Shown: positions 1 to 42,139 of the stretch, piece after piece
Layout: every line of letters starts with the position of its first letter
Numbering within the stretch: position 1 is the first letter of the stretch
Assembly: GCA_902826065.1 (NCBI GenBank)
Contig: CADEDM010000019.1
Span: 1 to 42,139 of the forward strand
Source: an uncultured Acidobacteriota bacterium
GTDB lineage: Bacteria > Acidobacteriota > Vicinamibacteria > Vicinamibacterales > UBA2999
Direction of reading: 5' to 3'
Length of the DNA stretch: 42,139 nucleotides
Program-made: the position numbers and the translations under genes
Notes under the pieces: model-generated
Databases searched by the model: none
What the model saw: the letters and a program-made list of their open reading frames with translations, nothing else
Told to the model about the DNA's origin: nothing

Positions 1-3000
1 TGCCCCCCTCGACGCGGATATCCGGGACCAGGCGCCGCACGCCGTCCACGTAGGCCTGCAGCTGGCGGTCGTCGGCCTCGCGCGGCGTCCCGGTCTTGAA
101 CTCCACGAGGGTCAGGCCGCCGCCGGCGTGGTGCACGAGGGCGTCCACGACCGCCCGGTAGGTGGCCCCGTCGGCCCCTGTCCACGACAACGCCACCTCA
201 TGCTGGACATCCGCATCCGAGATGAGAGCCCGGATGTCGGCGCGCCCGGCCAGGTGGTGCACCGCGGCGAGCGCCGCGTCGCGCTGCGCCTCGGTCGTCG
301 TCGCGCCGAGGGACGCGACGAGCGCGCCGCGCCGGTCGGCGTCGGCCGTGAGGGCCCCGGCGGCCACGGCGCGATGGATGAGGGCGCCTCGCTCGCGGGC
401 GGCATCGCGGTCCGTGCCACTGGCGCCGGCCCTCGTGGGAATCGGCGCCGACGCGCGGGCGACGGCGCTGACGTCGCGAAGCGCTGCGGCGGCGAACGTG
501 AGCGGCGCGAAGTCGTCGAGCGATGGCTCCGTGGCCGGGGTAACGAGGGCCGCGGCCGGTGCCGGCGAGGGCCGCACCACGCGACACTCGTGCGCCTGTC
601 CCGACGCCGCGACCCAGGTCACGCGGTCGTCGTGCGTCGCGCCGGCCGCAGCCAGCGCTGCGCCCAGCGTCGGCGGCAGCACCGCGCCCAGCGAGGTCGG
701 CGCCGGCGCGAATACGCCGGACCTGGCGAGGGTGGTCGCAAGGTAGAGCCGATCCCGGGCGCGAGTCATCGCCACGTAGACGAGCCGCTTGGTCTCTTCG
801 ATCTCGCGCGTTTCGATCTCCGCGCGAGCATCGCCGACCAGCGCGTCGATCGACACGAGATCGTCGTGACCGCCGTCAGCGTCGGCGCGCGTCACCACTT
901 CCACCGCGTCGCCGCGGCCGCCGGTGCCGCGGGCCAGGTTGACCACGAACACCACCGGGAACTCGAGGCCCTTGGCGGCGTGGACGGTCATCAGGTTCAC
1001 GGCCGCGAGGGCGTCGACGATCGCGTTGGACTCGTCGCCGGCCATGAGCTGCGACAGCCGCGACGCAACGCGGCCGAGCGTCGCGTAACCGCGGTTCTGG
1101 ATGCGGCGCACCAGACCGCGCACCTTCTTGAGGTTCTCGCGCGCCTGGGCCCGGCCGGTGCCGGCGATCTCGGCGTAGTACGCGCTCTCGAAGAGCACGG
1201 TGTCGACGACCTCGGCGGGCGGCAGCCGATCCGCGATGGCCAACCACCGCTGCACCGACGTGCGAACGCGCGTCAGCACCCGCCGGTCTTCGCCGTCCAG
1301 ACGGTCAATCGCCGCCGGCGGCTCGTCGCTCTGCAGCGCCCCTGCCAGCCGCGGCGCCAGATGCTTGAGGGCGACGTCGGACAGCCGCACGAACCGCGAG
1401 CGCAGGAACGCCGCGGCCGTACGGTCGGTGTCGGGCGCGGCGAGGTAGTCGATCAGCGCCAGCACGTCCTTCACCTCGTCGGCGTCGAAGAAGCCAAGCC
1501 CCTTGTAGACGTAGTACGGCACGCCGGCCGCGGCGAGCTCGCGCTCGAACTCGCGATGACTGTCGCGCGATCGGAACAGGATCGCGACATCGCCCGGGCC
1601 AATGGCGCGCGGCACGCCGCTGTCGCGATCGCGCACCGTCTCGCCCCGGGCCAGCAGTCCTGCGATCTCGCCGGCGACGGCGCGGGCGCAGTCGGCCGTG
1701 CGGGGTGCGGCGACCAGCCCCACGGGACAGCCGCGCCAGTCGACCGACGGCACCGGGAAGCGATCGCGCTCGTCGTAGCGGAAGGCGTCGGCGCGATCGG
1801 GCCGCTTGACGAGGTCGTCGCAGACGTCGTTGACGAACTGCTGCAGCGCCGGGACGGCGCGGAAGCTCTTGACGATCGCCCGGCGTGCCGGCGCACCGGG
1901 CCGCAGCCGGCCGATCAGCCGCGCCGCTTCTTCGAGCACGCCGACCTCGGCGTCGCGGAAACCGTAGATCGACTGCTTGCGATCGCCGACGACGAACAGC
2001 GACGGCGGCGCCGGGCCTTCGTGCGCGACGCCCACGCCTTCGCCCCACGCCCGCACGAGCAGATCGACCAGCGCCCACTGCGGACGGCTGGTGTCCTGCA
2101 ACTCGTCGACGAGCACGTGCTGGTAGCGCGACTCGAGCCGGTAGCGGCTCTGCGAGAACTCCTCCATGCGCTCGAGCAGGGCGAGCGCGCGCACCAGCGC
2201 ATCGGTGAAATCGACGACCGCGTGGGCTTCGAGCGTGCGCTGGTACTGCTCCAGCGTCCGGGCGGTGAGCCAGCGCAGGCTGCGCGCCAGCACCACGTTG
2301 ACGTCGGCCTGGTGGGCCGCGATCAGGCGCGGGATCTCGGGGCCGATGTCGGCCAGCAACGTGGCGTGCGACTGATAGGCGGCCCCGGGCGGAAACATCG
2401 CCTTCTTGTGCGGCGGCCGCTTGCGTGGACTGCCCTGCTTCGTCAGGAAGTAGTCGCGCAGGCGGGCGAGCACGTCGGCGACGGCCCCCGGGGCGATCGA
2501 CGCGGCGGGCGCCAGCAGCTGGGCCACGGCGGCGGTGAGCAGGCGGAAGTCCGCGGCCGCCGGCCCGGTCGCGATGAGGCGCGAAAGCCGGCCGTCGCCG
2601 AACACGTCGCCGAGTCGCGCGGCGGCACGCAGGGCCGAGGCGTGTGCCGTGAGCCCCGGCGTCGACCGATCGAGGAACCGGTCGAGCACGCCCAACGCGA
2701 CCAGGCGGCGATCGAGCAGCCGCACGAGCGCGTTCCGCAGCCGGCCTTCGCCGAGGCGGGCGAACAGCAACGCGATCTCGTCGTCGTTGGCGCCCTGGGC
2801 ACGGCCGATGCGCAGGGCCTGGTCGAGCGCATCGTCCATCAGGCGGGGCGTCTCCGTCTCGTCGGCCACCCCGAACCCGGGGTCGACGTCGGCCTCGAGC
2901 GGGAACTCACCCAGCAGTGAGAGGCAGAACGCGTCGATGGTGCTGATGGCGATCTCACCGAGATGGGTCCGCAGCGCCGCCCAGGTCTCTTCGGGCATCA

Positions 3001-3298
3001 GGCCCTGCTCCGCCTGCCGCGTGAGCTCGGTCACGATGCGCGCCCGCATCTCGGCGGCGGCCTTGCGCGTGAACGTGATGGCGAGCACCCGGCGCGGCTC
3101 GACCCCGGAGCGCAGGAGGTTCACGTAGCGGTCGACCAGCACCCGCGTCTTCCCGGTGCCAGCGGACGCCTCCAGGGCCACGTGCACCGCGGGATTGACG
3201 GCGTAGTCGCGCGCCTCCTGGTCGACGAGGGGCTCGCGGGCCGGCGCGTCGGTGGCGTCACCGCCGTCGAACGCGAATGGGAGCTGGCCGTCAGGCAT
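1..3298 (-). CDS. addA: AddA-type helicase-nuclease (UvrD-like), 3' end beyond window
   Basis: This is the helicase-nuclease subunit of an AddAB-type double-strand-break resection complex, acting in the cytoplasm with the AddB-like product of the gene before it. One uninterrupted frame runs from an ATG at 3298 to the left edge (about 1099 codons). Superfamily 1 helicase motifs are visible in order: Walker A EASAGTGKT (about residues 41-49), ITFTRKAAAEM (Ia), LVDELQDTSRPQW (II, near 397), GDRKQSIYGFRDAE (III), MTVHAAKGLEF (near 771) and YVAMTRARDRLY (VI, near 848). A RecB-type nuclease motif, LVEFKTG (near 1065), followed by QLQAY, lies just before the edge, so only a short C-terminus is missing. 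The start overlaps the addB stop by 8 bp, implying translational coupling. The family is clear; AddA rather than RecB is chosen because the partner is AddB-like. Confidence 0.93.
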   Translation of the reverse strand, partial: MPDGQLPFAFDGGDATDAPAREPLVDQEARDYAVNPAVHVALEASAGTGKTRVLVDRYVNLLRSGVEPRRVLAITFTRKAAAEMRARIVTELTRQAEQGLMPEETWAALRTHLGEIAISTIDAFCLSLLGEFPLEADVDPGFGVADETETPRLMDDALDQALRIGRAQGANDDEIALLFARLGEGRLRNALVRLLDRRLVALGVLDRFLDRSTPGLTAHASALRAAARLGDVFGDGRLSRLIATGPAAADFRLLTAAVAQLLAPAASIAPGAVADVLARLRDYFLTKQGSPRKRPPHKKAMFPPGAAYQSHATLLADIGPEIPRLIAAHQADVNVVLARSLRWLTARTLEQYQRTLEAHAVVDFTDALVRALALLERMEEFSQSRYRLESRYQHVLVDELQDTSRPQWALVDLLVRAWGEGVGVAHEGPAPPSLFVVGDRKQSIYGFRDAEVGVLEEAARLIGRLRPGAPARRAIVKSFRAVPALQQFVNDVCDDLVKRPDRADAFRYDERDRFPVPSVDWRGCPVGLVAAPRTADCARAVAGEIAGLLARGETVRDRDSGVPRAIGPGDVAILFRSRDSHREFERELAAAGVPYYVYKGLGFFDADEVKDVLALIDYLAAPDTDRTAAAFLRSRFVRLSDVALKHLAPRLAGALQSDEPPAAIDRLDGEDRRVLTRVRTSVQRWLAIADRLPPAEVVDTVLFESAYYAEIAGTGRAQARENLKKVRGLVRRIQNRGYATLGRVASRLSQLMAGDESNAIVDALAAVNLMTVHAAKGLEFPVVFVVNLARGTGGRGDAVEVVTRADADGGHDDLVSIDALVGDARAEIETREIEETKRLVYVAMTRARDRLYLATTLARSGVFAPAPTSLGAVLPPTLGAALAAAGATHDDRVTWVAASGQAHECRVVRPSPAPAAALVTPATEPSLDDFAPLTFAAAALRDVSAVARASAPIPTRAGASGTDRDAARERGALIHRAVAAGALTADADRRGALVASLGATTTEAQRDAALAAVHHLAGRADIRALISDADVQHEVALSWTGADGATYRAVVDALVHHAGGGLTLVEFKTGTPREADDRQLQAYVDGVRRLVPDIRVEGG

Positions 3299-6293
3299 CC
3301 GGGCCCTCGGCCGCGCCGATCGCGTCGGTGCGGAGCACATCGGCGGGGTCGTCGGTGACGTAGTCCTTGCGGCACACCGCGGCGAACGCACACGTGTTGC
3401 ACAGCGATCGCTCGGCGGGGGCCGGCGGGAAGTGGCCGGCGGCGATGCCGTCGAGGACGTCGAGCATCTGTCCCTGGGCCTCGCCCAGGCGCGCCGGCAG
3501 ATCCTCGGCCTTCCGCACCAGCCCGACCAGCGCGTCAGCCCCTTCGTAGGAGAGATAGCTGGCCTCGCCCGGCCGCCAGTGCCGGCCGCGATAGCCCTCG
3601 AGGCGCTGCTGCACGCACACCGAGTAGATCGGCAACTGCAACGCGCGCTTCGGGTCGGGCACGAGCCGCGTCTTGTAGTCGATGAGATGGAAGGTCCCGT
3701 CGTCGAGGAGGTCGATCCGGTCGACCTTGCCGCGCAGCGACAACGTCCGCGTCCGGCCGTCAGGGGCGACGAACGTGAATGCGCCTTCGATCTCGTACTC
3801 GAGCAGGCGGTCGACGACGGTGGCGCCACGCGACGCCTCGAGCGCCAGCACGCGGCGAGCGATGCCCGGCGTGCCGGCGCCGCCGTACAGCTTCAGGCGT
3901 TCGACCGCCGCTTCGCCGGGCGTCAGCGTCGCCAGCGCTGCCTCGGCGAGCGCGTCGAACTGACGATGGGCCTCGGGCAGCAGCTCCGCCGTGATCGCGC
4001 CGTGACCGGCCGCCTTCCAGCCGGCGAACAAGCGCTCGAACAGCTCGTGCAGGAAGAGCCCGCGTTCGAGTGGCGTGCGCGCGTCCTCGTCATCGGGGGG
4101 CTCGTCGAGACCGAGCACCTGGGAGGCGTAGAACTTGAACGGGCAATCGAGATAGCGCTCGAGGCGGCTGACCGAGATCCGCGGCAGCAGCCACGGCCCC
4201 GCCTCGCCGTGGAAGACCGGCAGGACGCGCGGCGATCGCGCCATCCGCAACGCCGCCCAGTCGCGCGTCACGCCCGCGAACGCCTCGGGTGTCGGGAGAT
4301 CGATGGCCAGTGCTTCCCAGGGAAAGATGCGCACCGCCGCCTCGTCGGCCACCACCTGCCGCGGCAGTCCCGCCGCCGGCAGCTCGTGGACGAACGCCGA
4401 GGGCTCGACCACTGCGTCGTCCTCGAGCGACACCGTCGACACAGCCACACGCTGGGTGGGGAGCCCGAGCAGATCGAGGAAGGCGGCGCGCGCACCGGCG
4501 AGGCGGGTGCGCTCGTCGGGCCACGCCAGCGCGTGCAGCAGGAACGCGGGATAGAAAATGCTACGGCGTTCGCGCTCGGGCCAGTCGCCGTCCACCAGGC
4601 CGACGATCTGGATCTCGTCGTAGAGGCCGTACGGCGCGGTGACGGCGTCGACGATCTGCACGCCGCCGTCGCCCGTGGATGGCGCGAACGTCTGGGCGCC
4701 GAGCCACCGCCGGACCGCGGCCGCCAGGTCCGCGAGATCGAGCGTCGCGCCGCCGTCGAACGCCTCGAAGGCGTCGGCGAGCGCGCGGCAGGCGCCGAGC
4801 ACGGCGGTGCGCACGCGCCGGTCACGTTCGTGCAGCGGGTCGGCGTCGTCGAGCGGCCGCAGGTGGCGCTCGAGAAACGCCGTCAGCGTGGCGACATGCG
4901 CGCCGGCAGTCTGCGGCGCCGTCAGTGGCTGCAGCAGCGCGGCCGCGGCGGCCGCGGCCCGCGCGGCTGGCAGCGCGCGGCGCGCGTGTTCGTGACGGCG
5001 CCGTTCGGGCAGGGCGCTCCAGGTCTCCACGAGCGATGCGAGCCGCAAGGCGTCGCCGAGGTACCGCGCGTCGGCGAGGGCCCGGTCGAGCGCGACCAGC
5101 GCGCCGCCGTCGAGCGGCGCGCCCTCGTCCACGAACCGGAAATGCGGCGAGCGCAGCAGCGCCAGCGTCGAGGCGCGCGTGAAGCCGCTCCCCGCCCACT
5201 CGAACACCAGGTCGAGGGCCGCGGCGAACGGCTCGGCGGCCAGCGGCAGCGTGTCGCGGGTCTCGTAGGGGATGCCGGCACGGCCCAACACGTCGTGCGC
5301 CAGATAGAGGTACGGCAACGGCCGGCGCACCACGACGGCCACGCGCGCCTCGGCGCCGAGGCGCCCGCCGCGGCGCTCGGCCTTGAGCCTCCGGGCGAAC
5401 GCGGCCAGCTCTTCCTCGCGATCACGGCTCGTGAAGACCCACGCGTCAGGATTCGGCACCAGACACACGGGGCGACCCGACAGTCCCGCCGGCACGGCCT
5501 GCTCGTCTATTCCCGGCAGCTCGGCGTGCAGGCGCTCGAGCCAGCCGCTCGCCAGCCGGGTCTCGGTGGCGACGACGTCGAGATGCCCCAATCCCGGCAA
5601 TCGCGCGAGCAGGTCGAGGTCGGCGGGCCACAGGCCCGCCGCATCGGCGGCCCGATCGGCGACGGTGACGACGACGCGCGCGAGCGGACGCGGCGGCGCC
5701 GTCTGCAGCAACAGGTCGCGCAGCAGGTGCTCGTCGAGGCGGCCGCTGGCGACGACGCCGGCTTCGTAGCCGCGGAAGGACTGGGCGAGGAAGCGGGTCT
5801 GCGCCAGCATCCGCACCGCGCCGCGGTCGTCCGAGTCGATGAGCTCGCCGGTGAGGAACTCCTCGAACCGCGCGACGGTGCGCAGCTGCCGCCGCAGCGC
5901 GTCGTAGAGCGCCAGCATCTCGGCGACGAGACCAGGCCGCAGCGTGAACGGCGGCTCGATACCGGCCGCGCGCGTCTCACGCGCGGCGCGCGCGAGCAGC
6001 ACCTCGCGATCGAAGCCGCTGAGTCGCGCCGGCGGATCGGGCAGGCGCGCGGCGAGCGCGTCGAGCAGGTCGGCCCGCGTGCCCAGCGACGGCAGGCCCA
6101 GCGCCGGCAGCCCGGCGCGCCAGGCCAGTTGCTCGAGGGTGCGTCGCAGCTCGTCGGCCGCGGCGCGCGTCGGCACGGCCACGAAGATGTCGCGGGCGCC
6201 GAACGGCTGCGCGGCGACGACGAGTTGGAAGATGGCGCGCCGGAAGCCCTCGAGGTCGGCGGCGCGATGCAGGCAGGTGACGCGTGGCGTCAC
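3291..6293 (-). CDS. addB: AddB-type nuclease subunit (PD-(D/E)XK)
   Basis: A 1000-residue partner of AddA in end resection. The N-terminal two thirds is helicase-like but I see no Walker A motif, as in many AddB proteins outside Firmicutes, so it probably does not hydrolyse ATP. The C-terminal nuclease carries GKVDRIDLL and LIDYKT (near 871) and a downstream QLPIYSV. A cysteine in RYLDCPFKFY (near 718) and a CNTCAFAAVC cluster (near 964) match the four cysteines of the AddB iron-sulfur staple. The start is GTG at 6293, chosen because it gives a 4-bp GTGA overlap with the stop of the upstream secreted-protein gene. Translation is probably coupled upstream and to addA downstream. Confidence 0.92.
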   Translation of the reverse strand: MTPRVTCLHRAADLEGFRRAIFQLVVAAQPFGARDIFVAVPTRAAADELRRTLEQLAWRAGLPALGLPSLGTRADLLDALAARLPDPPARLSGFDREVLLARAARETRAAGIEPPFTLRPGLVAEMLALYDALRRQLRTVARFEEFLTGELIDSDDRGAVRMLAQTRFLAQSFRGYEAGVVASGRLDEHLLRDLLLQTAPPRPLARVVVTVADRAADAAGLWPADLDLLARLPGLGHLDVVATETRLASGWLERLHAELPGIDEQAVPAGLSGRPVCLVPNPDAWVFTSRDREEELAAFARRLKAERRGGRLGAEARVAVVVRRPLPYLYLAHDVLGRAGIPYETRDTLPLAAEPFAAALDLVFEWAGSGFTRASTLALLRSPHFRFVDEGAPLDGGALVALDRALADARYLGDALRLASLVETWSALPERRRHEHARRALPAARAAAAAAALLQPLTAPQTAGAHVATLTAFLERHLRPLDDADPLHERDRRVRTAVLGACRALADAFEAFDGGATLDLADLAAAVRRWLGAQTFAPSTGDGGVQIVDAVTAPYGLYDEIQIVGLVDGDWPERERRSIFYPAFLLHALAWPDERTRLAGARAAFLDLLGLPTQRVAVSTVSLEDDAVVEPSAFVHELPAAGLPRQVVADEAAVRIFPWEALAIDLPTPEAFAGVTRDWAALRMARSPRVLPVFHGEAGPWLLPRISVSRLERYLDCPFKFYASQVLGLDEPPDDEDARTPLERGLFLHELFERLFAGWKAAGHGAITAELLPEAHRQFDALAEAALATLTPGEAAVERLKLYGGAGTPGIARRVLALEASRGATVVDRLLEYEIEGAFTFVAPDGRTRTLSLRGKVDRIDLLDDGTFHLIDYKTRLVPDPKRALQLPIYSVCVQQRLEGYRGRHWRPGEASYLSYEGADALVGLVRKAEDLPARLGEAQGQMLDVLDGIAAGHFPPAPAERSLCNTCAFAAVCRKDYVTDDPADVLRTDAIGAAEGPDA

Positions 6294-7675
6294 GGCAGCG
6301 CAGGCGCCTTCATCGCCTGCGCGATGTCGTCCCGCGCGCGCTGCGACAGCATCAACGCGCCCGCCGCCGCGGCCGAGGCGTCGGACGCGCGCGCCTGATC
6401 GCCGGTCTCCACCGCGCGCATCCGCAGCTTCAGCGCGTTGTCGGCGAGGTCCCAGGCGCTCTGCAGCAGCGCGTGCGCAGCGGCGAGCGGCGGCGGCGGG
6501 TTGGTGCCCGTCACGGCCGGGCGCGCCCGGTAGAAGCGGTTCATCACGCGTTTCAGCACCCCGGGACTCGGGCCCGCCTGAGCGCGGATGTCACCGAGGG
6601 GGGCGTCGGCTTCTGCGAGCGCACGCATGGCCGGCCGCATCGCCCGCTGGTAGCTGCGATAGGCCGGCGCCATCAGCCGCCACTGATCGCGCGCCAGGCG
6701 CAGCCGCCGGGCCGACTCGGTGCCGGTGTCGATCGCCGCCAGGATCGCGGTCATCTCGGCCGGACGCTGGCCGCCCAGCTGTCGATCGGCCTTCAGCGTG
6801 TCTGCACGCAGCCGCTCCAGGCCGCGCACGTCGGCGGCGCGCGTCCGGGTCGAGGCGCGATCGAGCGTGGCCGCGGCGAGCTTGGCGTACGCGGCGTCGG
6901 TGGCTCGCTCCGATGCGATCGAGCCCAGCGCCGTCGTGCGCACCGCGGTCGCCCACGACGTCGGCAGCAGCGCGGCCGCCCGATCGATGAACGAGACCAG
7001 GCGCTCGAGCAAGGTGGTGCGCTCGACCGGCGACTCGGCCAGCGTCGACGCCGCCAGCAGTTCTTCGGCCAGCTGCGCCGCGCTCGGCGCCGGCAACAGC
7101 GTCTCTGCCGCGGGCGGCGGCGTCGCCGAGACCAGGTTCAGCTCGAACTGGTCCTGTCCGGCCGACGCGCGAAGGCCCACGATCACCTCGTCGAGCAGCG
7201 CCAGCATCTGCTGCACGTCGGTGGTGCGGTAGCCGTAGTGCTGGCGCGGCCACTCGGCCAGCGCGGTGCGCGCCGCCTCGGCCTGCGCCAGGCGGCGAGT
7301 GGCATCGGGTTCGCGGGCCACGCCGGTCAGCACGGCCGCCACCTGGTTCGAGAACTGCGCGAAGTCGTCTTCGGCGCGCGTCGACGCGTAGTGCACCGAC
7401 CGCGCGGTCTGGGCGTAGCGGTCGGTGCGGGCCCAGTCGACACGCGTCGCCGGCAGCGTGATGAGCTGCAGTTCCGGCGTCCCCGAGGCGCTCAACGGCA
7501 GCGAGAACACGACCTTGTCGTCGAGCCGCACCCACTCGCCGTAACAGGTGAGTGACGTGCCATCGGTGAGGAACAGGCGCAGCAACGGCGTGTCGGCCGG
7601 CTGCGCGCCGGCCGGGGCGGCCGTGGTGAGCGCCGCCGACAGGGCGGCCATCACGGCGGTGCGCCACGCATGCAT
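6290..7675 (-). CDS. secreted or periplasmic protein of unknown function, upstream of addB
   Basis: A 461-residue protein I do not recognise. Residues 1-24 form a Sec signal peptide (basic start, hydrophobic core, APAGA cleavage site). A short strand-rich region follows (LFLTDGTSLTCYGEW), and the rest looks mostly helical and alanine-rich, without catalytic motifs. The ATG at 7675 is preferred over an in-frame ATG at 7903 because the intervening peptide is basic and low-complexity while the signal peptide starts exactly at 7675. A TACTCT hexamer lies six bases before this ATG, fitting a leaderless transcript. Its stop overlaps the addB GTG by 4 bp. It is odd for an exported protein to be coupled to a cytoplasmic nuclease; it may simply be promoter-proximal in the operon. 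Confidence 0.75.
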   Translation of the reverse strand: MHAWRTAVMAALSAALTTAAPAGAQPADTPLLRLFLTDGTSLTCYGEWVRLDDKVVFSLPLSASGTPELQLITLPATRVDWARTDRYAQTARSVHYASTRAEDDFAQFSNQVAAVLTGVAREPDATRRLAQAEAARTALAEWPRQHYGYRTTDVQQMLALLDEVIVGLRASAGQDQFELNLVSATPPPAAETLLPAPSAAQLAEELLAASTLAESPVERTTLLERLVSFIDRAAALLPTSWATAVRTTALGSIASERATDAAYAKLAAATLDRASTRTRAADVRGLERLRADTLKADRQLGGQRPAEMTAILAAIDTGTESARRLRLARDQWRLMAPAYRSYQRAMRPAMRALAEADAPLGDIRAQAGPSPGVLKRVMNRFYRARPAVTGTNPPPPLAAAHALLQSAWDLADNALKLRMRAVETGDQARASDASAAAAGALMLSQRARDDIAQAMKAPALP

Positions 7676-7681
7676 CCGCCA

Positions 7682-7687
7682 AGAGTA
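7682..7687 (-). promoter_or_regulatory. predicted -10 element (TACTCT) of the 7675-addB-addA unit
   Basis: TACTCT on the minus strand lies exactly six bases before the ATG at 7675, so transcription would begin at or next to the A of the start codon. No Shine-Dalgarno or convincing -35 is visible. The call rests on the same spacing recurring at several other genes in this window. Confidence 0.4.
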
Positions 7688-7754
7688 CGTAGGGGCTCTT
7701 TCGGGGGTCAAGGACGCGCTTACAGAGCAGACGACGGACGGCCGCGGATGGCCG

Positions 7755-7798
7755 CCTGTGGAAATCCTGTGGATGAACGGTGCAAAGCCTGTGGAGAT
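7755..7798. repeat. three phased CCTGTGGA repeats resembling DnaA boxes
   Basis: CCTGTGGA begins at 7755, 7766 and 7788, so the copies are 11 and 22 bp apart, one and two helical turns, all in the same orientation. Read on the minus strand with their flanks they give ATTTCCACA, TCATCCACA and ATCTCCACA, which match the DnaA-box consensus TTWTNCACA at 8, 8 and 7 of 9 positions. They sit in a divergent intergenic region. DnaA binding is inference; another dimeric regulator could use the same phased array. Confidence 0.6.
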
Positions 7799-7803
7799 CC
7801 GGA

Positions 7804-7824
7804 GGACGGAAGTTTTTTCCGTCC
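7804..7824. repeat. 8-bp inverted repeat with T-rich loop
   Basis: GGACGGAA and TTCCGTCC are separated by five bases (GTTTT). This perfect 8-bp stem starts six bases after the last CCTGTGGA-type box. It could be an operator or a small hairpin; it is not placed as a terminator for either divergent gene. Confidence 0.5.
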
Positions 7825-7886
7825 GAGATCGGGCCGCAGTCGATGCCCGAACCTGCGACGCGGCGCATCTTCGCGCCGACCTTCGC

Positions 7887-7914
7887 TTGTTTCGTCCAGC
7901 CACCGTCGTAGAAT
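7887..7914 (+). promoter_or_regulatory. predicted promoter for the small ORF at 7968
   Basis: TTGTTT (7887-7892) and TAGAAT (7909-7914) are 16 bp apart, a reasonable -35/-10 pair. Transcription from about 7921 would leave a leader of roughly 47 bases before the GTG at 7968. Confidence 0.4.
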
Positions 7915-7967
7915 CGTCGCTCCGCGTTTACGCCTCGGCCCCCAAACCGCTTCGACCTCGCCGCACC

Positions 7968-8177
7968 GTGCCCATCCACCACTACGAAGAGGAAATCGCC
8001 GGCCGCACGTACCACATCGAGGTCCAGGCCATCTCGCGCGAGCAGTGGCGCGCGAAGCTCGCCCGGCGCCCGGGCATGCCGACGGCGCTGATGCCGTTCT
8101 ACGGCAGCACGCCCGAGCTCGCCGCGCGCGAACTGACGAAGTGGCTGTCGCTCGTCGCGTCCTCACGGCCGCGCTGA
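7968..8177 (+). CDS. small conserved-looking protein, unknown function
   Basis: A 69-residue soluble protein starting with GTG at 7968, with no signal peptide or membrane segment. It contains HHYEEEIAGRTYHIEV, then a basic stretch around REQWRAKLARRPG, and ends with a TPELAARELTKWL helix. The alternating pattern suggests a small alpha/beta fold. The start is chosen because codons upstream in this frame are basic and low-complexity, while from VPIHHYEEE onward the composition looks like protein. No Shine-Dalgarno sequence is apparent. I do not know a function. It precedes the asparaginase gene by 56 bp on the same strand, but that gene has its own likely promoter. Confidence 0.6.
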   Translation: MPIHHYEEEIAGRTYHIEVQAISREQWRAKLARRPGMPTALMPFYGSTPELAARELTKWLSLVASSRPR

Positions 8178-8233
8178 TCGCGCGTCGGGAGCCGCCTGCG
8201 CACCTTCGCGCAAGATCGATCACAATATCCGCC

Positions 8234-9331
8234 ATGCGTGTTCGCGTGATCGTGTTCGTCGCCGTGTTCGTGGCCGCTGCGTCTTCCGCGCCGGCCCAGC
8301 CGACGTTGCCGCGCGTGCATCTGGTCGCCACCGGCGGCACCATCTCGAACCGTGACGGGGGACGGCTGACGGCCGAGGACCTGGCCAAGTCGATGCCCGG
8401 GCTCGACCGCGCCGCGACGCTCACCTACGAGCAGTTCGCCAACGTCGCCAGCAGCCAGATCACGCTCGAGCAGTGGCTGCAGCTCGCCCGGCGCGTCAAC
8501 GAGCTCTTCGCCAACGATCGCGACCTGTCCGGCATCGTCGTCACGAGCGGCACCGACACGCTCGAGGAGACGGCGTTCTTCCTGCACCTCACGATTCACG
8601 ACCCGCGGCCCGTGGTGGTCGTGGGCTCGATGCGCAACCCGAGCACGCTCGGCTACGAGGGGGCCGCCAACCTGCTCGAAGGCGTACGCGTGGCCGCGTC
8701 GCCCGCGGCCCGCGGCAAGGGCGCGTTGGTGGTGCTGAACGACGAGGTCAACTCGGCGCGCGATGTCACCAAGACCGATGCGCTGCGCCTGCAGACGTTC
8801 CGCAGTCCCACCCACGGCGTGCTCGGCATCGTCGACCGCGACCGCGTCGTCTTCTTCCGCGAGATCCTCCAGCGCCACACCGCGAAGAGCGAGTTCGACG
8901 TGGCCAGGCTGACGGCGCTGCCCCGCGTCGACGTGGTGATGGTCTACCAGGGCGCGACCGGCGACGTCATCAAGGCGCTGGTGGACCTGGGCGCAAAGGG
9001 CCTGGTGATTGCCGGTGCGGGGGCGGGCGCCACCAGCGGCACGCAGAACGAAGGGCTCGACTACGCGGCCGAGAAGGGCGTGTTCATCGTGACCGCCACG
9101 CGAACCGGCGCCGGCCGCATCGCGCCGCCGCAACGTCCGCAGGCCGGAGCGGGCGGGCAGGGCCAGGGCGCGCCGAACGGTCCGGCCACTACGCCGGCCC
9201 AGCAACGCCGCCGTGCCTTCAGCATCTCGGCCGAGGACCATATCCCGGTGAAGGCGCGCATCCTGCTGATGCTGGCCCTGGCGATGACGTCGAATCGCGA
9301 CGAGATCCAGCGGATCTTCAGCGAGTACTGA
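8234..9331 (+). CDS. exported L-asparaginase (type II-like)
   Basis: Hydrolyses L-asparagine to aspartate and ammonia, probably in the periplasm. The 365-residue product starts at ATG 8234 with a signal peptide (residues 1-19, ending SAPAQ). Both threonine signatures are present: ATGGTIS (near residue 35) and SGTDTLEET (near 110), the second supplying the Thr-Asp pair. The C-terminal region has the family pattern VKARILLMLAL. Between the late core (ATRTGAGRI) and that segment there is a Gly/Gln/Pro/Ala-rich insertion of roughly 35-40 residues, unusual for the family and probably a disordered loop. CACAAT lies seven bases before the ATG, fitting a near-leaderless start. The tRNA-Ala gene follows on the same strand. 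Confidence 0.88.
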   Translation: MRVRVIVFVAVFVAAASSAPAQPTLPRVHLVATGGTISNRDGGRLTAEDLAKSMPGLDRAATLTYEQFANVASSQITLEQWLQLARRVNELFANDRDLSGIVVTSGTDTLEETAFFLHLTIHDPRPVVVVGSMRNPSTLGYEGAANLLEGVRVAASPAARGKGALVVLNDEVNSARDVTKTDALRLQTFRSPTHGVLGIVDRDRVVFFREILQRHTAKSEFDVARLTALPRVDVVMVYQGATGDVIKALVDLGAKGLVIAGAGAGATSGTQNEGLDYAAEKGVFIVTATRTGAGRIAPPQRPQAGAGGQGQGAPNGPATTPAQQRRRAFSISAEDHIPVKARILLMLALAMTSNRDEIQRIFSEY

Positions 9332-9398
9332 GGCGTCCGGCGCGCCGCTCGCGAATGCCGACCGGCCGGGCGCGCTGCGTCGGGCCGGCGGGATCTGG

Positions 9399-9404
9399 TA
9401 TCAT
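9399..9404 (+). promoter_or_regulatory. predicted -10 (TATCAT) for tRNA-Ala
   Basis: TATCAT lies 20 bp before the mature tRNA 5' end, so a start near 9411 would give a short 5' trailer for RNase P. No clear -35 is visible. The same hexamer occurs before the amidase (15444) and M1 peptidase (22116) genes. Confidence 0.4.
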
Positions 9405-9424
9405 CGAGAGTCTCTCCGACGTGT

Positions 9425-9500
9425 GGGCCTGTGGCGCAGTTGGGAGCGCGCCTGAATGGCATTCAGGAGGTCACCGGTTCGATCCCGGTCAGGTCCACCA
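9425..9500 (+). tRNA. tRNA-Ala (anticodon GGC)
   Basis: A complete 76-nt cloverleaf. The acceptor stem GGGCCTG pairs with CAGGTCC, including a G3-U70 wobble, the identity element for alanyl-tRNA synthetase. The anticodon stem CCTGA/TCAGG closes the loop ATGGCAT, giving anticodon GGC. The T arm is ACCGG-TTCGATC-CCGGT. The terminal ACCA is encoded. It lies between the asparaginase gene and the convergent MFS gene, whose stop is 18 bp downstream. Confidence 0.97.
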
Positions 9501-9517
9501 ATCCTTCCCTCCCGGCC

Positions 9518-10981
9518 TCATTCGATTGCTCTGGGCGTCGCGCCCGGCGGTCCGTCGTCGCGGCAGATGTCTTCCAGCGAACGGCCTTCGGCGTCCACCC
9601 CCAGCCGGCGTGCGATGACCGCGGCGGCGATCATGAGGGCGGCCGCCAGTGCGTATCCGGCGACCAGCCCACCGGCGGCGCCCTGGTCGACGATGGCGCC
9701 GAAGAGCGTCGGCGCCCCGGCACCCACCAGCGTCCCGAACGCGTAGAAGACGGCGATCGCCATGCCGCGCAGCTCCACCGGGAAGAGCTCGCTCACCGTG
9801 AGGTACGCGGCACTGGCCGCAGCCGAGGCCACGAAGAACACCACCATCCAGGCCAGCGTCTGCGTGACCGCGTTCAGCATGCCGGCGAGGAACAGGCCGC
9901 CGGTCACCAGCAGCAGCACGCCTGACAGTGCGTAGGTGAGCGGGATCATCACGCGTCGTCCGCGCGTGTCGAAGAGACGGCCGAGCATCAGCGGGCCTAG
10001 GAAGTTGCCGACGGCGAACGGCACGATGTACAGCCCGACGCGATCGGCGGCCACGCCGTGGAAGCGCTCCAGGATCAGCCCGTAGCTGAAGAAGATCGCG
10101 TTGTAGAGGAAGGCCTGGGCGAGCATCAGCGACAACCCGAGCACGGTGCGACGCGGGTAACGGCGCAGCAGCACGTCGACGACGTGCGCGAACCCGACCG
10201 GGCCGGTGACCTTCACGGCCGTCACCGGGGCCGGCGTGCGGGGCGCGCCCGGGTCGGCCCCGCGGGCCTGGGCTTCGATCCCGGCCATGGTGTCCCGCGC
10301 CGCCTGCACGTGACCGTGCATCAGCAGCCAGCGCGGGCTCTCGGGCAGGTGCCTGCGGACGACCAGGATCATCAGGCCCAGCACGGCGCCCAGCCCGAAG
10401 GCTACGCGCCAGCCGATCGCGACCGGCAGCAGCCGCGTGTCGAGGACGATCAGCGTCGCGGCGGCACCGAGAGCGACCCCGATCCAGTAGCTGCCATTCA
10501 CCCCGAGGTCGACGGCGCCGCGCACGCGGGCCGGGACGAGTTCGTCGATGGCGGAGTTGATGGCGGAGTACTCGCCACCGATGCCGCCACCGGCCAACAG
10601 GCGCAGCACCAGGAACGTCGTGAAGTCGGGCGCCAGCGCGCAGAGGCCCGTGGCGCCCAGGTAGAGGCCGAGCGTCACGAGGAAAAGCCGTTTGCGGCCG
10701 AAGCGATCGGTGAGGTGGCCGAAGAGCAGGGCCCCGGCCACTTGTCCCAGCAGGTACACGGAGTTGGCGAGCCCGATCTGCGTGGCCGACAAGCCGAGGG
10801 TCTCGCGCAACTGGAGTGTGGGCGCGAGATTGGCGACCAGGCTCGCCTCGAGTCCGTCGAGCATCCATGTGATGCCGAGGGCGACGATGACGCGACGGTG
10901 CCACGACGACCACGCGAGGGCGTCGAGACGCCCGGGCACGTCGGTCGTCACCCAGGTGCCGCGTGGCGTGTCGGGAAGCAT
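9518..10981 (-). CDS. MFS transporter (sugar/metabolite transporter type)
   Basis: A 487-residue inner-membrane transporter with the 12-helix pattern of the major facilitator superfamily. The loop 2-3 signature GHLTDRFGRKR lies near residue 90, and RLLAGGGIGGEYSAINSAID follows in helix 4, typical of the sugar and aromatic/metabolite porter branches. A central hydrophilic loop (about residues 215-270) has PESPRWLL, another mark of that branch. The substrate cannot be read from sequence. The start is ATG at 10981; the frame stays open upstream only as a read-through of the neighbouring gene's other frame. It is the last gene of a minus-strand unit, 23 bp after pssA, so cotranscription with the lipid genes is likely. 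Confidence 0.85.
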   Translation of the reverse strand: MLPDTPRGTWVTTDVPGRLDALAWSSWHRRVIVALGITWMLDGLEASLVANLAPTLQLRETLGLSATQIGLANSVYLLGQVAGALLFGHLTDRFGRKRLFLVTLGLYLGATGLCALAPDFTTFLVLRLLAGGGIGGEYSAINSAIDELVPARVRGAVDLGVNGSYWIGVALGAAATLIVLDTRLLPVAIGWRVAFGLGAVLGLMILVVRRHLPESPRWLLMHGHVQAARDTMAGIEAQARGADPGAPRTPAPVTAVKVTGPVGFAHVVDVLLRRYPRRTVLGLSLMLAQAFLYNAIFFSYGLILERFHGVAADRVGLYIVPFAVGNFLGPLMLGRLFDTRGRRVMIPLTYALSGVLLLVTGGLFLAGMLNAVTQTLAWMVVFFVASAAASAAYLTVSELFPVELRGMAIAVFYAFGTLVGAGAPTLFGAIVDQGAAGGLVAGYALAAALMIAAAVIARRLGVDAEGRSLEDICRDDGPPGATPRAIE

Positions 10982-11004
10982 CGGCACCGTGCCAGGCCGC
11001 CGCG

Positions 11005-11634
11005 TCAGGGCTTCGGAATCTTCACGCGGCTGATCATCGCCGTTCCGCTGGCGACGAACAGCAGCACCAGCGGGTGCAGACCCATCGGGCCGAGCCGGAC
11101 CTGACCCAGCCACAGGGTGCCCTGCACGCGATCCACCCACAGTGCGACGCCGAGCAGCAGCACCAGCCCGATGCTGGTGGGTATCGGCGTTCCTTCGAAG
11201 TAGCGCACCTTGCCGGTGCCGGCGTTGGTCAGCGCGGCGGCAGTGGCGTTGAAGCGCGCCAGACGGCTGACGCCGCAGACGACGAAGTAGACCAGCGCGA
11301 TCATGTCCCAGCCGCCACGCATCCCGAGCGCGTAGGCGAGCACCGCCGGCGCGACGCCGAACGAAATCACGTCGGCCAGCGAGTCGAGATCGGCGCCGAG
11401 AATCGACTGGTGCTGCGGTTGCAGGCGGGCCACGGTGCCGTCGAGCACGTCGCAGACGAGCGCCAGCGGCAGCAGCGCGATCGCGATCCAGAGACGCCGG
11501 GCGTCGCCGAACGCCACGTAGTCGACGCACAGGAAGATGGCGAGCGTGCCGCAGCTGGCGTTGGCGATGGTGAACAGGTCCGCCAGCGTGTACGAGCGCA
11601 GCATCGACGGCGAACGGCCAGGCGCTGTCGTCAT
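11005..11634 (-). CDS. pssA: CDP-diacylglycerol--serine O-phosphatidyltransferase
   Basis: Makes phosphatidylserine from CDP-diacylglycerol and L-serine at the inner membrane, the first committed step to phosphatidylethanolamine. The 209-residue protein carries the CDP-alcohol phosphotransferase signature: DVLDGTVAR followed by GADLDSLAD, i.e. DxxDGxxAR...GxxxDxxxD, with all four aspartates. Several hydrophobic helices flank it, and FNATAAALTN and FEGTPIPTS fit the PssA subgroup rather than PgsA. Its ATG at 11634 overlaps the preceding gene's stop by 4 bp (ATGA). No phosphatidylserine decarboxylase gene is in the window. Confidence 0.88.
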   Translation of the reverse strand: MTTAPGRSPSMLRSYTLADLFTIANASCGTLAIFLCVDYVAFGDARRLWIAIALLPLALVCDVLDGTVARLQPQHQSILGADLDSLADVISFGVAPAVLAYALGMRGGWDMIALVYFVVCGVSRLARFNATAAALTNAGTGKVRYFEGTPIPTSIGLVLLLGVALWVDRVQGTLWLGQVRLGPMGLHPLVLLFVASGTAMISRVKIPKP

Positions 11635-12425
11635 GCGGTGGCCTCGCGCATCGCGACGAGCGGCGGCGATACCGAGGCGCCGCCGCGCACGTCGGCACCC
11701 TCGGCGACGGCTTCGGCCACGCCGATCTCGGCGACGACCGGCAGATGGTCGGACGCGCGCCGCGCCAGCGGGCTGGCATGCGCGCGCACCGATCGCAGCG
11801 CGCCGATCGGATGTACCCAGACCCGATCGAGTCGCAGCAGCGGCCAGCGCGCCGGGAACGACCGCGGACGCGGCGCCCGGCCGAGGCGCTCGTCGAGCAG
11901 CCGCGCCACCGAACGTCCGGGCACCCAGTCGTTGAAGTCGCCGAGCACGACGATCAGCGCATCGCGCACCGAGTCCAGGTACGTCATGATCTGCTGCACC
12001 TGGAAGCGCCGCTCGGCCACGCGCAGGCCCAGGTGCGCCGCCAGCACGTGCACCCGCGCGCCGCGGATGTCGAGCGTTGCTGCCAGCAGCCCGCGGGCCT
12101 CGCGCCGTTCGACCGAGAGGTCGATGCGCCGCACGTCGACGATCGGATGCCGGGTGAGCATCGCGTTGCCGAAGCAGTGTGTCACGGTCTGACGGGTCGG
12201 GCCCAGCGCGCACTCGTAGCGGTCGAGCATGGTCAGCACGACTGGCTGGCGGGTCTCGATCGCCACTTCGGCCGGGTAGGTGAACTCCTGCAGCGCCCCG
12301 ATGTCGGCATCGAGTTCCTCCACGACCGTTGCGATGCGCTCGGGGTCGTGACGGCCGTCGGTGCCGATGCACGCGTGCACGTTGTAGGTCGCCACGCGGA
12401 TGGTGCCTCCGCCGGCCGGTTTCAT
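11631..12425 (-). CDS. endonuclease/exonuclease/phosphatase-family protein
   Basis: A 264-residue metal-dependent phosphoesterase of the DNase I-like fold. Family motifs in order are ATYNVHACIG (near residue 13), ALQEF with the metal-binding Glu (near 44), LAAHLGL, LGDFNDW (near 160), RLDRVWV and SDHLPVVAE (near 228), so the active site looks complete. There is no signal peptide or membrane segment. It lies between a phospholipase D-type gene and pssA with 4-bp ATGA overlaps on both sides. In E. coli the related YbhP is encoded next to ClsB (YbhO), also a phospholipase D-family enzyme, so a phospholipid or phosphate-ester substrate is more likely than DNA. The substrate is inference. Confidence 0.85.
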   Translation of the reverse strand: MKPAGGGTIRVATYNVHACIGTDGRHDPERIATVVEELDADIGALQEFTYPAEVAIETRQPVVLTMLDRYECALGPTRQTVTHCFGNAMLTRHPIVDVRRIDLSVERREARGLLAATLDIRGARVHVLAAHLGLRVAERRFQVQQIMTYLDSVRDALIVVLGDFNDWVPGRSVARLLDERLGRAPRPRSFPARWPLLRLDRVWVHPIGALRSVRAHASPLARRASDHLPVVAEIGVAEAVAEGADVRGGASVSPPLVAMREATA

Positions 12426-14611
12426 CCGAACTCCGCCCGCTGCCGCTGCCGCGAGACCGACGGTGAGAACTGCCGCATCAGCAGCACCGTGCGCAGCCCG
12501 CCGGCGGCACCGGCGAGCAGCAGCGCCGTGCCACCGGCCATCGCCCAGTGCGCCACGGACGGCACGAGGATGGCGCGCCGCACCAGGCCGCCCAGCAAGG
12601 CGAGGCTGACCATCACCGGCGTGAGCCCGTGCATCGAGCCGGACAGATAGGGACCGAACGGCGTGCGACCCGCGCCGTTGATCAGGTGCACCGCGGCCGC
12701 GCTCGCCATCGACGTCAGCCGCAGCAGGGCGATGCCGGTGCGGCCGTGTGTGGAGAGCTGGCGCACGGCGCGAGAGGAGCGGCGGCTCACGAGTCGACCG
12801 ACCAGCGATGCCCCCAGTCCTCGCCCGGCGCCGTAGCCGATCGCGGACGCCATCCAGGAGCCCGCCAGCGCCACCGCCGCGCCAGGCAGGCCACCGAGCG
12901 CAACGCCGGCCACGACGGCCAGCAGCGCCAACGGCAGCAGCAACACGTGGAAGACGAGGAACACGCCGACCGCGGCGGCGAGACTCGCCGGCGCCGTCGA
13001 CACCGTGCTGAGCAGCGCCGCCAGGCTCGGCGCATCCGCGGGCGCGAGCAGGCGAACGACCACGGCAATGGCCACCGCCGTGGCGACAGCCGGCAACGAC
13101 AGGCGCAGCACGCCCGGCGAGCTCCGCACGTCGAGGGGCGGGACGAAGGCGCCCAGGGCCGACGCGAACTGGATCGGCTCGCCGGGGTCGGCAACGACGC
13201 GCACCGTCTCCGGCGGCGGCTCGTTGTCATCGGACACCGTCAGCAGCCGCAGGGTGCGGTCGAGATCCTGACGCTGGTCGATCAACGCGCGCATCGACCC
13301 CGCGGCGGCGAGGGCCCGCTCGGTCTCGGGAGCGTCGAGGCCGAGATGCTCGCCGAGCAGCCGGGCACGAATGCGCCGGACGCCGGCGCGGTCGCGCGCG
13401 GCCGGCCCGACCTCCACGGCGAGGTCGCACTCGGTGTCGACGCCGGCCGAGCGCCGGGAGACGTTGGCCGAGCCGATGCGGACGAACCGATCGTCGACCA
13501 CCATCACCTTCGAGTGGACGAAGGTGTCGACGTTGGCGCGCTGCGAGGCCGCGGGGTAGACCAGGCGCAACCGGCCGTGGCGGTCGGACGCCACCAGGTG
13601 CCGGCACACGCCTTCGCGCAGGGCCCCCATCGTCTGACGTTCGAGCCAGCCGTGGCACTCTTTCGGCACGACGACGACCACCTCGGGCCCGTCAGCCTCT
13701 CGCAGCTGCTTCGCCAGCGCCTGTCCCAGGTCTTCGTGCGTGAAGTACTGGCTCTCGATGTAGATCGACTCGCGCGCGCCAGCGATGGCGTCGACGAACA
13801 AGCGCTCGCATTCGCGCACGTCCGGCTCCCGCTCGGATGGCGGCATCGTCCGCGCAATGGCGACGTCGACGTCTCGCAAGTCGGGCTCGACGTCGGCTGG
13901 CCAGGGTGCGGGAATCGTGTGAAGCGGTGGGCGCGTCTTCTCCCCGAGGGCGCGCCATCGGTCACGCGCCAGTGCGCCCAGCCGCGCCGCGGCCGGCCCG
14001 TCGACCATCGCCTGCACCTCGTGGTACGGCCCGTAGGCGCCGCCGAGCGACGTGCAGCGATCGGGTTCGTCGACGCGGTGAGCCGGCGTGTCCCAGCGAT
14101 GGCCGGTCAGGTCGATCCCGCCGCAGAACGCGAGGGCATCGTCGACGACCACGATCTTCTGATGGTGCGATCCGCCGACGGGGTGATGGTCGTCGAACCC
14201 GAAACGGACCCCACGCGGCATCCGCCAGCCGAGGCGCCACCGCGTCAACGGATCGCGTTCGAGGGTGTAGAGCGCCGCGTGATCCCAGATGAGGACGTCG
14301 CACCGCAGCCGCGGACGGCGCCGCACGATGAACGCGAGCAGGTGGTCGAGTCGCGACGGAATCTCGCCGGTGTGGCCGGGCACGAGGTCGAGCGTCGCCT
14401 GGATGTCCCAGCCCAGGATGAAGACGCTGTGACGCGCGTCGAGCAGCGCCTGGCGCACGAGGCGGAAGTAGTCGGCCGCATCCTGGATGCAGGCGAAGCG
14501 GGGCGCACGATCGACCTGCCAGCAGTTCTTGCCCGGCCGAACGATGGCAGGTGTTTCTGGCGCGGACGATCGACGCCCCGGTGACCGCTCAGGCAGCGAC
14601 ATCGTCGTCAC
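12422..14611 (-). CDS. phospholipase D / cardiolipin synthase-like enzyme fused to VTT (DedA-like) membrane domain
   Basis: A 729-residue two-part protein. The N-terminal half is a phospholipase D-family transphosphatidylase with two HKD motifs: SHHQKIVVVDD (near residue 150) and FVHSKVMVVDDRF with GSANVS (near 365). The C-terminal part (about 500-729) is a hydrophobic bundle with a VTT/SNARE-associated core (VAGVALGGLPGA, then GYGAGRGLG), the fold of DedA and VMP1/TMEM41 lipid scramblases. A lipid head-group transferase anchored to a scramblase-like domain is the natural reading. The start is GTG at 14611, with an in-frame ATG three codons later (14602) also possible; both overlap the upstream VTT gene. 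Its stop overlaps the next ATG by 4 bp. Annotation of both domains is firm; exact chemistry is inferred. Confidence 0.88.
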   Translation of the reverse strand: MTTMSLPERSPGRRSSAPETPAIVRPGKNCWQVDRAPRFACIQDAADYFRLVRQALLDARHSVFILGWDIQATLDLVPGHTGEIPSRLDHLLAFIVRRRPRLRCDVLIWDHAALYTLERDPLTRWRLGWRMPRGVRFGFDDHHPVGGSHHQKIVVVDDALAFCGGIDLTGHRWDTPAHRVDEPDRCTSLGGAYGPYHEVQAMVDGPAAARLGALARDRWRALGEKTRPPLHTIPAPWPADVEPDLRDVDVAIARTMPPSEREPDVRECERLFVDAIAGARESIYIESQYFTHEDLGQALAKQLREADGPEVVVVVPKECHGWLERQTMGALREGVCRHLVASDRHGRLRLVYPAASQRANVDTFVHSKVMVVDDRFVRIGSANVSRRSAGVDTECDLAVEVGPAARDRAGVRRIRARLLGEHLGLDAPETERALAAAGSMRALIDQRQDLDRTLRLLTVSDDNEPPPETVRVVADPGEPIQFASALGAFVPPLDVRSSPGVLRLSLPAVATAVAIAVVVRLLAPADAPSLAALLSTVSTAPASLAAAVGVFLVFHVLLLPLALLAVVAGVALGGLPGAAVALAGSWMASAIGYGAGRGLGASLVGRLVSRRSSRAVRQLSTHGRTGIALLRLTSMASAAAVHLINGAGRTPFGPYLSGSMHGLTPVMVSLALLGGLVRRAILVPSVAHWAMAGGTALLLAGAAGGLRTVLLMRQFSPSVSRQRQRAEFG

Positions 14612-15371
14612 GCAGGCGGCTCCGCAGCCAGCGGTTGATGGCCCAGGCCGCGCTCAACGGCAGCGCGAGCAGTGCCGCCGCTCGCGCGACGACCGCGGGC
14701 GAGGGTGAGCGCCACGCGTCGAGCAGGTGCGCGCCGAATCCGGCGAGAGCCAGAACCAGCGCCGTCATGCCCAGCGCGGTGCCGGCGACGAAGTCGCGGT
14801 ACGCGATCGACGAGGCGCCGATGGCCGCGTTCACCAGCGCGAATGGGGCCGGCACCTTGCGGATCAGGAAGACCGTGAGCGTGCCGTTGCGGGCCATCGC
14901 GTCGGTCAGCCGCAGGAGTCGCGGATGCCGCCACTCGCCGAGCCCGCGACGCGCCAGCCAGCGTCCGGCCGCGAACGCCGCCGACGCGCTCGCCAGGCAG
15001 CCAGCCATGGCGTAGAGCGGGCCCAGCACCGGGCCGAACGCGACGCCGGTAGCGGCGACGAGCAGTGTCACGGGCATCATGGCCAGCAGCACGAAGCCCA
15101 GCATCACCAGGGGCAGCGCATACCAAGTCCGTCGCCACGGCGCCAGCCACGACGCCCCGTCGTCGGCGAGCACGCCGTTTGGCAGCAGCCACCACAGCAA
15201 TGCCAGCGGCACCGCCCAGGCGCTGAGCACCAGCGCCGCGCGGACGGGCCACGGCACGCGACGGACGACTTCGAAGACTGCGTTGGTGCGAGCCAACCGC
15301 CAGAACACCCTCTGATGGCGCGTCGTGCAAGGGCCGAGCCGGGGTTTGGTCGGCGGATGCCGGTGTGCCAC
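14589..15371 (-). CDS. VTT-domain (DedA-like) integral membrane protein
   Basis: A 260-residue membrane protein with about five or six hydrophobic segments. A VTT signature stands around residues 105-140 (ATGVAFGPVLGPLYA, then AFAAGRWLA), followed by FLIRKVPAPFALVN, corresponding to the conserved arginine-proline region of DedA/TVP38 proteins. It probably moves or flips lipids. The GTG at 15371 is the longest start; the first 35 residues are basic and a start further in is possible. It opens the minus-strand unit leading into the phospholipase D-VTT fusion, overlapping it by 23 bp, so two VTT modules are made from one transcript. Confidence 0.8.
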   Translation of the reverse strand: MAHRHPPTKPRLGPCTTRHQRVFWRLARTNAVFEVVRRVPWPVRAALVLSAWAVPLALLWWLLPNGVLADDGASWLAPWRRTWYALPLVMLGFVLLAMMPVTLLVAATGVAFGPVLGPLYAMAGCLASASAAFAAGRWLARRGLGEWRHPRLLRLTDAMARNGTLTVFLIRKVPAPFALVNAAIGASSIAYRDFVAGTALGMTALVLALAGFGAHLLDAWRSPSPAVVARAAALLALPLSAAWAINRWLRSRLRDDDVAA

Positions 15372-15381
15372 GAACGCGGCT

Positions 15382-15396
15382 TGCCCAATCTGGGCA
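15382..15396. promoter_or_regulatory. inverted repeat TGCCCA-N3-TGGGCA in divergent gap
   Basis: A perfect 6-bp inverted repeat with a 3-bp centre sits 11 bp upstream of the VTT gene start and 74 bp upstream of the amidase start. The size and position suit a dimeric regulator's operator. No candidate regulator gene is adjacent. Confidence 0.3.
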
Positions 15397-15443
15397 GCGC
15401 GATATCCACGCTCCCGCTACGGACGAGCCCACGGCCGCGCCTG

Positions 15444-15466
15444 TATCATGCACGCGTCCCGGAGGT
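15444..15466 (+). promoter_or_regulatory. amidase -10 (TATCAT) and Shine-Dalgarno (GGAGGT)
   Basis: TATCAT at 15444-15449 would start transcription near 15456. GGAGGT at 15461-15466 lies three bases before the GTG at 15470. The ribosome-binding site picks that GTG over the out-of-frame ATG at 15448. This is one of the few genes in the window with a clear Shine-Dalgarno sequence. Confidence 0.5.
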
Positions 15467-15469
15467 CTC

Positions 15470-17164
15470 GTGTCCGCACACCGTTTCCAGGTCGTCACCA
15501 TCCTCGTCGCGGCCGCGGCCGGTGCCTGCAGTGCGCCGGCGCCCTCGACGGCGCCGAAGGCAGTCTTCACCGTGGTCGAGGCGTCGATTCCGGAAATGCA
15601 GACGGCGATGCGCGAGGGGCGGACGACGTCGCGCGAGATCGTCACGCAGTACCTGACGAGGATCGGCCTCTACGAAGACACCCTGAACGTCGCGGTGGCG
15701 ATCAACCCGAACGCGCTGGTGGAGGCGGATGCGCTCGACCGCGAGCGCGCCGCCGGCAGGATCCGCGGGCCGCTGCACGGCATTCCCGTGGCGCTGAAGG
15801 ACAACGTCCTCACCACCGACGCAATGCCCACCACGGGCGGAATGCTGCTCTTCCGGCACTACCAGGCGCCGTACGAGGCGACGCTGGCGACGAACCTGAA
15901 GAACGCCGGCGCGATCATCCTCGCCAAGTCGACGATGAGCGAACTGGCCGGCTGGTTCGGCGACGCCTTCCGGCCCGGCGGCTACAACGCCGCGTCGGGA
16001 CAGAGCTACAACCCCTACGACCCGCGCGCCAACGACGACGGCACGCCGGTGCTCGAGACCAGCGGCTCGAGTTCGGGCGGCGGCGTGGCCGCGAACCTGT
16101 GGGCGGCGAACGTCGGCACCAGCACCGGCGGGTCGATCGAAGGGCCGTCGAACGCGTCGATGCTGGTGGGCATCCGTCCGTCCACCGGCCGCATCAGCCG
16201 CTACGGCATCATCCCGCTGACGCTCGACCAGGACACCGCCGGGCCGATGACGAAGTCGGTCACCGATGCCGCGATCATGCTTGGCGTGATGGAGGGCGCG
16301 CCGGACGCCCACGATCCACGCACCACCGAGTGCACCGCGCCACCGAACGCCGACTACCTGCCATTCCTGAAGACCGACGCGCTCAAGGGGATGCGGATCG
16401 GCATCCCGCGGATCGGCATCTACTCCCCGCGCGAGTTCCCGGGCCGCGCGCGGCCCTTTGCGGGCCTGAAAGCCGACGAACTGGCGTCGATGGACGGCGC
16501 GATCGCGGCCCTCAAGGCCGCCGGTGCCGAGATCGTCGACCCGGCCGACCTGCCCAGCATGACCGCAGGCGACGCGGCCGCGAACCTCGCGTCGCATCCG
16601 ATCTGCGAGGCGCCATTCGCCGGGCCGGCGACGGAGGATCTGTGCTCGCAGGTCCTGCGCTACGGCATGAAGCGCGACTTCAACCTGTGGCTGGCGACGC
16701 TCGGCGAGAGCGCGCCGGTGAAGACGCTGAACGCCCTGCGCGAGTGGAACCTGGCCCATCGCGCCGACGGCGCGATCCGCTACGGGCAGGGCCGACTCGA
16801 CTTCGCGGACGCCGTCGACCTCGAGAAGGACAAGGCGCGCTACGAGCGCAATCGGCAGGAAGACCTGCACCTCTCGCGCAACCAGGGACTCGACGCCGCG
16901 CTGTCGACGCACAAGCTCGACGCGCTGCTGTTCCCGGGCTCGTCGGGCGCCAACTACGCGACCAAGGCCGGCTACCCGATCGTGGTCGTGCCGTACGGCC
17001 TGGTGGCGAACTACGCCGACGGCGCCAAGGGCTCGCCCGACAAGGTGCGGCCCTTCGGCGTGAGCTTCGTTGGCGCGCACTGCGCCGATCCGAAGATCGT
17101 CGGCATCGCCTACGCCTTCGAGCAGGCCACGCGGAGGCGCGTGCCGCCGCCGGCGTTTCGCTGA
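15470..17164 (+). CDS. exported amidase-signature hydrolase, probable lipoprotein
   Basis: A 564-residue amidase of the Ser-cis-Ser-Lys family. The catalytic lysine is in GIPVALKDNV (near residue 107), and the serine-rich segment SGSSSGGGVAA followed by GTSTGGSIEGPSN (about 200-228) supplies the two catalytic serines. Residues 1-25 form a signal peptide ending GACSAP, whose cysteine may be lipidated, though the lipobox is not ideal. The product is therefore probably periplasmic, hydrolysing an amide or acting on small peptides; exported members of this family are usually not GatA of the tRNA amidotransferase. The start is GTG at 15470, supported by GGAGGT and the signal peptide. Confidence 0.85.
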   Translation: MSAHRFQVVTILVAAAAGACSAPAPSTAPKAVFTVVEASIPEMQTAMREGRTTSREIVTQYLTRIGLYEDTLNVAVAINPNALVEADALDRERAAGRIRGPLHGIPVALKDNVLTTDAMPTTGGMLLFRHYQAPYEATLATNLKNAGAIILAKSTMSELAGWFGDAFRPGGYNAASGQSYNPYDPRANDDGTPVLETSGSSSGGGVAANLWAANVGTSTGGSIEGPSNASMLVGIRPSTGRISRYGIIPLTLDQDTAGPMTKSVTDAAIMLGVMEGAPDAHDPRTTECTAPPNADYLPFLKTDALKGMRIGIPRIGIYSPREFPGRARPFAGLKADELASMDGAIAALKAAGAEIVDPADLPSMTAGDAAANLASHPICEAPFAGPATEDLCSQVLRYGMKRDFNLWLATLGESAPVKTLNALREWNLAHRADGAIRYGQGRLDFADAVDLEKDKARYERNRQEDLHLSRNQGLDAALSTHKLDALLFPGSSGANYATKAGYPIVVVPYGLVANYADGAKGSPDKVRPFGVSFVGAHCADPKIVGIAYAFEQATRRRVPPPAFR

Positions 17165-17239
17165 CCGCCAGCCCGGCCACGACCCCCGCAGCGCTCGCGC
17201 GGTTGACGGCCGCGCCACGCGTGATCCAATGCTGGGATC

Positions 17240-18715
17240 ATGCCGGGCGCGATCACCCGCGTTGCCGTCGCCGGTGCGACGGGCTACATCGGGACTCGGC
17301 TGGTGCCGCGACTCGCCGACGCCGGGTACGCCGTGCGCTGCCTGGTGCGATCGCCGCGCAAGCTCGCCGATCGGCCGTGGCGCGCGCAGGCCGGCCTCGA
17401 GATCGTCACGACGAACCTCGAGGACGGCGACGCGCTGGCGACACACCTGGCCGGCTGCCAGGCGGCGTTCTATCTGGTGCACTCGATGGAGTCCGCCGGC
17501 GCCGAGTACGCCGCGCGTGATCGGCACCTGGCCGAGACGTTCCGCGACGCCGCGGCTCGCGCCGGCGTCGAGCGCGTGATCTACCTCGGCGGACTCGGCC
17601 AGCCGGATGAGCGGCTCAGCCAGCACCTGCAGTCGCGACGCGAGGTCGAGCGCGTCCTGAGCGGCGGCTCCGTGGCGGTCACGGCGTTTCGCGCCGCCAT
17701 GATCATCGGCTCGGGATCGGCGTCGTTCGAGATCCTGCGCTACCTGGCCGAGCGGCTGCCGATCATGCTCACGCCACGATGGGTGCGCACCGAATGCCAG
17801 CCCATCGCCGTGCGCGACGTGCTCTTCTATCTGGTGCAGTGCCTCGCGGTACCCGGCACAGCCGGCCGCGTGCTCGAGATCGGCGGCGCCGACGTGGTCA
17901 CCTACGAAGCGTTGCTGCAGGTGATGGCCGACGCCCGGGGCCTGAAACGTCGCGTCATCATCCCGGTGCCGTTCCTGACGGTGTACCTGAGCTCGCTCTG
18001 GATTCACCTCGTGACGCCGGTCAGCGCCCGGCTGGCCCGGCCGCTGGCGGAGGGACTGCGCAACCGGGTCGTCGTGGAGGATCACGCCGCCGAGCACCTG
18101 ATGCCGCGTGAGCGGCTCGGTGTCCGCGAGGCGATCGGCCTCGCGCTCGAGGTCGAGGAGCGGGCCGACGTCGAGAGCACGTGGTCGAGCGCCGGGCCGG
18201 TCGCCGGTGATCCCGACTGGGCGGGCGGCACGGTGTTCCAGGACGCGCGCAGCATCGCGATCGCGGCGCCACCGGCGCGCGTCTTCCAGGTACTGACGCA
18301 GCTGGGCGGACGCCGCGGCTGGCTCGCGCACGACCGTCTGTGGAAGCTGCGCGGCATCATGGACCGCCTGGTCGGCGGTCCCGGATGGCGGCGCGGACGG
18401 CGCAGTCCCACACAGCTCTCATGGGGCGAGGCCGTGGGCTTCTGGCGCGTGGCCGAGATCGTGCCGGCAGAGCGACTGACCTTCCGCGCCGAGATGCGCG
18501 TGCCCGGCGTTGCCGTCCTCGACTTCGAGCTGGCGCCGGCGATCGTCGCCGGCGCGTCTGGCACCAGGCTGGTGCAGACGGCGAAGTTCCGGCCACGCGG
18601 CCTCGCCGGTCTCCTCTACTGGTATGCGGTGCTGCCCTTCCATGGCGCCGTGTTCAAGGGCCTCCTGAACGGCGTCAGGGACGCCGCGGTGCTGCCGGAT
18701 CCGCCTCCGGCGTGA
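17240..18715 (+). CDS. NAD(P)-binding SDR protein with C-terminal DUF2867 domain
   Basis: A 491-residue cytoplasmic protein. Residues 8-290 are an extended (atypical) short-chain dehydrogenase: the dinucleotide loop GATGYIGTRL is near residue 12, VIYLGGLG near 115, and the region to about 290 resembles NmrA/complex I subunit-type epimerases lacking an obvious YxxxK pair. Residues about 335-485 match a DUF2867/START-like lipid-binding fold (PARVFQVLTQLGGRRGW, GFWRVAEIVP, FEL). This fusion is widespread but its substrate is unknown. It starts at ATG 17240. The stop overlaps a GTG that is one possible start of the next gene, so it may be cotranscribed with the exonuclease and ligase genes. Confidence 0.85.
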   Translation: MPGAITRVAVAGATGYIGTRLVPRLADAGYAVRCLVRSPRKLADRPWRAQAGLEIVTTNLEDGDALATHLAGCQAAFYLVHSMESAGAEYAARDRHLAETFRDAAARAGVERVIYLGGLGQPDERLSQHLQSRREVERVLSGGSVAVTAFRAAMIIGSGSASFEILRYLAERLPIMLTPRWVRTECQPIAVRDVLFYLVQCLAVPGTAGRVLEIGGADVVTYEALLQVMADARGLKRRVIIPVPFLTVYLSSLWIHLVTPVSARLARPLAEGLRNRVVVEDHAAEHLMPRERLGVREAIGLALEVEERADVESTWSSAGPVAGDPDWAGGTVFQDARSIAIAAPPARVFQVLTQLGGRRGWLAHDRLWKLRGIMDRLVGGPGWRRGRRSPTQLSWGEAVGFWRVAEIVPAERLTFRAEMRVPGVAVLDFELAPAIVAGASGTRLVQTAKFRPRGLAGLLYWYAVLPFHGAVFKGLLNGVRDAAVLPDPPPA

Positions 18716-18729
18716 GCGATCGCGCCCGC

Positions 18730-19731
18730 ATGCTGACCGAGACGCCGATCGGCCTCTACTGCGCGGCCGGGGACTTCCACATCGACCCGTGGGGCGCCGC
18801 ACCGCGCGCACTCATCACCCACGCGCACGGCGATCACGCGCGCGCCGGCAGCCAGGCGTACCTGTGCGCCGACGCGTGCCTGCCGCTGCTGCGGCAGCGG
18901 TTCGGCGCCGACGTGCCGGTTCAGGGGCAGCCGTATGGTGAGCCGCTGACGCTGGGCGGCGTTCGGGTCAGTTTCCACCCGGCGGGCCACATCCTCGGGT
19001 CGGCACAGATCCGGATCGAGGGCGACGACGGCGTGTGGGTGCTGTCCGGCGACTACAAGCGCGCCGCCGATCCGACCTGCGCGCCTTTCGAACCCGTGCG
19101 TTGCGACACCTTCATCACCGAGAGCACGTTCGGCCTGCCGATCTATCGCTGGGATCCCGCGGCTGACGTCGTCGCCGACATCGTCGCGTGGTGGCACGCC
19201 AATCGTGCGCAGGGCCTCGCCTCGCTGCTCTTCTGCTACACCATCGGCAAGGCGCAACGGCTGCTCGCGGAGCTGGCCGCCATCACCGACGATCGGGTCC
19301 TGGTCCACGGGATGGTGCAGCCGATGACCGAGGTCTATCGCGCCGCGGGCGTTCGCATGCTGCCGACCGAGACGTTGGTCGAACGGCCGCGCGGCACATC
19401 GATGGCCGGCGAGCTCGTGCTGGCGCCACCGTCGGCACGCGGCACGCCGTGGATGCGCCGGCTGGGCGCGCTGTCCGACGGCCTGACCTCGGGGCTGATG
19501 CGGGTCCGCGGCGTGCGCCGCCAGCGCAGCTACGACCGCGGCTTCGTGCTGTCGGATCACGCCGACTGGCCGGCCCTCATCGACACCGTGCGCGAGACGG
19601 GCGCAACCCGCGTCCTCACCACGCATGGCCACGCCGAGCCCCTGGCTCGGCACCTCGCCGACCTCGGCCTCGACACCGGCGTGCTGCGGACCGCCTGGGA
19701 CGACGAGCGCGGCGCCGACGATCGCGAATGA
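18730..19731 (+). CDS. ligase-associated DNA exonuclease (metallo-beta-lactamase/beta-CASP)
   Basis: A 333-residue nuclease of the type encoded next to bacterial ATP-dependent DNA ligases. Metal ligands are visible in ITHAHGDHARAG (near residue 29), AGHILGS (near 87), LSGDYKR (near 104), LSDHADW (near 277) and TTHGHAEPL (near 296), the last two belonging to the beta-CASP part. It has no signal peptide. I use the ATG at 18730; an in-frame GTG at 18712 would overlap the previous stop as GTGA and is a real alternative. The stop overlaps the ligase ATG by 4 bp. The pair probably trims and seals DNA ends during repair. Confidence 0.92.
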   Translation: MLTETPIGLYCAAGDFHIDPWGAAPRALITHAHGDHARAGSQAYLCADACLPLLRQRFGADVPVQGQPYGEPLTLGGVRVSFHPAGHILGSAQIRIEGDDGVWVLSGDYKRAADPTCAPFEPVRCDTFITESTFGLPIYRWDPAADVVADIVAWWHANRAQGLASLLFCYTIGKAQRLLAELAAITDDRVLVHGMVQPMTEVYRAAGVRMLPTETLVERPRGTSMAGELVLAPPSARGTPWMRRLGALSDGLTSGLMRVRGVRRQRSYDRGFVLSDHADWPALIDTVRETGATRVLTTHGHAEPLARHLADLGLDTGVLRTAWDDERGADDRE

Positions 19732-21437
19732 CGCCTTTCGCGGCGCTGTTCGCGGCCATCGATGCCACGACCTCGACCACGGCGAAGGTCGAGGCGATGC
19801 GCGCCTACCTGGCCAGCGCGCCAGCGGCGGATGCGGCCTGGGCGATCTACTTCCTCACCGGCCGCCGGCTCACCCGCCTGCTGTCCGCGCGCGCGATCGG
19901 CGACTGGGTCAGCGACGCGACCGGCGTGCCAGGGTGGCTGATGCAGGAATGCTACGCGGTCGTCGGCGACGGCGCCGAGATGGCAGCGCTGGTGCTCGAC
20001 CAGATGCCGGTCGCGCCGGACGCGCCGCTCGGTCTGGCCGCGTGGCTGGAGACGCGCATCCAGCCGCTGCGGGGACAACCGCCGGAGCGCCAGCGCGACG
20101 CGGTGCTGGCCTGGCTGCGGCAGTTGCCGCGCTGGGAGCGCTTCACGCTGCTCAAGCTGCTCACCGGCGAACTGCGCGTCGGCGTGTCGCAGACGCTGGT
20201 GGTGCGAGCCGTGGCTGCGCGTGCCGGCCTGCCGGTCACGACGATCGCCGGCCGCCTCGCCGGCGCGTGGACACCCACCGCCGCCTGGTTCGACGCGCTG
20301 ATCGGCGCGGAGGCGTCGGCCGACGACCTCTCCCGTCCGTACCAGTTTGCGCTCGCGTCGCCGCTCGAGCCCGGGCGCGACACGCTCGAGGCGCTCCAGG
20401 AATCGCTCGGCTCGCCGTCGGAGTGGCAGGTCGAATGGAAGTGGGATGGCATCCGCGCGCAGATCGTGCGGCGCGCCGACACCGTCGCCCTGTGGTCGCG
20501 TGGCGACGAGGTGCTCACCGATCGGTTTCCCGAGATCCGCGATGCCGCCCGCACCCTCCCTCCCGGCACCGTGCTGGACGGCGAGATCCTGGCGTGGCAC
20601 GACGACGCCCCACTGCCCTTCGCCGCGCTGCAGCAGCGGATCGCGCGCCAGCAGCAGATCGCGCGGGTCGCGAAGTCGGTGCCGGTCGCGTTCGTCGCCT
20701 ACGATCTGCTCGAGCAGGAGGGCGTGGACCTCCGCGATCGCCCGCTCGCCGATCGCCGCCAACGGCTGGAGAGCCTGCTGCGTGACGTCGCCGCGCACCC
20801 CATGGCGCCGGCGCCGGTTCCGGATGGTCGCCTGCCGTTCGATCCGCCGGAGTCCGGCCCCGTCACGCAGGTGCTCCGCGCCTCGGCCCAGGTCGCCGCG
20901 GGAGCCGATACCTGGGAGACGGCCGCCGCCGCGCGCACGCAGGCACGGCGCTACGGCGTCGAGGGCCTGATGCTGAAGCGTCTGGCGTCACCCTACGTCG
21001 GCGGGCGCCGGCGCGGCGACTGGTGGAAGTGGAAGATCGAGCCCTTCACCATCGACGCCGTCCTCATCTACGCGCAGCCGGGCTCCGGTAAGCGCGCCAG
21101 CCTGCTGACGGACTACACCTTCGGGTTGTGGGATGGCGACGAACTGGTGCCGGTGGCCAAGGCCTACTCGGGCCTCACCAACGACGAGATCGCCGAGATG
21201 GACCGCTGGATACGCCGCCACACCGTCGAGCGCTTCGGGCCGGTGCGCCACGTCGAGCCGGTGCACGTGATGGAACTCGGGTTCGAGGCCATCGCGCGGT
21301 CGACACGGCATCGCTCCGGCGTCGCGGTGCGCTTCCCGCGTATCCTGCGCCTGCGTCCCGACAAACGCGCCGCAGACGCCGACACCGTGGCCACGCTGCG
21401 GGCCATGATTCGCGACCAACGCGCGCCCGCCGGTTGA
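19728..21437 (+). CDS. ATP-dependent DNA ligase (LigB/ligase-associated type)
   Basis: A 569-residue ATP-dependent DNA ligase. The N-terminal 200 residues form the DNA-binding helical domain (FTLLKLLTGELRVGVSQ). The adenylation site is EWKWDGIRAQ with Lys238 as the AMP-accepting residue, followed by LWSRGDEVLTDRFPE, LDGEILAW, VAYDLLE, GVEGLMLKR and WWKWKI, covering nucleotidyltransferase motifs Ia to V. The C-terminal OB domain follows to about residue 560. It starts at ATG 19728 inside the exonuclease stop (ATGA). In many bacteria this pair is encoded with an Lhr-type helicase and a metallophosphoesterase; neither is in this window. Confidence 0.94.
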   Translation: MTPFAALFAAIDATTSTTAKVEAMRAYLASAPAADAAWAIYFLTGRRLTRLLSARAIGDWVSDATGVPGWLMQECYAVVGDGAEMAALVLDQMPVAPDAPLGLAAWLETRIQPLRGQPPERQRDAVLAWLRQLPRWERFTLLKLLTGELRVGVSQTLVVRAVAARAGLPVTTIAGRLAGAWTPTAAWFDALIGAEASADDLSRPYQFALASPLEPGRDTLEALQESLGSPSEWQVEWKWDGIRAQIVRRADTVALWSRGDEVLTDRFPEIRDAARTLPPGTVLDGEILAWHDDAPLPFAALQQRIARQQQIARVAKSVPVAFVAYDLLEQEGVDLRDRPLADRRQRLESLLRDVAAHPMAPAPVPDGRLPFDPPESGPVTQVLRASAQVAAGADTWETAAAARTQARRYGVEGLMLKRLASPYVGGRRRGDWWKWKIEPFTIDAVLIYAQPGSGKRASLLTDYTFGLWDGDELVPVAKAYSGLTNDEIAEMDRWIRRHTVERFGPVRHVEPVHVMELGFEAIARSTRHRSGVAVRFPRILRLRPDKRAADADTVATLRAMIRDQRAPAG

Positions 21438-21449
21438 CGGCGGCCGAAC

Positions 21450-22055
21450 CTACCAACCCGGCATCTGCGACGGGTCGAGCGACGCGACTTCGAACGAGGC
21501 CGTGCGGGCGCCGCCCGCCTTCACCGGGAACTCGACGCGCAGCCGTGTGGCCTCACCGGCCAACGCCCACAGCGCCTTGTAGTCGTTGACGAAGAGCGCA
21601 ATGGCCTCGTCGGTGTCCGGGCGCCACGCCGCCAGCTTCTGTGCCGGCCGGTCGTCGATCGTCACGTTCACCGTGCAGCGCGGACGGCAGGCAAAGTCGC
21701 CCGCCTGCAGCACGAGGTAGCCGCTGCGTCCCCACTTGGCGTGGTCGCGGAAGATGAGCTGCACCGGCCGCGGGCCCTGGCCATCGGCGTCCACGTCCTC
21801 GGTGGCGAAGATCGCCGCCGTCTTCTGTGCGCCGCCGCCGACTGTGGCGTCCTGGTAGCGCCACAGCGCGGCCAGGCGCTGCGCTTCGAGCTTCGCTTTC
21901 GATTCCTCGCGGGCCTTCGCGTCCGCCGCTTCCTGTGCCGCCTTCGCGGCGGCCGCGCGCTCCGCCATCGATGGCCCACGGTCGCCGCACCCGGCGAACG
22001 CACTCAGCAGGATGAGCGGTGTGACGAACGTCCGGACGAGGCGCGCCATCGACAT
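21450..22055 (-). CDS. putative lipoprotein with coiled-coil segment, unknown function
   Basis: A 201-residue exported protein I do not recognise. The first 22 residues form a signal peptide ending SAFAGC, a plausible lipobox. An alanine/lysine/glutamate-rich helix (about residues 30-63) follows, probably a coiled coil. The rest is a compact globular domain with three cysteines (CGD near the N-terminus, and CRPRC), ending in LDPSQMPGW. The ATG at 22055 is chosen over upstream starts because TACGAT lies exactly six bases before it and the signal peptide begins there. It converges with the ligase gene (12-bp gap) and diverges from the M1 peptidase gene. Confidence 0.7.
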   Translation of the reverse strand: MSMARLVRTFVTPLILLSAFAGCGDRGPSMAERAAAAKAAQEAADAKAREESKAKLEAQRLAALWRYQDATVGGGAQKTAAIFATEDVDADGQGPRPVQLIFRDHAKWGRSGYLVLQAGDFACRPRCTVNVTIDDRPAQKLAAWRPDTDEAIALFVNDYKALWALAGEATRLRVEFPVKAGGARTASFEVASLDPSQMPGW

Positions 22056-22061
22056 GCGCCT

Positions 22062-22067
22062 ATCGTA
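22062..22067 (-). promoter_or_regulatory. predicted -10 (TACGAT) for the lipoprotein gene
   Basis: On the minus strand TACGAT is followed by six bases and then ATG at 22055, predicting a leaderless mRNA. There is no Shine-Dalgarno between the hexamer and the start. Confidence 0.5.
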
Positions 22068-22115
22068 GCCAACGCGGCGGCGCGCGGTTCGTGCAGCGGC
22101 CGCGGCGAGCGCGGC

Positions 22116-22121
22116 TATCAT
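22116..22121 (+). promoter_or_regulatory. predicted -10 (TATCAT) for the M1 peptidase gene
   Basis: TATCAT is followed by TCCGGG and the GTG at 22128. Transcription at the usual distance would begin on the G of the start codon, predicting a leaderless mRNA. Confidence 0.5.
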
Positions 22122-22127
22122 TCCGGG

Positions 22128-23807
22128 GTGCGCGACACCGCTCTGTACCTCGCCCTGCTGCTCCTGACGTCCGCTCCCGTCGCCGCGCAGACGACGCCTC
22201 CAGCACCGCCCCCGCCGTCGACGATGCGCGCTCCCTCAGCCCGCGACATCCTGCGCGGGGAGTACGGCCGCTATCGCGCCAACAACGACCTGCTGCACTA
22301 CGTGCTCGACGTGCGCGTCGATCCCGAGAAGAAGGCCATCAGCGGCACCAACGCCGTCAAGTTCAAGATGCTGCGCGACGACACGCGTATCCAGCTCGAG
22401 CTCTACGCGAACTACACGGTGCAGGCGATGCAGCTCGCCGGGACGCCACTGAAGTACGAGCGTGTCCACAACACCCTCTACGTCGACTTCCCCGAGACGT
22501 TGAAGGCCGGGCGCACCTACACCGTCGACGTGCGCTACGCGGGCCTGCCGGAAGAGCAGGGCCGGTTCGGTGGTCTCGCCTTCCGCAAGGACCCGGCCGG
22601 CCGTCACTGGATCAACACCGCGAACGAAGGCGAAGGCTCGAGCGTGTGGTGGCCCAGCAAGGACCAGTGGCGCGACGAGCCCGATGAGGGCATCGACATC
22701 CGTGTCGCCGTGCCCAACGGCCTGATGGACGTCTCGAACGGGAAGTTCATGGGCAAACAGGACCTCGGCGACGGCTACACGCGATGGGACTGGCGCGTCC
22801 ACTACCCGATCAACTCCTACAACGTGTCGCTCAACATCGCCGAGTACGTGCAGTTCTCCGAGACGCACGGCGCCCTGCCGCTCGACTACTTCGTGTTGGC
22901 GGGCAGCCTGGAGAAGGCCAAGAAGCAGTTCGCGCAGGCGAAGCCGATGATCGAGGCCTTCGAGAAGTACGTCGGGCCGTATCCGTTCCCGAAAGACGGC
23001 TTCAAGCTGATTGAAGTCCCGTACTCGGGCATGGAGCACCAGAGCGCGGTGACCTACGGCAACCGCTTCGTGAACGGCTACCTCGAGCGCGACTGGACCG
23101 GCGTCGGCATCAGCACGAAGTTCGACTTCATCATCATCCACGAGAGCGGCCACGAGTGGTTCGGCAACGCCGTGTCGGCCGCCGATGTCTCCGACATGTG
23201 GATCCAGGAAGGGTGGACCACCTACCTCGAGTGCGTCTACGTGGAGGCGCTCTTCGGCGCCGACGACGCGCTGAAGTACACCAACGCCTACAAGTCGAAG
23301 ATCGGCAACAAGGAGCCGATGATCACGCAGCGCGGCATCCACCGCTCACCGACCCAGGACATGTACTTCAAGGGCGCGCTGTTCCTGCACACGCTGCGCG
23401 GCATCGTCAACGACGACGCGCGCTGGTGGCAGCTCGTGCGCGACACCTACGCGACGTTCAAGTACAAGAACATCCTGACCGAGGAACTGGTGACGTTCGT
23501 CAACGCGCAGCTGAAGCAGGATCTGACGCCGGTCTTCAATCAGTACCTGCGGCGGGCCGAGCTGCCGCGCCTCGAGCTCACGTTCGACTCGACGGCGGGC
23601 ACCGTGGCGTATCGCTGGCGCGCCGCCGAACCTGGATTCGCGATGCCGGTCGGCGTAGGCACGCCGGGGAAATGGCGGACCGTGAAGCCCACGGCCGACT
23701 GGCAGGTGATGCCGAACCCCGACGGCGCGGCCTTCACCGCCGACGTGGACCACGCCTACATCGAGGTCGATGTCCTCGACGCGGCCGGGTTGCCAGTCAA
23801 GAAGTAG
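22128..23807 (+). CDS. M1-family zinc aminopeptidase, exported
   Basis: A 559-residue zinc aminopeptidase, probably periplasmic. Residues 1-20 form a signal peptide (ending APVAAQ) followed by a proline-rich linker. The substrate-recognition loop reads SGMEHQSA near residue 300, in place of the GAMEN of classic members. The zinc site is HESGH (His338, Glu339, His342) with Glu361 in WIQEGW, exactly 18 residues after the second histidine, as the family requires. The C-terminal part is shorter than in PepN. The GTG at 22128 is chosen because the signal peptide begins there and TATCAT lies six bases before it. It converges on the metallo-beta-lactamase-fold gene with a hairpin between. Confidence 0.9.
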   Translation: MRDTALYLALLLLTSAPVAAQTTPPAPPPPSTMRAPSARDILRGEYGRYRANNDLLHYVLDVRVDPEKKAISGTNAVKFKMLRDDTRIQLELYANYTVQAMQLAGTPLKYERVHNTLYVDFPETLKAGRTYTVDVRYAGLPEEQGRFGGLAFRKDPAGRHWINTANEGEGSSVWWPSKDQWRDEPDEGIDIRVAVPNGLMDVSNGKFMGKQDLGDGYTRWDWRVHYPINSYNVSLNIAEYVQFSETHGALPLDYFVLAGSLEKAKKQFAQAKPMIEAFEKYVGPYPFPKDGFKLIEVPYSGMEHQSAVTYGNRFVNGYLERDWTGVGISTKFDFIIIHESGHEWFGNAVSAADVSDMWIQEGWTTYLECVYVEALFGADDALKYTNAYKSKIGNKEPMITQRGIHRSPTQDMYFKGALFLHTLRGIVNDDARWWQLVRDTYATFKYKNILTEELVTFVNAQLKQDLTPVFNQYLRRAELPRLELTFDSTAGTVAYRWRAAEPGFAMPVGVGTPGKWRTVKPTADWQVMPNPDGAAFTADVDHAYIEVDVLDAAGLPVKK

Positions 23808-23827
23808 CCCCGCGGCAGGCGCGGGGC
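23807..23827. terminator. GC hairpin between convergent genes, probable two-way terminator
   Basis: CCCCGCG and CGCGGGG (8 bp with the flanking G-C pair) close the five-base loop GCAGG directly after the M1 peptidase stop and 8 bp from the convergent gene's stop. There is no T tract on either side, so termination efficiency is uncertain. Confidence 0.5.
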
Positions 23828-23834
23828 CCCCTCG

Positions 23835-24749
23835 TCAGCCCATCTTCGCCAGCTCGTCGTAGGCGATCGTCAGCGCCAGGCCGAGCCGCGCCTTGGTGCC
23901 GCCGAAGTGCTCGAACTTCGGCAGCACTTCGACCTTCGCCAGATCGTCCTTGGTCTTCCCTTGCTTCCGCGCGGTACGCGCCATCTCGACGACGGCCGTG
24001 AAGTAGTCGCGCTGGTAGTGGAGGTCGCTGCGCGTGCCGATGAACGGGTGGCCGGCTTCGGCGTGGCCGAAGACATAGAGCGCGTCTGCGGGAAACCCGC
24101 TGGCCATCTTCTCGAGAACCAGCATCCAGCCGTGCACGGTGCCACCGGCCGGCGCGTCGCAGTTCGGATAGCCGCGGTTGTTCAGCAGGTCGCCGAGGTG
24201 GACGATGTTGGCCTGCTGGAAGTGGATCGAGACGTCGCCGCCGGTATGGGCCGGACCCCAGTGCTTCGCGGCAATCGTCTCGTCGCCGATCTTCACGCTC
24301 CAGGTGTCGGGGAAGGTGACGTCGGGCAGCGTCGTCGGCGCCTTGGCACGCTCGGCCTGCACCTTCTGGTTCTCGCTCGAGCGGACGTGCGCGACGATCT
24401 GCTTCACCGCCGGCCGCAGCACGCCGTTGCCGCCGGTGTGATCGGGGTGGTGATGGCTGTTGAGCAGCACGTCGATCTGGCGCTGGCTGCGTTCCTTGAT
24501 GCCGGCGAGCAGGTTCGGCGCAGTGTCGGCGAACTGCGTGTCGACGACCAGCAGGCCGTCGCCGCTGACCAGCCAGCCGATGGTGCCGCCACGCTGGTTG
24601 AAGATGCCGACGTTGCGACGCAGCGGCGTGAACACGGCCGGCGCCGGCGGCGCAGCCGGCTGCTGCCGGGCCGCGAGCGTAGTGGGAATGGCACCGGCCA
24701 CTGCGGCCAGCGTGGAAGCCTTGACGAATCCGCGACGATTCACACCCAT
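23835..24749 (-). CDS. Tat-exported metallo-beta-lactamase-fold hydrolase
   Basis: A 304-residue metallohydrolase. The N-terminus MGVNRRGFVKAS carries a twin-arginine signal, then a hydrophobic stretch to about residue 28, so it is probably folded in the cytoplasm and exported. The zinc motif is LLNSHHHPDHTGG (HxHxDH, near residue 100). Further ligands are likely in AHTGGD (near 170), IVHLGD (near 185) and FGHAEAG (near 229). The substrate is unknown; fold relatives include glyoxalase II and lactonases as well as beta-lactamases. ATG 24749 is chosen because the Tat motif starts there and GGGGGA precedes it. It has a proper leader, unlike several neighbours. Confidence 0.87.
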   Translation of the reverse strand: MGVNRRGFVKASTLAAVAGAIPTTLAARQQPAAPPAPAVFTPLRRNVGIFNQRGGTIGWLVSGDGLLVVDTQFADTAPNLLAGIKERSQRQIDVLLNSHHHPDHTGGNGVLRPAVKQIVAHVRSSENQKVQAERAKAPTTLPDVTFPDTWSVKIGDETIAAKHWGPAHTGGDVSIHFQQANIVHLGDLLNNRGYPNCDAPAGGTVHGWMLVLEKMASGFPADALYVFGHAEAGHPFIGTRSDLHYQRDYFTAVVEMARTARKQGKTKDDLAKVEVLPKFEHFGGTKARLGLALTIAYDELAKMG

Positions 24750-24753
24750 GCGG

Positions 24754-24803
24754 TCCCCCGTTCGTGCGGCGCCGCACGGCGGCGCGTACCGCCGCGGATT
24801 ATA
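24754..24803 (-). promoter_or_regulatory. promoter and structured leader of the Tat-exported hydrolase gene
   Basis: A consensus TATAAT (24803-24798, minus strand) predicts transcription from about 24791. The roughly 40-base leader contains a perfect 16-bp palindrome (CGTGCGGC/GCCGCACG, 24763-24778), then GGGGGA (24759-24754) four bases before the ATG. The palindrome ends three bases before the ribosome-binding site, so it could act as an operator or as an RNA hairpin near the start. The remaining bases to the next gene (24804-24865) hold nothing I can name. Confidence 0.5.
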
Positions 24804-24865
24804 CGGCCGGATTGACCGGCTCGGCATCCGTGGCGGCGGGCGATCTCAGGTCCAGCCGCTCGCCG

Positions 24866-25561
24866 TCAGTCTTCCTTCCAGGGATTCGTCGCGAAGATCG
24901 CCACCTCGGGCCACAGCACCCGCTGCGGCAGGTCGAGGGCGGCGAAGATCGTCGCCGCGATGTCAGCAGCGTAGAGCTTGTTGGGGTTGTTGCGGCCGCG
25001 GCGGCCGCCAAAGTTCGTCTGCACCTCGGACGGGCAGACGCACGTCACACGGATGCCGTGCGGCCTGAGTTCGGCCTGCCAGCACTGGCTGATGCCGCGC
25101 ACCGCCCATTTGCTCGCCGCGTAGGCGGTGGCCGTCGCCGCGCCCTTCATGCCCGACGTCGAGGCGATGTTCACGATGTCGCCGGCCTGCTGGTCCTTCA
25201 ACAACGGCACGACGCGATTGGTGAGGTCGACGAGCCCGAAGACGTTGGTTTCGAACATCGCCCGCATCTGGTCGACGTCGAGCGCGCCGATCTCGCCGCG
25301 ATACGCGTAACCGGCGTTGTTCACGAGCACGTCCACGCCGCCCATCCGTTCGACCGCCTCGTCGAGCGTGCGCTGATTGTCGGCGCCGACGCCGACGTCG
25401 GCCCGCACGCCGAAGGCGCCGGTATCGCGTGCCAGCGCGTCGATGGCCGCCTGGTCGCGACCGGTGAACACGACGGTGTGCCCGGCGGTAGACGCCTGGG
25501 TGACCAGCGCGGCGCCGATGCCCTGGCTACCGCCGGTGATGAGGAATCGCTTGGAAGACAT
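24866..25561 (-). CDS. short-chain dehydrogenase/reductase
   Basis: A 231-residue classical SDR oxidoreductase. The dinucleotide loop is TGGSQGIG (near residue 9), NNAG is near 82, and the catalytic set is a serine in IASTSG with YAASK (Tyr and Lys near 147-151). The GRD in FTGRDQ suggests NADP(H) preference. The substrate is unknown. The ATG at 25561 follows a TATAGT hexamer by exactly six bases, within a palindrome shared with the divergent glutaredoxin-like gene, so the two are probably expressed together. Confidence 0.88.
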   Translation of the reverse strand: MSSKRFLITGGSQGIGAALVTQASTAGHTVVFTGRDQAAIDALARDTGAFGVRADVGVGADNQRTLDEAVERMGGVDVLVNNAGYAYRGEIGALDVDQMRAMFETNVFGLVDLTNRVVPLLKDQQAGDIVNIASTSGMKGAATATAYAASKWAVRGISQCWQAELRPHGIRVTCVCPSEVQTNFGGRRGRNNPNKLYAADIAATIFAALDLPQRVLWPEVAIFATNPWKED

Positions 25562-25567
25562 GCTGGC

Positions 25568-25575
25568 ACTATAGT
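25568..25575. promoter_or_regulatory. palindromic bidirectional -10 element ACTATAGT
   Basis: ACTATAGT is its own reverse complement. On the plus strand TATAGT (25570-25575) is followed by six bases and GTG 25582. On the minus strand TATAGT (25573-25568) is followed by six bases and ATG 25561. Both genes would be leaderless and start from overlapping -10 elements. No -35 is evident on either side. The sequence symmetry is directly visible; promoter function is inferred. Confidence 0.65.
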
Positions 25576-25581
25576 TCTGCC

Positions 25582-25836
25582 GTGACCGATGCGCGCGTGG
25601 TGCTCTACACGAAGCCGGGCTGCCACCTGTGCGACGACATGCGTGACCTGCTGCAAGCGGCGCTCCGCGCCACCGGTGTCGTGGTGGCCGAACGCAACAT
25701 CGCGCAGAGCCTCGACGATTTCGAGCACTACAAGCACGACATCCCGGTGCTCGTCATCGACGGCCGGGAGATCGCGCGTCACCGCATTTCGGACGCCGCG
25801 CTCGACGCGGCGCTTCGCCACGCCGGCCTGCGCTAG
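25582..25836 (+). CDS. glutaredoxin-like thioredoxin-fold protein
   Basis: An 84-residue thioredoxin-fold protein. The redox motif is KPGCHLCDD (CxxC near residues 14-17), and a cis-proline lies in IPVLVIDG (near 59). It belongs to the short glutaredoxin-like group. Start is GTG 25582, six bases after TATAGT, with no Shine-Dalgarno sequence. It diverges from an SDR gene and is convergent with the TIGR01777 gene (10-bp gap). A role in thiol redox balance is the likely but unproven function. Confidence 0.85.
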   Translation: MTDARVVLYTKPGCHLCDDMRDLLQAALRATGVVVAERNIAQSLDDFEHYKHDIPVLVIDGREIARHRISDAALDAALRHAGLR

Positions 25837-25846
25837 CGGGTCGCGG

Positions 25847-26812
25847 TCAGGCCGCCGCCGGACGCCGGCGCGCGCGCCACTCGTCGCACAACGCCTGCGC
25901 GGCCTCGGGCCAGTGCGGATGGCGGAAGCGGAAGCCGCTGTCGAGCAGCCTGGCCGGCACGACGCGACGGCTCTTGAGCATCAGCTCGGTTTCCGAGCGC
26001 ATCAGCCACGCGCCGAGCTCGAGCAGACAGGGGCCAGCCGGCAGGCCGACCGGCACGCCGGCGGCGACGCGCAGGGCGTGCATGAAATGCGCGTTCGGTA
26101 GCGGATTCGGCGCGGCGATGTTGACGACACCGGTGAGATCGGGCCGCGCGATCAGCCATCGCACCGCGGCGACGAAGTCCTCGTGGTGCACCCACGAGAG
26201 GTACTGCCGGCCGTCCGAGGCGCGTCCGCCGAGTCCGTGCCGCACCAGGCCGAGCAGCGTGTCGAAGATGCCTTCGGGATCGGGACTGAGTGTGATCGCC
26301 GAGCGCATTGCCACCTTGCGTGTCCCCGGTGTTGCTGCCGCGTCCAAGGCCGCCTCCCAGGCCCGGGCGACCTCGATGCTGAACGACCACGATGGCGGCG
26401 CGTGTCCTTCCTGTCCGCCGAGGCGGCCGGTGTACTCGTCGTTGGCGCGGTCGAACGAATGCGCGTAGATGGTCGCCGTGCTCGCTTGCAGCCACGTGCG
26501 TGGCGGAGTGGCCGCCGCCGCGATGGCGCGGCCCACGGCCTCGGTCGAGCGTACGCGCGACTCGAGGATCTCCTGCCGGTTCGCGGCGGTGTAGCGGCAG
26601 TTGACACTGCGGCCGGTGAGATTGACGACGACATCGGCGCCGTCGAGTTCGCGCATCCACGGGCCGTCCGACACGCCGTCCCAGGCGACCACCCGCCACG
26701 GCGCGGGAACCGGCCGCCGGCTCAGCACCACGACGTCGTCTCCGGCGGCGTGGAACGCGCGCGCCAGCAGCATGCCGACCTGTCCGGATCCGCCAGGCAT
26801 CACGATTCTCAT
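25847..26812 (-). CDS. TIGR01777-family NAD(P)-binding epimerase-like protein
   Basis: A 321-residue extended SDR of the YfcH/SULA-like (TIGR01777) group. It has the dinucleotide loop MPGGSGQVG (near residue 5), VVNLTGRSV (near 63), SRVRSTEAVG (near 87), STATIYAH (near 110), LSWVHHEDFV (near 207) and a C-terminal domain with SRRVVPARLL (DUF1731-like) near 282. The function of the family is unknown. The ATG at 26812 overlaps the DCC gene's stop by 4 bp (ATGA), so the two form an operon controlled from the TetR operator at 27296-27323. Confidence 0.88.
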   Translation of the reverse strand: MRIVMPGGSGQVGMLLARAFHAAGDDVVVLSRRPVPAPWRVVAWDGVSDGPWMRELDGADVVVNLTGRSVNCRYTAANRQEILESRVRSTEAVGRAIAAAATPPRTWLQASTATIYAHSFDRANDEYTGRLGGQEGHAPPSWSFSIEVARAWEAALDAAATPGTRKVAMRSAITLSPDPEGIFDTLLGLVRHGLGGRASDGRQYLSWVHHEDFVAAVRWLIARPDLTGVVNIAAPNPLPNAHFMHALRVAAGVPVGLPAGPCLLELGAWLMRSETELMLKSRRVVPARLLDSGFRFRHPHWPEAAQALCDEWRARRRPAAA

Positions 26813-27291
26813 GTCGGTTCCTCCTCGATGAAGCGACGTCGCGCCTCGGGCGATGGGACGAGGCACTGTTCGCCCGGACCGAACGCCCCGTGCCGATGCC
26901 GAGCGACCACGTCGTAACCGAAGTCGCGGAGCCCCCGTGGAAGGACCCGGAGCCACGACGCTGTCCGCCACGCGCCCGACAGTCGGCCGGCGATGAACGT
27001 CGCGGCGTCGCTCTTCGTGAACACCGGCGTGCGGCGGTCGCGGTAGTGCGGCACGACGTAGAGCGTGGAGTGGACCTCGGGATCGCCACCGGCGCGCGCT
27101 GCCACCGCCCGGCCGAGGGGGCTTTGCAGGCGGGCGAAATGGAAGTGGCCGGCCGGGTCGTGCTCGAGCACGAACTGCACGAGACGGCTGCACATCCCGC
27201 AGTCGCCGTCGTAGAGCACGAGATGCGGCCCCGCGCCGGGCTGGTCTCGGGTATCGGCGTCGCCGGGCAGTTGCGCTTTCCCGAAGGCCAT
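26809..27291 (-). CDS. DCC-family thiol-disulfide oxidoreductase-like protein (DUF393)
   Basis: A 160-residue protein with the family signature LVLYDGDCGMCSRLVQF (DGDCxxC, near residues 28-34). The rest is an alpha/beta domain with FARLQSPLGR and FTKSDAATFI, also typical. Start is ATG 27291, next to an AT-rich promoter with TTGACA (27328-27323) and ATTAAT (27304-27299), the latter seven bases from the ATG, so the mRNA would be nearly leaderless. It shares the operator with the divergent tetR gene and is coupled to the TIGR01777 gene. Family members are often encoded with stress and light-response enzymes; the substrate is unknown. Confidence 0.87.
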   Translation of the reverse strand: MAFGKAQLPGDADTRDQPGAGPHLVLYDGDCGMCSRLVQFVLEHDPAGHFHFARLQSPLGRAVAARAGGDPEVHSTLYVVPHYRDRRTPVFTKSDAATFIAGRLSGAWRTASWLRVLPRGLRDFGYDVVARHRHGAFGPGEQCLVPSPEARRRFIEEEPT

Positions 27292-27328
27292 GTCTATTAT
27301 TAATGAACATGTTCATCAATAATGTCAA
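27289..27328. promoter_or_regulatory. TetR operator with divergent promoters
   Basis: A 28-bp inverted repeat at 27296-27323 has arms matching at 13 of 14 positions around the perfect core ATGAACATGTTCAT. It is strikingly AT-rich in GC-rich DNA. It overlaps the minus promoter of the DCC gene (TTGACA 27328-27323, ATTAAT 27304-27299) and the plus promoter of tetR (TTGCGC 27271-27276, TATTAT 27295-27300), and covers the first tetR codons. The adjacent TetR protein very likely represses both directions here. Confidence 0.75.
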
Positions 27329-28019
27329 GCGGCGGACCCGCGGACGTCCGGCCGGCCCGACGCCGCAGAGCGCCGAAACCCGCCAGCGGCTGTACGACAC
27401 GGCGTTGCGCCTGGTAGCCGAACGGGGCTACGAGTCGACGACGCTGCGGGACATCGCGGCCGCCGCGGGGGTCAGCGTGGGCCTGCTCTACCGCTACTTC
27501 CCCACGAAGCACGCCGTGCTGCTGGCGCTCTACGACGACCTGTCGGCCGACTTCGCGCGCGCGGCCACGACCCTGCCCCAGGGCCGCTGGCGCGACCGCG
27601 CCATCGTGGCACTGCGCGCCAGTCTGCAGACGCTCGGGCCGCACCGCGTCGCCCTGCAGGGCCTGACCCCGGTGCTGGTCGGCGACCCGGTCGATGGCGT
27701 GTTCGCGCCGGCGACCGCCTTCTCGCGCACCCGTGTCCAGGAGGTCTTCAATCGAGCGGTGTCTGGCGCGACCGACTCGCCAAGGGAGCCCGCCGCCAGC
27801 GCGCTGGGCCACGTGCTGTACCTCGCGCACCTCGGCGTGCTCTTGTGGTGGCTGCTGGATCGCTCGGCCCGCCAGCGCGCCACCACCGCCCTCGTCGACC
27901 TGATGGCACAGCTGCTGCCGTCGATCGCGCTGGCGCTGCGCCTGCCGGCGGTGCGCAACTTCGTCGTCCGCTTCGATGCCCTGATGCGCGAGGCCCTCGT
28001 CGCCGACGGCCGGGCCTAG
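27303..28019 (+). CDS. TetR-family transcriptional regulator
   Basis: A 238-residue repressor. Residues about 25-70 form the DNA-binding domain with LRLVAERGYESTTLRDIA, AAGVSVGLLYRYF and TKHAVLLAL. The C-terminal half is an all-helical ligand-binding and dimerisation domain with a hydrophobic helix (VLYLAHLGVLLWWLL). The ligand is unknown. The ATG at 27303 is the longest start; the ATG at 27309 lies eight bases after TATTAT and may be used. The start lies inside its own operator. The DUF1990 gene begins 2 bp after the stop, so it is in the regulator's operon. Confidence 0.9.
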   Translation: MNMFINNVKRRTRGRPAGPTPQSAETRQRLYDTALRLVAERGYESTTLRDIAAAAGVSVGLLYRYFPTKHAVLLALYDDLSADFARAATTLPQGRWRDRAIVALRASLQTLGPHRVALQGLTPVLVGDPVDGVFAPATAFSRTRVQEVFNRAVSGATDSPREPAASALGHVLYLAHLGVLLWWLLDRSARQRATTALVDLMAQLLPSIALALRLPAVRNFVVRFDALMREALVADGRA

Positions 28020-28021
28020 CG

Positions 28022-28591
28022 ATGTTCTTCCCCACCCGCCCGTCGCCGGCCGCCATCGCGCGCTTCCTCGACGCGTCCTCGAGGCTGCCGTTGTCATACG
28101 CGCCAGTCGGCGTGCTCAATACGATCGACGCGACGCGCCTCGATGTCGCGAGCGTGCCGCTCGGCCACGGCGTCGAGGTCTATGACCGCGCAAGACGCGC
28201 ACTCGACGCGTGGCGGCAGTTCGACATGGACTGGGTGCAGGTCTGGCCGCCCATGGCGTCGACCGACGTCGGCACGGTCGTCGCTGTCCAGGTCCGCCAT
28301 CTCGGCTTCTGGTCGCTGAACGGCTGCCGCGTCGTCTATCACTGCGGCGGCCAGCACGACGCGCGGCACGGCTACGCGTACGGCACGTTGCCCAACCACG
28401 CCGAGGCGGGCGAAGAGACATTCGAAGTGGCGTTCGATCCGGCAACCCTGGCCGTGACGTATCACCTCCGGGCGACGTCGTGGCCTTACGCGCTGCTGGC
28501 CACGCTCGGCCAACCGTTCGTGCGGCGGCTGCAGGCGAGGTTCCGTCGCGACTCGGGCCGCGCCATGCAGCGCGCGGTGCAGATGGGCTGA
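28022..28591 (+). CDS. DUF1990 family protein
   Basis: A 189-residue protein with DUF1990 features: GHGVEVYDRARRAL (near residue 42), a central VVAVQVRHLGFWSLNGCRVVYHC, then YAYGTLPNHAEAGEETFEV (near 120) and a C-terminal RRDSGRAMQRAV. The fold is thought to be START-like and lipid-binding; no reaction is known. There are no membrane segments. It follows tetR by 2 bp, which places it under TetR control together with the divergent DCC and TIGR01777 genes. In other bacteria DUF1990, DCC, TIGR01777 and DUF2867-type genes recur together in stress or light-response clusters, a parallel worth noting though no photolyase is seen here. Confidence 0.85.
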   Translation: MFFPTRPSPAAIARFLDASSRLPLSYAPVGVLNTIDATRLDVASVPLGHGVEVYDRARRALDAWRQFDMDWVQVWPPMASTDVGTVVAVQVRHLGFWSLNGCRVVYHCGGQHDARHGYAYGTLPNHAEAGEETFEVAFDPATLAVTYHLRATSWPYALLATLGQPFVRRLQARFRRDSGRAMQRAVQMG

Positions 28592-28619
28592 CCGGCGCCG
28601 CCACACCACGCCGCGGGCG

Positions 28620-28635
28620 TAGAATGCGCGCGAGG
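28620..28635 (+). promoter_or_regulatory. predicted -10 (TAGAAT) and GAGG site for the S9 peptidase gene
   Basis: TAGAAT (28620-28625) would start transcription near 28632. GAGG (28632-28635) precedes the ATG at 28641 by five bases, favouring that ATG over the in-frame GTG at 28635. Confidence 0.4.
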
Positions 28636-28640
28636 TGCCC

Positions 28641-30848
28641 ATGCCCCGCCTGCTCCGCCGTGTCGCCCTGTCGTGCCTGGTCGCGTCGGCTGTCGTGTTC
28701 ACCCCGCTGAGCCCACGGACGAAGGCGCAGGCACCGCCGCCGTTCACGCTCGAGGGCATCCTCAGCTATCCGTTCCCCGATGCGCTCATCGCCGCACCGG
28801 CCGGCAACGTCGTGGCGTGGACGTTCAACGAGCGCGGCCAGCGGAACATCTACGTCGCGGCGGCGCCCGACTTCGCGGCCCGGCGCTTGACGTCGTACCT
28901 GCGCGACGACGGGCAGGAACTGACGAGCCTGTCGTTCTCCGACGACGGCCAGTGGCTCGTCTACGTGCGCGGCGGCGCGCACGGCTCCAACTGGCCGGCG
29001 GAAGGCAACCTGCCGCCGAACCCCGCCGGCGACACCGCGCAGCCGCGGGTGCAGGTGTGGTCGGTGCCGGTCAACGGCCGCGGCGCGCCGATCCTGCTCG
29101 GCGACGGCGACGTCCCGGCCATCGCGCCGAAGACGCACCTCGTCGCCTTCGAGCGCGAGCGGCGCATCTGGACCGTGCCGATCAACGGCGCCGGCAGCCC
29201 CGAGCAGCTGTTCTTCGCGCGCGGCACCAGCCAGGCGCCCACGTGGTCACCCGACGGCGCGACACTCGCGTTCGTCTCCAACCGCGACGACCACAGCTTC
29301 ATCGGCCTGTACCGCAAGGGCGAGCCGATTCGCTACCTGGCACCATCGACCGGGCGCGATACGTCACCGGCCTGGTCGCGCGACGGAAAGGAGATCGCGT
29401 GGGTGCGGCAACCCGGCCGCGGCGGCACGCCGCGATCGCCGCTGGTCCAGGCGCCGCAGCCGTGGGCGATCTGGGTGGCGCCCGTCGATACCGCGTCGCC
29501 CGGACGCCGTCGCGAGGCCGGCGAGGCCTGGCGCAGCGGCAAGACGCTGAAGGATTCGCCGGTGCGGACCGCCGGCGCGATGCCGCTGCAGTGGGCGGCC
29601 GACGATCGGCTCGTCTTCATGTCGTATCAGGACGGGTGGCCGCACGTGTACTCGCTGCAGCATCCGGGCGAAGGCACGACGGCCACATTGCTGACGCCGG
29701 GCGCGTTCATGGTGGAACACGCGTCGCTCACGCCCGACGGCCGCACGCTGGTCTATGCGGCCAACGCCGGCGCGGACAAGGACGACATCGATCGGCGCCA
29801 CGTCTTCAAGGTCCCGGTCGACGCGGCCACGCCCGTAGCGCTGACCTCTGGCGCGAGCATGGAATGGGCGCCGGTGGTCACCTCCGATGGCGCACAGGTC
29901 GTGATGCTCGCGTCGACCGCGCAGCGCTCGCCGCTGCCCGCGGTGGTGCCGTTCTCGGGTGGCGCCTTACGCGCGCTCGCGGCCGATCGTGTGCCCGCGG
30001 ACGTGCCCACCGCAACGCTGCTCACGCCGGAGGCCGTGGTCTACAAGGCGCCCGACGGCGTCGCGGTGCACGGTCAGCTGTTCAAGACCGGCCCCGGTGA
30101 CGCGAAGCGACCGGCGCTCATCTACGTCCACGGCGGACCGCAGCGCCAGATGCTGCTCGGCTGGCACTACATGGACTACTACGCCAACGACTACGCGACG
30201 AACCAGTTCCTCGCCAGCCGCGGGTTCATCGTGCTGTCGGTGAACTACCGTCTTGGCATCGGCTACGGTCACGCCTTCCACTTCCCCGAGGGCGGCGGCG
30301 CACGCGGCGCCTCGGAATACCAGGACGTCCTGGCGGGCGCGAAGTGGCTGCAGCAGCGGGCCGATGTCGATCCCGCGCGGGTTGGCATCTGGGGCGGGTC
30401 GTACGGCGGTTACCTCACGGCGCTGGCACTGGGCCGCAATTCCGACGTCTTCGCCGCCGGCGTCGACATCCACGGCGTGCACAACTGGGATCGCTTCGGC
30501 ACGTCGGCGCCGGACCTGCGCGCAGCGTGGGAGGGCGACGGCATCACCGAAGAGGAGATGAAGAAGGCAGCGCGCACGTCGTTCCTGGCCTCGCCGGTGT
30601 CGTCGGTGGCGACGTGGAAGTCGCCGGTGCTGCTGATTCACGGCGACGACGACCGCAACGTCGAGTTCCACCAGACCGTCGATCTCAAGCAGCGCCTCGA
30701 CGACCGCGGCGTCGTGAACGAGGAACTCGTCATCCCCGACGACATCCACGGGTTCCTGCTGTACCGCACCTGGACCACGGTGACGAAGGCCGCCGGCGAC
30801 TTCCTCGAGAAGAAGCTGATGCGAACGGCGACGTCGTCGCAGCGCTGA
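28641..30848 (+). CDS. exported S9-family serine peptidase (prolyl oligopeptidase/acylaminoacyl peptidase type)
   Basis: A 735-residue peptidase, probably periplasmic. Residues 1-29 form a signal peptide (ending RTKAQ). About 40-460 form a beta-propeller with repeated TolB-like blades (LSFSDDGQWLVYVRGG, SPDGATLAFVSNRDD, SRDGKEIAWV, TPDGRTLVYAAN). The alpha/beta hydrolase domain has the nucleophile Ser587 in GIWGGSYGGY, a catalytic Asp in HGDDDRNV (near 671) and His in DDIHGFLLY (near 703). The triad is complete. A second secreted propeller gene follows 47 bp downstream. Confidence 0.9.
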   Translation: MPRLLRRVALSCLVASAVVFTPLSPRTKAQAPPPFTLEGILSYPFPDALIAAPAGNVVAWTFNERGQRNIYVAAAPDFAARRLTSYLRDDGQELTSLSFSDDGQWLVYVRGGAHGSNWPAEGNLPPNPAGDTAQPRVQVWSVPVNGRGAPILLGDGDVPAIAPKTHLVAFERERRIWTVPINGAGSPEQLFFARGTSQAPTWSPDGATLAFVSNRDDHSFIGLYRKGEPIRYLAPSTGRDTSPAWSRDGKEIAWVRQPGRGGTPRSPLVQAPQPWAIWVAPVDTASPGRRREAGEAWRSGKTLKDSPVRTAGAMPLQWAADDRLVFMSYQDGWPHVYSLQHPGEGTTATLLTPGAFMVEHASLTPDGRTLVYAANAGADKDDIDRRHVFKVPVDAATPVALTSGASMEWAPVVTSDGAQVVMLASTAQRSPLPAVVPFSGGALRALAADRVPADVPTATLLTPEAVVYKAPDGVAVHGQLFKTGPGDAKRPALIYVHGGPQRQMLLGWHYMDYYANDYATNQFLASRGFIVLSVNYRLGIGYGHAFHFPEGGGARGASEYQDVLAGAKWLQQRADVDPARVGIWGGSYGGYLTALALGRNSDVFAAGVDIHGVHNWDRFGTSAPDLRAAWEGDGITEEEMKKAARTSFLASPVSSVATWKSPVLLIHGDDDRNVEFHQTVDLKQRLDDRGVVNEELVIPDDIHGFLLYRTWTTVTKAAGDFLEKKLMRTATSSQR

Positions 30849-30895
30849 TGGCGCGGCCGGACGCCAGCCCGGCCGTTCGTGCCACAATGCGCGGC

Positions 30896-32041
30896 ATGTC
30901 CCGCAGGGCCCTGGCCGCACTCGTCGTAGTGACCGTCGGCGTGACGGCCGCGGGTGCCCAGTCGCCCGGGCGTACCCGGTTGCCGCGCGGCGCCACGCCA
31001 TTCGCGCCCGGGCACGGCACCATCTGGGTGGGCTCGTACTCAGGTCATCTCACCGCCGTCGACGAAGCGACCGGCACGTTCACGAAGGTGCCCCTGAAGA
31101 CCGGCCCGCCGTTCGTGGTGCGGCTGTCGCCCGACCGGACCCGTTTCTACGTACAGAGCGCGAACCAGGAGCGGTTCGAGATCGTCGACGCGAAGACGCG
31201 CCAGAGCATCGACAGCTTCACGTTGAGCGACGCGCGCAAGCACGTGCGGGCGCTGGCCTTCGAGGTCGATCCCACGCACCGGACGATGGTGATCGTGGCA
31301 CGGACGGCCACCCGGCTGATCGACCGCTGGGAGATCGGCGCGCCCGAGTTCCTGATGTACGACCTGGCGTCGCATGCGGTCACGCGCGCGGTGCCGTGGA
31401 GCATCGAGCCGGAGGCGGGCTACTACGGCGTCGCCTTGCGCTTCTCACCCGACGGCACGCTGCTCTACGTGCTCGGCCAGAAGGTCACGATCCTCGACGC
31501 CGCCAGCATGCAGCAGGTCGGCGAGTGGGACCTCGCCCTGCCCGACGACGCGATGCTGGGGCGCTTCGAGCCGGGCGCCTGGGACGACGCCGCCGATCCG
31601 CAGGGCTTCGCCACCGGTCTCTTCACGATGAACGACGCCGTGCAGCACCGGAAGCTGCTGGTGGTCGGCCGCATCGACCTGGCGGCGAAGTCGGTGGACA
31701 CCTTCGTCCTCGGCCCCGAGCCGGACGTCGACGGCGTGAGCTTCCACGTGTCACCCGATCGCAAGCTGGGGCACGCGTTGCTCGCCGAGATCGGCCGGCA
31801 CCAGCTCTGGACCATCGACATGACGGCCCGGGCGGTGGTGCACCGCGTCGACGTGCCGACGCGGACGCGGATGCAGATGCGGGCCAGCTCCAGCGGTGAG
31901 GCCCTGTACCTCTACGAGGCCGGCCGGACGATCGAGGTCTACAGCGCCGACGCGTCGACCAGGCTGAACACCATCGAGCTCGACTCCGACATGATGTACG
32001 CGACCTTCGTCATCGTGCCGCCGGCGGCACCGTCGAAATAG
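30896..32041 (+). CDS. exported beta-propeller protein (YncE-like)
   Basis: A 381-residue secreted protein. Residues 1-20 form a signal peptide (ending AAGAQ). The rest is a propeller with blade-like repeats (VVRLSPDRTRFYVQ, ALRFSPDGTLLYVLG, SFHVSPDRKLGHALL, SSGEALYLYEAG). It has no peptidase domain, so it is a binding or scaffolding protein of unknown partner. ATG 30896 is chosen for the signal peptide; CACAAT (30883-30888) lies seven bases before it, suggesting its own near-leaderless start. Its last 32 bp overlap the 3' end of the convergent GGDEF-EAL gene. Confidence 0.78.
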   Translation: MSRRALAALVVVTVGVTAAGAQSPGRTRLPRGATPFAPGHGTIWVGSYSGHLTAVDEATGTFTKVPLKTGPPFVVRLSPDRTRFYVQSANQERFEIVDAKTRQSIDSFTLSDARKHVRALAFEVDPTHRTMVIVARTATRLIDRWEIGAPEFLMYDLASHAVTRAVPWSIEPEAGYYGVALRFSPDGTLLYVLGQKVTILDAASMQQVGEWDLALPDDAMLGRFEPGAWDDAADPQGFATGLFTMNDAVQHRKLLVVGRIDLAAKSVDTFVLGPEPDVDGVSFHVSPDRKLGHALLAEIGRHQLWTIDMTARAVVHRVDVPTRTRMQMRASSSGEALYLYEAGRTIEVYSADASTRLNTIELDSDMMYATFVIVPPAAPSK

Positions 32042-34538
32042 CGGCAGGCGGAGCCGCGGCGACGGGACGGGGCGCCAGAGGCGCGGCGGTGCGGATGGTC
32101 GTCTTTGCGGCGCGACGCAGCGGCAAGGCGTCGGCAGCCTCGGCCGGCCGCGCGAAGTAATAGCCCTGGCCGTACTGGCAGCCGAGCGCGCGCAGGTACT
32201 CCACCTGGGCGCCGGTCTCGACGCCCTCGGCGACGATCTCGAGACCGAGTCCCCGCGCCAGGCCGACGATCAGCGTGACGATCTCGCCCTTGTCGGTGTC
32301 GCTGCCGATGCCGGTGACGAACGAGCGGTCGACCTTCAGCACGTCCAGCGGCAGCGCCTTCAGGTAGCTCAGCGAGCTGTAGCCGGTGCCGAAGTCGTCG
32401 AGGCTGATACGCACGCCCTGCTTGCGCAGCTCGGCCAGCACGACGCGGGCGCGCGCCGCGTCCTTGATCGCGACGGTCTCGGTGACCTCGAGCCGGAGCG
32501 CCGACGCCGGGCACTGCGTCTCGCGCAGCACGGTGGCGACGCGCTGCACCAGCGCCTCCTGCGCGAAGGCGCGGGCCGACAGGTTCACGCTCACCGAGCC
32601 GTTCGGGCCGAGGAGGCCGTTGGCGCGCCACGCCACCGCCTGCTTGCAGGCCTCCACCATCACCCACTCGTCGATCTGCGCGATGAGACCGAGCTCCTCG
32701 GCCACCTCGAGGAACTCCGACGGCGGCACGAGGCCGTGTTCCGGATGCTGCCAGCGCACCAGCGCCTCGGCGCCAACGACGTCGTGGCTCTCGAGGGACA
32801 CGATCGGCTGGTACCAGACACGGAACTCGCCACGCTCGGCGGCGCGGCGCAGGTCGGTCTCGAGCCGCAGGCGGCGCACGGCCATCTCGTGCAGGGCGGC
32901 GTCGAACACCGAGTAGCCGGAGCCGCCGTTCTTGGCGCGGTACATCGCCAGGTCGGCGTCGCGGATGATGTCCTCGGCGGACTTGTGCGCGTCGGTCGCC
33001 ACCGCCACGCCGATGCTGGCGCTGGTGAAGACGTCCTGGCCATCGAGCAGCAGCGGCTGTTCCGCCATCTGCTGGACGCGCTTGGCGACGCGCACGGCGT
33101 CGAGCGGCTCGCGGATGCCGTCGAGCAGCACCGCGAACTCGTCACCGCCGAATCGCGCCAGGGTCGGCTCCGGCACGGTCCCGGCGCCGGGCATGCGCGA
33201 CACGACGTCCTCGGCACGCACCGCCGACGCGAGGCGCTCGGCGAACATCACCAGCAGGCGGTCGCCCGCCGCGTGGCCGAGGCTGTCGTTCACGTGCTTG
33301 AAGCGATCGAGATCGACGAACAGCACCGCGAACTTGTAGTCCTTGCGGCGGACGCGACGGGCCAGGGCCCGTTCGAGGCGCTGCGCGAACAGCGACCGGT
33401 TGGGCAGCTGGGTGAGGTGATCGTGGATGGCGGCGTGCACCAGCCGTTCGTGCGCGGATCGCAGGCTGACGCTCATGGCGTTGAACGCCTGCGCCACCGT
33501 GGCCGCTTCGGCGGTGCCGCGCACGGGCAGCTGCAGCGAGAGGTTGCCGCCGGCGATCTCGGCTGCCGCCGTGGCGATGTCGCGCAGCGGGCGGCTCAAC
33601 TGGCGGCTGACGAACACGCCGCCGGCGAACGAGAGAATCAGGGCCACGGCGCCGACCAGCGCGAAACGGCCACGCAGTCCGTCGATGAACCGCTGCGTGA
33701 ACGCCCAGTCCGACAGCAGCAGCAGCTGGCCGGCGTCGCCGCCCGGGACACCCGGCATCAGCGGGAACACCGCCGCCACGTACTGCCGGTCGTCCATCTT
33801 GAAGAGGTCTTCCTTCACGCCCGGCGCGGTCATGGTCGCGCGCACGAGCTGATCCTTGTGTGGCGCCGCCCGCGGCCCGAGGCTGGTGGCGACGAGCTGG
33901 CCGTTGACGACCACGGCCGCTTCGCTGTGCACCAGCCGCGCCAGCTCACCGGCGACGTCATCGGTGATGTGGTGGCCGACCGTCAGGGTCGCGGCGACGC
34001 GGTCGTCGTCGCGCGCCGGCACCGACACCACGAGGTAGAGGCGATCGCGGACCTGCGCCAGCCCGCTGCCGGTCTTGCCCTGCGCCGCCGCATGCTGCGC
34101 GTCGCGCACGACGTTCACGCCGGAGCCCGAAGGGTCGGTCCAGCCCGCCTGGGCCAGCCACGTGCCGTCGGGGCGGGCGGCGATGACGAAGGCGGCGTGC
34201 AACTCGCGCCGCTCGGTCTCGACCAGCGCGCGCAGCGCGGCGTCTGAGGGCGACGGCCGGCGATCGATGGCGTGGAGCCGGAAGGCCGGCAACTGCGTGA
34301 CCAGGCTCGCGACGTCGGCGGCGGTCTCGACGCGATGCCCCAGCAGTTCGTGGAACGACCGGCGGGCCACGTCCAGGTCCGCGGCGACACGGTCGCGCGA
34401 CTGCGCGGCCAGCACGCCCACCGTCACGAGCAACACGGCGCCGAGCGCGACGGCGACGAGCAGGCCCAGGGCCGCGGCCACGCGGGCCTCGAGGCGGCCG
34501 TGCCACGGGAGGTGCGGCGCGGGCGGCGGGGCGCTCAT
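32010..34538 (-). CDS. membrane GGDEF-EAL bifunctional cyclic-di-GMP protein
   Basis: An 842-residue inner-membrane sensor. A helix at about residues 20-45 and another at about 268-290 bracket a periplasmic sensor region. A HAMP-like segment (RQLSRPLRDIATAAAEIAGG) follows, then a GGDEF domain with intact RFGGDEF (464-468) and an EAL domain with EALVRW (near 590) and DDFGTGYSSLSYL (near 711). Both active sites look complete, so synthesis, degradation or both are possible. I see no RxxD inhibitory site five residues before GGDEF. The ATG at 34538 is chosen because upstream codons are basic and low-complexity. A 22-bp inverted repeat lies 37 bp upstream of the start. Confidence 0.9.
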   Translation of the reverse strand: MSAPPPAPHLPWHGRLEARVAAALGLLVAVALGAVLLVTVGVLAAQSRDRVAADLDVARRSFHELLGHRVETAADVASLVTQLPAFRLHAIDRRPSPSDAALRALVETERRELHAAFVIAARPDGTWLAQAGWTDPSGSGVNVVRDAQHAAAQGKTGSGLAQVRDRLYLVVSVPARDDDRVAATLTVGHHITDDVAGELARLVHSEAAVVVNGQLVATSLGPRAAPHKDQLVRATMTAPGVKEDLFKMDDRQYVAAVFPLMPGVPGGDAGQLLLLSDWAFTQRFIDGLRGRFALVGAVALILSFAGGVFVSRQLSRPLRDIATAAAEIAGGNLSLQLPVRGTAEAATVAQAFNAMSVSLRSAHERLVHAAIHDHLTQLPNRSLFAQRLERALARRVRRKDYKFAVLFVDLDRFKHVNDSLGHAAGDRLLVMFAERLASAVRAEDVVSRMPGAGTVPEPTLARFGGDEFAVLLDGIREPLDAVRVAKRVQQMAEQPLLLDGQDVFTSASIGVAVATDAHKSAEDIIRDADLAMYRAKNGGSGYSVFDAALHEMAVRRLRLETDLRRAAERGEFRVWYQPIVSLESHDVVGAEALVRWQHPEHGLVPPSEFLEVAEELGLIAQIDEWVMVEACKQAVAWRANGLLGPNGSVSVNLSARAFAQEALVQRVATVLRETQCPASALRLEVTETVAIKDAARARVVLAELRKQGVRISLDDFGTGYSSLSYLKALPLDVLKVDRSFVTGIGSDTDKGEIVTLIVGLARGLGLEIVAEGVETGAQVEYLRALGCQYGQGYYFARPAEAADALPLRRAAKTTIRTAAPLAPRPVAAAPPAAISTVPPAAR

Positions 34539-34574
34539 GACTCGGGGGTCGCGCTGGGACAGGCGCCGTCGGCC

Positions 34575-34596
34575 CGTCCGGTCCCCGGACCGGACG
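34575..34596. promoter_or_regulatory. 22-bp inverted repeat upstream of the GGDEF-EAL gene
   Basis: CGTCCGGTCC and GGACCGGACG are perfect 10-bp arms around a 2-bp centre. It lies in the 234-bp divergent gap between the GGDEF-EAL gene and mqnB, 37 bp from the former's ATG. An operator for a dimeric regulator is more likely than a terminator because both flanking genes point away. I see no clear -10 for the minus-strand gene in this gap. Confidence 0.5.
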
Positions 34597-34760
34597 ACGC
34601 GACACCAACGGCAACGACGTGCAATCCTGAGTTCGAGGCCACCGGCACTCTCCATCCACTATCGGAAGCTCAGGCGCCTGCGTGTAGCGCAGAGCCGCCG
34701 TTCCGCGGCCTCGGCGGTCCGCGGGAGGGGCGCAACCGGCGGGTGGCGTGGGGTCTCGCG

Positions 34761-34766
34761 TACGAT
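34761..34766 (+). promoter_or_regulatory. predicted -10 (TACGAT) of mqnB-mqnD
   Basis: TACGAT is followed by GACGTC and the GTG at 34773, again six bases, predicting a leaderless mRNA. The identical hexamer and spacing occur before the lipoprotein gene at 22055. Confidence 0.5.
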
Positions 34767-34772
34767 GACGTC

Positions 34773-35357
34773 GTGACCGTTGCCGCCGATGCCCTGGCCC
34801 GCGTGCTCGTCGTGGCCGCCACCGACCGTGAGCTCGCCCCCGCCGCCGGCTGGCGGACGCTCTGCTGCGGCGTGGGCCCCGTCGACGCCGCCGCCGCGAC
34901 GGCCGCCGCGCTGGCGGCCGATCGCCCGGCGCTCGTGCTCCAGGTCGGCATCGCCGGCGCCCGGCGCGACTCGGGCCTGGCGCCGCCGGCGATCGTGGTC
35001 GGCACCGAGACCTGCTACTGCGACCTCGGCGTGCCCGAGCGCTTCGCGCCGTCGCGGCTGATCGCGGCGCCGGAGTTGGTGGCAGGTGCCCTGCGCGCGG
35101 CGCCTGGCGCCGTGGCCGAGGTCATCGGCACGAGCGGCCGCGTCGGCGCGACCATCGGGTGCCGGGTCGAGGCGATGGAGGGCTTCGCCGTCCTGCGCGC
35201 CGCGGCGCTCGCCGGCGTGCCGGCGATCGAGGTGCGCGCCATCGCCAACGCCATCGAGGAGACCGACCGCGCCCGCTGGCGCTTCGACGAGGCGTTCGAC
35301 GCCATCCGTGCCGTCACGCCCGCGCTCGTGAAGGAGCTCGCGTCATGCGTACGCTGA
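34773..35357 (+). CDS. mqnB: futalosine hydrolase
   Basis: Cleaves futalosine to dehypoxanthinylfutalosine in the futalosine route to menaquinone. The 194-residue protein is a short nucleoside phosphorylase-fold enzyme: LVVAATDREL (near residue 12), LVLQVGIAGARRDSGL (near 55), the conserved glutamate region EAMEGFAVLRAA (near 135) and EVRAIANAIEE (near 153). The start is GTG 34773, six bases after TACGAT. It overlaps mqnD by 13 bp. The neighbour makes the assignment firm; alone it could be called a generic nucleosidase. Confidence 0.9.
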   Translation: MTVAADALARVLVVAATDRELAPAAGWRTLCCGVGPVDAAAATAAALAADRPALVLQVGIAGARRDSGLAPPAIVVGTETCYCDLGVPERFAPSRLIAAPELVAGALRAAPGAVAEVIGTSGRVGATIGCRVEAMEGFAVLRAAALAGVPAIEVRAIANAIEETDRARWRFDEAFDAIRAVTPALVKELASCVR

Positions 35358-36136
35358 CGTTCGGGTTCTCGCCGTGCCCCAACGACACGTTCGCGTTCCA
35401 CGCGCTGGTGCATGGACTGATCGACGCGCCGTTCGCCGTCGAGCCCGTGCTGCTCGACATCGAGGAGCTGAATCGTCGGGCCCACGACGGCGCGTTCGCG
35501 TTGACCAAGCTCAGTGTCGGGGCGTTCTCCGCGGTTGGCGATCACTACCGGCTGCTGCGCAGCGGCGCGGCCCTTGGTCATGGCGTCGGGCCATTGGTGG
35601 TGGCACGCGAGCCGCAACCGCTCGAAAGCGCGGTGCGCGGCCGCGTGGCCATTCCAGGTCGCGAGACCACGGCGTTTCGGCTGCTCGGACTCGCCGCGCC
35701 GACGCTGGGCGAGGCGGTCGAACTGCGCTACGACCAGATCCTGGGCGCCGTCAGCCGCGGCGACGTCGACGCCGGGTTGATCATCCACGAGAGCCGCTTC
35801 ACCTACGAGGATCACGGGCTCGTGAAGATCGTGGACCTGGGCGACTGGTGGGAAAGCGAGACCGGACTGCCGGTGCCGCTGGCCGGGATCTGCGCGCGGA
35901 CCGACCTGCCAGCCGACCTCGTGACGGCCGCGGAAGCCGCGATCCGCGCGTCGGTGGCCTATGCCTTCGCGCATCCCGAGGCCAGCCGGGCGTACGTGCG
36001 GGCGCACTCGCAGGAGATGTCCGCCGAGGTCTGCGACGCCCACATCCGCTTGTACGTCAACGACCACAGCCTCGACATCGGCGACGACGGCCGGCGCGCG
36101 ATCGCGCGTCTCGCCGGCACGGCGCTCTCGGCCTGA
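35345..36136 (+). CDS. mqnD: 1,4-dihydroxy-6-naphthoate synthase
   Basis: Converts cyclic dehypoxanthinylfutalosine to 1,4-dihydroxy-6-naphthoate in menaquinone synthesis. The 263-residue protein has the hallmark N-terminus FGFSPCPNDTFAFHALVHG (near residue 6) and the periplasmic-binding-protein-like fold of the family, with LTKLSVGAF, PGRETTAFRLL and IIHESRFTYEDHGL. It is cytoplasmic and has no signal peptide. The 13-bp overlap with mqnB implies translational coupling. mqnA, mqnC and mqnE are not in the window. Its stop lies 12 bp from the convergent GGDEF gene. Confidence 0.94.
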   Translation: MRTLTFGFSPCPNDTFAFHALVHGLIDAPFAVEPVLLDIEELNRRAHDGAFALTKLSVGAFSAVGDHYRLLRSGAALGHGVGPLVVAREPQPLESAVRGRVAIPGRETTAFRLLGLAAPTLGEAVELRYDQILGAVSRGDVDAGLIIHESRFTYEDHGLVKIVDLGDWWESETGLPVPLAGICARTDLPADLVTAAEAAIRASVAYAFAHPEASRAYVRAHSQEMSAEVCDAHIRLYVNDHSLDIGDDGRRAIARLAGTALSA

Positions 36137-36154
36137 CCGGCAGGCGGATCAGGC
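36131..36154. terminator. weak inverted repeat spanning two convergent stop codons
   Basis: GCCTGA (36131-36136) and TCAGGC (36149-36154) pair around a 12-base loop and include the stop codons of mqnD and the convergent GGDEF gene. It may act as a two-way terminator, but the loop is long and there is no T tract. Confidence 0.25.
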
Positions 36155-37075
36155 GGCGACGGCGTTGCGGCCCGAGGCCTTGGCGCGATAGAGCGCCCGG
36201 TCGGCGGCGTCGACCAGCGTGGGTTCGATCGCCTCCGGCGCCGAGACCGCGGTGACGCCCACGCTCACGGTCACCGTGCCCAGCGGGTGGCCGGGATGGG
36301 GCAGCGACAGCGCCTCCACGGCCTCTCGGATCTCCTCGGCCAGCGCATGGACGTGTTCCCACCGTCCGCCGGGCAGCAGCACGGCGAACTCGTCGCCGCC
36401 GTAGCGCGCGGCCACGTCACCCGGGCGCCGGGCACAGCGCTCCACCACCGACGCCACGGTCTTCAGCGCCCGATCGCCGGCCACGTGACCCAGCGAGTCG
36501 TTGAGCCGCTTGAAGTGATCGATGTCGACCAGCATCAGCGCGATCGGCGTGCCGGAGCGGCGGGCGCGCGCCCACTCGTCGGTGAGCGCGTCGCCGAAAC
36601 GCCGGCGGTTGTGCAGGCCGGTGAGCTCGTCGCGCCAGGCCAGTTCCGCCAGCCGCTGGTTCGCGGCCTGCAGGGCCGCGGTCTTCTCGACCACTGCGCG
36701 CTCGAGTTCCTCGGACCGCCGGCCCAGCTGTCGGGCGTGCCAGTGGCTCAGGCCGAGCGTCAGGACGATGCCCCCCAGCGCCTCGAACACGTACGCCCAC
36801 GGCGTGCGGTACCACGGCAGACGGACGTCGCGATCACTCGAACCAGCGGTGGTCACGACTGACGGGCCGCGCTCGCCGGACCGCGGGTCAGTCTTGTCGC
36901 CGACGGCCGCCGGACGCGCACTGGCCAGGAGCAGCGTCAGCAGCGCCGCGGCGACACGAAACGTCGTCTCCGGTGGACGGGTTGTGGCAGGCCGACACAC
37001 GACGGTCGGCGGCGCGGCCGCCGCGGCGAATCGACGACGCGCGGCTGCACATCTTGACGCTGGGGGAACGAACAT
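36149..37075 (-). CDS. membrane diguanylate cyclase with shortened sensor region
   Basis: A diguanylate cyclase of about 308 residues making cyclic di-GMP from GTP. The catalytic motif is RYGGDEFAVLL (near 225), and an RPGD inhibitory site (RxxD) stands exactly five residues before it, so product inhibition is expected. Upstream lie a coiled coil (SEELERAVVEKTAALQAANQ), one membrane helix (near 112-130), and LPWYRTPWAYVFEA, a sequence typical of the end of Y_Y_Y domains in propeller-type sensors. The propeller itself is absent: only about 60 residues separate this from a hydrophobic N-terminal segment. The start is uncertain: ATG 37075 is used here, and a GTG near 37000 just before the hydrophobic segment is also possible. 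No RBS decides it. Confidence 0.8.
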   Translation of the reverse strand: MFVPPASRCAAARRRFAAAAAPPTVVCRPATTRPPETTFRVAAALLTLLLASARPAAVGDKTDPRSGERGPSVVTTAGSSDRDVRLPWYRTPWAYVFEALGGIVLTLGLSHWHARQLGRRSEELERAVVEKTAALQAANQRLAELAWRDELTGLHNRRRFGDALTDEWARARRSGTPIALMLVDIDHFKRLNDSLGHVAGDRALKTVASVVERCARRPGDVAARYGGDEFAVLLPGGRWEHVHALAEEIREAVEALSLPHPGHPLGTVTVSVGVTAVSAPEAIEPTLVDAADRALYRAKASGRNAVAA

Positions 37076-37159
37076 GACGCGCGGACGGTCACCGACGTGC
37101 AACGTCCGAGCCACGCCCGGCGCCAGCGCGCGGCCGCCGACGATCCGCGAACGCTGCGT

Positions 37160-38830
37160 CTACTGAGACGCGGCGGGCTTGACGGTCGGGTAGGTGTAGC
37201 CGAATTGCGCTTTCATCTGTTCGAGGTAGGTCTTGTACTTCGTCCGGTCGAAGTAGTACTTCTGCAGCGCCGGCCGGTAGCGATCCATCGTCGTCTTGTT
37301 CATCCACGTCGCGGGCTGGTCGCTTGGGCGGATGAACGGCGTGTAGGTGCGCTGTTTCAACTGGACGTTCTGGAAATAGTCGCGCGCCGCGCTCACCAGT
37401 TCAGGCCGCAGCACCAGGTCGGCGGCGGTGAGCGCCACGACGCGCGCGCCCGCGTTCACGCCCTTGTGCGCGATCGGCGTGGCCATCGGGATGGCGTTGG
37501 CCCAGTTGTGGCCCGGGCCAGCCTGGAAATTCGCCGGGTAGCTGAGCACCACCGTCGGCACGTTCCAGGTGATGTCGCCGACGTCGTCCGACGGCCCGCC
37601 GAACTTCTCCTCGTCGGGAATACGCTCGCGTCCGCGCAGCGCGCCGATCGCACCGGTGGCGAGCCCGATCTCGGGCACCTTCATGATTCGCTGCGTCGCC
37701 TTCGCGAGGGCGACGTCGTCGTCGCTCCACTTCGGCAGACCGACGGCCTGGATGTTGGCGTGCATGGCCTCGGCCACCGCGCGATTCGTGTGCCGCGGCC
37801 ACGCCGAGCCGAGGATGCGCGACGTGAACGAGGTGTTCGTCATCAGCGCCGCGCCCTGCGCCATCTTGTCGCCGATCTCCCACATGTTCCGGATCGACTC
37901 GTAGTCGGTCTCGCGGAAGTAGTACCAGACACCGGCGTTCCTGGGCACGACGTTCGGCTGATCGCCGCCGTTGGTGACGACGTAGTGCGTGCGCTGCGAC
38001 AGGCGCAGATGCTCACGCCGGTAGTTCCAGCCGACGTTCATCAGCTCGACGGCGTCGAGGGCGCTCCGGCCGCGCCACGGCGCGCCGGCGCTGTGCGCCG
38101 TTTCCCCCTCGAAGTTGTACTCGACCGAGACCAGGCCGCTGCCGCCGCCATCGCCCCAACTCGTGCCGAGGTTGGCGCCGACGTGGTTGTAGAGCACGAC
38201 GTCGACGTCCTTGAAGAGGCCGGCGCGCACGAAATAGGCCTTGGTGCCGAGCAGTTCCTCGGCGATCCCCGGCCACACCATCAGCGTGCCCGGCAGCTTC
38301 TCGCGCTCCATCAGCCGCTTCACGGCGATCGCCGCCACGATGTTGAGCGGCGTGCCCGAGTTGTGCCCCTCGCCGTGCCCGGGCGCGCCCTCGACCATCG
38401 GATCGTGGAACGCCACCCCTGGCTTCTGGTTGCCCTGCGGGATGCCGTCGACGTCGGAGCCGAAGGCGATCACCGGCTTGCCGCTGCCCCACCTCGCCAC
38501 CCACGCGCTCGGAATGCCGGCGACGCCGTTCTCGACGGTGAAGCCGTTGTCGCGCAGCTTTCCGCCGAGGTACTTCTGGGTCTCGAACTCCTGGAAGCCG
38601 ATCTCGCTGAAGCTGAAGACCGTGTCGTTCATCTCCTGCCCGAGGTCGAACGACTCCGGCGAGGCGACGTCGGCATCGACGAGCGCCTTCAGCCTGGCGA
38701 CCCGCGGGTCGACCGGTGCGGGGGCCGAGGCGGCCGGCTGGGGCACGGGCCGCGGACGGGCGGCCGGCAGGGCGGTCATGCCGGCGGCCGCGGCGGCGAA
38801 GGTGAGCACGGCGATCGAGGTGCGCGTCAT
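37160..38830 (-). CDS. exported M20-family peptidase/amidohydrolase (AbgB-like)
   Basis: A 556-residue metal-dependent amidohydrolase resembling aminobenzoyl-glutamate utilisation protein B. Residues 1-22 form a signal peptide, so it is exported. Metal-site segments are FGSDVDGIPQG (near residue 110), GEGHNSGTPLN (near 145), AEELLGTKAYF (near 182) and ETAHSAGAPWRGRSALDAVE (near 240), followed by the bacterial exopeptidase dimerisation domain. The C-terminus is longer than in typical AbgB, with a basic tail. ATG 38830 is used because GGAGG (38841-38837) lies six bases before it; the earlier ATG at 38836 abuts that GGAGG and cannot use it. The substrate is unknown. Confidence 0.88.
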   Translation of the reverse strand: MTRTSIAVLTFAAAAAGMTALPAARPRPVPQPAASAPAPVDPRVARLKALVDADVASPESFDLGQEMNDTVFSFSEIGFQEFETQKYLGGKLRDNGFTVENGVAGIPSAWVARWGSGKPVIAFGSDVDGIPQGNQKPGVAFHDPMVEGAPGHGEGHNSGTPLNIVAAIAVKRLMEREKLPGTLMVWPGIAEELLGTKAYFVRAGLFKDVDVVLYNHVGANLGTSWGDGGGSGLVSVEYNFEGETAHSAGAPWRGRSALDAVELMNVGWNYRREHLRLSQRTHYVVTNGGDQPNVVPRNAGVWYYFRETDYESIRNMWEIGDKMAQGAALMTNTSFTSRILGSAWPRHTNRAVAEAMHANIQAVGLPKWSDDDVALAKATQRIMKVPEIGLATGAIGALRGRERIPDEEKFGGPSDDVGDITWNVPTVVLSYPANFQAGPGHNWANAIPMATPIAHKGVNAGARVVALTAADLVLRPELVSAARDYFQNVQLKQRTYTPFIRPSDQPATWMNKTTMDRYRPALQKYYFDRTKYKTYLEQMKAQFGYTYPTVKPAASQ

Positions 38831-38836
38831 CGACAT

Positions 38837-38885
38837 CCTCCGTAGATCCGGGTCCACACCGGCCGGATCGGCGGGCCCGATTATG
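38837..38885 (-). promoter_or_regulatory. promoter and ribosome-binding site of the M20 gene
   Basis: CATAAT (38885-38880) predicts transcription near 38873, with a leader of about 43 bases. GGAGG (38841-38837) is one of the clearest Shine-Dalgarno sequences in the window and decides between two in-frame ATGs. Confidence 0.5.
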
Positions 38886-38916
38886 TCCCGCCTCGAGCAG
38901 GATGGCGCACGGTTGG

Positions 38917-38973
38917 CGGCTGGCCACCGCCCCCCGTGCGGTGGGGGAGGCATACTGTCGGCTGGCCACCGCC
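38917..38973. repeat. 15-bp direct repeat flanking a hairpin
   Basis: CGGCTGGCCACCGCC occurs at 38917-38931 and again at 38959-38973, 42 bp apart. The first copy also pairs with GCGGTGG (38938-38944) to form a perfect 7-bp stem with a 7-base loop. The repeats lie in the 208-bp divergent gap between the M20 and flippase genes, on the flippase side. A double operator is possible. I see no convincing promoter for the flippase gene in this gap. Confidence 0.45.
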
Positions 38974-39038
38974 GCCGGTCGATCCGCCGGCTCTCGAACC
39001 CGCAGCTTTCCGACCGTGCCCCTCCCCCTCCACCCGTC

Positions 39039-40607
39039 GTGCTGACGTCGACCCTGGCCGGGCTGGTGCCGGCGTCGCTACGGCGGCGGTCACTGACGCG
39101 GAACGTGGTCGTCAACTGGGCGACCGCGGTGCTGAACGCGGCGTCGGCGCTGATTCTGACGCCGCTCGTCGTCCGCAGCCTGACGCAGGAGAGCTACGGG
39201 GTCTGGTCGTTCCTGAACGGCCTGTCGCTCTACTCGAACCTGCTCTACGTCGGCCTGGGCACGGCGTTCATGCGGCGCCTGTCGGAGGCGGTCGGCCGCG
39301 GCGATGGCCCGGCGCTCTCGCGGCTGGCGAGCCTGGCCCTGACGATCTACGCCGGCCTGGGCCTGATCTGCCTGACGCTCGCCCTGGCGCTCGGGCCGCT
39401 CGTCCCGTCGATGTTCGCCACACCGCTGCCGTCAGAGACGGCGCGCGCCGCGCCGATCGCCATCGCCGTCCTGGGTGTGCGCCTGGCCCTGATGTTCGTG
39501 AACTCGTCGCTGTCGGCGTTGCTGACCGCGCACGGCCGGCTCGACATCGTCGGCATGCTGACGATCGGCTGCCTGATCCCGCGCATGCTGGCCGTGATCT
39601 GGGCCACCGGCCGGCCGTCTCCGCTCGTGCCGCTGGCCGCCGCCTCGATCGTCGACGCGGCGGTGATGCTGCCGGCGCTGTTCGTGATGTGCCGCGCCGT
39701 TGCGCCCGGTGTGCGAGTGCGGCCGACGCGCCCGACGCGGGCCGAACTGCAGTCGCTGTACGGCTTCGGGGTGCAGGCGTTCGTCGTGCAGATCGCCGGC
39801 CTGGTCATCTTCTACACCGACACCGTGCTGATTGGTGTCGTGCTCGGCGCCGCCGCCGTCGGCCTCTACGCGCTGCCGATGCAGCTGATCGAGCAATCGC
39901 GGCTGCTGGTGAGCGGTGTCACCCAGAACCTCCTGCCCGAGTTGGGAGCTCTGCGGGCGCGGGGAGAAGTGCCGCGGCTCTCGCGGCTCTTCCTGGTGGC
40001 GTCGCGGGCGTGCGCGACGCTGTCGGCCTTCGTCAACGTGCACCTGGTGCTGCTCGGTCCGGCGTTCCTCACGCTGTGGGTCGGCCCCGCCATGGCCGCG
40101 GAATCACCCCGCATCCTCCTGGGCCTGGCCGTCGCGGCGACGGCAGCCTCGGTATCGACGCAGGTCATGACGCCGTTCTACATGGCGCTCGACCTGGTGC
40201 GGACGCTGGTGCTGGTGGTGATCGCCGAAGCCGCCCTCAACTTCGCGCTCAGCTACTGGCTGGCGCAGGCCGTGGGACTGTGGGGCGTGGCGCTCGCCAC
40301 CGCCATCCCGGCCGTCGGCGTCACGCTGTTGTTTGCGCCGCGGCCAATCCTCGCCCGCTTCGACCTGAGCGCCGGCCGGTTCGCCGTCCACGTGCTGGGG
40401 CCGGCCTTCCTGCTCGCGGCCGCCTGCGTCATCGTGCAGACGATGCTCTCGCGATGGCTGCCGATCGCGTCGTATCTCGACCTGGTGGTCCGTGTCGCCG
40501 CATCGGCAGCGGTGACACTGCCCATCGTCCTGACGACATTCGCACGTCATGAGCTGCCCGGCCCACTGCGCCGGTTCAGCCTGCGTCGCGAGGTCCCCGG
40601 CCGCTAG
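39039..40607 (+). CDS. oligosaccharide flippase-family membrane protein (MOP superfamily)
   Basis: A 522-residue integral membrane protein with about 12-14 hydrophobic helices, a Wzx-like polysaccharide exporter. Family-like segments are VVNWATAVLNAASALILTP (near residue 24), LTQESYGVWSFL (near 49), QIAGLVIFYTDTVLIGVVLG (near 253) and VGLYALPMQLIEQSRLL (near 278), followed by the C-terminal helices. It probably flips a lipid-linked saccharide or another lipid across the inner membrane. No glycosyltransferase genes are adjacent, so the substrate is open. The GTG at 39039 is the best start; a GTG at 39066 also fits. The frame is open far upstream but those codons are antisense to the M20 gene. 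Confidence 0.85.
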   Translation: MLTSTLAGLVPASLRRRSLTRNVVVNWATAVLNAASALILTPLVVRSLTQESYGVWSFLNGLSLYSNLLYVGLGTAFMRRLSEAVGRGDGPALSRLASLALTIYAGLGLICLTLALALGPLVPSMFATPLPSETARAAPIAIAVLGVRLALMFVNSSLSALLTAHGRLDIVGMLTIGCLIPRMLAVIWATGRPSPLVPLAAASIVDAAVMLPALFVMCRAVAPGVRVRPTRPTRAELQSLYGFGVQAFVVQIAGLVIFYTDTVLIGVVLGAAAVGLYALPMQLIEQSRLLVSGVTQNLLPELGALRARGEVPRLSRLFLVASRACATLSAFVNVHLVLLGPAFLTLWVGPAMAAESPRILLGLAVAATAASVSTQVMTPFYMALDLVRTLVLVVIAEAALNFALSYWLAQAVGLWGVALATAIPAVGVTLLFAPRPILARFDLSAGRFAVHVLGPAFLLAAACVIVQTMLSRWLPIASYLDLVVRVAASAAVTLPIVLTTFARHELPGPLRRFSLRREVPGR

Positions 40608-40621
40608 CCGCCCCGGGCCGA

Positions 40622-40638
40622 CGCGCGGGCACCGCGCG
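40622..40638 (+). terminator. GC hairpin after the flippase gene
   Basis: CGCGCGG and CCGCGCG form a perfect 7-bp stem with a 3-base loop, 15 bp after the flippase stop. There is no T tract, so it is a probable but unproven terminator. Confidence 0.4.
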
Positions 40639-40722
40639 AACGGCCTGGGATCGATCGCTGCGGCAGCCCCCCGCATGGGTTCGACAATAAAGTCGTATTG
40701 GACATGACATCGGGTCAGTCGA

Positions 40723-40728
40723 TTCAAT
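40723..40728 (+). promoter_or_regulatory. predicted -10 (TTCAAT) of amt
   Basis: TTCAAT is followed by GTCGTC and the ATG at 40735, the six-base spacing seen at other genes here. TTGGAC (40698-40703) could be a -35, but at 19 bp the spacing is long. I see no sigma-54 type -24/-12 sequence, although amt-glnK operons elsewhere are often nitrogen-regulated. Confidence 0.4.
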
Positions 40729-40734
40729 GTCGTC

Positions 40735-42021
40735 ATGGTAAATGCCGACGTCGCGTGGATGCTCGTCTCCACGGCCCTCGTGCTGCTGATGACGCCGGCA
40801 CTGGGGTTCTTCTACGGCGGCATGGTCCGCTCCAAGAACGCCCTCAACACCCTGATGATGAGCTTCTCGGCGCTCGGCCCGGTGGCCGTGGCGTGGGCGC
40901 TGCTGGGCTACTCGCTGGCGTTCGCGAAAGGCACGCCGTTCGTCGGCTCGCTCGGGTACGCGGCGCTGCAGGGCGTCGACCTGCAGCCGCTGGGCACGAT
41001 TCCGCACGCGCTGTTCATGGCCTATCAGGGCACGTTCGCGATCATCACCGCGGCGCTGATCTCTGGCGCGATCGTCGAACGGCTGCGGTTCTCCGCCTAC
41101 CTCGCCTTCGTCGTGTCGTGGGTGCTGCTGGTCTACGCGCCAGTGGCGCACTGGGTGTGGGGCGGCGGCTTCCTCTCGACCGCCGGCGCGCTCGACTTCG
41201 CCGGCGGCGCGGTCGTGCACGTGAATGCCGCGGCGGCGGCCCTGGTCGCGGCCGTGGTCGTGGGCCCACGCAAGGACTACGGCCGGCGCGCGATGTTGCC
41301 GCACAACGTGCCGTTCACGTTGCTCGGCGCCGGGCTGCTGTGGTTCGGGTGGTTCGGGTTCAACGCCGGCAGCGCGCTGGCGGCGAACGGCGTCGCCGCG
41401 CTGGCCTTCGTGAACACGCTGCTGGCGCCGGCGGCGGCCCTCGCCACGTGGACCGTGATCGACCTGGCCCGTGAAGGCCGGGTCACGGCGATCGGCGCCG
41501 CCACGGCCATCGTCGTCGGGCTCGTCGCGGTGACGCCCGCCGCCGGATTCGTCGGGCCGATGTCCGCGCTGGCTCTGGGCGCGCTGGCCGCCATCCCCAG
41601 CTACTTCGCGCTCATCCTGCGCGCCCGCACCACGCTGGACGACTCCCTCGATGTCGTGGCCGCCCACGGACTGGGCGGCGCGACCGGGGCGATTCTGACC
41701 GGCGTCTTCGCCGACCCGGCGTGGAGTGGCGGCGCGGCCGGCCTGGTGGCTGGCAACCCCGGACAGGTGCTGACCCAGGCCATCAGCATCCTGGTCGTGG
41801 CGCTCTACAGCGGCGCCGCCACCTTCGGCATCCTCAAAGTGCTGGCCCTGGCAGTGCCGCTGCGCCTCTCCGGCCGCGTCGAGGGCGTGGGCCTCGACGT
41901 GATGGAGCACGGCGAGGAGGCCTACACGGCCGGCGACGGCGCCATCCTGATCTCGCAGGGCGAGGTCACCATCGCCGCCGTGCCCGACGCCATGACGGCA
42001 TCGGATGGAGGACGCGCGTGA
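40735..42021 (+). CDS. amt: ammonium transporter (Amt/MEP/Rh family)
   Basis: A 428-residue inner-membrane channel for ammonium uptake with 11 predicted helices. Conserved elements are TPALGFFYGGMVRSKNALN (near residue 20), TFAIITAALISGAIVERLRF with the gating Phe101, the twin pore histidines in VVHVNAAAAA (His162) and AAHGLGGATGAILTGVFA (His311), and GWFGFNAGSALAAN. The cytoplasmic C-terminus (GLDVMEHGEEAY) is the part that binds PII. It starts at ATG 40735, six bases after TTCAAT. The PII gene follows with a 4-bp GTGA overlap, the usual amt-glnK pairing. Confidence 0.96.
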   Translation: MVNADVAWMLVSTALVLLMTPALGFFYGGMVRSKNALNTLMMSFSALGPVAVAWALLGYSLAFAKGTPFVGSLGYAALQGVDLQPLGTIPHALFMAYQGTFAIITAALISGAIVERLRFSAYLAFVVSWVLLVYAPVAHWVWGGGFLSTAGALDFAGGAVVHVNAAAAALVAAVVVGPRKDYGRRAMLPHNVPFTLLGAGLLWFGWFGFNAGSALAANGVAALAFVNTLLAPAAALATWTVIDLAREGRVTAIGAATAIVVGLVAVTPAAGFVGPMSALALGALAAIPSYFALILRARTTLDDSLDVVAAHGLGGATGAILTGVFADPAWSGGAAGLVAGNPGQVLTQAISILVVALYSGAATFGILKVLALAVPLRLSGRVEGVGLDVMEHGEEAYTAGDGAILISQGEVTIAAVPDAMTASDGGRA

Positions 42022-42139
42022 AACTCATCGTCGCGATCGTCAGGCCCGAGAAGCTCAGCGACGTCCTCGAGGCGCTGTTCCATGCCGAGGTCCGCGGGCT
42101 CACCATCAGCCGCGTGCAGGGCCACGGCGGCGAGATGGA
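42018..42139 (+). CDS. PII nitrogen regulatory protein, cut by right edge
   Basis: Only the first 40 codons are present. The sequence VKLIVAIVRPEKLSDVLEAL and then EVRGLTISRVQGHGGE is the unmistakable N-terminus of a GlnB/GlnK protein, which senses 2-oxoglutarate and ATP/ADP and gates Amt. The T-loop with the uridylylation tyrosine lies beyond the window. The GTG at 42018 overlaps the amt stop (GTGA) and is preceded by GGAGGA (42007-42012) at five bases, a strong ribosome-binding site. Pairing with amt favours GlnK, but GlnB cannot be excluded from this fragment. Confidence 0.95.
   Translation, partial: MKLIVAIVRPEKLSDVLEALFHAEVRGLTISRVQGHGGEM

Follow-up and report, generated by a model that had tools for sequence, protein, structure and literature searches.

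A palindromic -10 element as a candidate promoter of two divergent, putatively leaderless genes in an uncultured Acidobacteriota bacterium

Introduction

Bidirectional promoters of bacteria are built on a pseudo-symmetric -10 element, with transcription starts on opposite strands 7-25 bp apart (Warman et al. 2021, via PMC12825309 and PMC10268837). The pertinent passages of PMC12825309 describe such promoters mainly in E. coli and Salmonella, give 18, 10 and 23 bp as the commonest start spacings, a preference that allows variation, and report that the steric effect at weak E. coli bidirectional promoters is small unless one direction is strongly activated. Neither the word 'leaderless' nor the word 'untranslated' occurs in the searched text of that paper. 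Leaderless genes are described separately, by a TANNNT signal roughly 12 bp ahead of the start codon (PMC3160421; for Deinococcus-Thermus, PMC12340547), which the consulted passages of PMC3160421 report in all three Acidobacteria analysed, for 9.7-19.4% of genes. The passages searched in these two papers treat single genes, and a shared divergent hexamer was not found in them.

In the literature searched, with the supplementary cases of Warman 2021 outside its scope, we found no paper describing one symmetric hexamer that serves two leaderless starts. The nearest described system is lysG/lysE of Mycobacterium tuberculosis, in which the promoters of two divergent genes overlap and one lysE transcript is leaderless (PMC5648196). 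Bidirectional promoters and leaderless genes adjacent to a -10 element are each known already.

Here we describe a divergent junction from a Vicinamibacterales-type Acidobacteriota genome (5.65 Mb in 416 contigs, ~71% G+C), situated in a 42,139-nucleotide stretch of DNA that was analysed as a whole and is called the window below. Like the Warman/Grainger promoters, this site has one symmetric -10 element readable both ways, at which mutually exclusive polymerase binding is expected. Unlike the commonest E. coli spacings, its predicted spacing is 21 bp, on a ANTATANT core; because spacing is presented as a preference in PMC12825309, a value outside 18, 10 and 23 bp is compatible with membership of the class. 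A further difference from the Warman/Grainger promoters is that both RNAs are predicted to be leaderless, so that the same 20 bp would also fix both translation starts. As in leaderless TANNNT genes, a distance of exactly 12 bp separates each hexamer's first T from its start codon. The site resembles lysG/lysE in having divergent genes with overlapping promoters. It differs in that the lysG/lysE intergenic region measures 108 bp, its promoters have -35 elements, control involves an operator and a LysR-type regulator, and no one -10 serves two leaderless genes there (PMC5648196).

Geometry of the divergent junction

The minus-strand gene (24866..25561) encodes a classical short-chain dehydrogenase/reductase (SDR) of 231 aa with an ATG start (PF00106, E 2.5e-49); hydroxysteroid dehydrogenases, PDB 1hdc among them, are its closest relatives of known structure. 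The plus-strand gene (25582..25836) encodes a glutaredoxin-like DUF836 protein of 84 aa with a GTG start (PF05768, E 5.9e-17), a CxxC motif of the form CHLC and a related structure in PDB 1wjk. Orthologs of the SDR align from residue 1 and those of the glutaredoxin-like protein begin at the same residue; ATG 25561 and GTG 25582, each the earliest possible start of its open frame, agree with these orthologs. Both open reading frames are real genes, and both are predicted to be leaderless.

Direct reading of positions 25559-25584 gives CAT GCTGGC ACTATAGT TCTGCC GTG. The core ACTATAGT (25568..25575), common to both genes and of the form ANTATANT, is perfectly self-complementary, as the original prediction had stated. 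Equally exact were its statements that TATAGT is followed on both strands by exactly 6 bp and then a start codon (ATG 25561 on the minus strand, GTG 25582 on the plus strand) and that 20 bp separate the two start codons. The plus-strand hexamer occupies 25570..25575, with T25575 as the predicted -7 and A25571 as the -11 position, and the minus-strand hexamer occupies 25568..25573, its predicted -7 being the T opposite A25568. From the first T of the hexamer to the start codon the distance is 12 bp on both strands (25570 to 25582 and 25573 to 25561). Thus ACTATAGT provides a -10 readable on both strands through its symmetry, as in the Warman/Grainger promoters, and each gene has the TANNNT about 12 bp before its start that characterizes the leaderless class, an arrangement conserved in orthologs. 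The two 6-bp discriminators are TCTGCC on the plus strand (25576..25581) and GCCAGC on the minus strand (25562..25567); they would lead to transcription starts at G25582 and at the A of ATG 25561, respectively, which by this geometry are predicted to lie 21 bp apart on opposite strands.

Neither gene has space for a 5' leader bearing a Shine-Dalgarno sequence: the gap between hexamer and start is only 6 bp and contains, by inspection, no purine-rich Shine-Dalgarno-like run. No -35/-10 promoter was detected in 25350-25850, with no -35 match in either direction; inspection gave no TG extension of the -10, and neither terminators nor Rfam RNAs were found near the site.

The core is rare: ACTATAGT occurs once in the window against 0.01 expected, and ANTATANT four times in 1.24 Mb of the own genome. 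The full arrangement CATN6ACTATAGTN6GTG is present once in the whole 5.65 Mb (reversed control, 0), and about 0.012 two-sided N6 sites are expected per genome by chance. Each half of the arrangement, on the other hand, follows a widespread grammar. In 1.24 Mb of the own genome we scored, without gene calls, the 608 TANNNT hexamers that agree with TATAAT at one or more additional positions; ATG followed them 35 times at spacing 6 and 22 times at spacing 7 against a background of ~8 (p 1e-12 at 6), and GTG 22 times at spacing 6 against a background of 9.6. The -10-N6-start arrangement is therefore a genome-wide signal in the host. Spacing 6 is where a start codon should lie if its first base is also that of the RNA, and the peak agrees with the bacterial leaderless signal of TANNNT about 12 bp before the start.

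Comparison with relatives

The SDR gene lies beside the glutaredoxin-like gene in no other genome searched, and the pair was seen in the genome of the window only. Conservation of the pair was therefore dropped as a test of the shared promoter, and selection on the window site as a two-way promoter is not demonstrable from a pair found in one genome. Both sides of the window junction depart from genus-mate synteny. In the genus mates whose upstream flank was read (L003, L004 and L005), a UPF0270 gene, at a distance of about 50-112 bp, is the divergent neighbour of the glutaredoxin-like gene; in the comparison for insertion of the pair, an epimerase-like gene adjoins TetR in G004, where SDR and glutaredoxin are both absent.

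Fragmentation of the assembly into 416 contigs, the absence of the pair from the relatives searched and the loss of synteny on both sides would all fit a metagenome assembly artefact that joined two separate leaderless genes. We consider this improbable: the two genes meet precisely at the common -10, each with a spacing of 6, and related genomes contain many equivalent two-gene sites. A palindrome of 8 bp is also too short to mislead assembly at the usual word lengths.

The glutaredoxin half of the site is well conserved on its own gene. TATAGT-N6-ATG/GTG precedes the glutaredoxin ortholog in all five nearest relatives (the four genus mates G001-G004, and G005), in diverged surroundings and with no SDR next door. 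The upstream elements are CTATAGTGCTGCG-ATG in G001, CTATAGTGGACGG-ATG in G002, CTATAGTGGACGC-GTG in G003, CTATAGTGGAGCG-ATG in G004 and ATATAGTACTGGC-ATG in G005; TATAGT-N6-start is absent from the more distant glutaredoxin copy in G033. Among SDR orthologs, a -10 at exactly N6 from the ATG takes the form TATGAT (L095, L096), TATCAT (L093), TACTCT (L097), CATAAT (L099, L107, L108, L110), GATAAT (L103) or TACTAT (L114), largely of the TATNAT/NATAAT type; the remaining SDR orthologs have no such -10, or another spacing.

These data bear on whether only the glutaredoxin promoter is real, the SDR gene being transcribed from elsewhere and the minus-strand hexamer and its spacing being coincidental. 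The glutaredoxin promoter is clearly ancestral, and its CTATAG core is self-complementary already in relatives without an adjoining SDR. Such a coincidence is nevertheless unlikely, since SDR orthologs follow the same -10-N6-ATG rule and the search gave no other promoter or start codon. Moreover, the SDR-side spacer GCCAGC resembles the spacers of SDR orthologs (GCCGGC, GCCCAC and GCCGTC) and is unlike anything upstream of glutaredoxin. The genus mates G001-G004 carry G at the base matching 25568, so that their opposite strand reads TATAGC and lacks the -7T, which the passage of PMC10268837 on this element counts as one of the two most conserved positions of the -10. By comparison with these four genomes, A at 25568 occurs in the window only and gives TATAGT both ways; the -7T on the SDR strand was thus gained in the window alone.

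A perfect inverted repeat between divergent genes could also be an operator for a dimeric regulator and not a promoter. Eight bp are short for an operator, relatives conserve an asymmetric TATAGT-N6-start for each gene and not the repeat, and the genome-wide N6 peak is typical of a -10 element, all of which makes an operator very improbable.

Recurrence of the two-sided architecture

Two-sided sites were sought as CAY-N6-core-N6-RTG, with the reversed pattern as an approximate control. For ANTATANT as core, where N6 in both directions places the predicted starts 21 bp apart, the family contained 19 sites against 1 control and the order (162 genomes) 44 against 7; at a spacing of 9 on both sides, the corresponding numbers were 13 and 9. 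Open reading frames of at least 75 aa flanked 24 of the 35 inspected sites on both sides, compared with 18.3% of unselected CAY-N20-RTG sequences in the own genome (p 1e-10). Partners at such sites include glucokinase (L152), lipoyl synthase (L248) and, as judged from its sequence, an RsmH-like methyltransferase (L253). In the 23-bp register (ANNNTANNNT) the excess was modest (77 versus 41), and in the 18-bp register, the most frequent one in E. coli, there was none overall (33 versus 50). Because independent one-sided promoters yield some two-sided sites by coincidence, these counts support real two-gene promoters and not a frequency above the gene-order expectation.

From a phylum-wide search only conserved cases were used, since AT-richer genomes raise the background. 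In one of these, genus g148 from another Acidobacteriota family, eight species (L303-L310) have the same 21-bp register. The site, CATGGATTCACTATACTGAGGCAATG and variants of it, lies between a deacetylase-like gene whose product carries an HPDDE motif of PIG-L type and a gene for a secreted VWFA-related protein (both named from their sequences). Its 8-mer ACTATACT is identical in all eight species. Compared between four distinct lineages, identity is 100% in the core, 64-75% in the spacers and 41-43% in the coding flanks (ungapped), and in one species ATG is replaced in place by GTG on both sides. This site is the strongest natural case and would suit experiments better than the one in the window.

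A further comparison is offered by rpiB and an RlmI-like methyltransferase gene, which have a 23-bp-register core, AGTGTACAAT, common to G001-G004 (L227, L228, L230 and L273-L276). In the own genome (L277) their start codons are further apart and rpiB retains TACAAT-N6-ATG. Sharing of the hexamer has thus been gained and lost while each gene retained its own -10-N6-start, which may also be the pattern at the SDR-glutaredoxin site.

Model and implications

We consider it likely that the 20-bp interval is a minimal bidirectional promoter whose symmetry also places two leaderless starts, and that it arose by head-to-head joining. Under this model, RNA polymerase with the housekeeping sigma factor would bind the symmetric TATAGT/TATAGT core in two mutually exclusive orientations. 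Transcription would begin about 7 bp past each -10 hexamer, with the start codon's first base (25561 on the minus strand, 25582 on the plus strand) as the first base of the RNA, yielding two leaderless mRNAs. The -35 region and upstream contacts of each promoter would fall within the opening codons of the gene on the other side. Two genes with pre-existing leaderless -10-N6-start promoters would have been joined head to head in the lineage of this genome, leaving one hexamer to serve both; joining within or beside the common TATA would be the simplest history.

The original prediction had proposed that a shared symmetric -10 drives two leaderless genes in a fixed relation between two redox enzymes. 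The promoter part gains support by comparison: each half is conserved with its gene in relatives, the N6 grammar is genome-wide, and the architecture recurs and is conserved elsewhere. The pairing of the enzymes as a meaningful unit gained no support: it is found in this genome only, genus mates have UPF0270 as the divergent neighbour, and the comparative data contain no sign that the SDR and glutaredoxin-like proteins belong together. Polymerase competition at the window site is plausible; given the small steric effect at weak E. coli bidirectional promoters, a fixed enzyme ratio is not expected from the architecture alone.

The window site would unite bidirectional promoters and leaderless mRNAs in a 20-bp element, with a single hexamer dictating four initiation events. 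For Acidobacteriota rich in leaderless genes, we lean, by a narrow preference, towards a general formulation: a symmetric -10 may be a design that recurs under selection, a single hexamer fixing where transcription and translation begin for both divergent genes, and a lineage could build it by joining two independent -10-N6-start promoters at a shared TATA. If true, gene order could be rearranged at a breakpoint in the promoter core while expression is kept on both sides. CAY-N6-ANTATANT-N6-RTG would serve as a rule for predicting two-way promoters from sequence alone in mostly uncultured organisms, and the search names natural conserved test cases. The window site also suggests how compact divergent pairs arise and decay, each gene retaining its own start signal.

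Further two-sided sites

Several minor observations accompany the survey. The form ANTATANT is rarer in the own genome than base composition predicts, its four occurrences comparing with roughly 11 expected on a rough estimate, possibly owing to selection against stray bidirectional promoters. In genus g2 (L141-L146), six genomes retain a 21-bp-register site, and only some of these have intact frames on both sides; the start codons here may be misplaced, or the site may lie inside a leader. In three genomes (genus g11; L213, L214 and L215), a cytochrome-oxidase-like gene, named by sequence reading, and a divergent gene share an 18-bp-register site. Finally, at position 1501 of L153, one palindromic -10 with N6 in both directions is shared by the divergent genes for fumarate hydratase and an aspartase/fumarase-family lyase, enzymes that plausibly catalyse successive metabolic steps, and a fumarate hydratase gene is also found at similar sites in L151 and L260.
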